From contig NZ_CP051682.1 of NCBI RefSeq assembly GCF_012849215.1, positions 1,550,001-1,614,000 on the forward strand: a stretch of 64,000 bases of DNA, written 5' to 3'. The translations under genes and the position numbers were made by a program. Source of the stretch: Mucilaginibacter robiniae. GTDB taxonomy: Bacteria > Bacteroidota > Bacteroidia > Sphingobacteriales > Sphingobacteriaceae. A model generated the notes under the pieces. That model had not been told where the DNA came from and ran no database searches. It saw only the letters and a program-made list of their open reading frames with translations. Of this stretch, positions 1 to 64,000 are shown piece after piece (position 1 is the first letter of the stretch; every line of letters begins with the position of its first letter).

Positions 1-1
1 G

Positions 2-340
2 ATACGCCGCATTATGGTGCACTCTGCTATTTCCAGACACCGTAAACAGAAATTAGTGGTGTTAGCAGATGAACTACCCGAGGGTATGCATACGCAAATG
101 ACTTACAATAACAATAACTTGGAAGCTAAAGATTTGCTGCATTTGATACAACAGCTACCCGACACTTACCGGAATGTTTTTAACCTGTATGCTATAGAAG
201 GCTACTCGCACCAAGAGATTGGCAATGTACTGGGCATATCCGAACTGGTATCACGTACTACCTTATGCCGGGCACGTGGTGTATTGAAAGATAAATTATC
301 GGGTTTACAAGCCCGTGAAAAACATAGGCTGGCAAGCTGA
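2..340 (+). CDS. ECF-type RNA polymerase sigma factor (3' fragment)
   Basis: The reading frame is open to the left edge of the window, so the gene starts outside it and only the C-terminal ~112 residues are present. The segment LPDTYRNVFNLYAIEGYSH followed by QEIGNVLGIS has the shape of sigma region 4 of sigma-70/ECF factors: a helix-turn-helix that binds the -35 element. The tail RARGVLKDKL is the usual recognition-helix end. The first visible residues would belong to the linker between regions 2 and 4. No anti-sigma gene follows; a strong hairpin terminator at 406-438 ends the transcript. The regulon cannot be inferred. The family call is good; the ATG at position 14 is not the true start. 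Confidence 0.8.
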   Translation: MRRIMVHSAISRHRKQKLVVLADELPEGMHTQMTYNNNNLEAKDLLHLIQQLPDTYRNVFNLYAIEGYSHQEIGNVLGISELVSRTTLCRARGVLKDKLSGLQAREKHRLAS

Positions 341-405
341 ACGTCAAGAAGCTTTAGTTTGTATAATCAAGTTCAACTATCAGGAGCTGATAGTATATTA
401 AAACA

Positions 406-438
406 AAAAGCGGTTTCTATTAATAGAAACCGCTTTTT
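406..438. terminator. Bidirectional intrinsic terminator
   Basis: AAAAGCGGTTTCTAT and its reverse complement enclose a loop of a few bases. The arms end in A and T runs, so the hairpin can act for the sigma gene (+) and for the convergent small membrane protein gene (-). Confidence 0.85.
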
Positions 439-467
439 ATATCTTATAAGTTAACCTTTGCTGGCGT

Positions 468-668
468 TTACTTTAGTACAATAAATACCCAACGTAAAGC
501 CATCAGTATACCGATAATCAGAATGATATTTGATAGGCTGGTAAAAAGAAAGCCGTGGCCCCATACTTCATCCAGGAAACGGACGAACACACCAGCCATA
601 CCCACAAATATAGCTAAGGTTAAAAATACATAATATTTGGTTTCGTTTGCACCTTGTGTTGAACTCAT
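468..668 (-). CDS. Small two-helix membrane protein, unknown function
   Basis: A 66-residue protein with a short polar N-terminus (MSSTQGANETK) and two predicted transmembrane helices, roughly residues 12-30 and 42-65. I do not recognise a family. The frame is supported by a consistent hydrophobic pattern, a -7-like promoter element about 27 bases upstream (695-702) and a terminator just downstream (406-438). No catalytic or metal-binding motif is visible. It is transcribed separately from, or weakly together with, the DUF4349 gene upstream. Confidence 0.65.
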   Translation of the reverse strand: MSSTQGANETKYYVFLTLAIFVGMAGVFVRFLDEVWGHGFLFTSLSNIILIIGILMALRWVFIVLK

Positions 669-694
669 GGCTTTACTTTTTAATTACAATCGTA

Positions 695-702
695 CAAAAA
701 TA
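695..702 (-). promoter_or_regulatory. Candidate Bacteroidota -7 element (TATTTTTG)
   Basis: On the minus strand the octamer matches TAnnTTTG, the -7 box used by the Bacteroidota primary sigma factor, and lies 26 bases before the ATG at 668. The nearest upstream TTTG (about 25 bases away) is farther than the usual 19-22, so the call is weak. Confidence 0.4.
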
Positions 703-732
703 TAAATGTTTGCTTAATTCAGCTTAACAAAT

Positions 733-1608
733 TTAAATTTTAAGTGCAGGAGATGTAGGAAGCCTTTTACGCTTGTACCATTTCACCAACAGCCATATCA
801 AACCACCAGCTATTGCAAACAACCAAAGATTGGTTAATAACACAACTACATCAGTAAACATAGTTAAACCACTGCTTAACGCCAAACCTATTCTGCTCCA
901 GAACGAAATACGATAATTATCGGTATCATCATTAGCTATTGTTTCTTTCATGATGGTATTGTTTTGATATAGGCTAATATCAACCACGCTATTTTTTACA
1001 GCGGCATCGATCCGCTTGTTGGCAATTTTCTCACTGGTGATATCATCTTTCAGGGTGACTACCTGGGTAGGATCTTCAAATTTTAGCTTACCGGTGTTCT
1101 GCTGATGAACAATCTGCGAACGGTTACTTTGCTTTAGGCTTGCTTCCAGATAATCTAAAGTTTTATCTTCCACATCCATTTGACGTACATCTACCCGCAA
1201 ACCCATGTGGCCTACTTGGCTCACAAACTGCTCTAAACTATCAGATGGAATTCGCACGGTCATATCTGCAGCGGTACTAAATGCTGAAACCAGTAAAATA
1301 GAATCTTTATTTAAATGAATACGCTGGCTACCTTCTGTTACCGCTTTCATGTGGTGGTGCATAACCAAGCCGTGGTAACTTCGGGTAAGATGGGTTATGC
1401 TCTCACAGCTTTTTTGCACATCAGCTACCTTCATTTCCATAGCTGCAGTTTTAACTAAGCGGCTTTGAACAGAATCAGTATTTATACTATCAGTGGTTAT
1501 GGAGGCAGAATCGGCTTTATTCAAACTTTCATATCGATCCGGACTCCCTTTACAGGCCCCCAACAAGCAAAGCGCGGCCAGGAGCACCAATAAGTTGCTC
1601 ATTTTCAT
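733..1608 (-). CDS. DUF4349 domain lipoprotein
   Basis: A 291-residue envelope protein. The N-terminus has a lipoprotein signal with the lipobox LGAC (Cys19). Residues ~50-250 fit the DUF4349 pattern: RLVKTAAMEMKVADV near the start, a central MTVRIPSDSLEQFVSQVG segment, and a long charged helix. One transmembrane helix near residues 250-275 is followed by a basic tail. DUF4349 proteins have no settled function; anti-sigma or envelope-sensing roles have been suggested for relatives but nothing here demonstrates that. It stands alone, downstream of and in the same direction as the ATP synthase operon, from which it is separated by a terminator at 1795-1825. Confidence 0.8.
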   Translation of the reverse strand: MKMSNLLVLLAALCLLGACKGSPDRYESLNKADSASITTDSINTDSVQSRLVKTAAMEMKVADVQKSCESITHLTRSYHGLVMHHHMKAVTEGSQRIHLNKDSILLVSAFSTAADMTVRIPSDSLEQFVSQVGHMGLRVDVRQMDVEDKTLDYLEASLKQSNRSQIVHQQNTGKLKFEDPTQVVTLKDDITSEKIANKRIDAAVKNSVVDISLYQNNTIMKETIANDDTDNYRISFWSRIGLALSSGLTMFTDVVVLLTNLWLFAIAGGLIWLLVKWYKRKRLPTSPALKI

Positions 1609-1794
1609 AACATTAAGTTTTAAGCTTTTGTTATTGATACTTTGAGCAATTAAAATGTAACCTATGGCTCGTTATTGCAACAGACTTGTTACACAAAGCC
1701 AAATAGCTGGAACATCTGTAAAAGACAACCTAATACGTGGGGTGTGTTTAACAATTATATTTGAGCAACAATTAGACGGGCATGGCAGTAAAAC

Positions 1795-1825
1795 AAAAAA
1801 GCCAAGCTGTTAAGCTTGGCTTTTT
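1795..1825 (-). terminator. Terminator of the ATP synthase operon
   Basis: GCCAAGCT and AGCTTGGC pair around a GTTA loop (1801-1820). On the minus strand the hairpin is followed by a run of six T. It lies about 20 bases past the atpG stop codon. Confidence 0.85.
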
Positions 1826-1845
1826 AATTAATTCTTTACAAGTAA

Positions 1846-2748
1846 TTACCCGTTGGATAAAGCTGCCGCACCGCTTACAATCTCAGTAAGCTCGGTAGTA
1901 ATAGCAGCCTGACGGGCTTGATTATAAGATAACTTTAGTGAACGTAAAAGTTCGCCGGCATTATCAGTAGCTTTATCCATAGCAGTCATGCGGGCACCAT
2001 GCTCAGAAGCATGAGAGTCCAGCACGGCACGGTAAAGTTGTATTTTGATATTTTTAGGAATCAGCTGTTGTACAATTTCCTGCTGAGATGGCTCCAGAAT
2101 GTAGTCGGTTTGTGAAGATGCAGTAGTACCTTTTAACTTGGTATCAGGTTCCGCTTCTGCTTTAGGTACTGGCAATAGCTGCTCGCTGGTTAAAACCTGT
2201 ACTGCTGCATTACGGAAGTGGTTATACACCAGTTCTACCCGGTCGTAATCGCCATTTACGAAACCTTGCATAATAGCTTCCGTAATTACAGAAACGTTGG
2301 TAAAATCCAAGTTGCTGTAAACTTCATTATTATCACCAATTACGTTGTACTTACGACGTTGATAATACTCCTGCGCTTTACGACCAATAGCCACGATAGA
2401 TACATTACCGGCTCTCAGTTGTTCACTGTATTTTTCAGCAATCAGGTTATTGGCTGTTTTAATAGCATTGGTATTAAACGCACCTGCCAAACCACGGTTC
2501 GAAGCAACAACTACCACCAACACACGTACTGGCTCGCGCTCTTGTAAGTATGGTGAAGCATTATCTTCAATACTGGCCGATAAATTAGCCAATAGCTCAT
2601 TCAGCTTGGTAGCATAGGGTCGCAACTGCACAATGGCATTGGTTGCTCTTTTCAGCTTAGCTGCCGAAACCATTTTCATAGCTTTGGTAATTTGCTGCGT
2701 GGAGCTTACAGATGCAATACGATTTCTTACTTCTTTTAAATTAGCCAT
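1846..2748 (-). CDS. atpG: ATP synthase F1 subunit gamma
   Basis: The central rotor shaft of F1-ATPase. The 300-residue protein opens with the family signature MANLKEVRNRIASVSSTQQITKAM-type helix and closes with the C-terminal helix ending in NQARQAAITTELTEIVSGA, which forms the other half of the coiled-coil shaft. Length is normal for the family. It is the last gene of the operon, separated from atpA by 82 bases that hold an imperfect palindrome (2763-2821), and is followed by the operon terminator. The beta and epsilon subunit genes do not follow, as is common in this phylum where atpD-atpC sit elsewhere. Confidence 0.97.
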   Translation of the reverse strand: MANLKEVRNRIASVSSTQQITKAMKMVSAAKLKRATNAIVQLRPYATKLNELLANLSASIEDNASPYLQEREPVRVLVVVVASNRGLAGAFNTNAIKTANNLIAEKYSEQLRAGNVSIVAIGRKAQEYYQRRKYNVIGDNNEVYSNLDFTNVSVITEAIMQGFVNGDYDRVELVYNHFRNAAVQVLTSEQLLPVPKAEAEPDTKLKGTTASSQTDYILEPSQQEIVQQLIPKNIKIQLYRAVLDSHASEHGARMTAMDKATDNAGELLRSLKLSYNQARQAAITTELTEIVSGAAALSNG

Positions 2749-2762
2749 TCTTTTATAGGTTT

Positions 2763-2821
2763 CGGGTTTTCAGTTGCGGGTTCCGCGTATGAAAAACACG
2801 CAACTCGTAACTAAAAACCCG
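2763..2821. repeat. Imperfect 26-bp inverted repeat between atpG and atpA
   Basis: Arms 2763-2788 and 2796-2821 match at 21 of 26 positions when one is reverse-complemented, around a 7-base loop. Both arms are built from short words such as GTTGCG and GTTACG. It fills most of the atpA-atpG gap and could form an mRNA hairpin, or be one copy of a dispersed intergenic element. Confidence 0.65.
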
Positions 2822-2830
2822 TAACTGATA

Positions 2831-4405
2831 TTAATATTTTCCTGACAGTTCTTTAGCTACGCTTTCTAATACGCCGGTAATTTGATCATCAAATTTACCA
2901 GCTTTCAGAGCAGCTAAAGTTTCAGGATGACGCAGTTCCATTTGGGTAGTGAATTCAACTTCAAATTCACGTACTTTATTTACTGGTACGTTACGCAGTA
3001 AGCCTTTTGTACCTAAGTAAATAATAGCTACTTGCTTTTCAACTGACACCGGAGAGAACTGACGTTGTTTCAAAATTTCTACGTTGCGGGCACCTTTATC
3101 CAGTACTGATTTGGTAGCCGCATCCAGGTCTGAACCAAATTTAGAGAAAGCCTCTAACTCGCGGTACTGCGCCTGATCCAGCTTTAAAGTACCAGCTACT
3201 TTCTTCATGGATTTGATTTGAGCGTTACCACCTACACGTGATACCGAAATACCTACGTTGATAGCTGGGCGCACACCTGCGTTAAACAAGTTTGATTCCA
3301 GGAAGATCTGACCATCGGTAATTGAAATTACGTTAGTTGGGATGTAAGCAGATACGTCACCAGCTTGTGTTTCAATAATTGGCAATGCTGTTAATGAACC
3401 ACCGCCTTTTACCAAATGCTTGATTGACTCAGGCAAATCGTTCATATCACGGGCAATCTCATCGTTGGCATTGATTTTAGCGGCACGTTCCAGTAAGCGG
3501 CTGTGCAGATAAAATACGTCGCCTGGATAAGCTTCACGGCCCGGTGGGCGGCGCAATAATAAAGATACTTCACGGTAAGCTACTGCCTGTTTTGATAAAT
3601 CATCATAAACAATCAGGGCTGGACGGCCGGTATCGCGGAAATACTCGCCAATAGCAGCACCGGCAAATGGTGCAAAGAACTGCATAGGTGCAGGCTCGGC
3701 AGCACTGGCAGCTACTACGATAGAGTACGGCATAGCGCCGTTATCTTCTAGCGTACGCACAATGTTAGCTACGGTTGATGCTTTCTGACCGCAAGCAACA
3801 TATATACAAAGTACCGGCTGACCGGCATGATAAAATTCTTTTTGATTGATGATGGTATCGATACAAACCGCAGTTTTACCAATCTGACGGTCGCCGATTA
3901 CCAACTCACGCTGACCACGGCCAATTGGAATCATGGCATCAATAGCCTTAATACCGGTTTGCAATGGTTCATTTACCGGCTGACGGTAAATAACACCTGG
4001 CGCTTTACGCTCCAGTGGCATATCGTAGGTTTCGCCTACAATAGGACCTTTACCATCAATAGGTTCGCCCAGGGTGTTTACCACACGGCCCAGCATACCT
4101 TCACCTACTCTAATTGAAGCAATTTTGTTAGTACGTTTAATCGTATCACCTTCCTTCACTTCATCTGAAGGACCTAGTAATACCACACCCACGTTGTCTT
4201 CTTCCAGGTTCAAAACGATACCTTGCAGACCGTTCTCGAACTCAACCAGCTCGCCTGATTGTACTTGGGTCAAGCCATAAACACGGGCAATACCATCACC
4301 CACCTGGAGTACGGTACCTACTTCTTCTAATTCAGTTTCCGACTTAAAGCCCGACAACTGCTGACGCAGGATGGCCGATACTTCGTCTGGTCTAACCTCT
4401 ACCAT
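2831..4405 (-). CDS. atpA: ATP synthase F1 subunit alpha
   Basis: The non-catalytic nucleotide-binding subunit of the F1 hexamer. The 524-residue protein carries the P-loop [15 protein letters not shown], the segment [20 protein letters not shown], and the C-terminal signature [14 protein letters not shown] that contributes the arginine contacting the neighbouring beta site. N-terminal beta-barrel, central nucleotide domain and C-terminal helical domain are all present at normal length. The gene lies between atpH and atpG. The start [17 protein letters not shown] is the usual one. Confidence 0.98.
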
Positions 4406-4444
4406 TGTTTGTTTTTATTTAGCGTTATGTAGATAATAAATTTA

Positions 4445-4990
4445 TTATACTGCTTCTGCAGTAAAATCTTTTTTCAGTCTTTTCAGGCTGCTGCTTACAG
4501 AAGTATCAATCTGACGGTCGCCTACGGTTAAGATAAAGCCACCTATCAGTTCCGGATCAACGCTGGTTTGCAATATCACATCATCTCCTGCAATACTTTT
4601 TACGTCAGCAATAATTTGCTGTTTGTTGGCCTCAGATAACGGCGCAGCCGATACCACTTTTGCATTAACAATATGCTTGATAATGTTGTACTGGTTGATA
4701 AATTCTACAGCAGTTGGATACAAAATTCCGGCTCTGCTTTTACTAACCATAATTTTGAAGAAGGCCAAACTATCGGCAGAAACCTTACCAACAAAAATTG
4801 CTTCCAGGATTTTCACCTTTTTATCATGCGAAATAATAGGGTTGCGTAATACAGCTTGTAATTGTGTATTAGCTTTCAAAGTTTGCACAAAAAAGCTCAT
4901 ATCTTGCTTTACGGCTTCTAAGGCGTTTCGTTCTTCCGCCAAATCAATTAATGATTTAGCGTAGCGATAGGCAACTGTTATTTCTGACAT
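4445..4990 (-). CDS. atpH: ATP synthase F1 subunit delta
   Basis: The peripheral-stalk subunit that ties F1 to the b-subunit stalk (OSCP equivalent). From the ATG at 4990 it is 181 residues, typical of the family, and begins MSEITVAYRYAKSLIDLAEE. An upstream in-frame ATG at 5029 would add 13 residues with no family resemblance, so I did not use it. The C-terminal region LIGGFILTVGDRQIDTSV is the conserved F1-delta signature. The gene is 40 bases from atpA and 76 from atpF. Confidence 0.95.
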   Translation of the reverse strand: MSEITVAYRYAKSLIDLAEERNALEAVKQDMSFFVQTLKANTQLQAVLRNPIISHDKKVKILEAIFVGKVSADSLAFFKIMVSKSRAGILYPTAVEFINQYNIIKHIVNAKVVSAAPLSEANKQQIIADVKSIAGDDVILQTSVDPELIGGFILTVGDRQIDTSVSSSLKRLKKDFTAEAV

Positions 4991-5066
4991 ATTTTTTCGA
5001 GTTATGTGCTTAGCATTACAGGTAGCCAATTAAATTTCTCGCAACCTGCAACATTAAACGCGCAAC

Positions 5067-5576
5067 TTATTTTATTACAACTTCTTTTAATAAATCGGCT
5101 ACCAGTTTATCTTGTTCTTGCTGAGTAGCAATTTGCTTGCGTAAAATTTTCTCAGCAATATCAACTGATAAAGTTGCTACCTGATTTTTCACGTCGGCCA
5201 AAGCAATAGCTTTCTGGTTATTGATTTCTATACGTGCTCTTTCAATGATGCGGGCACCTTCTGCTTGTGCCTGCTCTTTAGCCTCATTAATAATCTGATC
5301 TTTCATGTGGCGGCCTTCTTGTAAAATCAAATCGCGCTCTGCACGGGCTTGTTTAAGCAAGCTTTCATTTTCGCTAGTTAAACGAGCCATTTCTTCTTTG
5401 GCGGCATCCGCTTTCAACAAAGCATCTTCAATTGAGCGCTCACGTTCAGCAATAGCAGCCATAATAGGCTTCCAGGCAAATTTAGCTAACAGAACCAATA
5501 GGATCACGAACGCTACAGCTGCCCACACCACAAAGCCTAAATGGTCATTCAATAAACCGTCAAATAATTCTTCCAT
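5067..5576 (-). CDS. atpF: ATP synthase F0 subunit b
   Basis: The membrane-anchored peripheral stalk. In the 169 residues, an N-terminal transmembrane helix (about residues 15-34, VVWAAVAFVILLVLLAKFAW) is followed by one long charged amphipathic helix rich in A, E, K and R, which forms the right-handed coiled coil of the stalk. KPIMAAIAERERSIEDAL marks the usual junction. It lies downstream of atpE, with a hairpin in the intervening 107 bases. Confidence 0.96.
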   Translation of the reverse strand: MEELFDGLLNDHLGFVVWAAVAFVILLVLLAKFAWKPIMAAIAERERSIEDALLKADAAKEEMARLTSENESLLKQARAERDLILQEGRHMKDQIINEAKEQAQAEGARIIERARIEINNQKAIALADVKNQVATLSVDIAEKILRKQIATQQEQDKLVADLLKEVVIK

Positions 5577-5623
5577 TTATATTTTATAATTCGATTATGT
5601 TTAACTTACACTTTATAACTTTT

Positions 5624-5664
5624 AAAAACCTTACCTGCCGCCAACCGCTGCAAGTAAGGTTTTT
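5624..5664 (-). terminator. Attenuator-like hairpin between atpE and atpF
   Basis: AAAAACCTTACCTGC and GCAAGTAAGGTTTTT form a 15-bp stem with one mismatch and an 11-base loop. In the direction of transcription it comes about 20 bases after the atpE stop and ends in TTTTT, so it could end part of the transcripts or stabilise atpE mRNA. Either would raise the dose of subunit c over b. The role is inferred. Confidence 0.6.
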
Positions 5665-5683
5665 GTTTTTTGTGTTGGGTAAA

Positions 5684-5908
<225 letters not shown>

Positions 5909-5935
5909 TTAAATATAGTGTATAATTATTTGCAA

Positions 5936-7015
5936 TTAATGATGGTGCTCTTCTACCGCGGTACCAATGAATAACGCAGTTAGCATGGTAAAGATGAACG
6001 CCTGTAAAAACGCTACCAGCAACTCCAACACATCCATGAACAGCACGAACACAATAGAAACAGGTGCAATCCACAACGTTTTAAAGATAAAGATCAGCGA
6101 TATCAAGCTCAACACGATAATGTGACCAGCCGAAATATTCGCATACAAACGAATCATTAAGGCAAATGGCCTTGAAATAACACCGATTAGCTCCACCGGA
6201 ATCATGATTGGATATAACCAAACCGGTACTGGTGGCATAAAGATGTGCTTCCAGTAATATTTATTAGCGCTGAAGTTTACCACCAGCAACACAATAAATG
6301 CCATTACGAAAGTTAGCAGAATATTACCAGTCACGTTAGCGCCACCTGGGAAAATTGGAATTAAGCCTAACAAGTTATTAATCCAGATAAAGAAGAATAT
6401 GGTTAACAATATCGGCATATAGCGCTGATAGCGGTAGCCAATGTTAGGGCGGGCAATTTCATCGCGCACAAACACAATAATCGGTTCAATGAAGGATTGC
6501 AAACCTTTAGGTGCTTTACCCACACGTTTTTTGTAGGATTGGGCCACGCTCATAAAGATAATCAGCAACAGCAAACCGGCAATCCACATAGCTATTACGT
6601 TTTTGGTGATAGAAAAATCGTAAACATGATGTGAAGCTGCTTTATCCAACTCACCTTGTGCATTGACTACTTTAATTTTATCATCAATCAGCTTGTAGGT
6701 ATAATACTTACCTTGGTAAGCAGTTTTACCATGTTCAAAAACTGAACCTGAGAACAACTCAGTACCTTTATCGGTAAACAGAATAACAGGTAGTGGAATT
6801 GATTTTTCGCCACCCACATGCCAGTAATGAGAATCGGCAATATGCTCTAATATGGCGGTTGTTGGATTAAAGGCTTCCTGCTCTGCATTTTTAGCCTCCA
6901 CAGCGGTATTTTCTTGCTGTATAGCGAAAGTTTTACACGTGGTTAGTGTAAAAAGAACACCTAAGATTACGCGAAGTAAATTTTTTTTTGAGTTCAAAAT
7001 GTGCCTAAAATCCAT
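5936..7015 (-). CDS. atpB: ATP synthase F0 subunit a
   Basis: The stator channel subunit. At 359 residues it is longer than the ~250-270 of proteobacteria. The extra N-terminal ~120 residues begin with a signal-like hydrophobic stretch (residues ~14-31) and a periplasmic domain, an arrangement known in Bacteroidota. The C-terminal membrane part has the essential arginine in RPFALMIRLYANISAGH, followed by the final helices. The protein ends EEHHH. Its ATG overlaps the stop of the upstream gene as TAATG (7015-7017), which indicates translational coupling. Confidence 0.96.
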   Translation of the reverse strand: MDFRHILNSKKNLLRVILGVLFTLTTCKTFAIQQENTAVEAKNAEQEAFNPTTAILEHIADSHYWHVGGEKSIPLPVILFTDKGTELFSGSVFEHGKTAYQGKYYTYKLIDDKIKVVNAQGELDKAASHHVYDFSITKNVIAMWIAGLLLLIIFMSVAQSYKKRVGKAPKGLQSFIEPIIVFVRDEIARPNIGYRYQRYMPILLTIFFFIWINNLLGLIPIFPGGANVTGNILLTFVMAFIVLLVVNFSANKYYWKHIFMPPVPVWLYPIMIPVELIGVISRPFALMIRLYANISAGHIIVLSLISLIFIFKTLWIAPVSIVFVLFMDVLELLVAFLQAFIFTMLTALFIGTAVEEHHH

Positions 7016-7410
7016 TAATTGCGAGATTTTTCCTTTTTATTTTGGACGCGCAAGTTACTCAACAAACTGTAAATTTCAAAGGCAGTATATAAGAAATATA
7101 GATAAAAGTAGTTAAGCACAAAAACAACGTCATTTACCTGATATTTATGCAGATAGATCAAGGCAATTGTCATGCATAAAATGAACTTGAATGTAGTAGC
7201 CCCCAAAAAGATTTGGCCGCCCAGGGTACCATTTTTAAGCTGCCCCCATATTACACCCAGGCATATTAAAAATGTAAGTGACGAGAAAAATTGAAAGATA
7301 AGCCAGAAACCCGGAATCAGCCATTTTTCATTGCCAGCATAGTTTAGCAATGCAGGCGGCAAGGCTATCATTATGGTAGCAATACCAAATGCAATAAAAA
7401 ACCGCTTCAT
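7015..7410 (-). CDS. Small membrane protein of the ATP synthase operon (AtpI-like position)
   Basis: A 131-residue protein starting MKRFFIAFGIATIMIALPPA with four predicted transmembrane helices and a basic tail (NLRVQNKKEKSRN). It sits exactly where atpI is found, between the AtpZ-like gene and atpB. I see no strong sequence signature, so the AtpI-like label rests on position and topology only. A further upstream in-frame ATG (7482) is rejected: the ATG at 7410 overlaps the upstream stop codon in an ATGA arrangement (7407-7410), and the 3' end overlaps atpB as TAATG. Such proteins are thought to assist c-ring assembly or magnesium supply. Confidence 0.75.
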   Translation of the reverse strand: MKRFFIAFGIATIMIALPPALLNYAGNEKWLIPGFWLIFQFFSSLTFLICLGVIWGQLKNGTLGGQIFLGATTFKFILCMTIALIYLHKYQVNDVVFVLNYFYLYFLYTAFEIYSLLSNLRVQNKKEKSRN

Positions 7411-7604
7411 TCCTTTACGGATTGAATAACTAGATATAAGGAAGCAAAAACACCCACCAGGGCCAACACTGCCGTTACCCAAGGTGTATCGTGATGAGTA
7501 TAAGCATCTATCTTGTACCCTACAAAAGTAAGCACCCCAATAATAAATATCATCTGGAAGGCAATACCGGTATATTTTATATAATCATTGGTAGGCTTGC
7601 TCAT
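7407..7604 (-). CDS. AtpZ/AtpI family protein
   Basis: A 65-residue protein with two transmembrane helices (about 10-29 and 43-61) separated by the short polar segment DAYTHHDTPW. This matches the small AtpZ/AtpI accessory proteins encoded at the head of ATP synthase operons. It is the first gene of the operon and is preceded by a good -7 promoter element at 7641-7648. Its stop overlaps the next start (ATGA). Confidence 0.8.
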   Translation of the reverse strand: MSKPTNDYIKYTGIAFQMIFIIGVLTFVGYKIDAYTHHDTPWVTAVLALVGVFASLYLVIQSVKE

Positions 7605-7640
7605 AACTTAACGGCTGTTTTTGCGTATAGAAAACGCATG

Positions 7641-7648
7641 CAAATTTA
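7641..7648 (-). promoter_or_regulatory. Candidate promoter of the ATP synthase operon (TAAATTTG)
   Basis: An exact TAnnTTTG match on the minus strand, 36 bases before the first ATG of the operon. The -33 region shows only weak TTTA-like sequence. The site lies in the 89-bp divergent gap shared with porW. Confidence 0.5.
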
Positions 7649-7693
7649 TCAATCCTGTTGCATAGTATTTAGTAAATTAGCCATCCTTTTATC

Positions 7694-10525
7694 GTGTCGG
7701 TTTTGAATTCAAGCTACTCTACACTCAAAAGCTATATAAAACATCTGTTAGCAGGCAGTCTGCTGCTGATACTGGCCAGTTGCTCTTTACAAAATAAGAG
7801 CGCTATCAACCGTAATCTGCAAAACTTAACAGCTCATTATAATATCCTATTTAATGCCAATGAGCTATTGCGTCAAAAGCAGGAAATTTATGCGGCTAGC
7901 TTTATTGATGCATACGACCGTATCCTGCCGGTTTACCAAGATACAATTGCACGTGGAGAAGGTACAGTTACTGATAAGGAACTGGATGCGGTAGTGGTAA
8001 AAGCTAACACCATTATAGCCAACAAGGAGCAAAGCCATTATGTAGGTGATGCTTACTTGTTATTGGCTAAATCAGCCTACCTGTATGGTAATTATTATAA
8101 CGCTACCGAGTTTTGCAGCTACGTAGTACGCTCCTACCCGCAACAAACCGATTTGTTACAGGAAGCCCGATCATGGCAAATTCGGTCGCTGCTGTATTTA
8201 CAATTGCTGCCCCAAGCCGGGCATGTACTCGACACCGCAATGCTGGATGTTACGCCTAAAAGTAAAAACGCAGCATTAATTTATGCAGCCGGTTTGCAGT
8301 ATTATATTAATATACGAGAATACCCTCAGGCAGAAGAACTAGCCTTAAAAGCAATTGCAGCCACTCACCAAACCTTACAGCGCCGCCGGTGGACGTTCAT
8401 TCTGGCCCAGTTACAGGAACTGAATGGCAAACCTGCCGAAGCCTACAATAGCTATACGCATATTGTGAACAGCAACGCAGCTTTCGAGATGGCCTTCAAT
8501 GCTGATATTGACCGCATTCGGATTGAAGATAATCAGAATGGCCGTCATTTAAGCCGTGCCGATCGCTTGCGCAGCTTACTACGCAATGAAAACAACCGGG
8601 AGTTTACCGATCAGATTTACTACCAACTAGCCGAACTGGACTTAAGTAACAACAAGGTGGATGATGCTATTAAGAACTATCATCTATCAATAAAGAACAG
8701 TCTGAAAAATCAAACCCAGAAAGGATTAACCTATTTGCGTTTGGCTGATATCAGCTTTAAAAACAAAGCCGACTATGTGCAGGCCAAAAACTATTATGAT
8801 AGTACCCTGCTTAACTTGCCTCCTAACTATCCGGGTTATGCCACCATTCGTAAAAAAGCGGATAACCTGCAATTACTGGCAGATCGATTACACTTGATAG
8901 CTCATGAAGATACCTTGCAAGCGCTGGCTACCCTGAATGAAACTGATCGGAATAAACGTATTGAAGAGATTGTGCAATTGAAATTGCAGCAGCAAACGGC
9001 AGGCGCCAACAGTAACAATCCTTTCACTAACACCGGCAACGTACAATTACAAGGCAACGGTGCACCTGCTGGCACCCCAACAGCCAATGGGAATAGTACT
9101 AACAGTACTTTTTATTTTTATAACACAGCTGCCATTAGCCAAGGGTTTAATGATTTTAAGCGCAAGTGGGGCAACCGCCGGCTGGAAGATAACTGGCGCC
9201 GCAGTGTACGCTCGAACAGCGATCAGACTATTAACACCTTAAACACTACGCAAAATGTTGCGCCTAGTGTACTCCCTGCCGATCTGCAAAAAAATGCTAC
9301 CCAAGTAGCTGCCGATAATTATCGGCAAAGCTTATTGCAAAGTATCCCGCTTACGCCTGCTCAAAAAATACAGTCAGACTTACGCGTGTATAATGCTTAC
9401 TTAGATATCGCCAACTTTTACCGTGATGTATTGAATGATAAGCCTGAGGCTATCCGCATTTATGAATTGCTGCTAGGCCGCTTTCCAGACGATCCTAACC
9501 GGCCGGCTATTTATTATAATCTGTACCGCCTGTATGCTGATGCACAACCTGGCAAAGCCGATGAGTATAAAAAAATATTATTGGACAAATACGCCAGCAC
9601 CCCTTTTGCTAAAGTAATTACCGACCCTGACTATGCCCGCCACCTGGATGATCAGGATACTGAGCTGAACGCCTTATACAATCAGGTATATGATTTGTAT
9701 GCACACCGGCAGTACGCACAGGTAATTACCCGCAGCGATGAATTACTAAAAATGTACCCGACTAGTAAACTAGCGGCTCAAATTGCTTACCTCCGCGCCC
9801 TGGCTGCCGGTCATAACGAGAAGCTGCAACCTTTTAAAGATGAGTTGCTGCAACTTACAACCAAATACCCTAACGACCGACTTATTACGCCGTTAGTAGT
9901 ACAACACCTGAATTACATTAACGATAACCAGGCTGAAATGGCTACCCGTTCTGTAGTATTGGTAGATACTGATCCTGATACTATGCCGTTTATACCGGCA
10001 CCGGTAATACAAAAGTCCACTAAGCAGCAGTTGGCGGCTGCACAGCCACAAGCTAAACCTGCCGCTCCGGTAAAAGCAACACCGGCAACTACGCCAGCTG
10101 TAGCCAAAACAGCGCCTGCTCCTACCAGCACACCAACTCCGCAGCCGGTTGAACCGCCTTCTATTTTTAATTTACGCGATAGTACGAACTACTTCTTTGT
10201 GATTAATGTAAGCACCGGAACAGTCAATTTATCCTCATCCCGGTTTGGTGTAGGGCAGTTTAACCGTACCAATTATCAGGGAGCCAACATTCAGCATCAG
10301 CTTAAACCCGTAGGTGAAAACAACCAGATGATTTACGTGGGTAGATTTTCGAGCCTGAATGATGCTAAATTTTATGCGCGCACTATTGTACCTTTGCTGC
10401 CGCAAATTATGAAAGTGCCGGCCGCCCAGTACAGCTTTTTTATTGTTACACAAGCCAACCTGGATAAAATAACCGACCGGAAGACGTTAGATAGTTATAT
10501 TGACTATTATCAAAAACATTATTAA
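7694..10525 (+). CDS. porW: Type IX secretion/gliding TPR lipoprotein PorW/SprE
   Basis: A 943-residue outer-envelope lipoprotein: hydrophobic signal ending in the lipobox LASC (Cys30), then SLQNKSAINRNLQNLTAHYN and ILFNANELLRQ, which is the characteristic opening of the SprE/PorW family. Many TPR-like helical repeats follow (about 110-420 and 560-720), then a low-complexity Pro/Ala/Thr linker (~775-830) and a conserved-looking C-terminal domain. SprE/PorW is needed for type IX secretion and gliding and is thought to link the periplasmic motor to the outer-membrane translocon. The start is GTG (7694) or TTG (7703); no ATG precedes the signal. Only 3 bases separate it from the PBP gene downstream. 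Confidence 0.8.
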   Translation: MSVLNSSYSTLKSYIKHLLAGSLLLILASCSLQNKSAINRNLQNLTAHYNILFNANELLRQKQEIYAASFIDAYDRILPVYQDTIARGEGTVTDKELDAVVVKANTIIANKEQSHYVGDAYLLLAKSAYLYGNYYNATEFCSYVVRSYPQQTDLLQEARSWQIRSLLYLQLLPQAGHVLDTAMLDVTPKSKNAALIYAAGLQYYINIREYPQAEELALKAIAATHQTLQRRRWTFILAQLQELNGKPAEAYNSYTHIVNSNAAFEMAFNADIDRIRIEDNQNGRHLSRADRLRSLLRNENNREFTDQIYYQLAELDLSNNKVDDAIKNYHLSIKNSLKNQTQKGLTYLRLADISFKNKADYVQAKNYYDSTLLNLPPNYPGYATIRKKADNLQLLADRLHLIAHEDTLQALATLNETDRNKRIEEIVQLKLQQQTAGANSNNPFTNTGNVQLQGNGAPAGTPTANGNSTNSTFYFYNTAAISQGFNDFKRKWGNRRLEDNWRRSVRSNSDQTINTLNTTQNVAPSVLPADLQKNATQVAADNYRQSLLQSIPLTPAQKIQSDLRVYNAYLDIANFYRDVLNDKPEAIRIYELLLGRFPDDPNRPAIYYNLYRLYADAQPGKADEYKKILLDKYASTPFAKVITDPDYARHLDDQDTELNALYNQVYDLYAHRQYAQVITRSDELLKMYPTSKLAAQIAYLRALAAGHNEKLQPFKDELLQLTTKYPNDRLITPLVVQHLNYINDNQAEMATRSVVLVDTDPDTMPFIPAPVIQKSTKQQLAAAQPQAKPAAPVKATPATTPAVAKTAPAPTSTPTPQPVEPPSIFNLRDSTNYFFVINVSTGTVNLSSSRFGVGQFNRTNYQGANIQHQLKPVGENNQMIYVGRFSSLNDAKFYARTIVPLLPQIMKVPAAQYSFFIVTQANLDKITDRKTLDSYIDYYQKHY

Positions 10526-10528
10526 GAA

Positions 10529-12766
10529 ATGATATTTAAACTTGCTCCACAAGACATTAAAAGATACAACCGCACTGTATGGGGAATTATACTAGGCTGC
10601 TTAGCCTTTGTAGTACTAATGTTTGCGTTGGCAGCCTTCAATGTTTTCGGCCAGTTACCTTCTTTCCGCGATCTGGAAAATCCAAAAAGTGATCTGGCTT
10701 CCGAGGTATGGTCGTCAGATAAACAATTGTTGGGTACTTATTATGTACAAAACCGTTCAAACGTTAATTACAATCAAATATCGCCTAATGTAATTCATGC
10801 CTTAGTATCTACCGAAGATAACCGCTTTTATGAGCATTCAGGTATTGATTTTGGCCGCACCTTTACCATCATCTTATATAACCTAGCCGGTAAAAAGCAA
10901 GGGGGTAGTACTATTACACAGCAGTTAGCACTGAATTTATTTTCTGAACGTTCACACAATCCGCTTAAACGTATTATTCAAAAACTACAGGAATGGGTAA
11001 TTGCTGTACGTTTGGAGCGTAACTATACCAAAGAAGAAATTATAACCATGTACCTGAACACGGTTGATTTTGGTGCTTATAATACTTACGGCATTAAATC
11101 GGCTGCACGTACTTACTTTAGCACAACACCCGATAAATTAACGCCCGATCAGGCTGCTTTGCTGATCGGTATGGTAAACGGGCCTGGCATTTACTCGCCC
11201 ATTCGTCACCCGGATAATGCGCAAAATCGTCGTAATTTTGTGTTAAAGCGCATGGCTGATGAAGGATTTTTAACTGATGGGCAAGCGGAAGAATTTAAAC
11301 AAAAACCACTGGGTTTACGCTTTAACCCGATTGACCATAACGATGGTTTGGCTACCTACTTCAGGTCGGTACTGAAAAAAGATATTCAGCGCATTCTGGA
11401 TCAACAAAATATTAACAAAGCCGATGGCACTCCGTATGATCTGGATCGTGATGGTTTGCAGATTTACACTACCATCAACTATACTATGCAGCAATATGCT
11501 GAAGATGCACAACGCACCTACATGCGCGATTTGCAAGCCCAGTTCAACCAGCATTGGCACGGTCACAGCTTATGGAAAGAAATTCCAGAATTTCAAACTC
11601 TGTTAAATCAGGGCATGCAACGCTCCGACCGGTATAAAGCATTAAAGCTGCAAGGTAAATCGGACGATGAGATTAAAGAAGATTTCAACAATCCTGCCAG
11701 CATGACTTTATTTACCTGGCATGGCAACATTGATACAACGATGAAGCCTATTGATTCGATAGTGTACTGCAAAATGATTATGCGTAATGCGCTCATGAGC
11801 ATGGACCCTACCACCGGTTATGTAAAGGCTTGGGTGGGCGGTATCAACTTTGAGCATTTTAAATATGATCAGGTAAAAATGGGTACCCGCCAGGTAGGTT
11901 CAACTGCTAAGCCGTTTACCTATTCGGTAGCTATTGATAATGGCTACTCTCCTTGTATGCAGGTGAATAATGTACCTGATACCATTTATGGTTATGGTAA
12001 GCCTTGGTGCCCTGGCTCAGATCCATCAGAAACCGTACAGGGCATGATTACTTTACGCAAAGCTTTGGCACGTTCACAAAACTGGGTTACAGCTCACATC
12101 ATGAAAGAGGTAAAGCCTGAACCAGTAATGGATTTGATTAAGAAAATGGGAGTTACCTCAGCAGTTCCACCCTATCCAACCATTTGTTTGGGTGTATTTA
12201 ATGCTTCGGTTTATGACATGACTGGCGCTTACAGCGTTTTTGCCAATGGCGGCGTTTGGACAGAACCTATTTACCTGCTGCGCGTAACTGATAAAAACGG
12301 CAATATTTTGTACGATGGAAAACCTCGTGTAATACAAGCCATGAACGAGCAGACTGCTTATGTAATGACCTACATGCTGAAAGGTGTAATTGATGAAGGT
12401 ACTGGCTGGCGCATGCGCAGCAAATATGGTTTGCGTAACCCTATAGGTGGCAAAACAGGTACTACCCAAAACAACTCCGACGGTTGGTTTATCGGCATTA
12501 CACCACAGCTGGTTACCGGCATCTGGACCGGCTGTGAAGACCGTGCTTTGCACTTCCGTTCTACCCGTTTAGGCGAAGGTGCGAATACGGCATTGCCTAT
12601 TTTTGCGTTATACATGAAAAAGGTTTATGCCAATGCAGCCTTAGGTATTAAGCAGAATGTGGATTTTGCCAAGCCTAAAGGCGGCTTAAATGTAACGCTG
12701 GATTGCGGCGCTTACAGCCAGCAGCAGCAAGGCACTACGGAGGTGGATAACAAGCTTGGATTTTAA
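10529..12766 (+). CDS. Bifunctional penicillin-binding protein, PBP1A type
   Basis: A class A PBP that polymerises and cross-links peptidoglycan. After an N-terminal membrane anchor (about 15-40) comes a GT51 glycosyltransferase domain with the catalytic glutamate in STEDNRFYEHSGID and the motif GGSTITQQLALNLFSER. The transpeptidase domain has the acyl-serine Ser458 in GSTAKPF, the SxN motif SQN, and KTG in GGKTGTTQNNSDGW. The 745-residue length fits. It is almost certainly translated with porW (3-base gap). A strong 19-bp hairpin ends the unit at 12846-12891. Confidence 0.93.
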   Translation: MIFKLAPQDIKRYNRTVWGIILGCLAFVVLMFALAAFNVFGQLPSFRDLENPKSDLASEVWSSDKQLLGTYYVQNRSNVNYNQISPNVIHALVSTEDNRFYEHSGIDFGRTFTIILYNLAGKKQGGSTITQQLALNLFSERSHNPLKRIIQKLQEWVIAVRLERNYTKEEIITMYLNTVDFGAYNTYGIKSAARTYFSTTPDKLTPDQAALLIGMVNGPGIYSPIRHPDNAQNRRNFVLKRMADEGFLTDGQAEEFKQKPLGLRFNPIDHNDGLATYFRSVLKKDIQRILDQQNINKADGTPYDLDRDGLQIYTTINYTMQQYAEDAQRTYMRDLQAQFNQHWHGHSLWKEIPEFQTLLNQGMQRSDRYKALKLQGKSDDEIKEDFNNPASMTLFTWHGNIDTTMKPIDSIVYCKMIMRNALMSMDPTTGYVKAWVGGINFEHFKYDQVKMGTRQVGSTAKPFTYSVAIDNGYSPCMQVNNVPDTIYGYGKPWCPGSDPSETVQGMITLRKALARSQNWVTAHIMKEVKPEPVMDLIKKMGVTSAVPPYPTICLGVFNASVYDMTGAYSVFANGGVWTEPIYLLRVTDKNGNILYDGKPRVIQAMNEQTAYVMTYMLKGVIDEGTGWRMRSKYGLRNPIGGKTGTTQNNSDGWFIGITPQLVTGIWTGCEDRALHFRSTRLGEGANTALPIFALYMKKVYANAALGIKQNVDFAKPKGGLNVTLDCGAYSQQQQGTTEVDNKLGF

Positions 12767-12845
12767 ATTAGATAGATTTTTAAGTATCAGCAGTAATTAA
12801 ATTACGTACTGCTAAACTCATACGTATTTATCTATCATAAAAACT

Positions 12846-12891
12846 ACGTACCAAAGCATGGCTATAGTATAGTAGCCATGCTTTGGTACGT
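12846..12891. terminator. Perfect 19-bp inverted repeat, probable terminator
   Basis: Arms 12846-12864 and 12873-12891 are exact reverse complements around an 8-base AT loop. The + strand continues with only four T, so it is stronger in stem than in T-tract. It lies about 80 bases after the PBP stop. Confidence 0.7.
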
Positions 12892-13011
12892 TTTCACTCA
12901 CGCCTACTAAGGCTATTCCTCGTCCATCCACTTCAAACAAAACCTAACTATTTATCATTTATTAGTTTACAACTTTTTTATACTTCCCCATAACGGGGAA
13001 TGGGAAGCTAT

Positions 13012-14820
13012 ATGTTTGATTATCGGGAAGCATTAAAAAAAATTCCGCATAAACCGGGGGTTTACCAGTACTGGAATGAGCAAAATGAGCTGATTTACAT
13101 CGGCAAGGCTAAAGATTTGCGCAATCGGGTATCATCCTACTTTGTAAAAGACCACCAGGTAAGTTCAAAAACTAAAGTACTGGTATCTAAAATACGCAAC
13201 ATCACCTTTACTATTGTAGATACCGAGGTGGATGCCTGGCTGCTGGAAAACAGCTTGATAAAAAAGCATAAACCTAAATACAACGTGTTACTGAAAGATG
13301 ATAAAACCTATCCGTGGATTATCATCAAAAATGAGCACTTCCCACGTATATTCTGGACGCGGAACATTATACGCGATGGATCTAAGTATCTTGGTCCCTA
13401 CCCTTCGGTAAGTATGATGCATACCATTTTGGGGGTAATTCGTGAAACGTATGCGCTACGTACCTGTAACTTGGCCTTAACCCCCGCCAATATAGCGGCT
13501 GGCAAGTTTAAGGTTTGCCTGGAGTACCAACTAGGCAACTGCAAAGGCCCTTGCCAAAATTACCAGACCGAAGATGATTATGACCGCAGCATTGGTGAAA
13601 TACAGGATATTCTGAATGGTAAAATCAGCAATGTAATTAGAAACCTTAAAACTGATATGGAAGGTGCTGCCTCTAATCTGGATTTTGAGATGGCACATCG
13701 GCTAAAACGCAAATACGATTTACTGGAAAATTACCAGAGCAAATCAACTGTTGTGAACTCTTCCATTACCGATGTAGATGTTTTCAGTATTGCTTCCGAA
13801 GAAAAGCATGCCTTTGTAAACTACCTGAAGGTCATGAATGGTACCATCATCCAAACGCAAACGCTGGAGTTAAAAAAACGGATGGATGAATCGGATGCGG
13901 AACTGCTCTCTTTAGCGATATCTGAGTTCAGGAGCCGGTACAACAGTCAGTCGAAAGAGATTATTGTACCGTTCGATATTGAACTGGAAGATGCTCAAAT
14001 CAAATTCACCGTTCCAAAATTGGGTGAAAAGAAGAAACTATTGGATTTATCGCAAAAAAACGTACAGTTCTTTAAACGGGAAAAGATTGACCAGTATGAA
14101 AAGCTGAACCCGGAAGTAAAACAAGAGCGCTTGCTGACGCAAATGATGAAGGATTTGCGCATGAACCAGCTGCCGCATCATATTGAGTGTTTTGATAACT
14201 CGAACTTTCAAGGCAAGTACCCCGTATCTGCCATAGTGGTGTTTAAAGATGCTAAGCCTTCTAAAAAAGATTACCGCTTCTTTAATGTAAAAACGGTAGA
14301 AGGGCCTAACGACTTTGCTACAATGGAAGAAGCCGTTTTCCGCCGATACCGTCGCTTACTAGATGAAGAGCAGCCTTTACCTCAGCTTGTTATTATTGAC
14401 GGTGGCAAAGGCCAGCTTTCGGCTGCCCTGAAAAGTTTAAAGCTGCTGGGGATTGAAAAGCAGCTAACTGTTATAGGCATTGCTAAGCGCTTGGAAGAAC
14501 TGTATTATCCAGGCGATCAGTACCCGCTATACCTGGATAAAAAATCAGAAACATTGAAAATCATTCAGCAGTTGCGGGATGAGGCTCACCGCTTTGGTAT
14601 TACGGCTCACCGTAAAAAGCGTGATAAAGGCACGCTGGCAACCGAACTAGAACTAGTACCGGGTATAGGCCGTTTATCAGCCGAGAAGCTTTTAAAGTAC
14701 TTTAAATCGGTAAAGAAAATACGTGAAGCTACCTTAGATGAGTTACAAGAAGTAGTAAATTTAAAACAAGCTCAAGCTGTAATAGCCTACTTCAAAAGTG
14801 AAAATACATTGCCTGCTTAA
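13012..14820 (+). CDS. uvrC: UvrABC system protein C
   Basis: The nucleotide-excision-repair endonuclease that makes both incisions around a lesion bound by UvrB. From MFDYREALKKIPHKPGVYQY it is 602 residues: GIY-YIG nuclease (IYIGKAKDLRNRV), a four-cysteine segment (CNLALTP...KVCLEYQLGNCKGPC) of the kind that binds an iron-sulfur cluster, a UVR coiled region near residue 225, an RNase-H-like nuclease domain (HIECFDNSNFQGKYPVSA, VIIDGGKGQL) and C-terminal helix-hairpin-helix motifs (VPGIGRLSAEKLLKYF). I chose the ATG at 13012 over 13000 because GGGAAG precedes it by a normal distance and the family starts here. Confidence 0.96.
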   Translation: MFDYREALKKIPHKPGVYQYWNEQNELIYIGKAKDLRNRVSSYFVKDHQVSSKTKVLVSKIRNITFTIVDTEVDAWLLENSLIKKHKPKYNVLLKDDKTYPWIIIKNEHFPRIFWTRNIIRDGSKYLGPYPSVSMMHTILGVIRETYALRTCNLALTPANIAAGKFKVCLEYQLGNCKGPCQNYQTEDDYDRSIGEIQDILNGKISNVIRNLKTDMEGAASNLDFEMAHRLKRKYDLLENYQSKSTVVNSSITDVDVFSIASEEKHAFVNYLKVMNGTIIQTQTLELKKRMDESDAELLSLAISEFRSRYNSQSKEIIVPFDIELEDAQIKFTVPKLGEKKKLLDLSQKNVQFFKREKIDQYEKLNPEVKQERLLTQMMKDLRMNQLPHHIECFDNSNFQGKYPVSAIVVFKDAKPSKKDYRFFNVKTVEGPNDFATMEEAVFRRYRRLLDEEQPLPQLVIIDGGKGQLSAALKSLKLLGIEKQLTVIGIAKRLEELYYPGDQYPLYLDKKSETLKIIQQLRDEAHRFGITAHRKKRDKGTLATELELVPGIGRLSAEKLLKYFKSVKKIREATLDELQEVVNLKQAQAVIAYFKSENTLPA

Positions 14821-14848
14821 AGCTATACACAGCTTTTGCTAAAAATAT

Positions 14849-14883
14849 AAATAAGGCCACTCATTTTTGTGAGTGGCCTTATT
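14849..14883. terminator. Bidirectional terminator between uvrC and the BLUF-like gene
   Basis: AATAAGGCCACTCA pairs with TGAGTGGCCTTATT around a T-rich loop. It serves the convergent genes on both strands; the BLUF-like stop codon lies only a few bases away. Confidence 0.85.
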
Positions 14884-14885
14884 TA

Positions 14886-15320
14886 TTATTGTTCAAAACT
14901 ACTCAGAAAGTCAAGCAACGGATTAGCCTCCTGGAACTCATTACTCTGCAATACATCATCATCAAGTTGAAAAAAGGCCTTCAACTCTTTATGCTCTTCC
15001 AGATTAATACATTCAAAAGCAGTGTGCCAGTTATCAAACCGCCTGTTTTCAACAGGTGCTTCGCTAAGTACCCGCAGGGCACCATACCGGCCATCGTGCG
15101 TTATAGTATCTGATATTAAATCTACAGCTGGCTTAGGGCCTTCCAGTACTTGTATAAAGTGAGTTTCATCATGCGTACCAAACGCACCTTGCACACAAGC
15201 CAACACACCCGTTATATCCTGTTCTTCAATAAGTGTTTTTGATTGGTTTAACAGTTGGGTTAGCTCATCTTGAGGCAAAGAATGCTGAGCCTTACTTATA
15301 AAGATTCTATAAAAATACAT
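14886..15320 (-). CDS. Degenerate BLUF-like domain protein
   Basis: A 144-residue protein that aligns by eye with BLUF blue-light sensor domains: N-terminal FYRIFISKAQ, then ITGVLACVQGAF, then FIQVLEGPKPAVDLI with the conserved Gln, and RRFDNWHTAFE near residue 105. The photochemical Tyr (Tyr8 in PixD-type domains) is Ile8 here, and the flavin-binding Asn pair before GITG is replaced by EEQD. It therefore probably does not perform the normal photocycle, and flavin binding is uncertain. The C-terminal ~35 residues are acidic. A helix-turn-helix gene lies upstream on the same strand, 87 bases away. A 9-bp inverted repeat abuts the start. Confidence 0.7.
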   Translation of the reverse strand: MYFYRIFISKAQHSLPQDELTQLLNQSKTLIEEQDITGVLACVQGAFGTHDETHFIQVLEGPKPAVDLISDTITHDGRYGALRVLSEAPVENRRFDNWHTAFECINLEEHKELKAFFQLDDDVLQSNEFQEANPLLDFLSSFEQ

Positions 15321-15358
15321 GTAGATATCAGGTGTTGGATAATTGCGAAATATCTACA
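15320..15358. promoter_or_regulatory. 9-bp inverted repeat at the BLUF-like start, candidate operator
   Basis: TGTAGATAT (15320-15328) and ATATCTACA (15350-15358) are perfect inverted copies with 21 bases between, placed directly at and before the start codon. The spacing of about three helical turns centre-to-centre suits a dimeric DNA-binding protein. The binding protein is unknown. Confidence 0.4.
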
Positions 15359-15407
15359 ATAATAAGTTTTATAGTTTTAATTATATAATATTTCTTATAG
15401 CAATAAG

Positions 15408-15761
15408 TTAAGATAACTTCTTAACCAACAAGTCGTTGTATTTTTCCAGCAAACTAATGTACTTATCTTTCCATGATATTTCTGCAGGAGTCTCTCCATT
15501 AGCTTCACCATCTTTATGAATTGCCTTTGCCGCTCCATCTTTTGCAAACGTTTCTGGTGAAAACAACTCCGGAAATTCGTTTGAAAAATCATATTTAAGT
15601 ACCTCACCCATACGGGATATTACTTCCGCTTTTAATCTTCTTTGCTCGAACCAGTTGTAAATTGATCTTCGGTTTACATTCATCATTTGTGCAAGCTCAC
15701 TAATGCTGTAGCCATTACGTCTGATTACCTTTTCAATTACCTGTCCATAATGTTTCTCCAT
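15408..15761 (-). CDS. Helix-turn-helix DNA-binding protein
   Basis: A 117-residue protein. Residues ~8-45 (VIRRNGYSISELAQMMNVN then RRSIYNWFEQRR) form a Cro/CI- or transposase-like helix-turn-helix, with SISELAQMMNV as helix 2 and the turn, and RRSIYNWF as the recognition helix. The C-terminal half is acidic, then ends in a short amphipathic helix (KDKYISLLEKYNDLLVKKL) that looks like a dimerisation coiled coil. No further domain is seen. It lies upstream of the BLUF-like gene and may regulate it or itself. The upstream 500 bp are non-coding. Confidence 0.75.
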   Translation of the reverse strand: MEKHYGQVIEKVIRRNGYSISELAQMMNVNRRSIYNWFEQRRLKAEVISRMGEVLKYDFSNEFPELFSPETFAKDGAAKAIHKDGEANGETPAEISWKDKYISLLEKYNDLLVKKLS

Positions 15762-16261
15762 AACAATCTCTTAACTTTATAAGCAGACTAAGAATTATAC
15801 ACTCCTTATTTAATATATATTTTACAACTTAGTCACACTAATTTGATAACCTGCTATGCCATTCTTTAACAAGCAAACGCAGCTATCCAGCTTAATAGTC
15901 AAATTTTAAAATCAGGTACACAGGGCCTGTTTTATCAGCTACATTATATGATACACACTAACCAGATCGGGACTAACTATTAACCGTGTAACAACGGCTA
16001 AGCAAAGCGGGGTTCGGCAAATACATTGCATGATCATGTAACAAGTGCTTAGGCTATTCGAATATAAAAAATATATGATAATAAGAAGCTAATTTTACAA
16101 ATATTTACCTTCTTCGCCTATTTCCTTTAGCATTAAGCAAAACTTATGCTGCGGGTACCTCAATACATCATTAATCAACTATATCATAGTAAAAGAAATT
16201 ACCCGTGTATTAGTTTGGGTACAACCGATAAAAAAACTATTCCTATAAGGTTTATAGACAT
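15762..16261. other. Non-coding AT-rich stretch
   Basis: About 500 bases with no supportable gene, tRNA or mobile element. It contains an inverted pair GACTAAG/CTTAGTC (15786-15792, 15828-15834) just upstream of the helix-turn-helix gene, a palindrome ACAGGGCCTGT near 15927, and a weak hairpin AGCATTAAG/CTTATGCT near 16131-16151. An open frame entering at 16146 runs antisense to gldN and shows no protein-like pattern. Confidence 0.6.
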
Positions 16262-16296
16262 AAAAAATCCCCGGCTTTTAGGCCAAGGATTTTTTT
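16262..16296 (-). terminator. Terminator after gldN
   Basis: AAAAAATCC and GGATTTTTT flank an inner GGC/GCC pair with a small internal mismatch. It lies about 25 bases beyond the gldN stop, T-rich on the minus strand. Confidence 0.75.
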
Positions 16297-16320
16297 ATAA
16301 TGGTGATGGTGCTTATTGGA

Positions 16321-17289
16321 TTAGTATTGCCATAAATCCAACTCCCAATCCATTAATGTTTTTTTCACCTTTTCAGATTCATACAAACGGTCAATGCCTT
16401 GGGCATAATCTTTAATACGCTCGTCCTTATCGTTTGATACTTTAACAATTACACTGCTGAACAAACGTTTAACAAAAATATCATCGTAGCTCAGGCCGGT
16501 AGCATCATTATTATGGCTAATGGCTTCTTTCGTAGCCAGTACCTGCCGGGCATCCGGAAAATACACCCAGAACATCGGTTGATAATCGGTATCTAAACCG
16601 GCTACTTTCAACTTCATCATAGGCGCTATACCAATAATGCGAGGTTCAAATATAGAACGCTGTTTATCAAACACCCAATCTTCTTTAATACGGTAACGTA
16701 CTACACTATCAGGGTTAAACTCGCCAGCTTGCATTACTGAACCAATCTCGTTACCATCTTTATCAAACTTCTTTATCAGCGTGCTATCAGCTAGCTTAGC
16801 TCTGGCTTTACCTGGCGTAAGCGGTGTTGAAAAAGCATCACCTCCCGGATCATCCTTAGTTGGAGCCGGATCGTAAGCGGTTAGCTCACCAGCGCTGATC
16901 GCATCCATCAAAATATCGATTAAACGGGCTTTTGGCGAAGCCATAAACGTATTCATCTTTTCCCGCACATCAATTTCACGCCAAATACGTTTGGCATACA
17001 CTACGTCAGCTTCCCTCAAATTTGGATAAGGCGTTACTTTAGCGCTTAAAATGTTGGTCTTTTTGAAATAACCATCCAATGGGCGCTCAAAAGGCTTGCC
17101 GGCCAACTTTCTGGCTGTATCTGCAGATTGTGCATTGAAAGTAGTGCTAGCCGCATTACCCTGTGCTCCCGAAGCATTTACTTGCCGGGCTGGTGTACTA
17201 CGCCGAGTACGGCGAGTGGTACGACGTTGTGCAAAAGTACTTACGCCCAACAAAAGGAATATGCCTACTACAAAAACCGTTCTTTTCAT
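16321..17289 (-). CDS. gldN: Type IX secretion system ring protein GldN/PorN
   Basis: A periplasmic protein that forms the large ring with GldK beneath the outer membrane. The 322 residues begin with a signal peptide (MKRTVFVVGIFLLLGVSTFAQ), then a Ser/Thr/Arg-rich linker. The GldN domain follows: VVYAKRIWREIDVREKMN, RLIDILMDAISAGELTAYDP and IFEPRIIGIAPMMKLKV, ending WELDLWQY. These are family hallmarks. It is the last gene of the DUF4271-hemD-gldKLMN run, 9 bases after gldM, and is followed by a terminator. Confidence 0.93.
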   Translation of the reverse strand: MKRTVFVVGIFLLLGVSTFAQRRTTRRTRRSTPARQVNASGAQGNAASTTFNAQSADTARKLAGKPFERPLDGYFKKTNILSAKVTPYPNLREADVVYAKRIWREIDVREKMNTFMASPKARLIDILMDAISAGELTAYDPAPTKDDPGGDAFSTPLTPGKARAKLADSTLIKKFDKDGNEIGSVMQAGEFNPDSVVRYRIKEDWVFDKQRSIFEPRIIGIAPMMKLKVAGLDTDYQPMFWVYFPDARQVLATKEAISHNNDATGLSYDDIFVKRLFSSVIVKVSNDKDERIKDYAQGIDRLYESEKVKKTLMDWELDLWQY

Positions 17290-17298
17290 CTTTTTATC

Positions 17299-18834
17299 TT
17301 AGTTTGCTCTGAACACTATATCATCCAATCCACGTTGCGAGCCATCAGGGCCTACAGCAATAATGTTGGTAAATGCTACGGTAGAACCCGGTGTAAGTAA
17401 GCTCATGGCCTGACGCATCTGGCCGGAAAGCTCGCCACCACTGGTTGACAGCGGAATAGGATCTTGCCGAGGACGCAGAATAATCATATTGAAACGGGTA
17501 ATGTTGAACTTAGCATCAAATTCAAAATTATCCAGTTTGGCAAATAAGCGATCTTGCGCTTTTAGGTTAGCTGTTGCGCTTGTACCACCGCTTTTGCCAC
17601 CAAATACGGCTTTCGGGTCAGGAATACGCTTTACACGGAACTGTGTTGAACCCAACACTTGATTATGGCCCGGTGAAGCTTCGCCTGATACAGTAACTGT
17701 TGCAGTGCCCGGAGAGCTTACTTTAGCCTCGTAAGAGCCGCCTGAACCACTTACCGAACCACCTGTAATGCTTAAATGTAATTTATCTTTCGGAATACCT
17801 GGCGCTGAAACCGACAACGGGTTGCCTACACCAATATAAAGTACATTCATTTTATCAGCAGCTACTGTAGCTGATGGTTTTGCTACCTGGTAGGTTTGTG
17901 GCGCTGTTTTATACTCTTTAAAAGTACCATCATTCTGGCGTACACGTATGGTACCTACCCAGGTACGGATACCTTCGCCGCTGGTACCTGTAGCGTATTG
18001 ACCTTTACCATCTACTACTTGTAAACGTGAACCGTTTACAGCAATATCAGGGCTTGATTTAGAATCAGATGCAGTCAGGAACACTTCAGCTTTGTAAGGC
18101 TGACCGGCAATGATGTAGCTGCTTGGTGCTACAGCAACAGCTGCAAATTTATCCAGGTTCACTACAGCCTGATCAACTTTACCCAAAATGCGTTTTACCA
18201 CGTCCGATTCAGCGTTTTTTGCATCAGCCTGCACTTTGTTCAGCGAGGTCATGGCAGCACCCATCGGGATACCATCACCAAAGTAAGCTTCTTCCCATTT
18301 CAGTTTAGCATTCCCCTTTTTAGCTTCAGGTGCATCGGCTGATAATGATAGCTTGGTAGTTTCCCGTTCTTTAGGATCAAGCAATGCTAACAGCTTATCA
18401 CGTGTTTCATCAATCTTTTTGTGCAGGGCTTCACCGTTTTTATGATTAACCATTAAATCGGCTGATATATCCAGGTTATCACGACCTTTATAATCGCCCA
18501 GATTTTCGTCGAAGCCACCTGCTTTTTCAATCAACTGCTTTTTTAAACCTTCTACGTAATCGTCCAGCTCCTTAGCAACGGTGCTGGCCTGTTTCGCTTT
18601 ATCGTAAATAGGCTTAGCCCGGTCAGGCTGCTCTTTCAGCTTTGTTTTTTCAAAGGCATCATAAGTGTTATTAATACCAGTTTGTACATTTGATTTAGAT
18701 GCCGAAAGGCTGTCGCTGATATTTTTAAATGCATTTAGCAAACTATCGGGCACGTTTAGCGCAACTAAACCCAATAGTACCAAGTACAGAATGCCTATCA
18801 TTCGCTGCCTTGGGGTTTCTTTACCTCCAGCCAT
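17299..18834 (-). CDS. gldM: Type IX secretion/gliding motor protein GldM
   Basis: The periplasm-spanning rotor of the T9SS motor. The 511 residues have a short cytoplasmic N-terminus (MAGGKETPRQRM), one transmembrane helix (~12-30, GILYLVLLGLVALNVPDSLL) and a long periplasmic region. The latter has a helical D1 part (to ~220) and beta-sandwich D2-D4 domains (FAAVAVAPSSYIIAGQPYKA, then VLYIGVGNPLSVSAPG, then FNITRFNMIILRPRQDPI). The transmembrane helix inserts into the GldL pentamer. It lies 57 bases after gldL and 9 before gldN. Confidence 0.95.
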   Translation of the reverse strand: MAGGKETPRQRMIGILYLVLLGLVALNVPDSLLNAFKNISDSLSASKSNVQTGINNTYDAFEKTKLKEQPDRAKPIYDKAKQASTVAKELDDYVEGLKKQLIEKAGGFDENLGDYKGRDNLDISADLMVNHKNGEALHKKIDETRDKLLALLDPKERETTKLSLSADAPEAKKGNAKLKWEEAYFGDGIPMGAAMTSLNKVQADAKNAESDVVKRILGKVDQAVVNLDKFAAVAVAPSSYIIAGQPYKAEVFLTASDSKSSPDIAVNGSRLQVVDGKGQYATGTSGEGIRTWVGTIRVRQNDGTFKEYKTAPQTYQVAKPSATVAADKMNVLYIGVGNPLSVSAPGIPKDKLHLSITGGSVSGSGGSYEAKVSSPGTATVTVSGEASPGHNQVLGSTQFRVKRIPDPKAVFGGKSGGTSATANLKAQDRLFAKLDNFEFDAKFNITRFNMIILRPRQDPIPLSTSGGELSGQMRQAMSLLTPGSTVAFTNIIAVGPDGSQRGLDDIVFRAN

Positions 18835-18891
18835 GTGTTGTTGTTAATCTAATAATTGGATGTGTAATGATTGTTAGTTTGGTAATTAATA

Positions 18892-19659
18892 TCAAACACG
18901 TGGTTGGTTCATAGCAGTTAGCATGTTACCATAAATGGAGTTTAATGCACCCAGGTTTTTAGCTAAACGGCCTACTTCATCTTTAAAGTTATTAGAATCA
19001 TCTAATGATTCGTTGAAGTTGCTCATTGTAGCTGATAAATTCTGATAGAATTTATTCATTGATTTCAGGTGAGCACTTGAATCCTGCAGTTCCAGTTCAT
19101 ACACAGCATTTAGTGCACTCAGGTTTTTAGCCAGGCTGGTTACTTGCTCATGGTAAGCTTTAGCATCAGTTCCAGAAGAAGCCAACTCATTCAGATTAGC
19201 TGAAGCTTTAGCAAAAGCGCCACTCAAGTTATCATAGCTGGTACCTGCAGCTTTCAGTTTGGTAGCAAATTCGGTAGTAGCAGCTCCGGCATCCGCTACT
19301 TTAGAGATAGAAGAAACTTTGTCGCCAAAGGTTCTTAAACCTTCACCTAATGAACCAATCAGTTCCGGATTAATTTTAGCATCAGCCAGCATTTTATCTA
19401 GTGCTGCGGTGTGCCCGGTGCTTTGCAGCACAGGTGCTGTAGCGGTGTTGGCAGTAATAGTAGGTTGCTCAGGCCCACCATCAGAAGAGAAGAAACCTAA
19501 AAGTGCAAACAAGAAAGCTTCTGTACCTAAACCTACAGTAATGAAGGTAGAGGCATAAGGCCAGTGTTGAATTTTAAATAATAAGCCAATAATTACTACG
19601 GTGGCACCGAAGTTAATTACGCTGCCTACCCATGCTGGGGCTTGTTTTTTGTTAGCCAT
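18892..19659 (-). CDS. gldL: Type IX secretion/gliding motor protein GldL
   Basis: The inner-membrane stator partner of GldM that uses the proton gradient. The 255 residues have two N-terminal transmembrane helices (~11-29 and ~35-55). The first ends FKIQHWPYAS, and the second carries Glu47 (GLGTEAFLF), at the place of the glutamate needed for proton flow in Flavobacterium GldL. The cytoplasmic remainder is Ala/Ser-rich and helical, with two similar segments (SLAKNLSALNAVYELE and RLAKNLGALNSIYGNM) resembling an internal repeat. It is translated between gldK and gldM. Confidence 0.95.
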   Translation of the reverse strand: MANKKQAPAWVGSVINFGATVVIIGLLFKIQHWPYASTFITVGLGTEAFLFALLGFFSSDGGPEQPTITANTATAPVLQSTGHTAALDKMLADAKINPELIGSLGEGLRTFGDKVSSISKVADAGAATTEFATKLKAAGTSYDNLSGAFAKASANLNELASSGTDAKAYHEQVTSLAKNLSALNAVYELELQDSSAHLKSMNKFYQNLSATMSNFNESLDDSNNFKDEVGRLAKNLGALNSIYGNMLTAMNQPRV

Positions 19660-19725
19660 AAATTTGATGTTGCTGTTTAATTTGGTGTTAGTTAGTTTTA
19701 AATAAGATCTTTTATACGATGGGAG

Positions 19726-21033
19726 TTATCGTTTGTCTCTGAAATCACGACCCACAAAGTGTGATACGCAACGGAAACCAATGTAGGCCTTTGCACTATC
19801 CTGATACTCATAAGTACGAGTTGAATTTTGCAGAAAATAGCCAATATCTTTCCATGAGCCGCCGCGTACTACTTTACGCTTCATTACCTCAGGATCGGTA
19901 GATTTAGCATCGTAGTTAAAAGTAGGGTTCATATCGTGCACAAAGGTAGATGAGGATTCATCAAAGGCAGATAAAGTCCATTCGGCTACGTTACCGGCCA
20001 TGTTATATAGGCCATAATCATTCGGGAAGTAGGAGCGTACTGATACAGTAGTAGGACCACCATCATCAGTATAGTTACCACGACCAGGTTTAAAGTTAGC
20101 CTGCAAACAACCTTTTGAATTTTTAATATAAGGACCACCCCAAGGATAATCTGTGCCAATACGGCCACCACGCGCTGCATATTCAAATTCAGCTTCAGTT
20201 GGTAAGCTATAATCTAAACGGCGGGGTAAATGGCGGGCATCTTTATAATTTTCATTATAACGCTGACGCCAAATGGTAAACGCACGTGCCTGACGCCAAT
20301 TAACGCCTACTACCGGATAATTCTGGTAAGCCGGATGTGAAAAATAACCTTCTACCATGGGTTCGTTAGCTGCATAAGCAAAGTCATTCAGCCAAACCAA
20401 CGTATCGGGGTAAATAGCTATAGTATCACGGAAAATGAAATCAGAACGTTTTTTGGTTTTATCAAAGCGTAAGTTAGAAGCTTCACGCAAGTTGGTTATG
20501 GTATAGTTATACTTCAGCAAGCGAACATCCAGTTCATTTCGCCCCAAAATCTGATCATCGCCCTGGTAATACATACCTTGCAGCTTGCCTGAGTTTGAAG
20601 CTTGTCCTTTACGGGCACCGTTCCAAACCGGGTATTTTTTTACATAATCCCAGTTAATGTATTTTTTATTGCCTGCTGCGTTAGCATCTTTAGGCTTAAC
20701 GTAATATTTATCGTCGTTCAGGTAGGTAGTAATAGCGATAGAGTCGCGCACCCAATTTACAAATTGGTGGTACTGGCTGTTACTCACCTCAGTTTGGTCC
20801 ATGAAAAATGGAGAAACGGTAACCTGCTTGGTTTGTGAAATTTGTGCAAAGGTTACATCCTGATCGGTTTGCCCCATCAAGAAAGAGCCACCTGGCACGT
20901 ACACCATGTTATAAGGCAGTTCGGGTCTGAATAAACGCTGACGAACGCCAACCACCTCTCCCCTATCACTGGTACCACAACCACTCCATACCGCACCTGA
21001 CAATAACAATAAAAGAAAGTAAAATCTCCTCAT
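19726..21033 (-). CDS. gldK: Type IX secretion lipoprotein GldK/PorK
   Basis: An outer-membrane-anchored lipoprotein that builds the periplasmic ring with GldN. From the ATG at 21033 it has 435 residues with the lipobox WSGC (Cys19). An upstream TTG at 21051 is less likely because the ATG has GGAG directly before it. The body is a formylglycine-generating-enzyme-like fold: YVPGGSFLMGQ at the start, VGVNWRQARAFTIWR, LPTEAEFEYAARGG, GNVAEWTLSAF and the C-terminal RGGSWKD...IGFRCV. No sulfatase substrate is expected; in T9SS this fold is structural. About 230 bases without an evident promoter separate it from hemD. Confidence 0.95.
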   Translation of the reverse strand: MRRFYFLLLLLSGAVWSGCGTSDRGEVVGVRQRLFRPELPYNMVYVPGGSFLMGQTDQDVTFAQISQTKQVTVSPFFMDQTEVSNSQYHQFVNWVRDSIAITTYLNDDKYYVKPKDANAAGNKKYINWDYVKKYPVWNGARKGQASNSGKLQGMYYQGDDQILGRNELDVRLLKYNYTITNLREASNLRFDKTKKRSDFIFRDTIAIYPDTLVWLNDFAYAANEPMVEGYFSHPAYQNYPVVGVNWRQARAFTIWRQRYNENYKDARHLPRRLDYSLPTEAEFEYAARGGRIGTDYPWGGPYIKNSKGCLQANFKPGRGNYTDDGGPTTVSVRSYFPNDYGLYNMAGNVAEWTLSAFDESSSTFVHDMNPTFNYDAKSTDPEVMKRKVVRGGSWKDIGYFLQNSTRTYEYQDSAKAYIGFRCVSHFVGRDFRDKR

Positions 21034-21268
21034 CTCCAAATTGATATTCAATTACATTAATATTTAAAAGCTAATATAATTCGTTTTTGTTCTAAAAGAA
21101 CTTAACACTCGATAAACCCTTAAAATGAAGGGATGAATCTATTAAAAACTTATAAGCTTTTAAAAGCAATGGCTTAAATACCAAACCGTAATTGCTTATA
21201 TTAGCTTACAAGCGAGTTATACGCTAATTACGATAAAAAGTTAAGCGAAAAGAAAGAAGAATTACTAA

Positions 21269-22027
21269 TTATTTATTTACCATTTTGACATATTGCTCAA
21301 TGGCCATAGTCATGGAAGGCGCGCCAGGTGTTGGGGCAGGTATATCTAGAATAAGCCCGGCATCTAACACAGCCTTATGCGTTGTTACTCCGAAGGCAGC
21401 AATACGGGTATTATTTTGTTTAAAATCAGGAAAGTTTTGATACAGGGATAATATACTTGATGGGCTAAAAAATGCAATTACATCATAAAATACATCAGCC
21501 AAATCAGATAAATCACTACATACGGTACGGAACAGCACTGCCGGCGTAAAGTTATAGCCGTTTTCAGATAAGAACTTCTGCGTTTCTTCAGCAGCTACGT
21601 CAGAACAAGGATACAAGAATTTTTCGCCCGAATGCTTTTTCAATACTTCAGCCAGATCGCTGGCCGTTTGTTTACCGAAAAATATTTTACGCTTGCGATA
21701 CTGAATATACTTTTGCAGGTATAAGGCTATAGTTTCAGATAAACAGAAGTACTTCATATCTACCGGAACTTCAAAACGCATCTCTTCACAAATGCGGAAA
21801 AAGTGGTCGGCAGAGTTACGGCTGGTAAAGATAACGGCGGTGAAATCAGCCAGGTTAATTCTTTCTTTACGGAAATCCTTAGCCGGTACGCCCTCCACGT
21901 GAATGAAAGACCTGAAATCAATTTTCAGATTTAGCTTTTTAGCTAGTTCTGCGTAAGGATTTTTGTCGTTTTCAGGTTTAGGTAAAGTAACCAATATACT
22001 TTTAACCTTTTTCTTTCTGTCTTCCAA
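21269..22027 (-). CDS. hemD: Uroporphyrinogen-III synthase
   Basis: Cyclises hydroxymethylbilane to uroporphyrinogen III with inversion of ring D, in the common tetrapyrrole pathway. The 252 residues show two alternating alpha/beta halves: VKSILVTLPKPENDKNPY at the start, FTAVIFTSRNSADHFF, KFLYPCSDVAAEETQKFL, and VIAFFSPSSILSLYQ. These are the usual HemD landmarks despite low conservation in the family. It lies between DUF4271 and gldK, an order recurrent in Bacteroidota, on one strand and probably one transcript. Confidence 0.88.
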   Translation of the reverse strand: MEDRKKKVKSILVTLPKPENDKNPYAELAKKLNLKIDFRSFIHVEGVPAKDFRKERINLADFTAVIFTSRNSADHFFRICEEMRFEVPVDMKYFCLSETIALYLQKYIQYRKRKIFFGKQTASDLAEVLKKHSGEKFLYPCSDVAAEETQKFLSENGYNFTPAVLFRTVCSDLSDLADVFYDVIAFFSPSSILSLYQNFPDFKQNNTRIAAFGVTTHKAVLDAGLILDIPAPTPGAPSMTMAIEQYVKMVNK

Positions 22028-22052
22028 TGTGTGTTCTTTAACTACCTAAGTG

Positions 22053-23051
22053 TTAACTTTTAAGTGCCTTAACCAATATTAATATCGGGCAGATTTCAAG
22101 GGCACAAAGATAGGTAAATAAATAAAATTTATGAAATCTAAAACTCGAAATAATATTAACGCTACTACGCAAATATTGCCATATAAAGATAACCACCACC
22201 AACAGTAGCGCCACTACCAGCACATAAGGTATATAAGATGCTGCCAGCAGGCTAATGCACAGAGATACAGGCAAAAACACAAAAGTGATATTAAAGTAGG
22301 TTAAATACAGTATGGATATGTACTCTCCAACCAAACGGTTAACATTAAACACAAAACCTATAAACCGAAGCACAAAGAGTTTTAGGGCAAACAGCACAAT
22401 AATAAGCAAGGCAAATGACAGAAATAATTGTATGCCGCTGATGCGATAATAAATTTCAAAATAGGCGGTAAGCTGGTACAAAAACAAGCCGAAAGTAAGC
22501 CCAAACAGCAGAAATAACCCCACAAACGTCCATGAGTTGAGCAGGTTTTCTTCTTTACTTACCTGCGAAAGGATACGGTTATTATAAAACGCTTGCAGCA
22601 CATTACTGATATCCTTACTCATGATACGGTTAAGCAGTGACATGTACACCAGCAAGGCTGTAATAATAACAATTACCCACTGGTCGCGTGTACGCCTGCC
22701 GCTACCTTCGCGCAATATGCCTTTTTTGGTACCGCCCGGCCGTGTTAAAAAGCCATTATTACCTTTATACAGGTAAGCTTTGAACATGCTATCCAGAAAC
22801 AAATTACGACGTAAGGTATCAGGCGTTTTAACGTACACCATAGATAAAGAATCGGACACGAACTGCTGGCGGGCTTGTTCAGCATGGGCTACTGAATCGA
22901 GCAACAGGGCTGCAGCCGATGGGCGTACATAAACACGCCGCCGAGGCAGACTGTCGGGCTGGGCTGCCGCTGTTGAATCAGTCTGCTGTGCATAGCTGAT
23001 TACGGACTGCAACAATACCACCAAAAATATGATTAACCCTTTAATGCGCAT
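22053..23051 (-). CDS. DUF4271 membrane protein
   Basis: A 332-residue protein with a signal-like N-terminus (MRIKGLIIFLVVLLQSVISYAQ). An extracytoplasmic stretch rich in Asp, Ser and Arg runs to ~120, and then about six transmembrane helices follow, with loops such as NRIMSKDISNVLQAFYNN. This is the DUF4271 arrangement. The function is unknown, but the gene is regularly found beside hemD and gldK. I chose the ATG at 23051 because a TACTTTTG promoter element sits 9 bases before it, so the longer frame (from 23084) would begin upstream of the transcript. Confidence 0.82.
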   Translation of the reverse strand: MRIKGLIIFLVVLLQSVISYAQQTDSTAAAQPDSLPRRRVYVRPSAAALLLDSVAHAEQARQQFVSDSLSMVYVKTPDTLRRNLFLDSMFKAYLYKGNNGFLTRPGGTKKGILREGSGRRTRDQWVIVIITALLVYMSLLNRIMSKDISNVLQAFYNNRILSQVSKEENLLNSWTFVGLFLLFGLTFGLFLYQLTAYFEIYYRISGIQLFLSFALLIIVLFALKLFVLRFIGFVFNVNRLVGEYISILYLTYFNITFVFLPVSLCISLLAASYIPYVLVVALLLVVVIFIWQYLRSSVNIISSFRFHKFYLFTYLCALEICPILILVKALKS

Positions 23052-23060
23052 GTACTTGTG

Positions 23061-23068
23061 CAAAAGTA
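23061..23068 (-). promoter_or_regulatory. Promoter element of the DUF4271-hemD-gld run (TACTTTTG)
   Basis: An exact TAnnTTTG match whose last base is 10 bases before the ATG at 23051. Transcription would begin within a few bases of the start codon, giving a nearly leaderless mRNA. No good -33 TTTG is seen, because a repeat-like element occupies that place. Confidence 0.55.
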
Positions 23069-23076
23069 CAGAAAAA

Positions 23077-23103
23077 AGAGTCAAGAGTGTAAGTTCAAGA
23101 ATA
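23077..23103 (-). repeat. Copy of a TTCTTGA-type intergenic element
   Basis: On the minus strand these 27 bases match 29665-29691 (+) at 21 positions. Both are made of TTCTTGA and CTCTTGA words. The similarity is too long for chance in two gaps but could be low-complexity convergence. Confidence 0.45.
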
Positions 23104-23152
23104 AACAGCCACGTTCCAGTTAGTTTAAATAATAAGTTTTAGATCCGCTTTT

Positions 23153-23941
23153 TCAGGCATAAAGCTGGTTTTTAAACCGCTTGGCTAAAAAGCCAGTAGC
23201 TAAGTCGGGGTCAATATCGGCTATTACTACTCCGGCTTGTCCGTAAGGCTGATGAGCTACACAGGTACCATCCGGAGCAATCAATGCACTGGCCGAATCG
23301 GGGTAGCGGGAGGCGTAATTGGAGCTTGCAAAATAGATGGTATTTTCCATAGCCCGCAACATCTGTGCTTTTTCATAGTAAGGGTTGCTTTTACTTCCCC
23401 ACTCGGTTGGCTGAACACCACTCACATCACTACCACCAAAATGCGGATGAAAAACAATTTTAGCACCTTGTTGTGCCGCCCATCGTACCGATTCCGGGTA
23501 CCTGAATCCTTCATGACATATCGTAATGCCGAACTTTATACCGTTCACTTCAAACAACCTGCGTGTTGTACCCGGCACCCAAATGTCATCTTCACTTGGG
23601 TCTAACTGGTTTTTGGTTTGATAGCCCAACACCTCTCCTTGGGCAGATACCACATGAGCTATATTTAATAATCCTGCAGGGCTGTGCCAATCCATGGGGA
23701 CAATGATAGCTATAGCATTTTTAGCAGCTATAGCACATACTTGATCTAGAGCAGTTTGTAAACTCTCCGGTGAGCGGTCCTGAGCCGGGTATTCCATTCC
23801 GGGATAACCCGGCAAGTATGATTCGGGAAAACATATAATTTCAGCCTTTGCCTCAGCCGCTTCTTCAACCAGCTTTTCAAGCCAGTACAAACCCTCATTA
23901 ATGGATTTCGGAATTGGAGGAGATGCTAATGCTATTTTCAT
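23153..23941 (-). CDS. Carbon-nitrogen hydrolase (nitrilase superfamily)
   Basis: Hydrolyses a non-peptide C-N bond; the substrate cannot be told from sequence. The 262 residues keep the full catalytic set: Glu40 in ICFPESYLPGYPG, Lys110 in GYQTKNQLDPSED and Cys142 in ITICHEGFRYPE. The early motif and YEKAQMLRAMENTIYFASSNY near residue 195 agree with the aliphatic amidase/nitrilase branches. No signal peptide is present, so it is cytoplasmic. It is a single gene, divergent from hemW across 150 bases. Confidence 0.88.
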   Translation of the reverse strand: MKIALASPPIPKSINEGLYWLEKLVEEAAEAKAEIICFPESYLPGYPGMEYPAQDRSPESLQTALDQVCAIAAKNAIAIIVPMDWHSPAGLLNIAHVVSAQGEVLGYQTKNQLDPSEDDIWVPGTTRRLFEVNGIKFGITICHEGFRYPESVRWAAQQGAKIVFHPHFGGSDVSGVQPTEWGSKSNPYYEKAQMLRAMENTIYFASSNYASRYPDSASALIAPDGTCVAHQPYGQAGVVIADIDPDLATGFLAKRFKNQLYA

Positions 23942-24076
23942 ACCCTTAGGTTATTGTTAAAAATGAATATACAGGCTTTTTCTGATAAGTTGATTTAGTT
24001 AAGCCAAGAAAAATCATCAAACAACTTAATGATGTTATCCTGACGTTTCACGCTATACTCTTGCTGCCATAACCCT

Positions 24077-24084
24077 TACCTTTG
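24077..24084 (+). promoter_or_regulatory. Promoter element of hemW (TACCTTTG)
   Basis: An exact TAnnTTTG match ending 7 bases before the ATG at 24092. The transcript would start at or within 1-3 bases of the start codon. The -33 region has no clear TTTG. Confidence 0.55.
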
Positions 24085-24091
24085 CAGCTTT

Positions 24092-25213
24092 ATGGCTGGT
24101 ATTTATATTCATATTCCGTTTTGCAAGCAAGCCTGCCATTATTGTGATTTTCATTTCAGCACATCGCAAAAATACCGCACCGAGATTGTTCAGGCACTGG
24201 CTCAGGAAATAGCTTTGCAGAAAGACTATCTGGCTGGTTCTCCTATCGAAACCATCTATTTTGGTGGTGGTACGCCTTCACTTCTGGATGCAAACGAGAT
24301 TGATTTTTTGTTAGAAATCATTGACCAGCACCACACTATTACACCCGGTGCTGAAATTACATTGGAAGCCAACCCTGATGATTTAAGTGCTGCTAAAATC
24401 CAAGCATTACGGCATACGCCTGTAAACCGTTTCAGCATTGGCATACAATCGTTTTTTGATGAGGATTTAGCGTGGATGAACCGGGCACATCGAGGTCAGG
24501 AAGCGGAGACTTCGGTAAAACTGGTGCAGGATGCTGGCTTTACCAACATAACGGCCGATTTGATTTACGGCTATCCGCTGCTTACCCCTGCTAAATGGCA
24601 ACATAATATCGATACCATGTTGCGGCTGAATATTCCGCATCTGTCGGCTTACTCACTTACCGTTGAGCCCCGTACGGCACTCGCCAGCCTGATTAATAAA
24701 AAACAAACTTTACCCCTGAATGATGAACAAAGCGCCGAACAGTTTACTATACTGATGCACCAGCTGGAAGCGGCAGGCTTTGTACATTATGAAATATCCA
24801 ACTTTTGTCAACCCAACCAGTACTCGCGCCATAATTCTAATTATTGGAAAGGTGTGCCTTACTTGGGTATTGGTCCTTCTGCACACTCATACAATGGCCT
24901 TTCACGACAATGGAATGTAGCTAATAACGCTAAATATTTGAAAGCCTTACAAACTAACCTCATTCCGGCCGAACTGGAAGAACTTACTACCGAAAACCAG
25001 TTGAACGAATACATCATGACTGCCTTACGAACCATTTGGGGATTAAATTTACAACAACTGGAAACCTTGCAGCACGGCTCGGGCACTAAATTACTTCGCG
25101 AGGCGCAACACTTTGTTGCCCGTGGGTGGGTAGAGCAACGTGAACAAACCCTGTATTTGACCCAAGCAGGCAAACTCTACGCCGACCATATTGCTGCCGA
25201 ATTATTTTTTTAG
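24092..25213 (+). CDS. hemW: Radical SAM heme chaperone HemW
   Basis: A HemN-like radical SAM protein that inserts heme into respiratory proteins rather than oxidising coproporphyrinogen. The 373 residues have the cluster motif CX3CX2C at Cys11/15/18 (HIPFCKQACHYCDF), the SAM-binding GGGTPSLL near residue 58, NRFSIGIQSFFDEDL, and a C-terminal winged-helix part. The N-terminus begins directly with the strand before the cluster and lacks the extension of true HemN, which favours HemW. It fits the heme-rich respiratory chain encoded in this window. Confidence 0.9.
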   Translation: MAGIYIHIPFCKQACHYCDFHFSTSQKYRTEIVQALAQEIALQKDYLAGSPIETIYFGGGTPSLLDANEIDFLLEIIDQHHTITPGAEITLEANPDDLSAAKIQALRHTPVNRFSIGIQSFFDEDLAWMNRAHRGQEAETSVKLVQDAGFTNITADLIYGYPLLTPAKWQHNIDTMLRLNIPHLSAYSLTVEPRTALASLINKKQTLPLNDEQSAEQFTILMHQLEAAGFVHYEISNFCQPNQYSRHNSNYWKGVPYLGIGPSAHSYNGLSRQWNVANNAKYLKALQTNLIPAELEELTTENQLNEYIMTALRTIWGLNLQQLETLQHGSGTKLLREAQHFVARGWVEQREQTLYLTQAGKLYADHIAAELFF

Positions 25214-25331
25214 TGTTTGCCAATTTTCTATCCTGAGGCTCCCATCCTTTTAAGCTCTAAAATTGCGCGTGCGAACGTTTTTTAAGGCTTTTCAGATTTC
25301 ATTTACTTAACGCTTAGGGTTGTAAGTAAGT

Positions 25332-25359
25332 AGGTGTGGTAAAAATCCGCAGGTGTGGT
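25332..25359 (+). repeat. Two direct repeats AGGTGTGGT upstream of the fasciclin gene
   Basis: AGGTGTGGT occurs at 25332-25340 and again at 25351-25359, 19 bases start-to-start, i.e. about two helical turns, 50-75 bases before the ATG at 25406. It could be an activator or alternative-sigma site; no partner is known. Confidence 0.35.
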
Positions 25360-25405
25360 TACCCCGTAATTTCAAGCATATTACTTACAACAAATACACA
25401 ACACT

Positions 25406-25954
25406 ATGAAAAAATTCCTGATTGCGGCTTTTGCTATAGCAGCTATGGCAACGGCACCTAAAGCAGAAGCACAAACGGTAATGGTAGGCGGCGCACCAAT
25501 GTACCCAACCAAAGATATTGTTGATAATGCCATTAACTCTAAAGACCATACTACACTGGTTGCAGCTGTTAAAGCTGCCGGTTTGGTAGAAACCTTAAAA
25601 GGTGATGGTCCTTTTACTGTATTTGCCCCAACTAACGAGGCTTTTAACAAATTACCTGAAGGCACGGTTAGCACCCTGGTAAAACCTGAAAACAAAGCCA
25701 CCCTGACTAAAATTTTAACTTACCATGTGGTAGCCGGCCGTTTAAGTTCGGCTGATATTGCGGCTAAAATTAAAGCAGGTGGTGGCAAAGCATAGTTTAC
25801 TACTGTTGAAGGTGGCACCTTAACAGCCATGATGAAAGGTAAAAAGCTGGTGCTTACCGACGAAAAAGGAGGCATGTCGACCGTAACTATTAAGGATGTG
25901 TTCCAGAAGAACGGCGTTATCCACGTAGTAGATACTGTACTGATGCCAAATTAA
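25406..25954 (+). pseudogene. Secreted fasciclin-domain protein interrupted by an in-frame TAG
   Basis: The gene begins [20 protein letters not shown] with a signal peptide, then one FAS1 domain: [34 protein letters not shown] and [15 protein letters not shown]. Codon 130 is TAG (25793-25795). Immediately after it the same frame continues with FTTVEGGTLTAMM, then KGGMSTVTIKDVFQKNGVIH and VVDTVLMPN to a TAA at 25952-25954, completing a normal ~180-residue FAS1 protein. So a single nonsense change (or sequencing error, or read-through) truncates the last third, including the H2-like conserved end needed for the fold. Such proteins are usually cell-surface adhesion modules. A terminator follows. 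Confidence 0.88.
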
Positions 25955-25979
25955 GTTCTTTCATATAAATTATATTGGA

Positions 25980-26010
25980 AGCCCGGCTGCCTTGAGCGCC
26001 GGGCTTTATT
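25980..26010 (+). terminator. Terminator after the fasciclin gene
   Basis: AGCCCGGC and GCCGGGCT pair around a 10-base loop, followed by TTATTTTT. It lies about 25 bases after the final TAA (25952-25954), not after the internal TAG, which supports the longer gene as the ancestral unit. Confidence 0.85.
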
Positions 26011-26066
26011 TTTGTCAGGTGGTTATCAATAATTAAGGTTACATAACCGACATATTAATTTTAGAT

Positions 26067-26074
26067 TAGCTTTG
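26067..26074 (+). promoter_or_regulatory. Candidate -7 element (TAGCTTTG) of the cupin_8 gene
   Basis: An exact TAnnTTTG match 20 bases before the ATG at 26095, giving a leader of about 15 bases. No clear -33 TTTG. Confidence 0.42.
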
Positions 26075-26094
26075 TATATTAAATTATTGTGAAC

Positions 26095-26976
26095 ATGGGC
26101 TTGATTCTGCATCCGATTGATCGCGTAGATCATATCAGTAAAGAAGATTTTGTAAATAATTACCTGAATCCCCGCAAACCGTTGGTTATTCGTAAAGCTA
26201 CGGAAAGCTGGCCGGCTTTACAGAAGTGGACATTTGAATATTTGAAAGAAACCGTTGGCGACCAAGTAGTGCCGTTATATGATAGTTCAAAAGCTGATCC
26301 TACCAAGCCTATTAATGCTTCAGCTTCTGAAATGAAGTTTGGTGATTACATGGACCTGATACAGAAGCAACCTACCGATCTGCGTATTTTCCTGTTCGAC
26401 CCGATTAAACATGCTCCCGGCCTGCTTGATGATTACCGCTCGCCTAAAGATTTAATGGGCGGTTTTTTGGATAAGTACCCGAATATGTTTTTTGGCGGTG
26501 CGGGTTCGGTTACGTTTTTGCACTATGATATTGACTTGGCACATATTTTCCATACGCATTTTCATGGCCGTAAGCACATTATTTTGTTTGATCAGAAATG
26601 GAGCGAGCGGTTGTATTGCATTCCGTTTGCTACTTATGCGCTGGAAGATTATGACATTGAGAATCCTGATTTCAGCAAGTTTCCGGCACTAGATGGTATA
26701 GAAGGCCAACAAATCATTCTAGAGCATGGCGACACGCTGTTTATGCCAACCGGTTACTGGCATTGGATGAAGTACCTGGATGGTTCTTTCTCTATCTCAC
26801 TACGTGCCTGGGATAAATCATGGGCTATTAAGGCTAAAAGTTTATACAACCTTACCGTTCAGCGCAAGTTTGATAACTTCATGAAAGCCAAATACAAAAA
26901 ACGCTACATGGACTGGAAAGAGCATTTAGCTGTTGAACGTGCCAATAAGGCGTTGGCCACTGGTCAGCCCAAATAG
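26095..26976 (+). CDS. JmjC/cupin_8 family dioxygenase-like protein
   Basis: A 293-residue protein of the FIH/JmjC-like group of Fe(II)/2-oxoglutarate oxygenases. The N-terminus NPRKPLVIRKATESWPALQ is the cupin_8 opening. Metal ligands are His143 and Asp145 (FLHYDIDLAH) and His223 in MPTGYWHWMKYL, in the usual HxD...H order, with GDTLFMPTG before the last. In relatives these hydroxylate protein side chains (asparagine, arginine, lysine); the substrate here is unknown. I used the ATG at 26095 rather than the GTG at 26089. It stands alone and converges with the GH43 gene across a shared terminator. Confidence 0.85.
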   Translation: MGLILHPIDRVDHISKEDFVNNYLNPRKPLVIRKATESWPALQKWTFEYLKETVGDQVVPLYDSSKADPTKPINASASEMKFGDYMDLIQKQPTDLRIFLFDPIKHAPGLLDDYRSPKDLMGGFLDKYPNMFFGGAGSVTFLHYDIDLAHIFHTHFHGRKHIILFDQKWSERLYCIPFATYALEDYDIENPDFSKFPALDGIEGQQIILEHGDTLFMPTGYWHWMKYLDGSFSISLRAWDKSWAIKAKSLYNLTVQRKFDNFMKAKYKKRYMDWKEHLAVERANKALATGQPK

Positions 26977-27001
26977 AGCTTGCTAAAGCGTTGGTAAAAA
27001 G

Positions 27002-27041
27002 AAAAAGCCTCATTGCTCTGATATTTGCAATGAGGCTTTTT
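27002..27041. terminator. Bidirectional terminator between cupin_8 and GH43 genes
   Basis: A perfect 15-bp stem, AAAAAGCCTCATTGC with GCAATGAGGCTTTTT, and a 10-base loop. A and T runs on both sides serve both convergent genes. Confidence 0.9.
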
Positions 27042-28624
27042 TTATTTCTCTACCCTAACATAATCAAAATCAGCGTACCCAGCCGTTTTCTGCGCTGTAG
27101 GGTTTAGACAGAAAACGCCTACTTTGGCACCTACCCAAAAACCTTTATCTGCCTTATACTGGTCGCCCAATGACTTATAATTCTTGCCATCGGTACTGTA
27201 AGTATAGCGGTATGTAGCATCTGCGTTCACCCTTACACTGAACCATAAAGTTTGTGTACTGACTGGAATACGGGTTAATTGCTTATGTGGCTGATATATT
27301 TTATTAACACGCTTAGCTTCATCAATAGTTAAATATAAAGCGCCTTGTTCTTTTTGCAGGCAAATACAGGTATAATCGTTGCCAAAAACCACTAGCCCAG
27401 CCCGTTCACCGTTGGTAGTTAGATGAGCCGACATTTGTGTAGTGGCCTGAAAAGTCGGAGCCATAAACTTTTGCATTAACAAGTTACCGGCATAAACCAA
27501 ACTGCCGGTATCGGTAGCAACAGGTGTTGCATACAAGCGCATTTGCCCTGAGTGGGCAGTTAAGGAATACCAGGCTTCATTCTGTTCGGCTTGCCACTGC
27601 CATTGTAAGCCCAAACTGTTTTGTGTAAATTCGTCAGAGGTTTGCGGCACAGCACGCGGATAAGTGCGCCCAACATTAGGTTTACGGTAAGTCAGCACCG
27701 GTTCGCCAATGCCATCTCCATCTGGGTCGGCACCTATTATAGGCCAGCCATTTTTGCAAACGGCGGGCTGCAAGTGGGTGATGCGGCCGTAAGCACCTTT
27801 ATCCTGAAAGTGAATAAACCACCACTCGCCAGTTTGCGTTTGCACCAAGCCACCTTGATGCGGACCGTTCACCTCAGTTTTACCTTGTGCCAGTACAATT
27901 TTATCTTCATATGGACCATAGATGTTTTTGGAACGAAAAACGGATTGCCAACCGGTAGATACGCCACCTGCCGGAGCAGCAAAATAATAGTAGCCATCAC
28001 GCTTATCCATAAATTTGAAGCCTTCCAGTGTAGGTTGTTTTTGCTTGTTCTGATAGATGAGTACACCGGTATCTAGTAATGACCGCCCATCAGCCGACAT
28101 TTTATGTAGAATAGCTGGTCCGGCTCCTTTTTTACCATGTAACAGGTAAGCTTGCCCATCCTCATCCCAAAACGGACAAGGATCTTCCCAATTGGCTATA
28201 TTTTTCACCACATGCAAATCCCACTTTTTAGTGGGGTTAGTAGTTTCAGCCATGAGCAGACCTTCAGATGGGGTACAGAAATATACATAATATTTTCCGT
28301 TATGGTAGCGGATAGAAGGCGCCCAACTCCCCTGCCCATGCTGTGGCTGCTTGTACCGGTCAAATGGCAAGGTGGTATATACATAATTGATAATAGTCCA
28401 GTTCACCAAATCTTTAGAGTGCAACACCGGTATGCCGGGCTGACAGGTAAAACTGGAAGCTACCATTAGTAATCATCACCCGTACGTAACACATCCGGGT
28501 CGGAGTAATCGGCATAAATAATGGGGTTTTTGTAAGTACCATTCCCGTTATCGGGTTGCCAAACCTGGGCGTACAGGTGCGTAAAGCCACAAAACAGTAG
28601 TACAATAGTCAATAAACCTTTCAT
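27042..28624 (-). pseudogene. Secreted glycoside hydrolase family 43 protein with a 1-base frameshift
   Basis: The reading frame beginning at 28624 gives a signal peptide (MKGLLTIVLLFCGFTHLYAQ) and the GH43 start NPIIYADYSDPDVLRTGDDY with the catalytic-base Asp. It then hits TAA because one base is missing next to 28466-28467 (expected DDYYMVAS). The other frame, from 28466, carries the remaining 474 residues: CQPGIPVLHSKDLVNWTII, ANWEDPCPFWDEDGQAYLLH, a probable catalytic acid in KTEVNGPHQGGL, and a C-terminal concanavalin-like domain from ~275 to the end. The family acts on xylan/arabinan-type glycans. Without correction the part from 28466 lacks the export signal and catalytic Asp. Confidence 0.85.
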
Positions 28625-28724
28625 AGGTATTTAGATGCAAAATTGGTTCAAGTACAGGCCGGGATAGCCGAACCAATAATACCTATTATTTACCACTTTT
28701 ACTATTCATTAACTACGCACGCTA

Positions 28725-29390
28725 TCACCTATGCTTGGTTACCCCTACTTGCTGGCAGTATTCCAGTACCGGGCAGGTAGAGCATTTGGGCAAATTACCC
28801 GTACAAATATGTTTACCGAAAGGCATCAGCAAGCGGTTAATATCAATCCATTGTTCCTGCGGCACTTTGAGTTCCAGTTGCAGCAACGTTTTTTCGGGCT
28901 GACTAGCCTTGATGTAGCCCCAACGGTTTACCACTCGGTGTACATGAATATCCACACTGATAGCTGGCAGGTGGGCAGCAATGCCTAAAGCTAGGTTAGC
29001 ACATTTAGGTCCTACACCTTTTAAGTCGGTAAGTACTTTATAATCGGCAGGTAATTGGCCGTTGTATTGCTCAACCGCAGTTTTGGCTATACCCAGCATG
29101 GTATAAGCTTTTTGGCCTGGGTAAGATGAGCCATATAATAGAGTTTCCAACTCTTCAGGGCTTAACTTCAACAGTTCCTCAGGCGTACGTGCTTTGGCAA
29201 ACAACCGTAAAGACACGGGTATGGAAGTTTCATCCAGCGTACGGATGGAGATAATGCACGAGATTAACTGTTCGAACAGCGAGGTATAACCTTGCTCGTA
29301 TAAATCAAACATTGCCGCCTTAGGATAAGCTGCAACAGCCTCGGCAATACGGCCCAACATGGTATCTAAATCAAACGGCTTTTTCATCAT
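28725..29390 (-). CDS. Endonuclease III-type DNA glycosylase/lyase
   Basis: A base-excision-repair enzyme of the HhH-GPD family, 221 residues from MMKKPFDL. The helix-hairpin-helix LKGVGPKCANLALG holds the catalytic Lys129, and Asp147 lies in ISVDIHVHRVV. The C-terminal iron-sulfur cluster motif C-X6-C-X2-C-X5-C is intact (CTGNLPKCSTCPVLEYC). Many Bacteroidota have two Nth-like genes, so I do not assign nth outright. Fourteen extra upstream residues from the 29432 start look unlike the family and are left out. Confidence 0.88.
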   Translation of the reverse strand: MMKKPFDLDTMLGRIAEAVAAYPKAAMFDLYEQGYTSLFEQLISCIISIRTLDETSIPVSLRLFAKARTPEELLKLSPEELETLLYGSSYPGQKAYTMLGIAKTAVEQYNGQLPADYKVLTDLKGVGPKCANLALGIAAHLPAISVDIHVHRVVNRWGYIKASQPEKTLLQLELKVPQEQWIDINRLLMPFGKHICTGNLPKCSTCPVLEYCQQVGVTKHR

Positions 29391-29492
29391 TAATGCTTGT
29401 AATAAGCACAGCGGATAAAAAATGTTTTCCAACTAGCATAGCTAAGCAGACTACCTCATCAGTTACACAGCCCCCTACAATAAGTTATCGTG

Positions 29493-29539
29493 AGTGTTAC
29501 AGGTGTTACATGTTACAGAGTGTAACACCCTGTAACACT
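29493..29539. repeat. Inverted repeat of TGTTACA words
   Basis: Left arm 29493-29510 and right arm 29521-29539 are reverse complements apart from one extra base (18 of 19). Each arm contains two copies of GTGTTACA or close variants, and the 10-base loop holds another TGTTACA. There is no T run, so a terminator is unlikely; an operator is possible. Confidence 0.6.
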
Positions 29540-29664
29540 GACAAACCATTGGCAGTGGTGGCATTGTTTTGTCAGTATTGTATGTACCTAACAAATTCAC
29601 CATCAATTGAATAAACTCATGAAACCTTATTATTCTATTCAAAACTTCCCCATGGTAAAATCTT

Positions 29665-29691
29665 GATTCTTGACTCTATACTCTTGATTCT
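29665..29691 (+). repeat. Copy of a TTCTTGA-type intergenic element
   Basis: Matches 23077-23103 (minus strand) at 21 of 27 positions. It lies directly downstream of the NTF2-like gene. Confidence 0.45.
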
Positions 29692-29695
29692 GTCT

Positions 29696-30115
29696 TTAAG
29701 AAGTATGATCTACCACAATCTTCCATTGCCCTTTAATCTTCCTGAACCATAAGGTAAAATAGCCACCGGGCTCATCCTTTTCACGTTTCAGGTGCCATCC
29801 TCCCATTACAAAAGCGTTGGTAGCATCCAATAGTTGTACTTTCAGGATATGGAAAGTAAGCTGCCCCATAGCTGCTTTACCAGGGTAAACTTTCTTGTAG
29901 TGGGCTAAGGTATTTTGCCAACCATAAGTAGGTGCACCTGTTCCTACAAACATGAGCGAGTCTGATTTCCAGTAACCTTGCATAAAATCTTCTACGTCGC
30001 CACGGTTCCAGGCCTGTCTTTGAGTTTCCAGCACTTTTAGAATGGCTTGCCTATCCTGAGCGAAACAGAAACAGGAAATAAGCAGCAAAAAGCAAGAGAG
30101 TACATAGTTTTTCAT
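29696..30115 (-). CDS. Secreted NTF2-like (DUF4440/SnoaL-type) protein
   Basis: A 139-residue protein with a signal peptide (MKNYVLSCFLLLISCFCFAQ) and one cone-shaped NTF2-like domain: AILKVLETQRQAWNRGDVED, FMQGYWKSDSLMFVGTG, and a C-terminal GGYFTLWFRKIKGQWKIVVD. This fold binds small ligands or acts as an isomerase or dehydratase; DUF4440 members mostly have no known activity. It is transcribed alone, divergent from the sugar kinase across 70 bases. Confidence 0.78.
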   Translation of the reverse strand: MKNYVLSCFLLLISCFCFAQDRQAILKVLETQRQAWNRGDVEDFMQGYWKSDSLMFVGTGAPTYGWQNTLAHYKKVYPGKAAMGQLTFHILKVQLLDATNAFVMGGWHLKREKDEPGGYFTLWFRKIKGQWKIVVDHTS

Positions 30116-30185
30116 AACCTAAAAGTAAACAATTTCGCCGCCCAAACCTTTTAGCTTTACACTTTTTGATTAAGCTTTAAAATAC

Positions 30186-31079
30186 ATGAGCAAGCAGGTA
30201 CTATGCTTCGGCGAAGTTTTGTGGGATGCCTTTGGTGAAGAGAAAAAAGCAGGCGGAGCACCGCTTAATGTAGCCCGTCAGCTACGTCAGCAAGGCATTA
30301 ATGCCGTTTTAGCCAGCCGCATAGGTACAGATGAGTCCGGCACTGATCTGCTTAACTTTTTGCAGGAAAACCAACTGGCTTCACCACTAATACAGCAGGA
30401 TGATGAACTACCTACTTGTGAGGTTACTGTGCGCCTGAATGAAAATCATCATGCCAGTTATTACATTCCTGAGCCAGTATCATGGGATAATATACAACCG
30501 GATAGTAATTTATTAGAGCAAGCTCAGCAATCCTCAGCTATTGTATTCGGCAGCCTGGCTTGTCGGCAACAAACCACTCGCAATACTCTGCTTGATTTAC
30601 TGGATGAAGTAAATATTCCTTTAAGGGTGTTGGACGTAAACTTACGCCCACCACACTATGCGCTGGATACTATACAAACGCTGGCCGCTAAAGCTAATGT
30701 AATTAAAATGAACGAAGAGGAAGCTGCCTTGCTAATTGGCGGTAGCAACCGATCATTAAAAGAGCAGATTATCGAATTTCGTTATAAGTATAATCCGCAA
30801 ACTATTTGTGTAACCCGTGGCGAAAATGGCGCTATTGTGTGGCATGATGAAGAGTTTTATGAACACTCTGGCTTTGAAGTAAAGGTAGAAGATACCGTTG
30901 GTGCAGGTGATGCATTTTTAGCAACGCTGCTAACTGGTTTGATAGCCGAACAACCTATGCAGCAAACGCTGGAAAAAGCTTGTGCTGTAGGTGCCTATGT
31001 AGCCAGCCATCGTGGTGCTAACCCCATTTACCAAGAAAGCAGCATACAAGAAATTATAGCTTCCGGACTACAACGCTAG
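30186..31079 (+). CDS. PfkB family sugar kinase (fructokinase-like)
   Basis: Phosphorylates a sugar with ATP. The 297 residues show the ribokinase fold: VLCFGEVLWDAF at the start, GGAPLNVARQLRQQG (substrate-binding GG motif), VLDVNLRPPHY, ICVTRGENGAI, and the anion hole/catalytic base DTVGAGDAFLATLL near residue 240. FGEVLWD and the DVNLRPP motif favour fructokinase within the family, but the substrate is not proven. No sugar transporter or hydrolase adjoins it. Confidence 0.85.
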   Translation: MSKQVLCFGEVLWDAFGEEKKAGGAPLNVARQLRQQGINAVLASRIGTDESGTDLLNFLQENQLASPLIQQDDELPTCEVTVRLNENHHASYYIPEPVSWDNIQPDSNLLEQAQQSSAIVFGSLACRQQTTRNTLLDLLDEVNIPLRVLDVNLRPPHYALDTIQTLAAKANVIKMNEEEAALLIGGSNRSLKEQIIEFRYKYNPQTICVTRGENGAIVWHDEEFYEHSGFEVKVEDTVGAGDAFLATLLTGLIAEQPMQQTLEKACAVGAYVASHRGANPIYQESSIQEIIASGLQR

Positions 31080-31244
31080 GTTTATTAATTTGTAAAAGTT
31101 TCTAATTAAAATTCACTTGACAATGCATTGCTCTTGAAGTAGTTTCTCTATTGTCATGGGTTTATATAAAATCAATCATTCTATTTCAGCCTTAAACTTT
31201 AGTCAATTTTTTTCCGTTAATTTATTTTTAAAGAAAGGCACATT

Positions 31245-32342
31245 ATGCGTGGTTTTGGATTTTCCAAATACGTTCCCCGCGAAATACCCAAAGGCGGATT
31301 TGATGAATTATTAAAGTTATTTCTGGAATTGCTCAACTATACATCGGGCGATGCCGGCGAAGCTTTAGCCTGGCTGAATGAGCTGGACAAACAATACAAT
31401 ATTACCAATGACGAGTATGGCATGGGTAATTTTATTGACGACCTGAAACAGAAGGGCTATCTAAGCGAAGATAATCAGAATGGCGAGTTTAATATTACCG
31501 CCAAAACAGAGCAAAGCATCCGGCAATCGGCGCTGGAAGAAATTTTCGGTAAGCTTAAGAAGTCAGGTAAAGGCAATCATCGTTCGCCACAATCTGGCCA
31601 GGGTGATGAAAAGAATTCTGAGCGGCGTGAATTTGAATTTGGCGACAGCTTGGATCAGATTGATATGACTCAATCTATCCACAACGCACAGGTTAATCAT
31701 GGTATCGGCGATTTTATGATGACCGAGCGTGACTTGGAGGTAGAGGAAATGGACTACAAAACCCTGACCTCAACCGTGCTGATGATTGACATATCGCACT
31801 CCATGATTTTGTATGGTGAAGACCGTATTACGCCTGCCAAAAAGGTAGCGATGGCACTGGCCGAACTGATTCGTACCAAGTACCCTAAAGATACTTTGGA
31901 TATTGTAGTTTTTGGTAATGATGCCTGGCCCATCAGCTTACAGGATTTGCCGTATTTACAGGTTGGCCCTTACCATACCAACACTTACGCCGGGCTGGAA
32001 CTGGCTACTGATTTGCTGCGCCGTCGCAAAACGCAGAACAAACAAATTTTTATGATTACTGACGGTAAACCTACCTGCTTAAAGGAAGGCACCAAGTATT
32101 ATAAAAACAGTATTGGTTTAGACCGCAAGGTGGTGAATAAAACGTTGAACATGGCGGCACAATGTAAACGCCTGAAAATACCGATTACTACATTTATGAT
32201 TGCTCGCGACCCTTACTTACAGCAGTTTGTACGCAAGTTTACCGAAACCAATGGCGGCCGTGCTTTCTATAGCTCATTAACCGGCTTAGGTGAGTACATA
32301 TTTGAAGATTACATTAAAAATCGTCGTAAAACAGTAAGATAA
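31245..32342 (+). CDS. VWA-domain protein, partner of an AAA+ ATPase
   Basis: A 365-residue protein. The N-terminal ~170 residues are helical and polar. The C-terminal half is a von Willebrand A domain with a complete MIDAS: DISHS (VLMIDISHSMILYGE), the Thr in HTNTYAGLELA and Asp in MITDGKPT. In the MoxR/magnesium-chelatase group such proteins work with an AAA+ motor, which is the next gene 150 bases on. Proposed roles are metal insertion or protein-complex remodelling; the target is unknown here. A palindromic element lies between the two genes. AAAGAAAGG precedes the start. Confidence 0.82.
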   Translation: MRGFGFSKYVPREIPKGGFDELLKLFLELLNYTSGDAGEALAWLNELDKQYNITNDEYGMGNFIDDLKQKGYLSEDNQNGEFNITAKTEQSIRQSALEEIFGKLKKSGKGNHRSPQSGQGDEKNSERREFEFGDSLDQIDMTQSIHNAQVNHGIGDFMMTERDLEVEEMDYKTLTSTVLMIDISHSMILYGEDRITPAKKVAMALAELIRTKYPKDTLDIVVFGNDAWPISLQDLPYLQVGPYHTNTYAGLELATDLLRRRKTQNKQIFMITDGKPTCLKEGTKYYKNSIGLDRKVVNKTLNMAAQCKRLKIPITTFMIARDPYLQQFVRKFTETNGGRAFYSSLTGLGEYIFEDYIKNRRKTVR

Positions 32343-32343
32343 A

Positions 32344-32480
32344 TGTGGAGTCCGGAAAACGGTGAGTCCGTGAGTCCGGAAGCAGAAAATACGTTACAAC
32401 TTAACATACCGCTGGACTGACTCACCGTCTTCCGGCTTTAATGAAACCAACGGACTATTCGACTCACGGATTTCCGCACT
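32344..32480. repeat. Palindromic CGGAAnACGGTGAGTC element between VWA and AAA+ genes
   Basis: CGGAAAACGGTGAGTC at 32353-32368 recurs inverted at 32419-32434 (one mismatch) and, more diverged, at 32461-32476. GTGAGTCCGGAAG at 32369-32381 is a further copy. The whole 137 bp can fold into alternative stems. It fills nearly all of the gap and looks like a small repetitive element rather than a promoter. Confidence 0.6.
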
Positions 32481-32492
32481 ACTTAAAAAAGA

Positions 32493-33992
32493 ATGAATAA
32501 ATTAGATATTAAAACCCTCGGTCAGTTAAAGCAAACCGATTATCGCAGCCGTTCTGTTAAAGACGAGCTGAGAGAAAACCTGATTTTACAATTACAAAAA
32601 CACGAAGGTGGCTTTGAAGGCATTGTAGGTTATGAGGATACCGTAATTCCTGATCTGCAAACTGCCATTCTATCGCGCCATAATATTTTATTGTTAGGTT
32701 TACGCGGACAGGCTAAAACCCGTATTGCCCGCCTGCTGGTTAACCTGCTGGATGAGTACGTACCCTATATTGCTGGTTCTGAATTGTATGATGACCCATT
32801 GGCACCTATTTCATGGTATGGCCATAATGAGGTAGAAACTAAAGGCGATGAAACGCCGATTGCCTGGGTACACCGTTCCGAACGCTACACCGAAAAGCTG
32901 GCTACACCAGATGTTACCGTAGCTGACTTAATTGGCGACGTTGACCCGATTAAAGCTGCTACATTGAAGTTGACGTATTCTGATGAGCGTGTAATCCACT
33001 TTGGTTTGATTCCACGTGCACACCGCGGCATATTCGTGATTAACGAGCTGCCCGATTTACAGGCTCGTATTCAGGTATCTTTATTCAACATTTTGCAGGA
33101 AAAAGATATTCAGATACGTGGTTTCAAACTGCGCCTGCCGCTGGATTTACAGTTTGTGTTTACCGCCAACCCGGAAGATTATACCAACCGTGGTTCCATC
33201 GTAACGCCGCTGAAAGACCGTATTGAAAGCCAAATATTAACTCACTATCCGCGTTCGGTTGAAATTTCGCGTAAAATCACCCAACAGGAAGCTTTATTAT
33301 CGCCTGAACAACGGGTAGCCGTTGAGGCTGACGGCTTAGTAAAAGATTTGGTAGAACAAATTGCTTTTGAGGCTCGTAACTCTGAATATATCGATAAAAA
33401 ATCGGGCGTTTCAGCTCGTTTAACCATTTCCGCTTACGAAAACCTAATTAGTAATGCCGAACGCCGCATGATTATCAATGGTGAGAAAAACACTTTTGTA
33501 CGCATCAGCGACTTTTTAGGCGTTATCCCGGCCATTACCGGTAAAATTGAGTTGGTGTATGAAGGCGAGTTGGAAGGTCCGGCTAAAGTGGCTAATATTT
33601 TAATTGGCAAAGCTGTACGTACCTTAATGCTCCAGTTTTTCCCTGACCCGGAAAAATCTAAGAAAAGCAAAAAAGCCAACCCGTACAATGAAGTGGTTAG
33701 CTGGTTTGCCAGTGGCAACAACCTGTCATTGATTGATGGTTTACCTTTGGCTGAGTATAAAAAAGCGTTAAATTCAGTTACCGGCTTAAAAGATCTGGTT
33801 AAACAGTTCCATCCGCGCCTGAGTGAAACACAGCAATTATTGCTGATGGAGTTTGTGTTGCATGGCTTGGCTGAGTTTTCACAATTGAACAAAGGTTTCT
33901 TGGATAATGGCTTTGCCTTTTCAGATATGTTCGACAGTTTATTCAACATGCAGCCTGAAGATGATGATTTAGAAGACGATGATCGTTACTAG
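32493..33992 (+). CDS. MoxR/magnesium-chelatase-like AAA+ ATPase
   Basis: A 499-residue AAA+ protein: Walker A GLRGQAKTR near residue 70, Walker B-like GIFVINEL (Asn-Glu, as in its close relatives), and sensor 1 region FVFTANPEDYTNRG followed by an arginine in PLKDRIESQI. The C-terminal ~200 residues are a helical lid and extension ending in an acidic tail (EDDDLEDDD). It pairs with the VWA protein upstream, as ChlI pairs with ChlD. Here the VWA gene comes first, the reverse of the usual moxR order. Confidence 0.83.
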   Translation: MNKLDIKTLGQLKQTDYRSRSVKDELRENLILQLQKHEGGFEGIVGYEDTVIPDLQTAILSRHNILLLGLRGQAKTRIARLLVNLLDEYVPYIAGSELYDDPLAPISWYGHNEVETKGDETPIAWVHRSERYTEKLATPDVTVADLIGDVDPIKAATLKLTYSDERVIHFGLIPRAHRGIFVINELPDLQARIQVSLFNILQEKDIQIRGFKLRLPLDLQFVFTANPEDYTNRGSIVTPLKDRIESQILTHYPRSVEISRKITQQEALLSPEQRVAVEADGLVKDLVEQIAFEARNSEYIDKKSGVSARLTISAYENLISNAERRMIINGEKNTFVRISDFLGVIPAITGKIELVYEGELEGPAKVANILIGKAVRTLMLQFFPDPEKSKKSKKANPYNEVVSWFASGNNLSLIDGLPLAEYKKALNSVTGLKDLVKQFHPRLSETQQLLLMEFVLHGLAEFSQLNKGFLDNGFAFSDMFDSLFNMQPEDDDLEDDDRY

Positions 33993-34144
33993 TAATTAAG
34001 CATCCGCTATATAAATACGCTCGCCGATGCGGGAAGTAAAGCTTTACCTGAATTTTGCCTGAACAATTCAACGATCAGTGCACAGATGGGCTTCGCTTCT
34101 CGCATTGTCGTTTTATATTAGCAGCAAATATTAAAACACAATTT

Positions 34145-35434
34145 ATGGAGGGGCAAGCGCCTACAATCATCCTCATTTGTATCGGCCTGTTAATAGCCGA
34201 CTTTTATATTACTAACGGTTTACGGGGAGCGCTAAAAAAATGGCGTTTTCTGCAAAGTAAATCCTTTCTGGTAACGTACTGGGTTGTATCCATTCTGCTG
34301 GTCATTGGGCTGATAGCCGGTGTTTACTTTAAGTTTGGGTTAGGCATAAAAGGCGCCATTTTACTTTTGTTCTTCTTATTACTGGCTTGTAAGGCTTGTA
34401 TTTTACCTTTTATTGTGATAGATGATTTGCGCCGCTTAGCCATTTGGCTTAACCGGAAACGCTCAAAACCTGAATTAGTAAAAGCTTCAACAGATGACCA
34501 GCCAAAGCCTAACGCTATTCCACGTTCAGAATTTCTATTAAAAGCCGGTCTTTTAGCCGGGGCACTACCTTTTGCAAGCTTGGGTTATGGCATTATCAAT
34601 GGCGTATATGATTATCGGGTGAGATATTGCAATTTATACTTGCCCAATTTACCTAAGGTATTCGATGGCATTAAGCTGGGGCAGATATCAGACATTCATT
34701 CCGGTAGCTTTTATAATAAGAAAGCCGTAACTGGTGGTGTTGATTTATTGATGCGGGAAAAGCCTGACTTCATCTTCTTCACCGGGGATTTGGTTAATGC
34801 TATATCGAGCGAGATGCGCGACTACCAGGATATTTTTGCCAAGGTAAAAGCGCCTCTGGGCGTTTATTCCTCCTTAGGCAACCATGATTACGGCGATTAT
34901 GCCTGGTGGCCAGATGCAGCCGCCAAAAAGAAAAACATGGATGATCTCATAGCTACCCACAAAAATATGGGCTGGGATTTGCTGATGAATGAAAACCTCC
35001 GCTTGAAAGTAGATAATGAAGAAATTGGCATTTTAGGCGTAGAAAACTGGGGCCAGTTGAGCCGTTTCCCTAAATATGGCCGTATGGACTTGGCGGTGAA
35101 GAACACCGATGATTTACCGGTAAAGCTCCTACTCTCACATGACCCTTCACACTGGCGGGCACAGGTACTGCCGCAATATCCGCAAATTGATGTGATGTTT
35201 TCTGGCCATACGCATGGTATGCAGTTTGGCGTACGTACCGAACATTTTGAATGGAGCCCTATTGAGTTTGTGTATAAAGAATGGGCCGGGCTATACCGTG
35301 AAGGTGCGCAGCAAATCTATGTTAACGTAGGTTATGGCTTTTTAGGCTATCCGGGCCGTGTAGGCATCTTACCTGAGATTACCATATTTACCTTAAAGTC
35401 AGGCATCGATCCGGCATTAAAAAACAAAGTATAA
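34145..35434 (+). CDS. Membrane-anchored metallophosphoesterase (YkuE-like)
   Basis: From MEGQAPT it is 429 residues. Three to four N-terminal transmembrane helices (to ~100) and one more near 135-150 precede a calcineurin-like phosphoesterase domain. That domain has all metal motifs: GQISDIHSGSF, FTGDLVNA, LGNHDYGDY, LLLSHDPSHW and MFSGHTHGMQFG. This class cleaves phosphodiesters or lipid-linked pyrophosphates at the membrane; the substrate is unknown. The 30 extra residues from an upstream ATG at 34055 are not protein-like and were omitted. Confidence 0.86.
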   Translation: MEGQAPTIILICIGLLIADFYITNGLRGALKKWRFLQSKSFLVTYWVVSILLVIGLIAGVYFKFGLGIKGAILLLFFLLLACKACILPFIVIDDLRRLAIWLNRKRSKPELVKASTDDQPKPNAIPRSEFLLKAGLLAGALPFASLGYGIINGVYDYRVRYCNLYLPNLPKVFDGIKLGQISDIHSGSFYNKKAVTGGVDLLMREKPDFIFFTGDLVNAISSEMRDYQDIFAKVKAPLGVYSSLGNHDYGDYAWWPDAAAKKKNMDDLIATHKNMGWDLLMNENLRLKVDNEEIGILGVENWGQLSRFPKYGRMDLAVKNTDDLPVKLLLSHDPSHWRAQVLPQYPQIDVMFSGHTHGMQFGVRTEHFEWSPIEFVYKEWAGLYREGAQQIYVNVGYGFLGYPGRVGILPEITIFTLKSGIDPALKNKV

Positions 35435-35478
35435 TTTTTTTAAACAAAGAAAGGCTGCGTATCATTGCATGTATAACG

Positions 35479-36366
35479 ATGAAGAAAATACTGCAACCTG
35501 CCTTTGACTTTTTGCTGTTCAGCAATATCTTTATGGCACTGTGTGCAGTAGCACAGGGGCTGGTCACTTTTTACTTGATTGGGTCGCCACCAGTGTACCC
35601 GGTATTGGCTTTACTTTTCACTTCTACGCTAGGGTTATATAACTTCTGCATTCTTATTATTCGGCCTAAGCATCCTGAACAATCCCCTTACCAGCGCGTA
35701 CGTTGGTTTTTTGCTCGGCACCGGTTAATGATTAGTATTACTATTGTTGCCTTACTATCGTTAATCCCTTTATTCTTCTTACTCTCCCGAAATTCAGAGT
35801 TCTTGTTAATTTTTTTATCGGCCCTGTCCTTCGGCTATGGCTTGCCACTGTTTACCAGTGGTAAACGAAAATCAGGATTACGCCATATACCTGGCTTAAA
35901 ACCCTTGTTGATTACCTTGGTCTGGACATTGAGCTGCGTGTTGCTGCCAGTCCTGGAAGCTCATTATCAGCATCTGGATGGTATATCCACCAGAGATACC
36001 ATTATACTCATAGCCAAGCGCTTTATGTTTATAGCTGCTTTAACCGTGCCTTTTGATATTCGTGATTTATTTCAGGACCAGATAGCCGGACTTAAAACCA
36101 TACCCGTAGCCTTTGGAGAGAAAAAGGCTTATCTGTTTTGCCAGGTATTGTTAGCTGGTTATATTGTGCTACTCTTCCTGTTCAGAAACAATGGCTTTAA
36201 TGCTGATTTTTGGGCACTTACCCTTACGGCCTTATTAACCGGATGGCTTATTTTTAAATCAACCCGGGCGCGCGACGAATACTATTATTTCTTTTACCTG
36301 GATGGCGTGTTGATTTTGCAATACGTAGCCTTGTTAATCTTTAAAGCAATCAGCTATGGCATCTAA
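35479..36366 (+). CDS. UbiA-like membrane protein with only the second Asp motif
   Basis: A 295-residue protein with about eight transmembrane helices. The segment DIRDLFQDQIAGLKTIPVAF is the second aspartate-rich motif of UbiA prenyltransferases. The first motif, expected after helix 2, reads YNFCILIIRPKHPEQ and lacks its aspartates, so normal Mg-prenyl-diphosphate chemistry is doubtful. It may be a divergent prenyltransferase or a structural relative. Its 3' end overlaps the methyltransferase gene by 11 bases, so the two are probably coupled. Confidence 0.65.
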   Translation: MKKILQPAFDFLLFSNIFMALCAVAQGLVTFYLIGSPPVYPVLALLFTSTLGLYNFCILIIRPKHPEQSPYQRVRWFFARHRLMISITIVALLSLIPLFFLLSRNSEFLLIFLSALSFGYGLPLFTSGKRKSGLRHIPGLKPLLITLVWTLSCVLLPVLEAHYQHLDGISTRDTIILIAKRFMFIAALTVPFDIRDLFQDQIAGLKTIPVAFGEKKAYLFCQVLLAGYIVLLFLFRNNGFNADFWALTLTALLTGWLIFKSTRARDEYYYFFYLDGVLILQYVALLIFKAISYGI

Positions 36367-36985
36367 CTACCACAATGCCGCCTGGTTTTATGACCCACTA
36401 TCTTATCTCGTTTTCGGGAAGGCACAGGTTAAAGCACAAAACCATTATTTAACTCATATACCAGCCAACAGCCGCTTGTTAATTGTAGGTGGCGGAACGG
36501 GGCAGGTATTAGAGGCCCTAACCCAAATACACCCCAACGGCTTACATATTACGTATGTGGAAATAGCTTCCGGCATGGTAGCCAGAGCGAAGAAAAGAAA
36601 CTACGGCCAAAATCAGGTTGATTTTATAACGGCTGATATATCAGCCGTAAACTTTGGCAATGAATATTTTGATGTGGTGCTTACGGCTTTTCTGTTTGAT
36701 AATTTCAAAGAGCCTGCCTTACAAACTGTTTTCAGGCACATACACCAGCAACTTAAACTTACTGGTTTGTGGTTGAATACCGATTTTCAGCTTACAGGCC
36801 CGGTGTGGCAAAAATGGTTATTGAAAACCATGTACCTGTTTTTTAAAATTTTGTGCCGAATAGATACCACCAACTTACCAGATACGCGTACTTACTTTAT
36901 GAAGTACCATTATGACAAGTTAGCACAGAAAAGCTTTTATGGTCGGTTCATTTCGGCTTGGCTATACCAAAAACAGGCGCTATAA
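36356..36985 (+). CDS. SAM-dependent methyltransferase (class I)
   Basis: A 209-residue protein with the Rossmann-type SAM site: LLIVGGGTGQVLEAL (motif I), ITYVEIASGMVARAKK (motif II acidic residue), VDFITADISAVNF and VVLTAFLFDNFKE. The acceptor is not determined. The start ATG lies within the UbiA-like gene (11-base overlap), hinting that it acts on a membrane or quinone-like substrate. The stop codon is in the loop of the shared terminator hairpin. Confidence 0.82.
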   Translation: MASNYHNAAWFYDPLSYLVFGKAQVKAQNHYLTHIPANSRLLIVGGGTGQVLEALTQIHPNGLHITYVEIASGMVARAKKRNYGQNQVDFITADISAVNFGNEYFDVVLTAFLFDNFKEPALQTVFRHIHQQLKLTGLWLNTDFQLTGPVWQKWLLKTMYLFFKILCRIDTTNLPDTRTYFMKYHYDKLAQKSFYGRFISAWLYQKQAL

Positions 36986-36995
36986 GCGCCTGTTT
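36971..36995. terminator. Hairpin terminator overlapping the methyltransferase stop
   Basis: AAACAGGCGC and GCGCCTGTTT pair around TATAA; the TAA stop (36983-36985) is in the loop. It lies between convergent genes (response regulator gene at 37002). Confidence 0.75.
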
Positions 36996-37001
36996 GAATT
37001 G

Positions 37002-37694
37002 TTACTCGTACACAAATTTGTACCCTACCCCGCGTACCGTTTGTAGAAACTGCGGAGAATCAGGGTTGCTTTCAATCTTTTTACGCAAACGCACAATATG
37101 CATATCCAGCGTGCGGGTGTTTACATCGGCATTGTAGCCCCACACTTCCATCATCAGCTCTTCGCGGTTAATTACCTTGTTTTTATTTTTCAGGAAATAT
37201 AGTAAAATGCGGTTCTCCAAAATGGTTAACTCCACTTTTCGGCCACTCTTAATCAGCAAGTGCGTGTTGGGGTGGTGCTCCATATCGGCAAACCGATACA
37301 CTTCTGATTTTTCGTTGCTATTAAGCGAAAACTTAATTTTATTATCAATCATGGCCACCAGCACATCCATATTGAAGGGTTTGGTGATATAATCAGATAC
37401 ACCAAAGTTGTAAGCTTCAATCTTGTCTATATCCTGTGCTTTAGCCGTCATCATGATCACTAGCTTATCAAAACCTTGCTCACGAATCTCCGCGCACACC
37501 TCCGACCCCTGCTTACCAGGCAGCATCCAGTCCAGCAAAACAATATCGGGCTGGTTTTCTAATATTACCTTTTCGGCCTCAATACCGTTGGCGGCTTCCA
37601 GTACTTTATACCCTTCGGTTTCCAAACGTTCGGCTACTAAAAAGCGCAGATTTTCGTCGTCTTCTACCAGTGCTATTTTAATTTCTGTGTTCAT
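37002..37694 (-). CDS. OmpR-family response regulator
   Basis: A 230-residue transcription factor. The receiver domain has the acidic pair at 11-13 (VEDDENLRF), phosphoacceptor Asp55 (VLLDWMLPGKQG) and the conserved Lys in YITKPFNMDVL. The winged-helix DNA-binding domain follows (REELMMEVWGYNADVNTRTL, then DMHIVRLRKKIESN) and ends VRGVGYKFVYE. It is the downstream partner of the histidine kinase (3-base gap) and resembles the RprY type. The regulon is unknown. Confidence 0.93.
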   Translation of the reverse strand: MNTEIKIALVEDDENLRFLVAERLETEGYKVLEAANGIEAEKVILENQPDIVLLDWMLPGKQGSEVCAEIREQGFDKLVIMMTAKAQDIDKIEAYNFGVSDYITKPFNMDVLVAMIDNKIKFSLNSNEKSEVYRFADMEHHPNTHLLIKSGRKVELTILENRILLYFLKNKNKVINREELMMEVWGYNADVNTRTLDMHIVRLRKKIESNPDSPQFLQTVRGVGYKFVYE

Positions 37695-37697
37695 GTT

Positions 37698-39341
37698 TTA
37701 ACTTTCGTAAGGCAGTGTTATCATAAATTCAGTGCCCTCATTCAGCTTACTTTTTACGGTTATGTCTCCGTTCATAAAGTTAACCAGTTCTTTGCAAAAA
37801 GCCAAGCCCAAGCCTACGCTTCCATTTTGGTTATATTGGTTTTCTATGCGGTAAAACTTTTTAAAGATATTATTTATTTCGTTTTTCGGAATACCTATGC
37901 CCTTATCGGCAAACGAGAATAAAATATTACGCCTTTCATGAGTAATGGTGATATGCAACTCTTTACGGTCGGGGTTAGAGTATTTATAAGCATTCTCAAT
38001 CATGTTCTGAAATATACTGCCTAATAACACCGGATCGGTGTAAAAGTTGTACACGCTGCTTACTTCGTAACTCAGTTTAAAGTTCGGATATTTAATGCTG
38101 AACGTGTCTATATACTTCTTAACAAAATTTTCCAGGTGTATTTCTTCCTTATGCAGTTTGATGGAGCGGTTTTCAATCTGCGTAAAGGAAAGCAGCTTGT
38201 TCATCAGATCATTCAGCTTGTCAGCTTCTTCATCCAGAATGCGACCGTAATGCTTGCGCTGCCTTTCGGTAAGCTCCCCTTCACCCCGTAAATTAGAGCC
38301 CGCAATTTTAATAACACTTACCGGCGTTTTAAACTCATGCGTAAAGTTGTTAATGAAATCATATTGCAGCTTAAACAACTTCATATTTACGCTCAAGTTA
38401 CGGTAAATGAGCCAGCCTATGGTTACCAGAAATATATAAATTAGTAATACAATAGCTGCAGTAGGCATAAAGCGATGGTTGGTTTCAGCTACCAAATGAT
38501 TTTTCTCTGATTGAAAATACAGCTTATAATCAGCAAAAGCACCTGGAAAAGCAACTTCTGTAGCTGTTAACTTAGGGTCCTCATTCAATGGGTCATATAC
38601 AATGGGCTGAATAGAGATTTGCTGATATAGCTCAGGATGAGTATTTTTTATTTTTAAAGAGTTAGGATTCAGCAAGAAAGTCATCATGTTTTGCTTATAC
38701 AATGATGCTGGCTTACCGGTTACTTGCATAATCCGATAACTTTTAATCTCTTCCCGACTAGGAATATTTAGGTAACTGATTTTATCTGGCTTTACGTCAT
38801 AAAAAGCCTTATAAATTTCATCTTGGTTGGGTATGCGTGAGGTATCAGCTGTAGTGATATAGTTGTTAAACTTGGCAGCAACAGAGGTAAAATCATCATT
38901 GGCAACTGTTGCGGGTCTACGTTGTCCTTGCAGCGTCCCGCCCTTTACCGAATATTGGTAAACACGATTAACAGCTGTAGCCAAATCAGTGCTTTGTAGC
39001 TGGCTATGGGGTTTGCTGCCGATGGTAATAACCCGGAACACAATCTGCTTAACAAACGGATAATCTTTAAAAACAGAATCCGAGTAATTTGCAGCAGATG
39101 CAGAATCCAAGAAGCCCTGATACGAAGTAATTTCGGGTATACGGTTTTGAAAAAAATCGTTGTAAGGCTTAATGGTTTGCTCCAGCACACTGATTTTGCG
39201 GAAATTAAATTCATTTTCCACATTGCGAACGGTTAAACGATACGCAATAATTAAGGCAATAATGAGGGTAACTGATATTAAAACCAGAAATGCCGTAATA
39301 AGCACAAAGTTTTTATGATATCCTTGCTGATGTGCTTTCAT
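37698..39341 (-). CDS. Membrane sensor histidine kinase
   Basis: A 547-residue protein. Two transmembrane helices (~13-34 and ~296-318) bracket a periplasmic domain of about 260 residues with no recognised fold. The kinase core has the phosphorylated His335 in NFTHEFKTPVSVI, the N box MIENAYKYSN, G1 DKGIGIPKNE, the F box and G2 GSVGLGLAF. It lies between the S9-like lipoprotein (17 bases) and the response regulator (3 bases), all on one strand. The large periplasmic domain could read a signal from, or bind, that lipoprotein (inference). Confidence 0.92.
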   Translation of the reverse strand: MKAHQQGYHKNFVLITAFLVLISVTLIIALIIAYRLTVRNVENEFNFRKISVLEQTIKPYNDFFQNRIPEITSYQGFLDSASAANYSDSVFKDYPFVKQIVFRVITIGSKPHSQLQSTDLATAVNRVYQYSVKGGTLQGQRRPATVANDDFTSVAAKFNNYITTADTSRIPNQDEIYKAFYDVKPDKISYLNIPSREEIKSYRIMQVTGKPASLYKQNMMTFLLNPNSLKIKNTHPELYQQISIQPIVYDPLNEDPKLTATEVAFPGAFADYKLYFQSEKNHLVAETNHRFMPTAAIVLLIYIFLVTIGWLIYRNLSVNMKLFKLQYDFINNFTHEFKTPVSVIKIAGSNLRGEGELTERQRKHYGRILDEEADKLNDLMNKLLSFTQIENRSIKLHKEEIHLENFVKKYIDTFSIKYPNFKLSYEVSSVYNFYTDPVLLGSIFQNMIENAYKYSNPDRKELHITITHERRNILFSFADKGIGIPKNEINNIFKKFYRIENQYNQNGSVGLGLAFCKELVNFMNGDITVKSKLNEGTEFMITLPYES

Positions 39342-39358
39342 ATAAGCCGGCGTTAAAG

Positions 39359-41260
39359 CTATCGTTTAACTTTCAAATGGGCATTTAAAAATCTTTCAAT
39401 CTGTGCGTACATCTCCATACGATTACGCTCATTTTTAAAGTAAGTACGTTCGTTATCTTTTAAAACATAAGTTACTGAATCGCCATGGTTTCTGAGCTCG
39501 CGCACAAACTGGTTTAGCTCGCTAATGTTGGCGCTAGGGTCTTTAGCGCCTTGAAAGATTAGTAAAGGTGCCTTAATTTTATCAGCATGAAACACCGGCG
39601 AAATAGCTCGCAGCTGGTTAGCATCCGTTTCCGGGTTACCCACCATTTCATAGTTCATTTGCAGATAGGGTTTAAAAAACGGTGGGCCATGCTTAAAGTA
39701 AGTAAAAAAGTTAATTAACCCGTATTGTACAATGGCACAGTTATAAAGTTCCGGATGGAAAGATACACCATATAGTGCCGAAAAGCCGCCAAAGCCACCG
39801 CCGAAAATAGCTATTCGTTTCGGATCAGCAGTTCTTCGTGTAATCAGCCACTTTACGCCATCAGTAATATCATCCTGTATTTTGCCACCTACCTGCTTAA
39901 ACCCGGCACTTTTAAATGCCTTACCATACCCGGTTGATCCCCGGTAGTTTACCTGAAAAACAGCGTATCCCCTATTGGCTAAAAACTGAACATCGGCACT
40001 ATACCCCCAATTATTACGGCCCCACGGGCTATTATACGGTCCATTGTGCGGCATAACCACTACCGGCAAGTTGGTTTTATTGTTACCTCGTGGCAGGGTT
40101 AAGTACCCGTTAATCAGCATACCATCCGATGCCTTAAAGGCAACAGGCTGCATTGAACATAACTCATCAGGGTTGATGCTGGCATTCAGGTTGCCCAACT
40201 CGGTTAGCTTGCCTGTATTGCTTTCATAAAGGTAATACGTGCCTGGGTTACGGTCGGTATAAGTATCAATAATAAACTTCTTTTCGGCACTATCACGCCC
40301 TACAAAACGAATAACGCCGCCATTCAGATGCTTTTTAATATCCTGGTAAATGCGTTTAGCACTTGTATCGAGGTAAAACTTGTGAGGTTTAGCATCTTCC
40401 CAACCTGCATATTCAATACAACTTTTTTTAGAAGAATACCCTACTTCCAGTATATCGGCCTTATTACCGGCATACACAGTTTTTACTTCTTTACCGTTTT
40501 CCGCATTAATTTCAACCACAGCCATCTTATCGCGGTTTACGTTAGATAAGGCATAGAAATTAGCCCCCTTACCGGTAAAAACAATCGGGATAACGGAGTT
40601 TTTAAAATTATTTTTGATGATAGGTCTGAATGCTCCGCTTTCGGTAGCGCGGTACAAAATGGTTTCATCCACCCCATCCGAAGCTTTGGCTAAACGAATT
40701 TTACCGTCATCATCAGGGTACCACTCAATGATATTGCCTGGGTTTTGCAAATAAAGCTTCAAATTGCCGGTTTTGATATTTAACTGATAAACATCAAACT
40801 TGGCCGAATCACGCTTATTAGAAGTAATAGTGATAATATCAGGCTGATTTCTGCTGCAATTCAGCAAGCGCATGCGCACCTTGGCTTCATTCAGTAAGTT
40901 GCGCAAGTGCAAGGTATTTACATCCAGCGCATACATTTTAAATTTATCCTGCGTAATGATATCCTGTACAAAAACCAATTGATTATTGTACGTCCAGAAA
41001 TAATCACGTACCGGGTAATCACTAAATGAGGTAGCCATGGTTTCTTTACCATCTGCTAAGGATTGAATAAACAGGTTTTGCTTATCTTTATAGGGTTTCA
41101 GATACGAAACGTATTTACCATCAGGCGATATTTTGAAAAAGCTTTTCTCCGGCGTTTTGAAGAAATCCCGTACAGGTATTTGCCTTTCGGCTGGTGTATG
41201 GCACCCTAACCATACAGGAATAACAGCGAAGAAAAGTATGAACTTTAAACGGTTTAACAT
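39359..41260 (-). CDS. S9-family (prolyl oligopeptidase-like) lipoprotein lacking catalytic Ser and His
   Basis: From the ATG at 41260 it has 633 residues: lipobox WLGC (Cys20), an N-terminal beta-propeller to ~380 (KISPDGKYVSYLKPYKD), and a C-terminal alpha/beta-hydrolase part with VFQVNYRGSTGYGKAF. The nucleophile elbow reads IFGGGFGGFSALYG: the Ser of the usual GxSxGG is Gly489 (GGC, one transition from AGC). The usual EGHGF histidine region reads ERTYF, with Thr606 in place of His. Asp in QGAKDP is kept. It is therefore very likely inactive as a peptidase. It heads the histidine kinase/response regulator operon. A 36-residue longer start was rejected because it would bury the signal. Confidence 0.85.
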   Translation of the reverse strand: MLNRLKFILFFAVIPVWLGCHTPAERQIPVRDFFKTPEKSFFKISPDGKYVSYLKPYKDKQNLFIQSLADGKETMATSFSDYPVRDYFWTYNNQLVFVQDIITQDKFKMYALDVNTLHLRNLLNEAKVRMRLLNCSRNQPDIITITSNKRDSAKFDVYQLNIKTGNLKLYLQNPGNIIEWYPDDDGKIRLAKASDGVDETILYRATESGAFRPIIKNNFKNSVIPIVFTGKGANFYALSNVNRDKMAVVEINAENGKEVKTVYAGNKADILEVGYSSKKSCIEYAGWEDAKPHKFYLDTSAKRIYQDIKKHLNGGVIRFVGRDSAEKKFIIDTYTDRNPGTYYLYESNTGKLTELGNLNASINPDELCSMQPVAFKASDGMLINGYLTLPRGNNKTNLPVVVMPHNGPYNSPWGRNNWGYSADVQFLANRGYAVFQVNYRGSTGYGKAFKSAGFKQVGGKIQDDITDGVKWLITRRTADPKRIAIFGGGFGGFSALYGVSFHPELYNCAIVQYGLINFFTYFKHGPPFFKPYLQMNYEMVGNPETDANQLRAISPVFHADKIKAPLLIFQGAKDPSANISELNQFVRELRNHGDSVTYVLKDNERTYFKNERNRMEMYAQIERFLNAHLKVKR

Positions 41261-41419
41261 GATATAGCTAGCACACCCCTTTACTTTTAAAAATCTCAAA
41301 GTAGAGAATTTTAAATTAGTGAAGCGCAATGTCACTACAATTTTACCCGTTGTAAATAAACTAAACACTTAGTAAACAGGCTAATTATAGCTATGTTTAA
41401 AGATGTATTTTTTAACCGA

Positions 41420-43237
41420 ATGAAGCATATACTTTTATGTTTGGCCATTTGCCTGATTAGTGTAACTGCCTTACGGGCACAAAACAGCGATTTACAACTA
41501 GCGCATCAGTTTACCATAAATGGTGAGGAGCAAAAGGCACTGGATATTTATCAAAAACTCTATAAACAGGACAATGATAACTATTATAGCTATTATCTGA
41601 ACAGCTTGCTTAACCTGAAAAAGTATGATGAGGCAGAAAGCATTACCAAAAAGCAATTGCGCAAGCATCCGCAAGATAATCAGTATGCCGTGGCTTTAGG
41701 CCGCATTTATACACAGCAAGGCCATGCTGATAAGGCCAATGCGGTTTACGATGATTTATTAAAAAGCCTGCCGCCCGACCAGAATGCCATTGCCAACTTG
41801 GCTACCCAGTTTTATCAGGCCGAAAATGTAGATTATGCCATTAAGATATTTCAGCAGGGCCGTAAGCTGCTGCACAACAATATGGTATTTTCTATGGAAC
41901 TGATTAGTTTGTATCGTTACAAGCGCGACAAGGCTGCACTAACTGAAGAATACCTGAATTATCTGCCTGAAAACCCTATGTACATGAATCAGGCCGAAAG
42001 CACACTAGCATCGGTATATGAAGGGGAAGCAGATTATAATGTATTACGCATGAGTTTGCTAAAGCATATTCAAAAAGATCCGCAACAGCTGGTTTATACG
42101 CGTTTACTTACCTGGATGTACCTTCAGCAAAAAGAGTATGACCAAGCGCTTAATCAAGTTTTGGCTATAGACAGGCGCCTGAAAACTAGCGATGGTAATG
42201 ATATTTATGAACTATGCCGCACACTGACCGATAACCAGGCTTATGACGAGGCTATACGGGGTTATGAATATTTGCTTACTAAATATACTAAAGGCGATGA
42301 GCTATACATTCCTTCAAAAATTGAATTATTAAATACCCGTAGCCTGAAAATCACCTCCGGTAAATATCAACCAGCTGATTTACTGCTTTTAGAAAAAGAC
42401 TATAATGATTTATTGAACGAGTTTGGACGTACTGCCAGTACCGTGTTTGCTATGCAAAAACTAGCTAATCTGGAAGCTTTTAAGTTGCACAAGCTTAATG
42501 AGGCTCAGCATTTACTGGAACAGGCTATTGCCATTCCTAATATACGGCCACAACTATTGGCAGGTTGCAAATTAGATTTAGGCGACGTTTATTTAATGAA
42601 CAATCAGCCTTGGGAAGCTACCCTTATTTACAGCCAGGTAGAAAAGGCTTATCCAGGCACTTCTATGGCGCAAGATGCTAATTACCGGAATGCCAAGCTG
42701 GCTTATTATACCGGTGATTTTACCTGGGCTAAAGGTCAGCTCAACGTGTTAAAAGCAGCTACCTCGCAGTTAATTGCTAACGATGCCTTAAACTTATCAC
42801 TACTCATTAGCGATAACATTGTAGCGGATACTACCGGTGCTGCGCTGAAAATGTATGCCCGTGCCGATTTACTTATATTTAAAGAAGAACCCGAAAAAGC
42901 GCTATTGACATTAGATAGTATTGATAAGAAGTTTCCGAGCAATACCTTAGTTGATGATATCTTAATGGCTAAAGCTCGTATTTTGATTCAGCAGAAGAAT
43001 TATACAGCGGCTATAATGCCTTTAAAAACTATTAGCGAAGAGCACAAATTTGATTTATGGGCTGATGATGCGGTATATATGCTGGGCGATGTTTACGAAA
43101 ACCAGCTGCATGATAATGCAACCGCCAAAACTTACTACCAGAAAATTATAACCGATTACCCAGGTAGTATTTGGATTGGAGAGGCACGTAAACATTTCAG
43201 AATATTACGGGGCGACAGACCAGATACTTCATCATAA
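41420..43237 (+). CDS. Secreted TPR-repeat protein
   Basis: From the ATG at 41420 it has 605 residues with a signal peptide (MKHILLCLAICLISVTALRA). The rest is tandem TPR-like helices: EEQKALDIYQKLYKQDNDNY and AVALGRIYTQQGHADKANAV early, then DDAVYMLGDVYENQL and AKTYYQKIITDYPGS near the end. The function is unknown; such proteins scaffold envelope complexes in this phylum. The short in-frame upstream ATG (41393) would place polar residues before the signal and was not used. DUF4286 and rmlC follow on the same strand. Confidence 0.8.
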   Translation: MKHILLCLAICLISVTALRAQNSDLQLAHQFTINGEEQKALDIYQKLYKQDNDNYYSYYLNSLLNLKKYDEAESITKKQLRKHPQDNQYAVALGRIYTQQGHADKANAVYDDLLKSLPPDQNAIANLATQFYQAENVDYAIKIFQQGRKLLHNNMVFSMELISLYRYKRDKAALTEEYLNYLPENPMYMNQAESTLASVYEGEADYNVLRMSLLKHIQKDPQQLVYTRLLTWMYLQQKEYDQALNQVLAIDRRLKTSDGNDIYELCRTLTDNQAYDEAIRGYEYLLTKYTKGDELYIPSKIELLNTRSLKITSGKYQPADLLLLEKDYNDLLNEFGRTASTVFAMQKLANLEAFKLHKLNEAQHLLEQAIAIPNIRPQLLAGCKLDLGDVYLMNNQPWEATLIYSQVEKAYPGTSMAQDANYRNAKLAYYTGDFTWAKGQLNVLKAATSQLIANDALNLSLLISDNIVADTTGAALKMYARADLLIFKEEPEKALLTLDSIDKKFPSNTLVDDILMAKARILIQQKNYTAAIMPLKTISEEHKFDLWADDAVYMLGDVYENQLHDNATAKTYYQKIITDYPGSIWIGEARKHFRILRGDRPDTSS

Positions 43238-43241
43238 TTTA

Positions 43242-43249
43242 TAATTTTG
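43242..43249 (+). promoter_or_regulatory. Promoter element of the DUF4286 gene (TAATTTTG)
   Basis: An exact TAnnTTTG match ending 7 bases before the ATG at 43256, overlapping the end of the intergenic gap. Transcription would start at the start codon. Confidence 0.5.
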
Positions 43250-43255
43250 CTGTAC

Positions 43256-43558
43256 ATGATTATTTATAACGAAACCTTTGTGATAGATGATACCATTGAA
43301 CAGGAATGGCTGCAATGGATACAAAAGGAACATATACCCGCAGTTTTAGCTACCGGGCTCTTTGATAATCATCAGATTTTAGCCGTGCTGGATTCACCTA
43401 ACGAAGGAGCCACTTACTGTATTCAATACATGACAGATGATATTAACAAATATCATCAATTTAGCAGCACCCATGTGCATCGGTTACATACCTTACACAA
43501 TCAGCAGTTTGAAAATCGATTTGTGTTGTTCAACAGCTTGATGAAAACGATAAACTAA
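43256..43558 (+). CDS. DUF4286 family protein
   Basis: A 100-residue cytoplasmic protein beginning MIIYNETFVIDDTIEQEW. The pattern WLQWIQKEHIPAVLATGLF and YCIQYMTDDINKYHQF fits the DUF4286 family, a ferredoxin-like fold of unknown function that is common in Bacteroidota. The frame is open a little further upstream (from a TTG at 43247), but the promoter element at 43242-43249 favours this ATG. The stop is 2 bases before rmlC. Confidence 0.8.
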   Translation: MIIYNETFVIDDTIEQEWLQWIQKEHIPAVLATGLFDNHQILAVLDSPNEGATYCIQYMTDDINKYHQFSSTHVHRLHTLHNQQFENRFVLFNSLMKTIN

Positions 43559-43560
43559 AA

Positions 43561-44109
43561 ATGAAAATTACAACAACTACTATCGAAGGACTATTGATTA
43601 TTGAGCCTCGCATTTTCCCTGACGATAGAGGCTACTTTTACGAGAGCTATAATCAGCAAAAGTTTCAAGAAGCAGGTATTACAGCCAACTTTGTACAAGA
43701 CAATCAATCTTTTTCGCAAAAAGGAACGCTAAGAGGCTTACATGGTCAGGCTGATCCGTTTGCACAAGGTAAGCTGGTACGTGTGTTGCAAGGTAGCGTT
43801 TTGGATGTTGCTGTTGATATACGCAAAAATTCGCCTACTTACGGCCAACATGTAACCGTAGAACTAAATGGTGATAATCATGTTCAATTCTGGATTCCAC
43901 CAGGCTTTTTACATGGCTTTGTAACTCTGGAAGATAACACTATTTTCACTTACAAAGTAACTAACTTTTACGACAAAGCATCTGAAATTGGTGTAATCTG
44001 GAATGATCCGCAACTCGCTATTGGCTGGAGCATAAACGAAAAAGATGTTCTTTTATCTCCTAAAGATGAGTTGCTGCCTACGTTTGCTGATTTTAAGAGC
44101 CCTTTCTAA
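43561..44109 (+). CDS. rmlC: dTDP-4-dehydrorhamnose 3,5-epimerase
   Basis: The cupin epimerase of the dTDP-L-rhamnose pathway. The 182 residues have the catalytic His region GTLRGLHGQADPFAQGKLVR, VDIRKNSPTYGQHVTVEL, the conserved HVQFWIPPGFLHGFVTLED, and the Tyr-containing YKVTNFYDKASE. rmlA, rmlB and rmlD are not in this window, so the rest of the pathway lies elsewhere. It sits 2 bases after DUF4286 and is followed by a strong terminator. Confidence 0.95.
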   Translation: MKITTTTIEGLLIIEPRIFPDDRGYFYESYNQQKFQEAGITANFVQDNQSFSQKGTLRGLHGQADPFAQGKLVRVLQGSVLDVAVDIRKNSPTYGQHVTVELNGDNHVQFWIPPGFLHGFVTLEDNTIFTYKVTNFYDKASEIGVIWNDPQLAIGWSINEKDVLLSPKDELLPTFADFKSPF

Positions 44110-44112
44110 AAT

Positions 44113-44166
44113 AGCTTTTAAAAAAAAGAACCAGGAATATTTATATTCCTGGTTCTTTTTTTTAAA
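44113..44166. terminator. Bidirectional terminator after rmlC
   Basis: A long stem (GAACCAGGAATA with TATTCCTGGTTC) is extended by A and T runs and by AGCTTT/AAAGCT at the base. It serves rmlC (+) and the phosphodiesterase gene (-). Confidence 0.9.
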
Positions 44167-44175
44167 GCTCCCACC

Positions 44176-44940
44176 TTACCTTTCGATACGTAAGGCTTTG
44201 GGCATTCTTCCGTGTAGTAAGAATGCAGACCATTTTTCGCTACCATTGCGCAAGGCCGCTTCTGAGGCCCGGTGCCAATCGTAAGCACAAAGCACCTGTT
44301 CTATACTAATATTATTACCATCGGCATGCACAATGGCGTATTTGGCATGTGGCGTCATGGATTCCATCGCAAAACGATGTTCACCTACACCCAAATATGC
44401 TGGCAACCCCACACTACCTGGGTTCAGAATAATTTTCCCGTTCGATAAATATATTACCCGGTTTACATGCGAGTGACCACACAAAATAATGCGTTCTTTT
44501 ATATGCTGTATTTTAGCTATCAAATCTTCATCATTATAAACGAACACACCTTCTGGTGTTACCTGCTCTAACAAATACTCGTTATCACTCTCAGGCGTAC
44601 CATGGCATACAAAAAACAGCTGATCGTGAATGGTAGTTTGAGGCAGACTTTTCAACCAGGCAATTGTCTGTTCTGATAAATCAGCCTTCACCCTTTCCAT
44701 GTTTTCTTTCTCGGATGGTTTGTCTAAACTTTCCAGTATTTCCCGGTCGGTGTTGCCACTTATGCATAACATAGGATTTTGGCGCAATAGCTCGGCCGTT
44801 TGCTCCGGCTCTAATGCGCCAAATACATGATCACCCAAGTTAATAATGGTTTCAACTTGTCGGACTTTAATATCGTTAAGTACTGCTTGTAAGGCTAGCG
44901 AATTACCATGAATATCAGAAATAATGGCGTAAGTTTTCAT
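44176..44940 (-). CDS. Cytoplasmic metallophosphoesterase (YfcE/MJ0936-like)
   Basis: A 254-residue protein with the compact calcineurin-like phosphodiesterase motifs: IISDIHGNSLALQAVL, INLGDHVFGAL, CISGNTDREIL, FVCHGTPESD, ILCGHSHVNRV and LNPGSVGLPAY. It has no signal or membrane segments, unlike the YkuE-like enzyme at 34145. Relatives cleave phosphodiesters; the natural substrate is unknown. ATG at 44940 is preferred to the frame extension at 44949. Confidence 0.88.
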   Translation of the reverse strand: MKTYAIISDIHGNSLALQAVLNDIKVRQVETIINLGDHVFGALEPEQTAELLRQNPMLCISGNTDREILESLDKPSEKENMERVKADLSEQTIAWLKSLPQTTIHDQLFFVCHGTPESDNEYLLEQVTPEGVFVYNDEDLIAKIQHIKERIILCGHSHVNRVIYLSNGKIILNPGSVGLPAYLGVGEHRFAMESMTPHAKYAIVHADGNNISIEQVLCAYDWHRASEAALRNGSEKWSAFLLHGRMPKALRIER

Positions 44941-44965
44941 ATTACACAATTTAGCCTATTAACAA

Positions 44966-44995
44966 CAAAGCCCCTGATTTGTATCAGAGGCTTTG
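44966..44995 (-). terminator. Hairpin after the OmpA-like gene
   Basis: CAAAGCC-CTGAT pairs with ATCAG-GGCTTTG with one mismatch and a 4-base loop, directly after the stop of the OmpA-like gene. The T-tract is short, so it may be a processing hairpin. Confidence 0.5.
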
Positions 44996-44999
44996 CAGA

Positions 45000-45827
45000 T
45001 TATTTGGTAATGAGGTTGTATAACTCATCTAATTTTGGTGTCAGCACAATTTCAATACGACGGTTTCTGGCCCGCGCTTCTGGTGTACTAGCCGGATCAA
45101 TAGGCTGATATTGGCCTTTACCGGTTGCCGTAATACGTTGCGGATCTATCTTTTCTACTTCTGTTAAATAGCGGGTCACTGAAGTAGCCCGTAATACACT
45201 TAAATCCCAATTGTCTTTAATCTGGCCCAGGTTTACTACACGCTGATTATCTGTATGCCCTTCTACAGAAAGATTAATGTCGGACTCCTTATTTAATACT
45301 GCAGCTAGTTGCTTTAACGCTTCTTTACCATGTTCATCAATCACAATACTGCCTGATGGGAACAACAGCTTATCTGTTAACGATACATATACTTTACCAT
45401 TACGTATATCAACCGATAACCCACTTTGCTGAAAGCCTAATAATGCTTTTTGCAGCTTATCTTTCAAAGCGTTGGTTGCAGCATCACGCTTGCGCAATAT
45501 ATCTTCTACTTCCTGTAAACGGGCTTCACGTTGTTGTAAATCCCCAGACAATTTGGTTAACCGACTGGAGTTGGCTTTATTTTCACTGTTTAAAGCGTTG
45601 TAGCTTCCGTTTAGCGTGTTGTAGTTGCGCTGTAACTCTGTCATTTCACGGTGTAAGCGAGCGGTATCAGATTGCAAACGGGCCAGTTCTGCCTCTAAAT
45701 TGTTGGTACGGCTTTGTAGTGAATCTCGCTGAGCTACTAAAGTTTTGTATTTTTTAGGAGATAACACAACGCACGAATGCATCATCAGGCATATAATGGC
45801 TGCCAGTAAACCATATTTTATTTTCAT
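45000..45827 (-). CDS. OmpA-family lipoprotein with coiled coil
   Basis: A 275-residue protein: lipoprotein signal with MHSC (Cys19), then a long coiled coil (~30-120, TNNLEAELARLQSDTARL and repeated polar heptads). The C-terminal OmpA peptidoglycan-binding domain has LSVEGHTDNQRVV and RATSVTRYLTEVEKIDPQRI, then ARNRRIEIVLTPK. It likely links the outer membrane to peptidoglycan. The architecture resembles MotB/OmpA-like 'flagellar motor' annotations, but it lacks the MotB transmembrane helix. Confidence 0.88.
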   Translation of the reverse strand: MKIKYGLLAAIICLMMHSCVVLSPKKYKTLVAQRDSLQSRTNNLEAELARLQSDTARLHREMTELQRNYNTLNGSYNALNSENKANSSRLTKLSGDLQQREARLQEVEDILRKRDAATNALKDKLQKALLGFQQSGLSVDIRNGKVYVSLTDKLLFPSGSIVIDEHGKEALKQLAAVLNKESDINLSVEGHTDNQRVVNLGQIKDNWDLSVLRATSVTRYLTEVEKIDPQRITATGKGQYQPIDPASTPEARARNRRIEIVLTPKLDELYNLITK

Positions 45828-45846
45828 GATCTGTTTAAGTATAAGC

Positions 45847-46509
45847 TTAGTTAATAGCTTGGTTTAAAAATACATTAAGCGGCTGTATTTTACTACATAG
45901 CGAAGCTACTTTTTTAACTGCATCTTCAGCTTGTAACTCTTCATTGGTCAAGTCGCGATAAGCAATAAAGCTTTTCAGCTTGAGCAAACGAATGTTTTCA
46001 TGATCGGCCTCGTAGCCTTTCGGTAATGTTTTCAGCTGTTCCTGATCACGAAATTCACCGAATAGCTCTTTAAATTCAGGGGCATCAACAATTCGTATCA
46101 GCTTTGATCCGCTATAATCAATTTCTTGCCGTATAGCTTTTAAATGTTCATTGGAGGGCATCCAGTAACCACCAGCTATAAATGACTGCCCGGGTTCAAT
46201 TTGCAGCCAATAGCCTATTTCAGGTATGTTATAACGAGTAAGCCTACCTATAGCCATGTTGGTTTTGTAAGGCGTTTTATCCTTACTGAACCGCACATCC
46301 CGGTAAATACGCATTACCGTTTTTTTAGGCTCTATTGCTGCATCTACGTAACTATCAGTATTAGCCAATGCCTTAATCAGTTCGGCTGCAAAGGCTGTCA
46401 TGTTTTCCTGGGCATCATTAAACCGCTGTTTATTGGTCTGAAACCAGTCACGGTTATTATTCTCAGCTAAATCAGCCAGGAATGCGAATGTTTCAGGCTT
46501 TATCATCAT
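45847..46509 (-). CDS. DUF2461 family protein
   Basis: A 220-residue cytoplasmic protein with the DUF2461 signature: TFAFLADLAENNNRDWFQ at the N-terminus, MRIYRDVRFSKDKTPYKTNM, and the middle GYWLQIEPGQSFIAGGYWMP. The function is not established. It overlaps the DUF983 gene upstream by 17 bases, which implies coupling. Two adjacent ATGs (46509 and 46506) are equally possible. Confidence 0.85.
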   Translation of the reverse strand: MMIKPETFAFLADLAENNNRDWFQTNKQRFNDAQENMTAFAAELIKALANTDSYVDAAIEPKKTVMRIYRDVRFSKDKTPYKTNMAIGRLTRYNIPEIGYWLQIEPGQSFIAGGYWMPSNEHLKAIRQEIDYSGSKLIRIVDAPEFKELFGEFRDQEQLKTLPKGYEADHENIRLLKLKSFIAYRDLTNEELQAEDAVKKVASLCSKIQPLNVFLNQAIN

Positions 46510-46894
46510 CGGTATCTAACTGAGGCTGGTAATGTATTTTGGGTGACAACCAATACAACAACATAACTCTGGAGTAACGGTAATTAAAAGGAGATAGTAG
46601 AACGCATCCCAGTAATATGATAACTAAATACAACCATGGCGATTCCAGATTGCCTGTTAGCACATAAGTAGCTACTGCCAGAGTTACAGCTTCGGCTACG
46701 TTTAAGGCGTAACTTACGTACATGGCAGCATAAAAGTACCCGGGTTCAATTTCAAAATGCAGTCCGCAATGCGAGCATACTTCATTCATTTTGTTGCCGC
46801 TTATGCTGTACATCATGCCATTAAACATTTTGCCTCGCCGACAGCGCGGACACATGCCGTGCAACATCGCCCATGCTTTTGGTGTATGTGCCAT
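46493..46894 (-). CDS. DUF983 membrane protein
   Basis: A 133-residue protein. The N-terminus has two CxxC pairs (MCPRCRRGKMF and CSHCGLHFEIEPGYFYAAM), as in DUF983 zinc-ribbon-like proteins, followed by two transmembrane helices (~55-75 and ~82-103). The function is unknown. It lies just downstream of the respiratory block on the same strand. Confidence 0.85.
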   Translation of the reverse strand: MAHTPKAWAMLHGMCPRCRRGKMFNGMMYSISGNKMNEVCSHCGLHFEIEPGYFYAAMYVSYALNVAEAVTLAVATYVLTGNLESPWLYLVIILLGCVLLSPFNYRYSRVMLLYWLSPKIHYQPQLDTDDDKA

Positions 46895-46939
46895 AATCAG
46901 CTTTTATTAAATTTTTCTGCCTAAGCAGAACCAGAGAGT

Positions 46940-47218
46940 TTAGTTTAAGTGAAATTTTTCGTTGCCCATGTTCATGTCAACGCTTTTACGACGGTATTTT
47001 TTATACCAAACAAAGCCCAAAGCTGCTACAGCCAGATAAGGTGCAGCCAGCAAATACATAATGCCGCCGTTAAGACCTTTGGCTACCGTACTTCCGTTTT
47101 TAGTACCAGCCTCGGCATTAGCGGTACACATAGCGCATTGTGCTTTTGCAGGTACTGCATTCACTATCACTAACCCTATAAACAGTACACTAAATAATGC
47201 AAATTTTAAACGCTTCAT
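46940..47218 (-). CDS. Small exported membrane protein with CxxC motif
   Basis: A 92-residue protein with a signal peptide (MKRLKFALFSVLFIGLVIVN then AVPAKA), a QCAMCTANAE motif just after cleavage, and one transmembrane helix (~53-70) with a basic cytoplasmic tail. The CxxC facing the periplasm, next to SCO and cox genes, suggests a role in oxidase assembly or thiol handling, but I know no named family. A TATTTTTG promoter element sits 7 bases before its ATG, so it is probably transcribed on its own too. Confidence 0.7.
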   Translation of the reverse strand: MKRLKFALFSVLFIGLVIVNAVPAKAQCAMCTANAEAGTKNGSTVAKGLNGGIMYLLAAPYLAVAALGFVWYKKYRRKSVDMNMGNEKFHLN

Positions 47219-47225
47219 ATTCTTA

Positions 47226-47233
47226 CAAAAATA
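47226..47233 (-). promoter_or_regulatory. Promoter element of the CxxC protein gene (TATTTTTG)
   Basis: An exact TAnnTTTG match on the minus strand, ending 7 bases before the ATG at 47218. The transcript would be nearly leaderless. Confidence 0.5.
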
Positions 47234-47245
47234 CTTTATTCTGTG

Positions 47246-47824
47246 TTAAAAATTATAGTATGGTGCAATCATCATGTAAACAATTACACCAGTAATGGTT
47301 ACATACAGCCAGATGGGAAAAGTCCATCGTACCAGCTTTTTGTGTTTGGCTATCTGCATTTGCAAACCACGATAAAAACTTAGCAGTATTAAAGGTAAAA
47401 CACCAGCTGCCAGTATAATGTGTGTTATTAATATAACATAGTACACATAGCGTATATTGCCTGCTGCACTTTTTTCTTCTGGCGATAATGACCCATCGGC
47501 ATTTAAGTCGCCAAAGCGGGTTTCAGGCGCTAACCAATGGAATAGAATGTAAGATACCAAAAATAGTGAAGACAAGGTAAAAGCCAAAATATTGGTGCGC
47601 TTGTGTAACACTACTTTACCATGTGTAATGAAATAAAGTGATAGTAACAGCAAGACACTGCAACTACCATTTAATATGGCATTTAGCTTAGGTAAAAAGT
47701 ACAACAGTTCAGATGATACATGCGGCTTTGGCAATACTTTCATACTTAGTATAACCACTACCACAAAAACAAATACAGATATACCGGCCACAAACCGGAA
47801 TATAAATTTATCGCTTATAGTCAT
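47246..47824 (-). CDS. DUF420 membrane protein
   Basis: A 192-residue protein with five predicted transmembrane helices and the DUF420 landmarks: LPKLNAILNGSCSVLLLLSL, YFITHGKVVLHKRTN and LVRWTFPIWLYVTITGVIVY. DUF420 genes accompany caa3/aa3 oxidase and SCO genes (CtaM-like position) and are presumed to help heme A insertion or oxidase assembly. It lies 2 bases after the SCO gene. Confidence 0.87.
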   Translation of the reverse strand: MTISDKFIFRFVAGISVFVFVVVVILSMKVLPKPHVSSELLYFLPKLNAILNGSCSVLLLLSLYFITHGKVVLHKRTNILAFTLSSLFLVSYILFHWLAPETRFGDLNADGSLSPEEKSAAGNIRYVYYVILITHIILAAGVLPLILLSFYRGLQMQIAKHKKLVRWTFPIWLYVTITGVIVYMMIAPYYNF

Positions 47825-47826
47825 GT

Positions 47827-48528
47827 TTATAATTCAGGGGCTTTAATTTTACGCAGCTCTTCGGCTATCTGCACTTTTATCTCATCGTTAAGCCGACTTA
47901 CTTCTACGGGTGATGTTCCGGTATAGTAGCCTCGTATGCGTTTATCCTGATCTATCAGTATTAAATTGTTATCGTAAATAAAATCATCACCAGCCCGTGC
48001 TGCATTTACCAGAAAGCCTTTACGTGCCAAATTGTAGATGGTAGTAGTATCACCTGTAGCAAACAACCATTTACTATCAGGCTTTTTATACTTCTGTGCG
48101 TATTGCTTTAAAGCGTCAGGTGTATCACGGTTCGGGTCAACTGTAATGGTGATGAACTTTACCATTCGGTTTTTAACATAGGCTGATACCAAGCTATCCA
48201 GATGCTTATTTACTTCGTTGCAAACTGTAGGGCAATGCGTATAAAAAAAGCTGGCTATAAAAATTTTTCCCTGGAAAGTTTTAAATGATACTGGATGCCC
48301 ATTCTGGTCAATCAGTTTAAAATCATCCAGCTTATGATAGATGGTATCAGGAATGTATTTACCGTGAAACTTATGCCCGGTTTTAGCTACTATTTTGGGG
48401 CCGTAAAAAGGTAAAGGTTTGTACCGGTTTTTACCTTTTACAGTTAGTAAATAATATAAAAATCCTGGTACTGCTAAGATGAGCACCAGGATTATACCTT
48501 TTTTTAATGTACCTTTTAGGTTATTCAT
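47827..48528 (-). CDS. SCO1/SenC family protein, distal His not conserved
   Basis: A thioredoxin-fold protein that delivers copper to the CuA site of oxidase. The 233 residues have an N-terminal membrane anchor (~10-28), the redox/copper motif THCPTVCNEV (Cys-X3-Cys) and VKFITITVDPNRDTPDALK. Near residue 185, where SCO proteins have a copper-binding His eight residues before the Asp of the LID motif, this protein has Tyr (FIYDNNLILID). So copper binding may differ, or the alignment may be shifted. It overlaps the cox IV gene as TAATG at 48528. Confidence 0.87.
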   Translation of the reverse strand: MNNLKGTLKKGIILVLILAVPGFLYYLLTVKGKNRYKPLPFYGPKIVAKTGHKFHGKYIPDTIYHKLDDFKLIDQNGHPVSFKTFQGKIFIASFFYTHCPTVCNEVNKHLDSLVSAYVKNRMVKFITITVDPNRDTPDALKQYAQKYKKPDSKWLFATGDTTTIYNLARKGFLVNAARAGDDFIYDNNLILIDQDKRIRGYYTGTSPVEVSRLNDEIKVQIAEELRKIKAPEL

Positions 48529-48875
48529 TACATCCTTAAATCCACCCAGTGGTGACTTTCATTGGTTAATACGAGTATCAAACCGATGATGAAAATAATA
48601 GGCACTAAAATAGAATATAGTAAACCTACTTTTTCAAATTTTAAGTGCATGAAATAAGCCACAATATAAAATGCTTTAGCTAAAGTAAGCAGAATATAGA
48701 TTGGGTTGGCAAAATGTAATGGAATGATACCTTTCGGAACCAAGGCTAAGGCTATAATGAATTCGACTGCGGTAATACCCAGCAGTACGAAGAACACCTG
48801 CCATATTTTAGAACGAGTCATGGTATCATGCTCATCGGCATGATGTTCTGTATGATGATGTGTTTCTGATGACAT
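48528..48875 (-). CDS. Cytochrome c oxidase subunit IV
   Basis: A small accessory subunit. The 115 residues have a His-rich N-terminus (ETHHHTEHHADEHD) and three transmembrane helices with the family pattern IWQVFFVLLGITAVEF and YILLTLAKAFYIVAYFMHLK. The His-rich start resembles metal-binding tails seen elsewhere in this phylum. It follows the second subunit III gene by 20 bases. Confidence 0.85.
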   Translation of the reverse strand: MSSETHHHTEHHADEHDTMTRSKIWQVFFVLLGITAVEFIIALALVPKGIIPLHFANPIYILLTLAKAFYIVAYFMHLKFEKVGLLYSILVPIIFIIGLILVLTNESHHWVDLRM

Positions 48876-48895
48876 AATTAAATCAGATTATGAGG

Positions 48896-49618
48896 TTAAA
48901 CTAAATAAAAGAAGGTAAATACGAATACCCAAACTAAGTCTACAAAGTGCCAGTACAAGCCTACTTTTTCAACCATCAGGTAGCTACCACGACGATCATA
49001 GGTACCAGCTAATACATTTGCCAAGATGATACAATTAATGATTACACCACTGAATACGTGAAAACCGTGAAAACCAGTGATAGTAAAAAACAAATTAGCA
49101 AACTGCTGTGCGTAAGTAGTAGATACAGGCTGACCGTGGTTGAAGAACTCTTTCAATACTTCAGGATGAGGAATACTGCCCCACCAAAAACCATCTTTAT
49201 GTAAGTGAGTCCACTCTAAAGCCTGGCATCCTAAAAACATAAAACCACCAATAATAGTAGCAACCATCCAACCGGCTACTTCTTTACGAGCACCACGATG
49301 TCCGGCTTCAACGCCTAATACCATAGTAACTGAGCTCATAATGAGGATAAAGGTCATGATACCCACGAATACCAGTGGCGCACCATGCTCAACTACAAAC
49401 GGGATAGATTCAAAAACTCGATCAGGCGCGGGCCAGCTATTGGAGCTGAAACGTAAGGCGCCATAAGCAATCAATAATGACGAAAAGGTAAACGCATCCG
49501 ATAACAGGAAAAACCACATCATCATTTTGCCGTATTCAACTGAAAACGGCGATCTTCCACCCGACCAAGGGGTAGTTTTCACTTCATCTATAGGTGATGT
49601 AACCGTTGTTGCACTCAT
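48896..49618 (-). CDS. Cytochrome c oxidase subunit III (first copy)
   Basis: A heme-copper oxidase core-associated subunit. The 240 residues have six to seven transmembrane helices and the motifs MMMWFFLLSDAFTFSSLL, FFTITGFHGFHVFSGVIIN and the C-terminal YWHFVDLVWVFVFTFFYL. It lies 23 bases downstream of a second, shorter subunit III gene. The pair is a normal Bacteroidota arrangement. Confidence 0.92.
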   Translation of the reverse strand: MSATTVTSPIDEVKTTPWSGGRSPFSVEYGKMMMWFFLLSDAFTFSSLLIAYGALRFSSNSWPAPDRVFESIPFVVEHGAPLVFVGIMTFILIMSSVTMVLGVEAGHRGARKEVAGWMVATIIGGFMFLGCQALEWTHLHKDGFWWGSIPHPEVLKEFFNHGQPVSTTYAQQFANLFFTITGFHGFHVFSGVIINCIILANVLAGTYDRRGSYLMVEKVGLYWHFVDLVWVFVFTFFYLV

Positions 49619-49641
49619 GTGTACTTATTAAAAAATGGTTA

Positions 49642-50223
49642 TTAATTCTGGTTCAAAAGTAAAAAAACGTAGAGATAAATCCATATAATATCAACAAAAT
49701 GCCAAAAAATAGAACCCATCTCCATCCGGAACAAATTTATTACCTGTGGCGTTTTCCGGTAAGTGCCAACTAAGCTTACAATTATTAACACCAAACCTGC
49801 CAAAATGTGTAGCAGGTGCATGCCTGAAAATACATAAATGAAGGATTGTGAAGCATTTGGATTGATGAAATACACATTCATGCGGAATGCTAATACATAC
49901 CAGCCATAAATCTGTATAACAAAGAATATTATACCCAAAGCCAGCGTAAGCCACAAATACAACCGCTGCTTGGCAAACTGCAAGCCTTTGGCAGCCTGTG
50001 TAGCCATGTACACGGTACTACTACTTAGTATAATGGCAGCAGTACTAAACATGAAAGCCTTAGGCAATATTACATTAAGTGCATGCCCTTTGCTGCCGCT
50101 ATACACGATGAAAGCACTGGTTAATGCAGCAAAAAACATAAAGGAAGTGAATATAAATATCCACATGTTAAAGCGTTTAGGCGCTAAATTAAGTTTTGTA
50201 TTATCTTGAGGTAATTGAGCCAT
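49642..50223 (-). CDS. Cytochrome c oxidase subunit III-like protein (second copy)
   Basis: A 193-residue protein with five transmembrane helices. It has FIYVFSGMHLLHILAGLVLI and IFWHFVDIIWIYLYVFLLL, the HxxH-like helix and the C-terminal WHFVD motif of subunit III. Shorter than the 240-residue neighbour, it resembles CyoC-type subunits. It lies 5 bases after the heme O synthase gene. Confidence 0.9.
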   Translation of the reverse strand: MAQLPQDNTKLNLAPKRFNMWIFIFTSFMFFAALTSAFIVYSGSKGHALNVILPKAFMFSTAAIILSSSTVYMATQAAKGLQFAKQRLYLWLTLALGIIFFVIQIYGWYVLAFRMNVYFINPNASQSFIYVFSGMHLLHILAGLVLIIVSLVGTYRKTPQVINLFRMEMGSIFWHFVDIIWIYLYVFLLLNQN

Positions 50224-50228
50224 AAGTT

Positions 50229-51089
50229 TTACTTATTGATAAAATCAAACAAAAACATTAACTGCACAATAGGCAGATACAGGAAAGAGCCGAACATTAA
50301 TGAACGGGCCGATTTTACTTCTAAAGTGCGCATTAAAACAAATGCCTGGTACAAAAATATAACGCTGCAAATTAAAGAGACCACTCCTACATAATAGCCA
50401 CCATAATGGTACCAGGTTGGCAGTAAGCTTACAGGCAGTAAAGCCAGCGTGAATATAAAGATGACTACAGCACTTACACGACTACGGGTTCCGGTAGGCA
50501 ATAATCTGAATCCTGCCAGTTTGTAATCATCATCAATAACCCATGCAATAGCCCAGAAATGGGGCAATTGCCACATGAACTGAATGCCAAATACAATTAA
50601 GGCAATCTGATCAATTTTAGGGTGAGCGGCCACATAGCCAATAAGCGGTGGCAAGGCACCGGGTATAGCGCCTACAAACACCGAAATAGGCGATTTACGT
50701 TTCAAAGGGGTGTAAGCAAATGCATATAATACTATAGCAAATACGGATAAGAAGCCTGTAAGGAGATTTAAGTTACCCAACAGATAAGTACCTCCCATTC
50801 CCATCAATAAACTTAATACCAAGGCTTGTCCGTTAGTCATACGTCCTGCAGGTAATGGGCGGTCGGCTGTACGTTTCATTAAACGGTCCAGGTCTTTTTC
50901 TATAATCTCGTTAAAGCCATTGGCCGCACCGGTAATCAAAAACCCACCTATAATCAGCTTGATCCAGTTAATCCAGTTAATGTCACCACCATTCACTTTA
51001 CTTCCAATCAGGAATGAGATAGAAGCAGAGAATACGACTAAGAAAGTAAGCCTGAACTTAACCAGTTTAATTAAATCACCCCACTTCAT
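50229..51089 (-). CDS. ctaB: Protoheme IX farnesyltransferase (heme O synthase)
   Basis: A UbiA-family enzyme that adds the farnesyl group to heme B, the step before heme A. The 286 residues have nine transmembrane helices with both Asp-rich motifs: NGFNEIIEKDLDRLMKRT with RPLPAG after it, and WAIAWVIDDDYKLAGFRLLP. Its start overlaps the ctaA stop by 4 bases (51086-51089), so the two heme steps are coupled. Confidence 0.95.
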   Translation of the reverse strand: MKWGDLIKLVKFRLTFLVVFSASISFLIGSKVNGGDINWINWIKLIIGGFLITGAANGFNEIIEKDLDRLMKRTADRPLPAGRMTNGQALVLSLLMGMGGTYLLGNLNLLTGFLSVFAIVLYAFAYTPLKRKSPISVFVGAIPGALPPLIGYVAAHPKIDQIALIVFGIQFMWQLPHFWAIAWVIDDDYKLAGFRLLPTGTRSRVSAVVIFIFTLALLPVSLLPTWYHYGGYYVGVVSLICSVIFLYQAFVLMRTLEVKSARSLMFGSFLYLPIVQLMFLFDFINK

Positions 51090-52147
51090 CTGCGTACCTC
51101 CGTATAATTAGCTGTTCGGCCTAAGTTCAGTAATAAGTAAAATTGTGCACCAAAAATCAGGCTTGCTAGTATAATATGTGCCCCTTGTGCTATTGGCGGT
51201 AAGGCTGCATAGGATAAAGCAATACCAGTGCCCACTTGCAACATAATCAACAAAAACACAAAGCTCATTAATTGTTGGTGAATAGAATGCGGATTAAAGC
51301 TTTTGCGAATAAAGTAGAACAGTATAACGTTAGCCAGCACCACTAATAGAGCAAAGTCGCGATGGTGCGTAAATATGTTACCGGTTGCATTTACCCAGTT
51401 CCCACGAGACTGATCTTGGTATTGAGTAGCTACTGCATCTATTTTTTCGCGTACTTCTGTTCCAAATACAATCTGTACAGTACTCAATAACACGGCTAAT
51501 ATTGTTAAAAGACGAGGTATAAGCTTGTTTTCTATGGCTGGCTTACTCTGAACTTTTGAGTAATAATAAGTATATATAGTTATAGCTAAAATAACAAGAG
51601 CCAATATCATGTGTACGGTAACTATCCAAGCCACCAAGTTGGTAGATACAACAATTGATCCTAGCCATGCTTGAAAGCCTACTAAAATCACGTTAGCAAC
51701 GCTTAATACCGGAATGCGGGTAGCTTGCTTCCAGTAATTGAACGCGTAAACGGCAGATAACAGTAGAAATAAGCCTGATAGTGCCCCAACAAGCCTGTTG
51801 ATGTACTCTGTCCAGGTACGGGTAGCATTAAATTCTTCAGGAACTAATATAGATTTATCTTGCCTGATACGGGTAGCTAAATCACTATAGCCAAATACAT
51901 CCAACGTTTTGGCAAAGCGTTGGTTCTTTTTCATGCGTTTAGCTACGTACGTTTGTTTATAATCTTTAGGTAGTTCGTTTACATCAGTAGGTGGAATATA
52001 ACGGCCAAAACATTTAGGCCAATCAGGGCATCCCATACCAGAACCACTGCTACGCACTACTCCACCAGCTAATATTAACACAAAAAGCAAAACAATAGTA
52101 ATAAGGTTTATTTGTTGAAACTTTGTTTTTGCTGTTGCTATGCTCAT
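51086..52147 (-). CDS. ctaA: Heme A synthase (COX15/CtaA)
   Basis: Oxidises the C8 methyl of heme O to formyl. The 353 residues have eight transmembrane helices. Heme-ligand histidines occur in VAWIVTVHMILALVILAI and in ITHHRDFALLVVLANVIL-type helices (NIFTHHRDF) and near LPPIAQGAHIILASLIFG. The N-terminal loop has the CPDWPKCFGRYIPP motif of the COX15 class and an EYINRLVGALSGL glutamate. It is the first gene of the ctaA-ctaB-cox III-IV-SCO run. Confidence 0.95.
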   Translation of the reverse strand: MSIATAKTKFQQINLITIVLLFVLILAGGVVRSSGSGMGCPDWPKCFGRYIPPTDVNELPKDYKQTYVAKRMKKNQRFAKTLDVFGYSDLATRIRQDKSILVPEEFNATRTWTEYINRLVGALSGLFLLLSAVYAFNYWKQATRIPVLSVANVILVGFQAWLGSIVVSTNLVAWIVTVHMILALVILAITIYTYYYSKVQSKPAIENKLIPRLLTILAVLLSTVQIVFGTEVREKIDAVATQYQDQSRGNWVNATGNIFTHHRDFALLVVLANVILFYFIRKSFNPHSIHQQLMSFVFLLIMLQVGTGIALSYAALPPIAQGAHIILASLIFGAQFYLLLNLGRTANYTEVRR

Positions 52148-52166
52148 TTAAAAATATTAAAAAATT

Positions 52167-52207
52167 AGGGTATCTGTACCGGAAAACTTTTCCTAAACAG
52201 ATACCCT
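52167..52207 (-). terminator. Terminator or attenuator between ctaD and ctaA
   Basis: AGGGTATCTGT pairs with ACAGATACCCT and an inner GGAAAA/TTTTCC. On the minus strand it comes about 25 bases after the ctaD stop and is followed by AATTTTTTAATATTTTT, then the ctaA ATG only ~20 bases on. There is no room for a separate promoter, so read-through must be partial. Confidence 0.7.
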
Positions 52208-52232
52208 ATAAATAATCAGCCTGAGAAAAGTA

Positions 52233-54122
52233 TTATTTTACTTGTTGCTCATTTGACTTTTGAGTGTTCACCCACTCTTTATGTTTTTCCAACGCTACAG
52301 GATTATCTTCAAAATCATGTGGCAGATTTGAGGTTAAAGTTTGTGAGAATGGTACAGTTTGCGGGATGAAATCTGAATCATGCCCTGGCTTGCTGTAATC
52401 ATAAGGCCAACGGTAAACAGTTGGTATTTCACCTGGCCAGTTACCATGGATGTGCTCAATTGGTGTAGTCCATTCCAGTGTGGTAGAACCCCAAGGATTT
52501 TGCGTGGTTTTCTTACCAAAGAAGATAGAATAGAAGAAGTTGAACAAGAACGCTACTTGTGCCAGAGCTGAAATAATCGCAGCCCAAGTGATAAAGGTGT
52601 TTACTGAGATCCACTGTTTTAATGATTCAATTTCAGTGAATGAATAATAACGACGTGGTACACCATCTAAGCCCATGAAGTGCATTGGGAAGAATACCAG
52701 GTAAGCACCAATGAAAGTAAGCCAGAAGTGCAGGTAACCTAATTTATCGTCCATTTCACGACCGAACATTTTCGGGAACCAATGATAAACACCAGCCAGC
52801 ATACCAAATATAGCAGCTGAACCCATTACCAAGTGAAAGTGAGCTACCACGAAGTAGGTATCATGTAAATTGATATCTAACGCTGCATTACCTAACCAAA
52901 TACCAGTTAAACCACCAGAAATGAAGAAGGAAACGAAACCGATAGAATATAGCATAGCAGGTGTGAAGCGGATATTACCACGCCACAGTGTTGCCAGCCA
53001 GTTGAACGTTTTAACTGCCGATGGTACCGCAATAATCAACGTCGTAATCATGAACACTCCACCCAAGAACGGATTCATACCCGTTACAAACATGTGGTGC
53101 CCCCATACGATAAATGATAATACAGTAATACCAATTAATGAGTAAACCATGGCATGGTAACCGAAGATAGGCTTACGTGAGTTAGTTGCCATTACCTCAG
53201 ATACGATACCCATTGCAGGCATAATTACAATATATACCTCAGGGTGACCTAAGAACCAGAACAAATGCTGGAACAAAATTGGGCTACCACCCTCGTAAGG
53301 CATTTGCTGACCTTGTACAACGATATCAGATAAATAGAAGCTAGTACCGAAACTACGATCAAAGATCAATAGAACCACACCTGCAACTAATACCGGGAAA
53401 GCTAATAAACCTAATACAGCAGTTAAGAAGAAAGCCCAGATAGTTAAAGGCATTTTCCAAAGGTCCATACCTTTAGTACGCATGTTCAGAATGGTACTGA
53501 TATAGTTGATACCCCCCATTAGCTGAGAAGCAATAAACAATACCATACTAGCTAACCACAGCGTCATACCTAAGCCTGAGTTCGGCATAGCTTTTGGCAT
53601 AGCAGAAAGCGGCGGATAAATGGTCCATCCCGGACCAGCAGGACCTTTTTGTACAAAGAATGAACTTAACATAATGATACTTGCAATGAAGAAGAACCAG
53701 TATGAAAGCATGTTCATAAAAGGTGAAGCCATATCCCTTGCACCTAATTGGTAAGGAATAAGCAAGTTACTGAAGGTACCGCTCAAACCGGCTGTTAATA
53801 CGAAGAATACCATGATGGTACCATGTATAGTAACCAATGCCAAATAAAAGTTAGCATCGATACGGCCTTCAGGTGCAAAACGACCTAACAAAGTTTCCAT
53901 AAAAGGAAAAGATTTATCAGGATATGCTAATTGTATACGGAATAAGATAGACAATACCATGGCTATAACAGCCATTACGATACCCGTAATCAAAAATTGA
54001 CGGGCAATCATTTTATGGTCCTGACTAAAGACGTACTTTGTCAGGAAAGTTTCGTTATGGTGGTGTTCGTGATCGTGATCATGATGCGCAACCCCGTGAC
54101 CCTGAACTGATAATGTTGACAT
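52233..54122 (-). CDS. ctaD: Cytochrome c oxidase subunit I (aa3 type)
   Basis: The catalytic heme-copper subunit. Of 629 residues, the first ~30 are a His-rich cytoplasmic extension (HGVAHHDHDHEHHHNE). The core helices follow: low-spin heme ligand in LVTIHGTIMVFFVL, the CuB His-Tyr pair in FWFLGHPEVYIVIMP, the CuB histidines in WGHHMFVTGMN, and the two heme ligands in HDTYFVVAHFHLVMG. The A-family features fit proton-pumping aa3 oxidase. It follows the subunit II gene by 16 bases. Confidence 0.96.
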   Translation of the reverse strand: MSTLSVQGHGVAHHDHDHEHHHNETFLTKYVFSQDHKMIARQFLITGIVMAVIAMVLSILFRIQLAYPDKSFPFMETLLGRFAPEGRIDANFYLALVTIHGTIMVFFVLTAGLSGTFSNLLIPYQLGARDMASPFMNMLSYWFFFIASIIMLSSFFVQKGPAGPGWTIYPPLSAMPKAMPNSGLGMTLWLASMVLFIASQLMGGINYISTILNMRTKGMDLWKMPLTIWAFFLTAVLGLLAFPVLVAGVVLLIFDRSFGTSFYLSDIVVQGQQMPYEGGSPILFQHLFWFLGHPEVYIVIMPAMGIVSEVMATNSRKPIFGYHAMVYSLIGITVLSFIVWGHHMFVTGMNPFLGGVFMITTLIIAVPSAVKTFNWLATLWRGNIRFTPAMLYSIGFVSFFISGGLTGIWLGNAALDINLHDTYFVVAHFHLVMGSAAIFGMLAGVYHWFPKMFGREMDDKLGYLHFWLTFIGAYLVFFPMHFMGLDGVPRRYYSFTEIESLKQWISVNTFITWAAIISALAQVAFLFNFFYSIFFGKKTTQNPWGSTTLEWTTPIEHIHGNWPGEIPTVYRWPYDYSKPGHDSDFIPQTVPFSQTLTSNLPHDFEDNPVALEKHKEWVNTQKSNEQQVK

Positions 54123-54138
54123 AATCGCTAGTCTTGAA

Positions 54139-55344
54139 TTATTTATTTGACGCTAAACTATTTTGTAATACCGATTTTTGATAAAGCGGATTATCAGCCA
54201 GCTTCATTTCTTTTTTCATCTGATCGGTTAGATATGGCTTTTGACGAGCCAACCAGTTTTGGAACTCCGATTCAGTAACAACTACAACCAGCTTTTGCAT
54301 ATTGTAATGGCTACCACCACAGATTTTGTTGCAGTATAAGTGATAGTTGAAATCAGGCTGATCTAAACGCTGACGCATATCGGCAGTCGTGATAGTAGGC
54401 GTAAATTTGAAGAAGGTAGGTAAACCCGGTACAGCATTCATCTGCACACGGAAGTTAGGCATGTAAACACTATGGATAACATCCTGTGCAATAATGTTTA
54501 ACCTTACTGATTTATTTACAGGTATCATTAGAGTATCAGCCTGTAAATCATCAAAGCTGTTACGATCTTTGTAATCAATACCTAATTTATTAGTACCGTT
54601 AATCAATTTATAGTTTTTAGCACCTAATTTACCATCACGGCCTGGATAACGAATTTCCCAAGCAAACTGGTGACCGGTCACATCTACATTTAACGATGCT
54701 GTTTCACCTTTAGCATCAACCGTGTTAGTAATTTTTCTCCAAGCGAAGAAGCCGAATACAACCAGGATAGTTAACACTACCGCAGGTACAATAGTCCACA
54801 ACTTTTCAATAGTGTTATTATGAGGAACGTAGTATGCTTTACGTTTATCGGACTGACGGTATTTGAAAACAAATACGAACAGCATGATTTGTGTAGCAAA
54901 GAAAACCACCACTGTAATACCAAACGTAATCCACATCATAGTATCTAAGGTAGCCCCATGTACAGATGCTGACTCTGGCAAAATCATACTGCCATGTACA
55001 GTGAAGGAGTAATATACACCAACCAAGCCAAGCAGCATGAAAACGATGAATAATACAGACATCACATTATTCCAGTTTACGCCTTTTTTACCTTGCATCT
55101 GCAAAGTCAAGTCGTATACTTTCAAAATTTTTCCAATAATGCCAACAACGATGCAAACAACCAGGAACAATAATACATAATAACCAACACCTGTCCACAT
55201 GCCAGCTGTTTGTGCGGTTTTGTCGCCAGTATCTACAGCCGTTGTATTAGAGCTGGTAGCCTGAGCCATTACCCAGTTGATGCCCAACAGCATAACGGCT
55301 AACAGCGAAAAAAACTTTTTATATTTTATTAAATTGAATCCCAT
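54139..55344 (-). CDS. coxB: Cytochrome c oxidase subunit II
   Basis: Carries the CuA entry site. The 401 residues have a signal peptide, extra N-terminal transmembrane segments (~50-70, ~90-110) and the two usual helices. The periplasmic cupredoxin domain follows: VTGHQFAWEIRYPG, DVIHSVYMPNFRVQMNAVPG, and CNKICGGSHYNMQK with Cys-X3-Cys, His and Met. No cytochrome c domain is fused. It is longer than the ~250-residue norm because of the N-terminal part. A TAACTTTG element lies 33 bases upstream. Confidence 0.94.
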   Translation of the reverse strand: MGFNLIKYKKFFSLLAVMLLGINWVMAQATSSNTTAVDTGDKTAQTAGMWTGVGYYVLLFLVVCIVVGIIGKILKVYDLTLQMQGKKGVNWNNVMSVLFIVFMLLGLVGVYYSFTVHGSMILPESASVHGATLDTMMWITFGITVVVFFATQIMLFVFVFKYRQSDKRKAYYVPHNNTIEKLWTIVPAVVLTILVVFGFFAWRKITNTVDAKGETASLNVDVTGHQFAWEIRYPGRDGKLGAKNYKLINGTNKLGIDYKDRNSFDDLQADTLMIPVNKSVRLNIIAQDVIHSVYMPNFRVQMNAVPGLPTFFKFTPTITTADMRQRLDQPDFNYHLYCNKICGGSHYNMQKLVVVVTESEFQNWLARQKPYLTDQMKKEMKLADNPLYQKSVLQNSLASNK

Positions 55345-55377
55345 TTGTAAATGTTTGTTTGGTCTTCTAATGTTTTA

Positions 55378-55385
55378 CAAAGTTA
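55378..55385 (-). promoter_or_regulatory. Candidate internal promoter before coxB (TAACTTTG)
   Basis: An exact TAnnTTTG match 33 bases before the coxB ATG, in the actF-coxB gap. No -33 TTTG is evident; an internal promoter would allow the oxidase to be made apart from complex III. Confidence 0.4.
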
Positions 55386-55392
55386 GCAAATA

Positions 55393-56667
55393 TTATATGT
55401 GATGATGCAGACTTTCCTCAATGAATGGGTGCTTTTTAGGTACGAGCGATTCAAATTTACTTAACGCAGTGAGCATCAGATAAGTAAACAATCCGGCGAA
55501 ACCTGAGAAAATTAAAGCACAATGTACAAATTCAAGAATGTCGAAAGTTTTAGTCTTCTCAATAGTACCTGGCATAATCATTTGATAAAAATCTAACCAG
55601 TGACCGATGATTAAAATGATACAAACCATCTTCATTCTGTTTAATGAACGTTTGTCATCATTTTTCATCAACAGAAACAATGGTGCAACGAAGTTTAAAC
55701 CAATGTTCAACCAGTACCAAAATTTATATTCCGGCTCCCAACGCTGGTAGATGTATACTGTTTCTTCAGGCATGTTGGCATACCAAATCAGGAAGAATTG
55801 TGCAAACCATACGTAAGTCCAGAAGATTGAGAAACCAAACATTAGTTTACCCAAATCATGTAAATGGTTTTCATTTACCCATGAGAAGTAACCGTTTTGT
55901 TTTAGTATAATCAAGGTTAAACCAATTACTGCTAAACCAGTAACGTGGATGGCTGCTAAGTTGTACCAACCGAACATTGTTGAAAACCAGTGTGCTTCTA
56001 ATGACATGATGGTACCAAAAGCATAAATCGGGAAAGTAAAACCAAATATTACCAGGAATATCGCTGAAATTTTAAAGCTTTTGTTGTAATTCAGCATACC
56101 TCCTAAAACGTCTTCGTTATTTGAATAGTTAACCAGCAAACGGCCAAATAAGGTATATAAGCCTAATAAGATGATTAACATACCAAAGAAGAAAGGTATA
56201 GTTAAGAAAGGCGCTTTACCGGCAATTACAGCATCATAGTTTTCGCTACCCGGAGTAGTTAAGCCCGGAGTAGCCCAATGTGCATACAGGTAAGGAGCTA
56301 GTACTTCTTTGCCTTCTTCCATGATATGGTGCTTGGTTAACAAACCTGCGGTTACTATAACAATCAAGATAACAGCACCAATACCTAACGTACGTGCAAA
56401 AGCTTGGGGGATGCGCAATAAACCTACTGACCAGCCAGCCTGTGCTACATATTGGTAAGCTAAAAAGAATACACCAGCTAAACCTATGCCTACAAAATAA
56501 TAACTGCCCAGCAATAGGTTTGAAAACGTACGCTGGATATTTTGTTCACCACTTAAAAAGCCGTAAATAATACCCAGCACACCTAAAACGATACCAACCA
56601 AGCTCAGCGTTTTGGCTTTGCCGGCAAATTCAAATCGTTCTGTAAAATTATGTTGATGAGTGCTCAT
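55393..56667 (-). CDS. actF: Alternative complex III, quinol-binding membrane subunit ActF
   Basis: An NrfD-like integral subunit, 424 residues with about ten transmembrane helices. Landmarks are FGFTFPIYAFGTIMSLEAHW, FSTMFGWYNLAAIHVTGL and FSIFWTYVWFAQFFLIWYAN, as in Bacteroidota ActF. In the resolved Flavobacterium complex ActC and ActF form the membrane core, with quinol bound mainly in ActC. It lies between actE and coxB. Confidence 0.92.
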   Translation of the reverse strand: MSTHQHNFTERFEFAGKAKTLSLVGIVLGVLGIIYGFLSGEQNIQRTFSNLLLGSYYFVGIGLAGVFFLAYQYVAQAGWSVGLLRIPQAFARTLGIGAVILIVIVTAGLLTKHHIMEEGKEVLAPYLYAHWATPGLTTPGSENYDAVIAGKAPFLTIPFFFGMLIILLGLYTLFGRLLVNYSNNEDVLGGMLNYNKSFKISAIFLVIFGFTFPIYAFGTIMSLEAHWFSTMFGWYNLAAIHVTGLAVIGLTLIILKQNGYFSWVNENHLHDLGKLMFGFSIFWTYVWFAQFFLIWYANMPEETVYIYQRWEPEYKFWYWLNIGLNFVAPLFLLMKNDDKRSLNRMKMVCIILIIGHWLDFYQMIMPGTIEKTKTFDILEFVHCALIFSGFAGLFTYLMLTALSKFESLVPKKHPFIEESLHHHI

Positions 56668-56679
56668 TCAAATAAATAG

Positions 56680-57255
56680 TTATAGAGTTTGTAAATGGTG
56701 AACATACATGATTACTTTCCAGCGTTCATCAGGTGCCAATTGAGAGGCATAAGAGCCCATAGCATTTACACCGTAAGTAACCGTATGATATATTTTACCG
56801 TCTGTCAGATCTTTCATTGCGCCACCGCGTGATGATTGTCCTTTAGAATAAGAAGGCGGAGCTGGATAACCATGCTGAACAACTAATCCGTCGCCTTGTC
56901 CGGTCATACCATGACAAGGTGAGCAAAAGTGCTCGAACAATACTTTACCTTCTGCATAATTAGTCTGGGTCATTGCAAGTGGGTTTTTCACTTCTGTACT
57001 GGCCAGATTGTAACCATCGCGGGTATTAGGATAATCAAAGCGGGTAAAGCCCAGCGGAATAGTTCCAGCAGGAGGCAATTGTGCAGTTTTACCGTCTTTG
57101 AAATTTGGATTCTTTTGGTCGTATTCAAAGGCAATATGCTCGTACATATTTGGCGCATATTCCCAACCGGTGCTACGCTTGTCATTACAAGCTGTTGCCA
57201 ATATAGCCGCAGCAGCTGTAACTATGGTTACACCAAATATTTTCATTTTACTCAT
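56680..57255 (-). CDS. actE: Alternative complex III monoheme cytochrome c subunit ActE
   Basis: From the ATG at 57255 it has 191 residues, with a lipoprotein-type signal ending ILATAC. One CxxCH motif (FEHFCSPCHGMTGQG) lies in a class I cytochrome c domain and a methionine ligand is expected near the C-terminus (AMGSYASQL). It passes electrons from ActA toward the oxidase. The start codon overlaps the actD stop by 8 bases; a second ATG 9 bases on (57246) is also possible. Confidence 0.9.
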   Translation of the reverse strand: MSKMKIFGVTIVTAAAAILATACNDKRSTGWEYAPNMYEHIAFEYDQKNPNFKDGKTAQLPPAGTIPLGFTRFDYPNTRDGYNLASTEVKNPLAMTQTNYAEGKVLFEHFCSPCHGMTGQGDGLVVQHGYPAPPSYSKGQSSRGGAMKDLTDGKIYHTVTYGVNAMGSYASQLAPDERWKVIMYVHHLQTL

Positions 57256-57784
57256 AGCTAACATATTTTCTGTCGTTATGCTTAACTTCAACGGCGCCAG
57301 CTTCTTTCAACAGGCGGGTAATATCATCATGTGGCACATTGCCTTTAGCATTAATTGCTATCACAAAACGGTCATCAGTAGCCCGCAAGTCCATTACTCG
57401 TGGTGCCCGGCCCGGAAAAAGGTGTGTAGCGTAGAAAAAGGTAATCACCATACCAAATGCAGTAAACAGAATAGTCCACTCAAAAGTAAACGGTACAAAG
57501 TTTGGAATTGCAAAATGCGGTTTACCACCTATGTTCATTGGCCAGTCATGCACCAGTGTATAGTACACCAAGCTGAATATAACTGTAGCACCTAAGCAAC
57601 CGAAACAGAATGCAGCATAACCCAAACGTGATTCTTTGATTCCCAACTTTGCTTCTATACCGTGTATAGGCATTGGCGAATACACATCGTAAATTGGAAT
57701 ACTGCTCTTTTGTAATTTCTCGATGCCGTGCATCATATCATCCGGGTCGTCAAAACAACCCAGTATAAATTTAGTGCTGCTCAT
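57248..57784 (-). CDS. actD: Alternative complex III subunit ActD (DUF3341)
   Basis: A 178-residue protein with two central transmembrane helices (~58-80 and ~100-122) between soluble ends. The N-terminus FILGCFDDPDDMMHGIEKLQ and the middle KPHFAIPNFVPFTFEWTILF, ending FVIAINAKG...LLKEAGAVEVK, match DUF3341/ActD. It interacts with ActB and the membrane core. It sits 2 bases after actC. Confidence 0.93.
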   Translation of the reverse strand: MSSTKFILGCFDDPDDMMHGIEKLQKSSIPIYDVYSPMPIHGIEAKLGIKESRLGYAAFCFGCLGATVIFSLVYYTLVHDWPMNIGGKPHFAIPNFVPFTFEWTILFTAFGMVITFFYATHLFPGRAPRVMDLRATDDRFVIAINAKGNVPHDDITRLLKEAGAVEVKHNDRKYVSYE

Positions 57785-57786
57785 GA

Positions 57787-59259
57787 TTATGCTTTTTGGT
57801 ATTGAGATAGTTCAACACTGTCGTACTTTTCTAATGATTCTTTATAGAACTCTGCTTGCTCAGGCTCTATATGCCCTTCATCAAGCAATTTCTTCTTGGC
57901 CTGCTCGCTAGATGATTTCAGCAGCAGTTTCACTTCTGCCATAGCTACAGATGGCAGCACCCGGATAAACAACAGGAACATGGTAAAGAATAAACCGATT
58001 GATCCTACGAAGATGCCCACATCTGTCCAGGTTGGGTAAAACATAGCCCAGCTTGATGGAATAAAGTCACGGTGTAATGAGGTTACGATAATTACGAAAC
58101 GCTCGAACCACATACCAATGTTAACCACAATAGATAGAATCCATGAAAGTGGAATATTGATACGTACACGTTTAAACCAGAACAGCTGCGGCGTAATTAC
58201 GTTACAAGTCATCATGCTCCAGTAAGCCCACCAGTACGGACCAGTTGAACGGTTGATGAAAGCATATTGCTCAGCTTCTACACCAGAGTACCAAGCGATG
58301 AAGAACTCAGTAATATATGCCACACCTACTACTGAACCTGTTAACAAGATAATCTTGTTCATAGATTCAATGTGGAACATGGTAATGTAGTTTTCTAAGC
58401 CTAATACTTTACGAGCTACCAGCAACAACGTTTGTACCATGGCAAAACCAGAGAATATCGCACCTGCAACGAAGTATGGTGGGAAAATGGTAGTGTGCCA
58501 GCCTGGTTCCAATGATGTAGCAAAGTCAAAAGATACGATGGTGTGTACCGAAAGTACTAATGGTGTTGATATACCAGCCAGGATTAATGATACAGTTTCA
58601 AAACGTTGCCAGGTTTTTACCGAACCAGTCCATCCGAAAGAAAGGATAGAATAGATACGGCGGCGTAAACCAGTAGCACGGTCGCGGATACTGGCGATAT
58701 CTGGTAATAAACCAGTGTACCAGAATACTAATGATACGGAAAAGTATGTAGAAATCGCAAACACGTCCATCATCAGGGCCGAGTTCCAGTCAACCCATAA
58801 TGAACCGTATTGGTTAGGTAGTGGTAAAGTCCAGTAAGCTAACCATGGGCGGCCCATGTGACCAAAGATGTAAGTTGCCGCACAAATAACCGCGAAGATA
58901 GTCATCGCTTCTGCTGAACGGTTGATAGAGTTACGCCAGTTTTGGCGGAAAATTAATAATACCGCAGAGATCAATGTACCAGCGTGACCGATACCTACCC
59001 ACCATACGAAACCGGTGATATCCCAAGCCCAACCTACAGTTTTATTCAAACCCCAGGCTCCGATACCGTACCAGAAAGTCCAGCCGATAGAGAATGTCCA
59101 TAACATTGCCCCCAATGAGGCCATGGTGAAACCAATCCACCAAGCCATATTAGGTTTATTTTCAACAGGGTTTAATACCTCGTTCGTAATTTGAGCGTAG
59201 GTGATTTTTTTACCCGTAATTAACGGTTCCCTGATTATTGCTTCACCGTGAGATGCCAT
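57787..59259 (-). CDS. actC: Alternative complex III quinol-binding subunit ActC (NrfD family)
   Basis: From the ATG at 59259 (MASHGEAIIREPLITGKK) it has 490 residues and about ten transmembrane helices: WWVGIGHAGTLISAVLLIF, STPLVLSVHTIVSFDFATSL, and YWWAYWSMMTCNVITPQLFW. These are the NrfD/PsrC-type quinol-site helices. A longer frame starting at 59328 overlaps the actB end and was not used. Electrons go from quinol to the FeS clusters of ActB. Confidence 0.93.
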   Translation of the reverse strand: MASHGEAIIREPLITGKKITYAQITNEVLNPVENKPNMAWWIGFTMASLGAMLWTFSIGWTFWYGIGAWGLNKTVGWAWDITGFVWWVGIGHAGTLISAVLLIFRQNWRNSINRSAEAMTIFAVICAATYIFGHMGRPWLAYWTLPLPNQYGSLWVDWNSALMMDVFAISTYFSVSLVFWYTGLLPDIASIRDRATGLRRRIYSILSFGWTGSVKTWQRFETVSLILAGISTPLVLSVHTIVSFDFATSLEPGWHTTIFPPYFVAGAIFSGFAMVQTLLLVARKVLGLENYITMFHIESMNKIILLTGSVVGVAYITEFFIAWYSGVEAEQYAFINRSTGPYWWAYWSMMTCNVITPQLFWFKRVRINIPLSWILSIVVNIGMWFERFVIIVTSLHRDFIPSSWAMFYPTWTDVGIFVGSIGLFFTMFLLFIRVLPSVAMAEVKLLLKSSSEQAKKKLLDEGHIEPEQAEFYKESLEKYDSVELSQYQKA

Positions 59260-59281
59260 ATTTATAGTCTCTTGTAAATGT

Positions 59282-62200
59282 TTAAGCCTCTGTTGCAGTT
59301 CTGTTTCTAACTTTTGCCTGGTAACCAATACCTGGTTTCACGTTTAATTCTTCCAGTACATAGTATGTTCTTTCACTCTTTAACGCCTTAGCTACTTCAG
59401 AGTTTGGATCATTTACGTTACCAAAAACGATAGCGTTAGTTGGGCAGGTTTGCTGACAAGCTACTTTAATGTCACCATCTTTCAACGGACGTTTTTGCAG
59501 TTTAGCTTGTAATTTACCAGCTTGAATACGCTGTACGCATAAAGAACATTTTTCCATTACACCGCGGAAACGTGTAGTTACATCTGGATTCAATACCAGC
59601 TCGGTGTAATCATTTTGCAGGTAGTTTTCGAAACGTGAATCGTTCCAGTAATTGAACCAGTTGAAACGACGTACTTTGTATGGACAGTTGTTCGCGCAAT
59701 AACGTGTACCTACGCAACGGTTATAAGTCATTTGGTTCAAGCCTTCTGAAGAGTGTGTGGTAGCTAATACCGGGCACACTGTTTCGCAAGGAGCATGATC
59801 ACAATGCTGGCACAACATCGGTTGGTAAGTTACCGATACGTGATCCAGGTTATCTAACTTATCAATCTCTTTCTCTTTGGTTACAGTTTCACCTTTGTTG
59901 TCAAAGCTGTAGTAACGGTCGATACGAATCCAGTGCATTTCACGACGACGACGAACCTCATCACGACCTACAACCGGAATATTATTTTCAACATTACAAG
60001 CAACCACACAAGCGCCACAACCTGTACAAGCATTCAGGTCGATAGCCATTACCCAGTTATATTGTGGGTACTCGTATTCATCCCACAAATCGTAAGTTTT
60101 ATGCTTTTCGCCTTTACCTAACGCTTTTTCAGGATTTTTAACAAATTCTTGCAGTGTAGTTTCACGTATTACATCACGACCTTCGTAAGAGTGGTGTGTT
60201 TGTGTTTGTGCCAGAATTACTTTATCACCACCAACTTTCTCAATTTCAGCTACCAAGTTACCTTGGAAAGTGCCATTAACAAAAGAACGGTACGGGAAAG
60301 CATTACGGCCTACACCCTCGCCTACTTTACCACATTTGGTACGGCCATAACCTAATTCAATTGAAATGGTGCCTTGAGCCTGACCCGGTTGCAGCAACAC
60401 AGGTAATTGTGCTGAATAATTATTGGCTTTAATGTTAACTAAATCGCCTTCTTCAATTTTCAGATCGTTGGCTGTTTTAGGAGCCATGGATACAAAGTTA
60501 TCCCAGGTAACTTTTGATACCGGATCAGGTAACTCCTGCAACCAAGGGTTATTGGCATAATTACCATCACCAATAGTGTTGCTTTCATATACCTGCAACT
60601 CTAATTTACCTTGGTCGGCCGCTACTTTAGCACTTTGAGCCAAAATGGTTTGTGCTACTGCATTCAAATCACGGCTAAAGGTGTAAGTAGTTGCTGGTTT
60701 ATTAGCAGCCTTAACAAAGCCGCTTTGCAGCAACGCTTCCCAACCACCTTGTCCGGCTAAATTGCCTTTGGCCAGCAATGTAGTGTTCCAGGTGTTGCGT
60801 ACGTAGGTATAATAATCTTTTACCGGAGCATTAGCCCAAATCAGTAAACTTTGCTCAGCTTGGCGGGTATCATATACCGGGTTGATGGTTGGCTGAACAA
60901 CGGTATAGTAACCTTCAATTGGGTTTTCGTCACCCCATGATTCAAGGTAATTATGTGTTGGAGCTAAGATGTTACACTCTGCACCAGTTTCATCAGCATG
61001 ACCTGCGAAAGATACTTTTAAACGTACTTTCTTTAATGCGTCAGCAAATGCACTGCTTTGATAGTAATCATAAACCGGATTTGCGCCCATGAATAACACG
61101 GCACCTACTGCACCGCCTTTCATTTGCTCCATCAAAGCCACAATATCATTATCATTACCAGCGTATTGGTATGATGGATTATCTAAATCGATAGTAGTAC
61201 CGTAGCTGCCCAGTAAAGAGTTGATAGCATTAACCAATACTTGTGTAGCTACATCATTTGAGCCTGATACCACTAAGGCACGGCCTTTAGCGTTCAACAG
61301 TTCTTTAGCAGCAATGGCAATAGCATTTTCAGCTATAGCATTGTTCAGCTTTTTAGTACCTGGTAAAGTAGTGCCTGCAATGGCGTTGTACAGGTTAACT
61401 AAAGCTGGGCCTTCTTCAGAAACTTTAATCGGAATACGAACGTCGGCGTTACTACCAGTTAAGCTCATGCGGCTTTCAAACTGGATATGGCGAGACATCT
61501 TTTTGCCTTCGTCAACTTGTTTCCAGGTACGTTTTGACGCATATTGGCTCATAAACTCAGCCTGTGAAATCCAAGAACCTAGGAAATCTGCACCAAAGCT
61601 TACAATTACATCAGCATTATCAAAACGATAGTGTGGTAATACGGCTTTACCAAAGCTGTTTTGATTAGCCTGAATGATGCCGGTATAGGATACCGCATCA
61701 TAAGTTATATGTTTAGTAGCTGGATAAGCCGCAGTAAAGTCAGCAATAGCACGCAGTGTAGAAGGGCTGTTGATAGTTGATGAAACTAAATAAATAGCTT
61801 TACCACTAGCTTTTAATGCAGTCAGCTCAGCTTTTACATACTCATCCAGTTGCGACCAAGCTACATCTCCATTATCCTGCATTGGCCCTTTTAGGCGGGT
61901 TGCATCATATAAATTAAGTATTGAAGCTTGCACCTGAGCATTTACACCGCCTTTAGACAGTACATCGTTCGGGTTACCTTCAATTTTGATTGGACGACCT
62001 TCACGGGTTTTAACCAGAAGTGAATGTCCTTTGTAGCTAGATACGTAGTAGTTAGCTACACCTGGAGTTACCTCTTCAGGTTTAATTAAGTAAGGAATTG
62101 ATTTATGAACCGGAACTTTTTGACAAGCAGCCAGTGAAACTGCACCGATACCAAAACCTAAAGTTTTCAAAAAGTCGCGGCGCGGTGTTTTACCGGCAAG

Positions 62201-62326
62201 ACCATTGCCGCTTAAAACTTCCTCAATCGGAAGAGACTCAGCAAATTCGTGTTTGTTTGATTCAACAAACTCCGGGGTATTGTTCAGCTCTTCTAAACCT
62301 TTCCAGTATTTTTTATTGCTTTCCAT
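59282..62326 (-). CDS. actB: Alternative complex III iron-sulfur subunit ActB
   Basis: A 1014-residue fused molybdopterin-like and ferredoxin subunit. The N-terminus has a Tat motif (TPRRDFLKTLGFG). A large molybdopterin-oxidoreductase-like domain without a cofactor Cys follows (to ~700). The C-terminal ferredoxin domain has three or four cluster motifs: CTGCGACVVACNVEN, CQHCDHAPCETVCP, CVGTRYCANNCPYKVRR and CSLCVQRI...CQQTCP. The protein carries electrons from ActC toward the hemes of ActA. Length and order match the Bacteroidota type. Confidence 0.95.
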   Translation of the reverse strand: MESNKKYWKGLEELNNTPEFVESNKHEFAESLPIEEVLSGNGLAGKTPRRDFLKTLGFGIGAVSLAACQKVPVHKSIPYLIKPEEVTPGVANYYVSSYKGHSLLVKTREGRPIKIEGNPNDVLSKGGVNAQVQASILNLYDATRLKGPMQDNGDVAWSQLDEYVKAELTALKASGKAIYLVSSTINSPSTLRAIADFTAAYPATKHITYDAVSYTGIIQANQNSFGKAVLPHYRFDNADVIVSFGADFLGSWISQAEFMSQYASKRTWKQVDEGKKMSRHIQFESRMSLTGSNADVRIPIKVSEEGPALVNLYNAIAGTTLPGTKKLNNAIAENAIAIAAKELLNAKGRALVVSGSNDVATQVLVNAINSLLGSYGTTIDLDNPSYQYAGNDNDIVALMEQMKGGAVGAVLFMGANPVYDYYQSSAFADALKKVRLKVSFAGHADETGAECNILAPTHNYLESWGDENPIEGYYTVVQPTINPVYDTRQAEQSLLIWANAPVKDYYTYVRNTWNTTLLAKGNLAGQGGWEALLQSGFVKAANKPATTYTFSRDLNAVAQTILAQSAKVAADQGKLELQVYESNTIGDGNYANNPWLQELPDPVSKVTWDNFVSMAPKTANDLKIEEGDLVNIKANNYSAQLPVLLQPGQAQGTISIELGYGRTKCGKVGEGVGRNAFPYRSFVNGTFQGNLVAEIEKVGGDKVILAQTQTHHSYEGRDVIRETTLQEFVKNPEKALGKGEKHKTYDLWDEYEYPQYNWVMAIDLNACTGCGACVVACNVENNIPVVGRDEVRRRREMHWIRIDRYYSFDNKGETVTKEKEIDKLDNLDHVSVTYQPMLCQHCDHAPCETVCPVLATTHSSEGLNQMTYNRCVGTRYCANNCPYKVRRFNWFNYWNDSRFENYLQNDYTELVLNPDVTTRFRGVMEKCSLCVQRIQAGKLQAKLQKRPLKDGDIKVACQQTCPTNAIVFGNVNDPNSEVAKALKSERTYYVLEELNVKPGIGYQAKVRNRTATEA

Positions 62327-62368
62327 TTAAGCTATATAAACTGTAATTGCTAAGTTTCTTGTTATTAA

Positions 62369-63649
62369 TTAATAGTGGCATTTAGCACACTCGGTACCGC
62401 CCATCATGGCTTCTGTTACCTTTTCACCTTTTTTCAGCTTATCATGCAATTTCAAGATATTGTCATAATAAGCGTTACCTTTCCCGTTTACTTCAGTACG
62501 ACGGTGGCACTGAATACACCATTTCATGGTAAGCGGTGAATATTGGTACACCTCTTTCATGGTCTGGATAGGGCCGTGGCAGGTTTGGCATTGTAAGCCA
62601 CCTACTTTTACGTGCTGTGAGTGGTTGAAGTAAACCAAATCAGGCAGGTTGTGAATACGTACCCACTGAATAGGACGAGCCTTAGTAGTATCGTATTTCT
62701 GTGTTTGCGGATCATAACCCAATGCATCATAGATCTTATGAATTTCTGGCGACTCGGTTTTAACCACCTTGTGACAGTTCATACATATATTTAACGATGG
62801 AATGGTTGCGTTTTTACCTTTATAAGCCGGACTGTGGCAGTATTGACAATTGATTTTCATTACGCCGGCATGCAACTCGTGAGAGTATTTGATAGGCTGT
62901 ACTGGCTGATAACCTTGGTGAACATTGGTGTTCCACATAGTTACCCAGCTCCAGCTACCTAAAGCTACTGTACCCGCCAAGATCAGGAAGAATACCAGCT
63001 TTTTGTTTTTAGCTAATTGCTTAACTAAAGCAAAGCGATCAACTGCAACACCTTCAGTAGTTACCGTTTCTTCTTCTGGCAGTAAATCTTTACGTTTTAG
63101 CAGAACACGTTCTAAAGTGCCAATTACACGGTTTAATACCAGTATAATAATAAAGGCAACAATGATAACGCCGATTAAGCCTAAAATCAAAGTACTGCTT
63201 GGTCCGGTTTCTGAAGCAGCAGCGGCACCTGTTCCGGCAGCAGCTCCAGCGGCAGGAGCAGCTTGCATTTTCTTCCACTCAGCACGAACGTAAGTGATAA
63301 TGTTAGTTACATCACCATCAGACAAGTTCGTGAACACGTTCATGCCTTGTTGGTTGTACTCATTATAAATCTTAAGTGCTTTAGGATCCTTTGCAGCAAT
63401 TAATGCTTGGTTATTCTGAATCCACTTGATTAACCACTTGTCATCAGTTTCTGATGATATAGTTGAACCCAGCGGAGGACCGGTAAGCCGCTGATCAATT
63501 TTGTGACACGAGGTACAGTTGGCTTTGTACAAAGCTTCGCCTTTAGCCGCATCGCCCTGCGCATGGGCAGCTAAGCTCATTACAGTTAATCCTGCGATGA
63601 GTAAAACCGACCTTGAAAACTGTTTAAAAAGTAATGAGATATTTCTCAT
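62369..63649 (-). CDS. actA: Alternative complex III multiheme cytochrome ActA, with N-terminal monoheme domain
   Basis: A 426-residue protein with a signal peptide and six CxxCH motifs. CTSCH (Cys45) lies in an N-terminal class I cytochrome c domain (~30-120). After an Ala/Gly linker and a transmembrane helix (~150-175) come CQYCH, CMNCH, CQTCH, CIQCH and CAKCH in the ActA pentaheme domain. The pentaheme part receives electrons from ActB; the extra N-terminal heme could pass them on to the oxidase. It heads the operon, with a good promoter at 63732-63765. Confidence 0.93.
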   Translation of the reverse strand: MRNISLLFKQFSRSVLLIAGLTVMSLAAHAQGDAAKGEALYKANCTSCHKIDQRLTGPPLGSTISSETDDKWLIKWIQNNQALIAAKDPKALKIYNEYNQQGMNVFTNLSDGDVTNIITYVRAEWKKMQAAPAAGAAAGTGAAAASETGPSSTLILGLIGVIIVAFIIILVLNRVIGTLERVLLKRKDLLPEEETVTTEGVAVDRFALVKQLAKNKKLVFFLILAGTVALGSWSWVTMWNTNVHQGYQPVQPIKYSHELHAGVMKINCQYCHSPAYKGKNATIPSLNICMNCHKVVKTESPEIHKIYDALGYDPQTQKYDTTKARPIQWVRIHNLPDLVYFNHSQHVKVGGLQCQTCHGPIQTMKEVYQYSPLTMKWCIQCHRRTEVNGKGNAYYDNILKLHDKLKKGEKVTEAMMGGTECAKCHY

Positions 63650-63731
63650 AAAGCGTATTTATGCTGAATAATTCTGTGTTTGTGAAACAATTCTGCTGTA
63701 AAGACAGAGGTAGCCTGCCTTTTTCAGTCCA

Positions 63732-63765
63732 CAAAAGTAAAATTTTATAAACTATGCCTGACAAA
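63732..63765 (-). promoter_or_regulatory. Promoter of the act-cox operon (TTTG-22-TACTTTTG)
   Basis: On the minus strand TTTG (63762-63765) is followed after 22 bases by TACTTTTG (63732-63739), both Bacteroidota promoter elements. It predicts an mRNA leader of about 75 bases before actA. This is the best-formed promoter in the window. Confidence 0.7.
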
Positions 63766-63810
63766 TTAGTGACACTTGTTTCTAATTTATAATCGTTCTA
63801 AACTGAAATA

Positions 63811-63846
63811 AAAAAAGCCCTTTATATTGTTTAAAAGGGCTTTTTT
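63811..63846 (-). terminator. Terminator of the gene at the right edge
   Basis: AAAAAAGCCCTTT and AAAGGGCTTTTTT form a stem with T runs on both strands. It follows the partial gene at 63903 (minus strand) and insulates the act promoter from it. Confidence 0.85.
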
Positions 63847-63902
63847 ACTATATAGTTTTAAAAGTTTATTCATTTAATATATTGCAGGTTTATAAACCAC
63901 CA

Positions 63903-64000
63903 TTATTGGTTAAGTATCCAAGCAAATATCAAAGGGACTACAATTGTAGCGTCAGACTCAACAATAAACTTAGGTGTATGGATATCCAGCTTACCCCATG
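63903..64000 (-). CDS. Deoxyhypusine synthase-like protein (C-terminal fragment)
   Basis: Only the last 32 residues are in the window: WGKLDIHTPKFIVESDATIV then VPLIFAWILNQ, with a stop at 63903-63905. The SWGKL...DATI(V/A)(V/L)PL arrangement is the C-terminus of deoxyhypusine synthase-family enzymes. In bacteria lacking eIF5A these are thought to act as homospermidine synthase-like or other enzymes. The gene starts beyond 64000 on the minus strand. The call rests on a short segment. Confidence 0.6.
   Translation of the reverse strand, partial: WGKLDIHTPKFIVESDATIVVPLIFAWILNQ

Follow-up and report, generated by a model that had tools for sequence, protein, structure and literature searches.

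Results

Organization of the operon

The window, a stretch of 64,000 nucleotides from the chromosome of Mucilaginibacter robiniae, carries three closely spaced genes on the minus strand, which code for an S9-like lipoprotein, a sensor histidine kinase (HK) and a response regulator (RR). The features, in window positions, are as follows.

39359–41260, minus strand: S9-like pseudo-peptidase lipoprotein, 633 aa, with signal peptide, lipobox Cys20, beta-propeller and alpha/beta-hydrolase domain, and Gly489-Asp574-Thr606 at the catalytic positions
37698–39341, minus strand: sensor histidine kinase, 547 aa, with HisKA and HATPase_c domains
38454–39242, minus strand: extracytoplasmic sensor domain of the kinase (about aa 34–296), family-restricted, possibly dCACHE-like
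37002–37694, minus strand: OmpR/PhoB-type response regulator, 230 aa, with Response_reg and Trans_reg_C domains
41329–41347, minus strand: conserved element GGTAAAATTGTAGTGACAT, which can be read as a direct repeat GTAAAAT-TGTA-GTGACAT with an 11-bp pitch, candidate binding site of the regulator
41297–41303, minus strand: -7-like box TACTTTG (TAATTTG in most relatives), putative promoter of the operon

Only 17 bases separate the S9 gene from the kinase gene, and 3 bases the kinase gene from the regulator gene; such gaps on one strand indicate a single transcript. The S9-like protein matched Pfam Peptidase_S9 (PF00326) with E=2.4e-40. The other two proteins carry the signatures of a two-component system, namely HisKA/HATPase with the H-box His in the kinase, and the receiver Asp and a winged helix in the regulator. 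No NCBIfam model listed for any of the three proteins attained its curated cut-off. A divergent gene (41393–43237, plus strand) codes for a TPR protein whose true start is likely at 41420, which would give it the signal peptide MKHILLCLAICLISVTALRA; a small conserved protein is encoded 3′ of it (43247–43558), and both genes are kept beside the operon in most Sphingobacteriaceae genera.

The S9-like lipoprotein lacks two of the three catalytic residues

We compared the S9-like protein with the solved S9 peptidase 5l8s, of the acylaminoacyl-peptidase type. An AlphaFold model (pLDDT 82.5), for which 25 orthologues were used, superimposed on 5l8s over both domains with a TM score of 0.79, and the hydrolase domains were also similar in sequence; the protein is thus predicted to have both the propeller and the hydrolase fold. 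In the alignment, Gly489 takes the place of the Ser in GGSYGG, and Thr606 that of the His in EGHGF, whereas the triad Asp (Asp574) and the glycines of the nucleophile elbow are retained. The protein therefore has Gly489-Asp574-Thr606 in place of the Ser-Asp-His triad of active S9 peptidases. It also differs from 5l8s in being a lipoprotein and in the place of its gene, which lies in an operon with a kinase gene. Residue 489 is specified by GGC (window 39794–39796, minus strand). The lipobox reads ..VWLGC20, and of 134 family orthologues at least 93% have Cys20; in most copies 11–14 residues form the tether between this lipid-bearing Cys and the folded domain. An earlier reading made from the sequence alone had proposed the fold, both substitutions, the lipoprotein signal and the coordinates, common strand and tight spacing of the three genes, and all of these held up, including the 17-base gap when measured again.

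The trio is conserved throughout the family

In a search of 301 Sphingobacteriaceae genomes (threshold E<=1e-30) an S9 match was found in 291, representing 22 of 25 genera (numbered below with the prefix g). The S9-HK-RR trio was present in all 22 of these, and wherever a family locus that was read had an intact S9 gene, the kinase gene came directly after it. The trio is ancestral to the Sphingobacteriaceae. Many genera also retain the genes for the TPR protein, rfbC, a UbiA-like protein and a phosphoesterase as neighbours, and the linkage carries a lower weight because much of the neighbourhood is syntenic. The trio nevertheless remains intact where the TPR gene is missing (g4, g6 and g15), and stays tight where the TPR gene has been lost along with other neighbours (g4, g6, g15, g16 and g17).

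The exception to the conserved linkage is g11, a genus with genomes of about 2 Mb (loci L190–L194), in which the TPR gene is divergent from HK-RR and the S9 gene is absent between them. The g11 kinase is nested among kinases that have an S9 partner (95% SH-aLRT) and groups with that of g23, an S9 bearer, and so the S9 gene was lost in g11 while the kinase persisted. In two complete g16 genomes (L145/L153 and L151) S9 is split over two frames next to an intact kinase gene, reflecting either a pseudogene or an assembly error. The kinase is therefore not strictly dependent on S9. The complete genome G067 has neither the S9 nor the kinase gene, and in G262 the S9 locus falls at a contig end. Two other apparent anomalies were dismissed: a 1200 aa open frame in G041 that resembled an S9-HK fusion has a stop between both genes, and the in-frame stops in g4 S9 matches are merely the terminal stop codon within the matched stretch.

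The catalytic triad was lost repeatedly under purifying selection

The full triad is absent in 114 of the 134 family orthologues, with the Asp retained in 111 of these 114 triad-less copies. The His is missing from each Mucilaginibacter copy read, and the position of the Ser, which is absent nearly always across the genus, is occupied by Gly, Arg, Trp or sometimes Ser. That these absences extend through the genus had not been stated in the sequence-only reading. In the same operon, a full triad is found in g6, g8, g13, g15, g22, g23, g24 and g25 and in parts of g17, g18 and g21. Such homologues had been named in the sequence-only reading as a sign that the window copy results from a recent mutation or a sequencing error; they do exist in other genera, but the loss in Mucilaginibacter is genus-wide and old, which rules out both explanations.

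Outside the family, all eight close relatives (~40% identity) bear the triad, and no kinase of this type was found in the flanking DNA read for them. Paralogous S9 genes of g4, g16 and g20 (L144 and L146–L150; 33–35% identity, frames of 667–791 aa) have the full Ser-Asp-His, and such a kinase was likewise not found in the adjoining DNA read; the other S9 paralogues examined also keep the triad.

Triad states were mapped on a maximum-likelihood tree of 91 sequences, calculated with the catalytic columns left out and with the non-family relatives as outgroup. Unordered parsimony required at least 11 changes. With regain excluded, 12 losses were counted on the resolved tree, 9 when forks with less than 80% support were collapsed and 8 when those with less than 95% were. 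Since both same-operon copies and close outside relatives bear the triad, the module is reconstructed as having started with a triad-bearing peptidase, and the triad as having been lost independently 8–12 times; triad-less proteins occur in the window genus and in at least seven other lineages. Ser is lost while His is kept in several lineages (g2, g18, g19 and g21), the reverse being seen in Mucilaginibacter only, which suggests that the nucleophile is the first residue to be replaced, usually by Gly. Close Mucilaginibacter species (loci L006–L066) switch among Gly, Ser and Arg at this nucleophile site, as if the site drifted among one-step codons after His had been lost.

The dN/dS ratio (Nei-Gojobori) of close triad-less S9 pairs was 0.010–0.065, against 0.012–0.067 for the kinase. 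These values exclude neutral decay for the triad-less lineages compared, and indicate that the dead S9 copies are, like the kinase, under strong purifying selection. The sequences thus support a catalytically dead lipoprotein that is real and selected; with its catalytic residues gone across the clade under such selection, it has the expected hallmarks of a pseudoenzyme.

The kinase has a family-restricted sensor domain

The kinase H-box and the phospho-acceptor Asp of the regulator are intact in nearly all loci, most misses being frames cut by the locus end. The extracytoplasmic sensor domain occurs once in the M. robiniae genome and in 4 of 119 genomes of the class, all four from Sphingobacteriaceae. 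Sequence searches of PDB and Pfam with this domain returned no convincing relative. A structural model of the domain (pLDDT 83) comprises two alpha/beta parts in addition to a long helix at the N-terminus. The top Foldseek matches were dCACHE domains (5wbf, E 4.2e-4, probability 0.97), with TM scores of only about 0.3–0.4, and Pfam dCache did not match the domain; the sensor is therefore possibly dCACHE-like, which we regard as a lead and not as an assignment.

A conserved element precedes the operon

About 70–90 bases ahead of the S9 start lies an element with the consensus GGTAAAATT[GA]TAGTGACA. It can be taken as two 7-bp half sites, GTAAAAT and GTGACAT, separated by four bases, and is followed by the -7-like box. 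Direct 7-bp half sites at an 11-bp pitch are the layout of OmpR/PhoB-family sites, and the regulator may autoregulate the operon through this element. The exact element was present in 61 of 195 loci (some of which overlap) and is nearly invariant within Mucilaginibacter. Related forms occur in g2, g3, g4, g5, g8, g16, g23 and g24; no such element could be recognised in a number of other genera, g14, g20 and g21 among them, and none was found before HK in g11, which has lost S9. Without mismatches the element occurs once in the M. robiniae genome. Matches with two mismatches stayed at control level in ten genomes, giving no sign of a wider regulon, and the looser matches in M. robiniae do not lie ahead of obviously related genes. 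The stretch can be read in frame as GKIVVT in the window, but a coding leader was rejected, as the distance to the start varies by non-multiples of three and third positions are invariant.

Discussion

The above results show an ex-peptidase gene persistently coupled to a two-component system. The lipoprotein probably works by binding rather than by cutting, and is perhaps a helper of the kinase. In the mechanism we favour, the S9 protein would be lipid-anchored in the periplasm, its old propeller/hydrolase cleft would bind a peptide or another envelope ligand, and it would alter kinase activity through the extracytoplasmic domain of the kinase; the regulator would feed back on the operon via the upstream direct repeat. 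Triad-bearing versions presumably share the same non-catalytic role, which would explain why the triad was lost so often. Such a non-catalytic function must be older than the losses, as proteins with and without the triad are encoded in the same operon.

We put the probability that the S9 protein acts by binding as a co-sensor of the kinase at about 0.5. The fuller scenario, in which a lipoprotein peptidase partnered the kinase by binding and in eight or more independent instances became a pseudoenzyme co-sensor, falls a little short of an even chance. The co-sensor role had been the central proposal of the sequence-only reading. Its support lies in a selected, dead S9 protein that stays coupled to a kinase with a family-restricted sensor, whereas g11 drops S9 and keeps HK-RR, and the kinase itself possesses a large sensor domain, both of which speak against an obligate co-sensor.

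The main competitor, a credible account although one to which we give clearly less than an even chance, is that the S9-like protein is an output: an envelope protein (peptide-binding, chaperone or scaffold) that HK/RR controls via the upstream element and that makes no contact with the kinase. The element indeed sits before S9 and was not found before HK in g11, and the kinase survives the loss of S9. The lipid tether is short, so that an S9 protein anchored in the outer membrane would hardly reach a kinase in the inner membrane, and branch rates of S9 covary with those of the sensor (+0.45) hardly more than with those of the neighbouring TPR protein (+0.41). It is because of the tether, g11 and the rate covariation that our confidence in a co-sensor stays near one half. 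Against an output stand the control-level frequency of looser element matches, which leaves S9-HK-RR as the only visible target, and the confinement of the sensor domain to the family in which the S9 partner occurs. A co-sensor is favoured over a co-regulated envelope protein because of the linkage, this shared taxonomic restriction and the parallel losses of the triad.

Conserved synteny of an unrelated pseudo-peptidase and two-component system, within a chromosomal stretch that is stable in the family, would account for the TPR, rfbC, UbiA-like and phosphoesterase neighbours being kept as well, but is improbable given the 17- and 3-base gaps of what appears to be one transcript and the tightness of the trio where those neighbours are gone. 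That the S9 protein is still an enzyme, with a rearranged or different chemistry, is very unlikely. Asp574 and the elbow glycines are kept and some Mucilaginibacter copies have the Ser; however, the residue at the nucleophile position switches among Gly, Arg, Trp, Asn and Ser, the His loop is freely variable, with deletions, and no conserved substitute nucleophile is apparent. Least probable of all is a decaying pseudogene or a sequencing error, an explanation to which the split g16 frames and the gene loss in g11 lend some colour; the other family copies read are full-length, the dN/dS values of the triad-less pairs are low and the substitutions are genus-wide, the last two points refuting it for Mucilaginibacter.

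Both halves of a co-sensor have parallels. LuxP and LuxQ combine an accessory periplasmic binding protein with a kinase that has a large extracytoplasmic sensor domain. This layout resembles the one proposed here, although LuxP is a periplasmic binding protein and not an ex-peptidase. Besides this binding-protein/kinase pair (PMC5394107), the lipoprotein QseG activates the kinase QseE (PMC12691602); its gene, too, is clustered with those of the kinase and regulator, and by analogy the S9 protein of the window is a candidate activator. QseG, however, does not belong to the S9 family, works from the outer membrane and has a proven contact with its kinase, where the contact proposed here is putative. 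Catalysis-free functions of the S9 fold via protein contacts also have precedents. DPP6 and DPP10 are S9-fold proteins with non-catalytic functions of this kind. The S9 relative PREPL has functions that survive a Ser-to-Ala substitution (PMC11385081). In contrast to the protein described here, all three are eukaryotic and act without a two-component system, and PREPL still has serine-hydrolase activity. A search of the open-access literature, which takes in few subscription journals, found no description of a dead S9 peptidase that is coupled to a two-component system; kinase accessory proteins and pseudoenzymes are each known separately.

Because the triad was lost repeatedly under strong selection and orthologues that bear it persist in the same operon, binding versus cleavage as the function can be tested directly. 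If the co-sensor reading is true, a comparison of the triad-bearing and triad-less operons would amount to a natural experiment on how signalling comes to dispense with catalysis, and the S9 protein would give a first clue to what is sensed by a kinase that spans nearly the whole of an environmental family.
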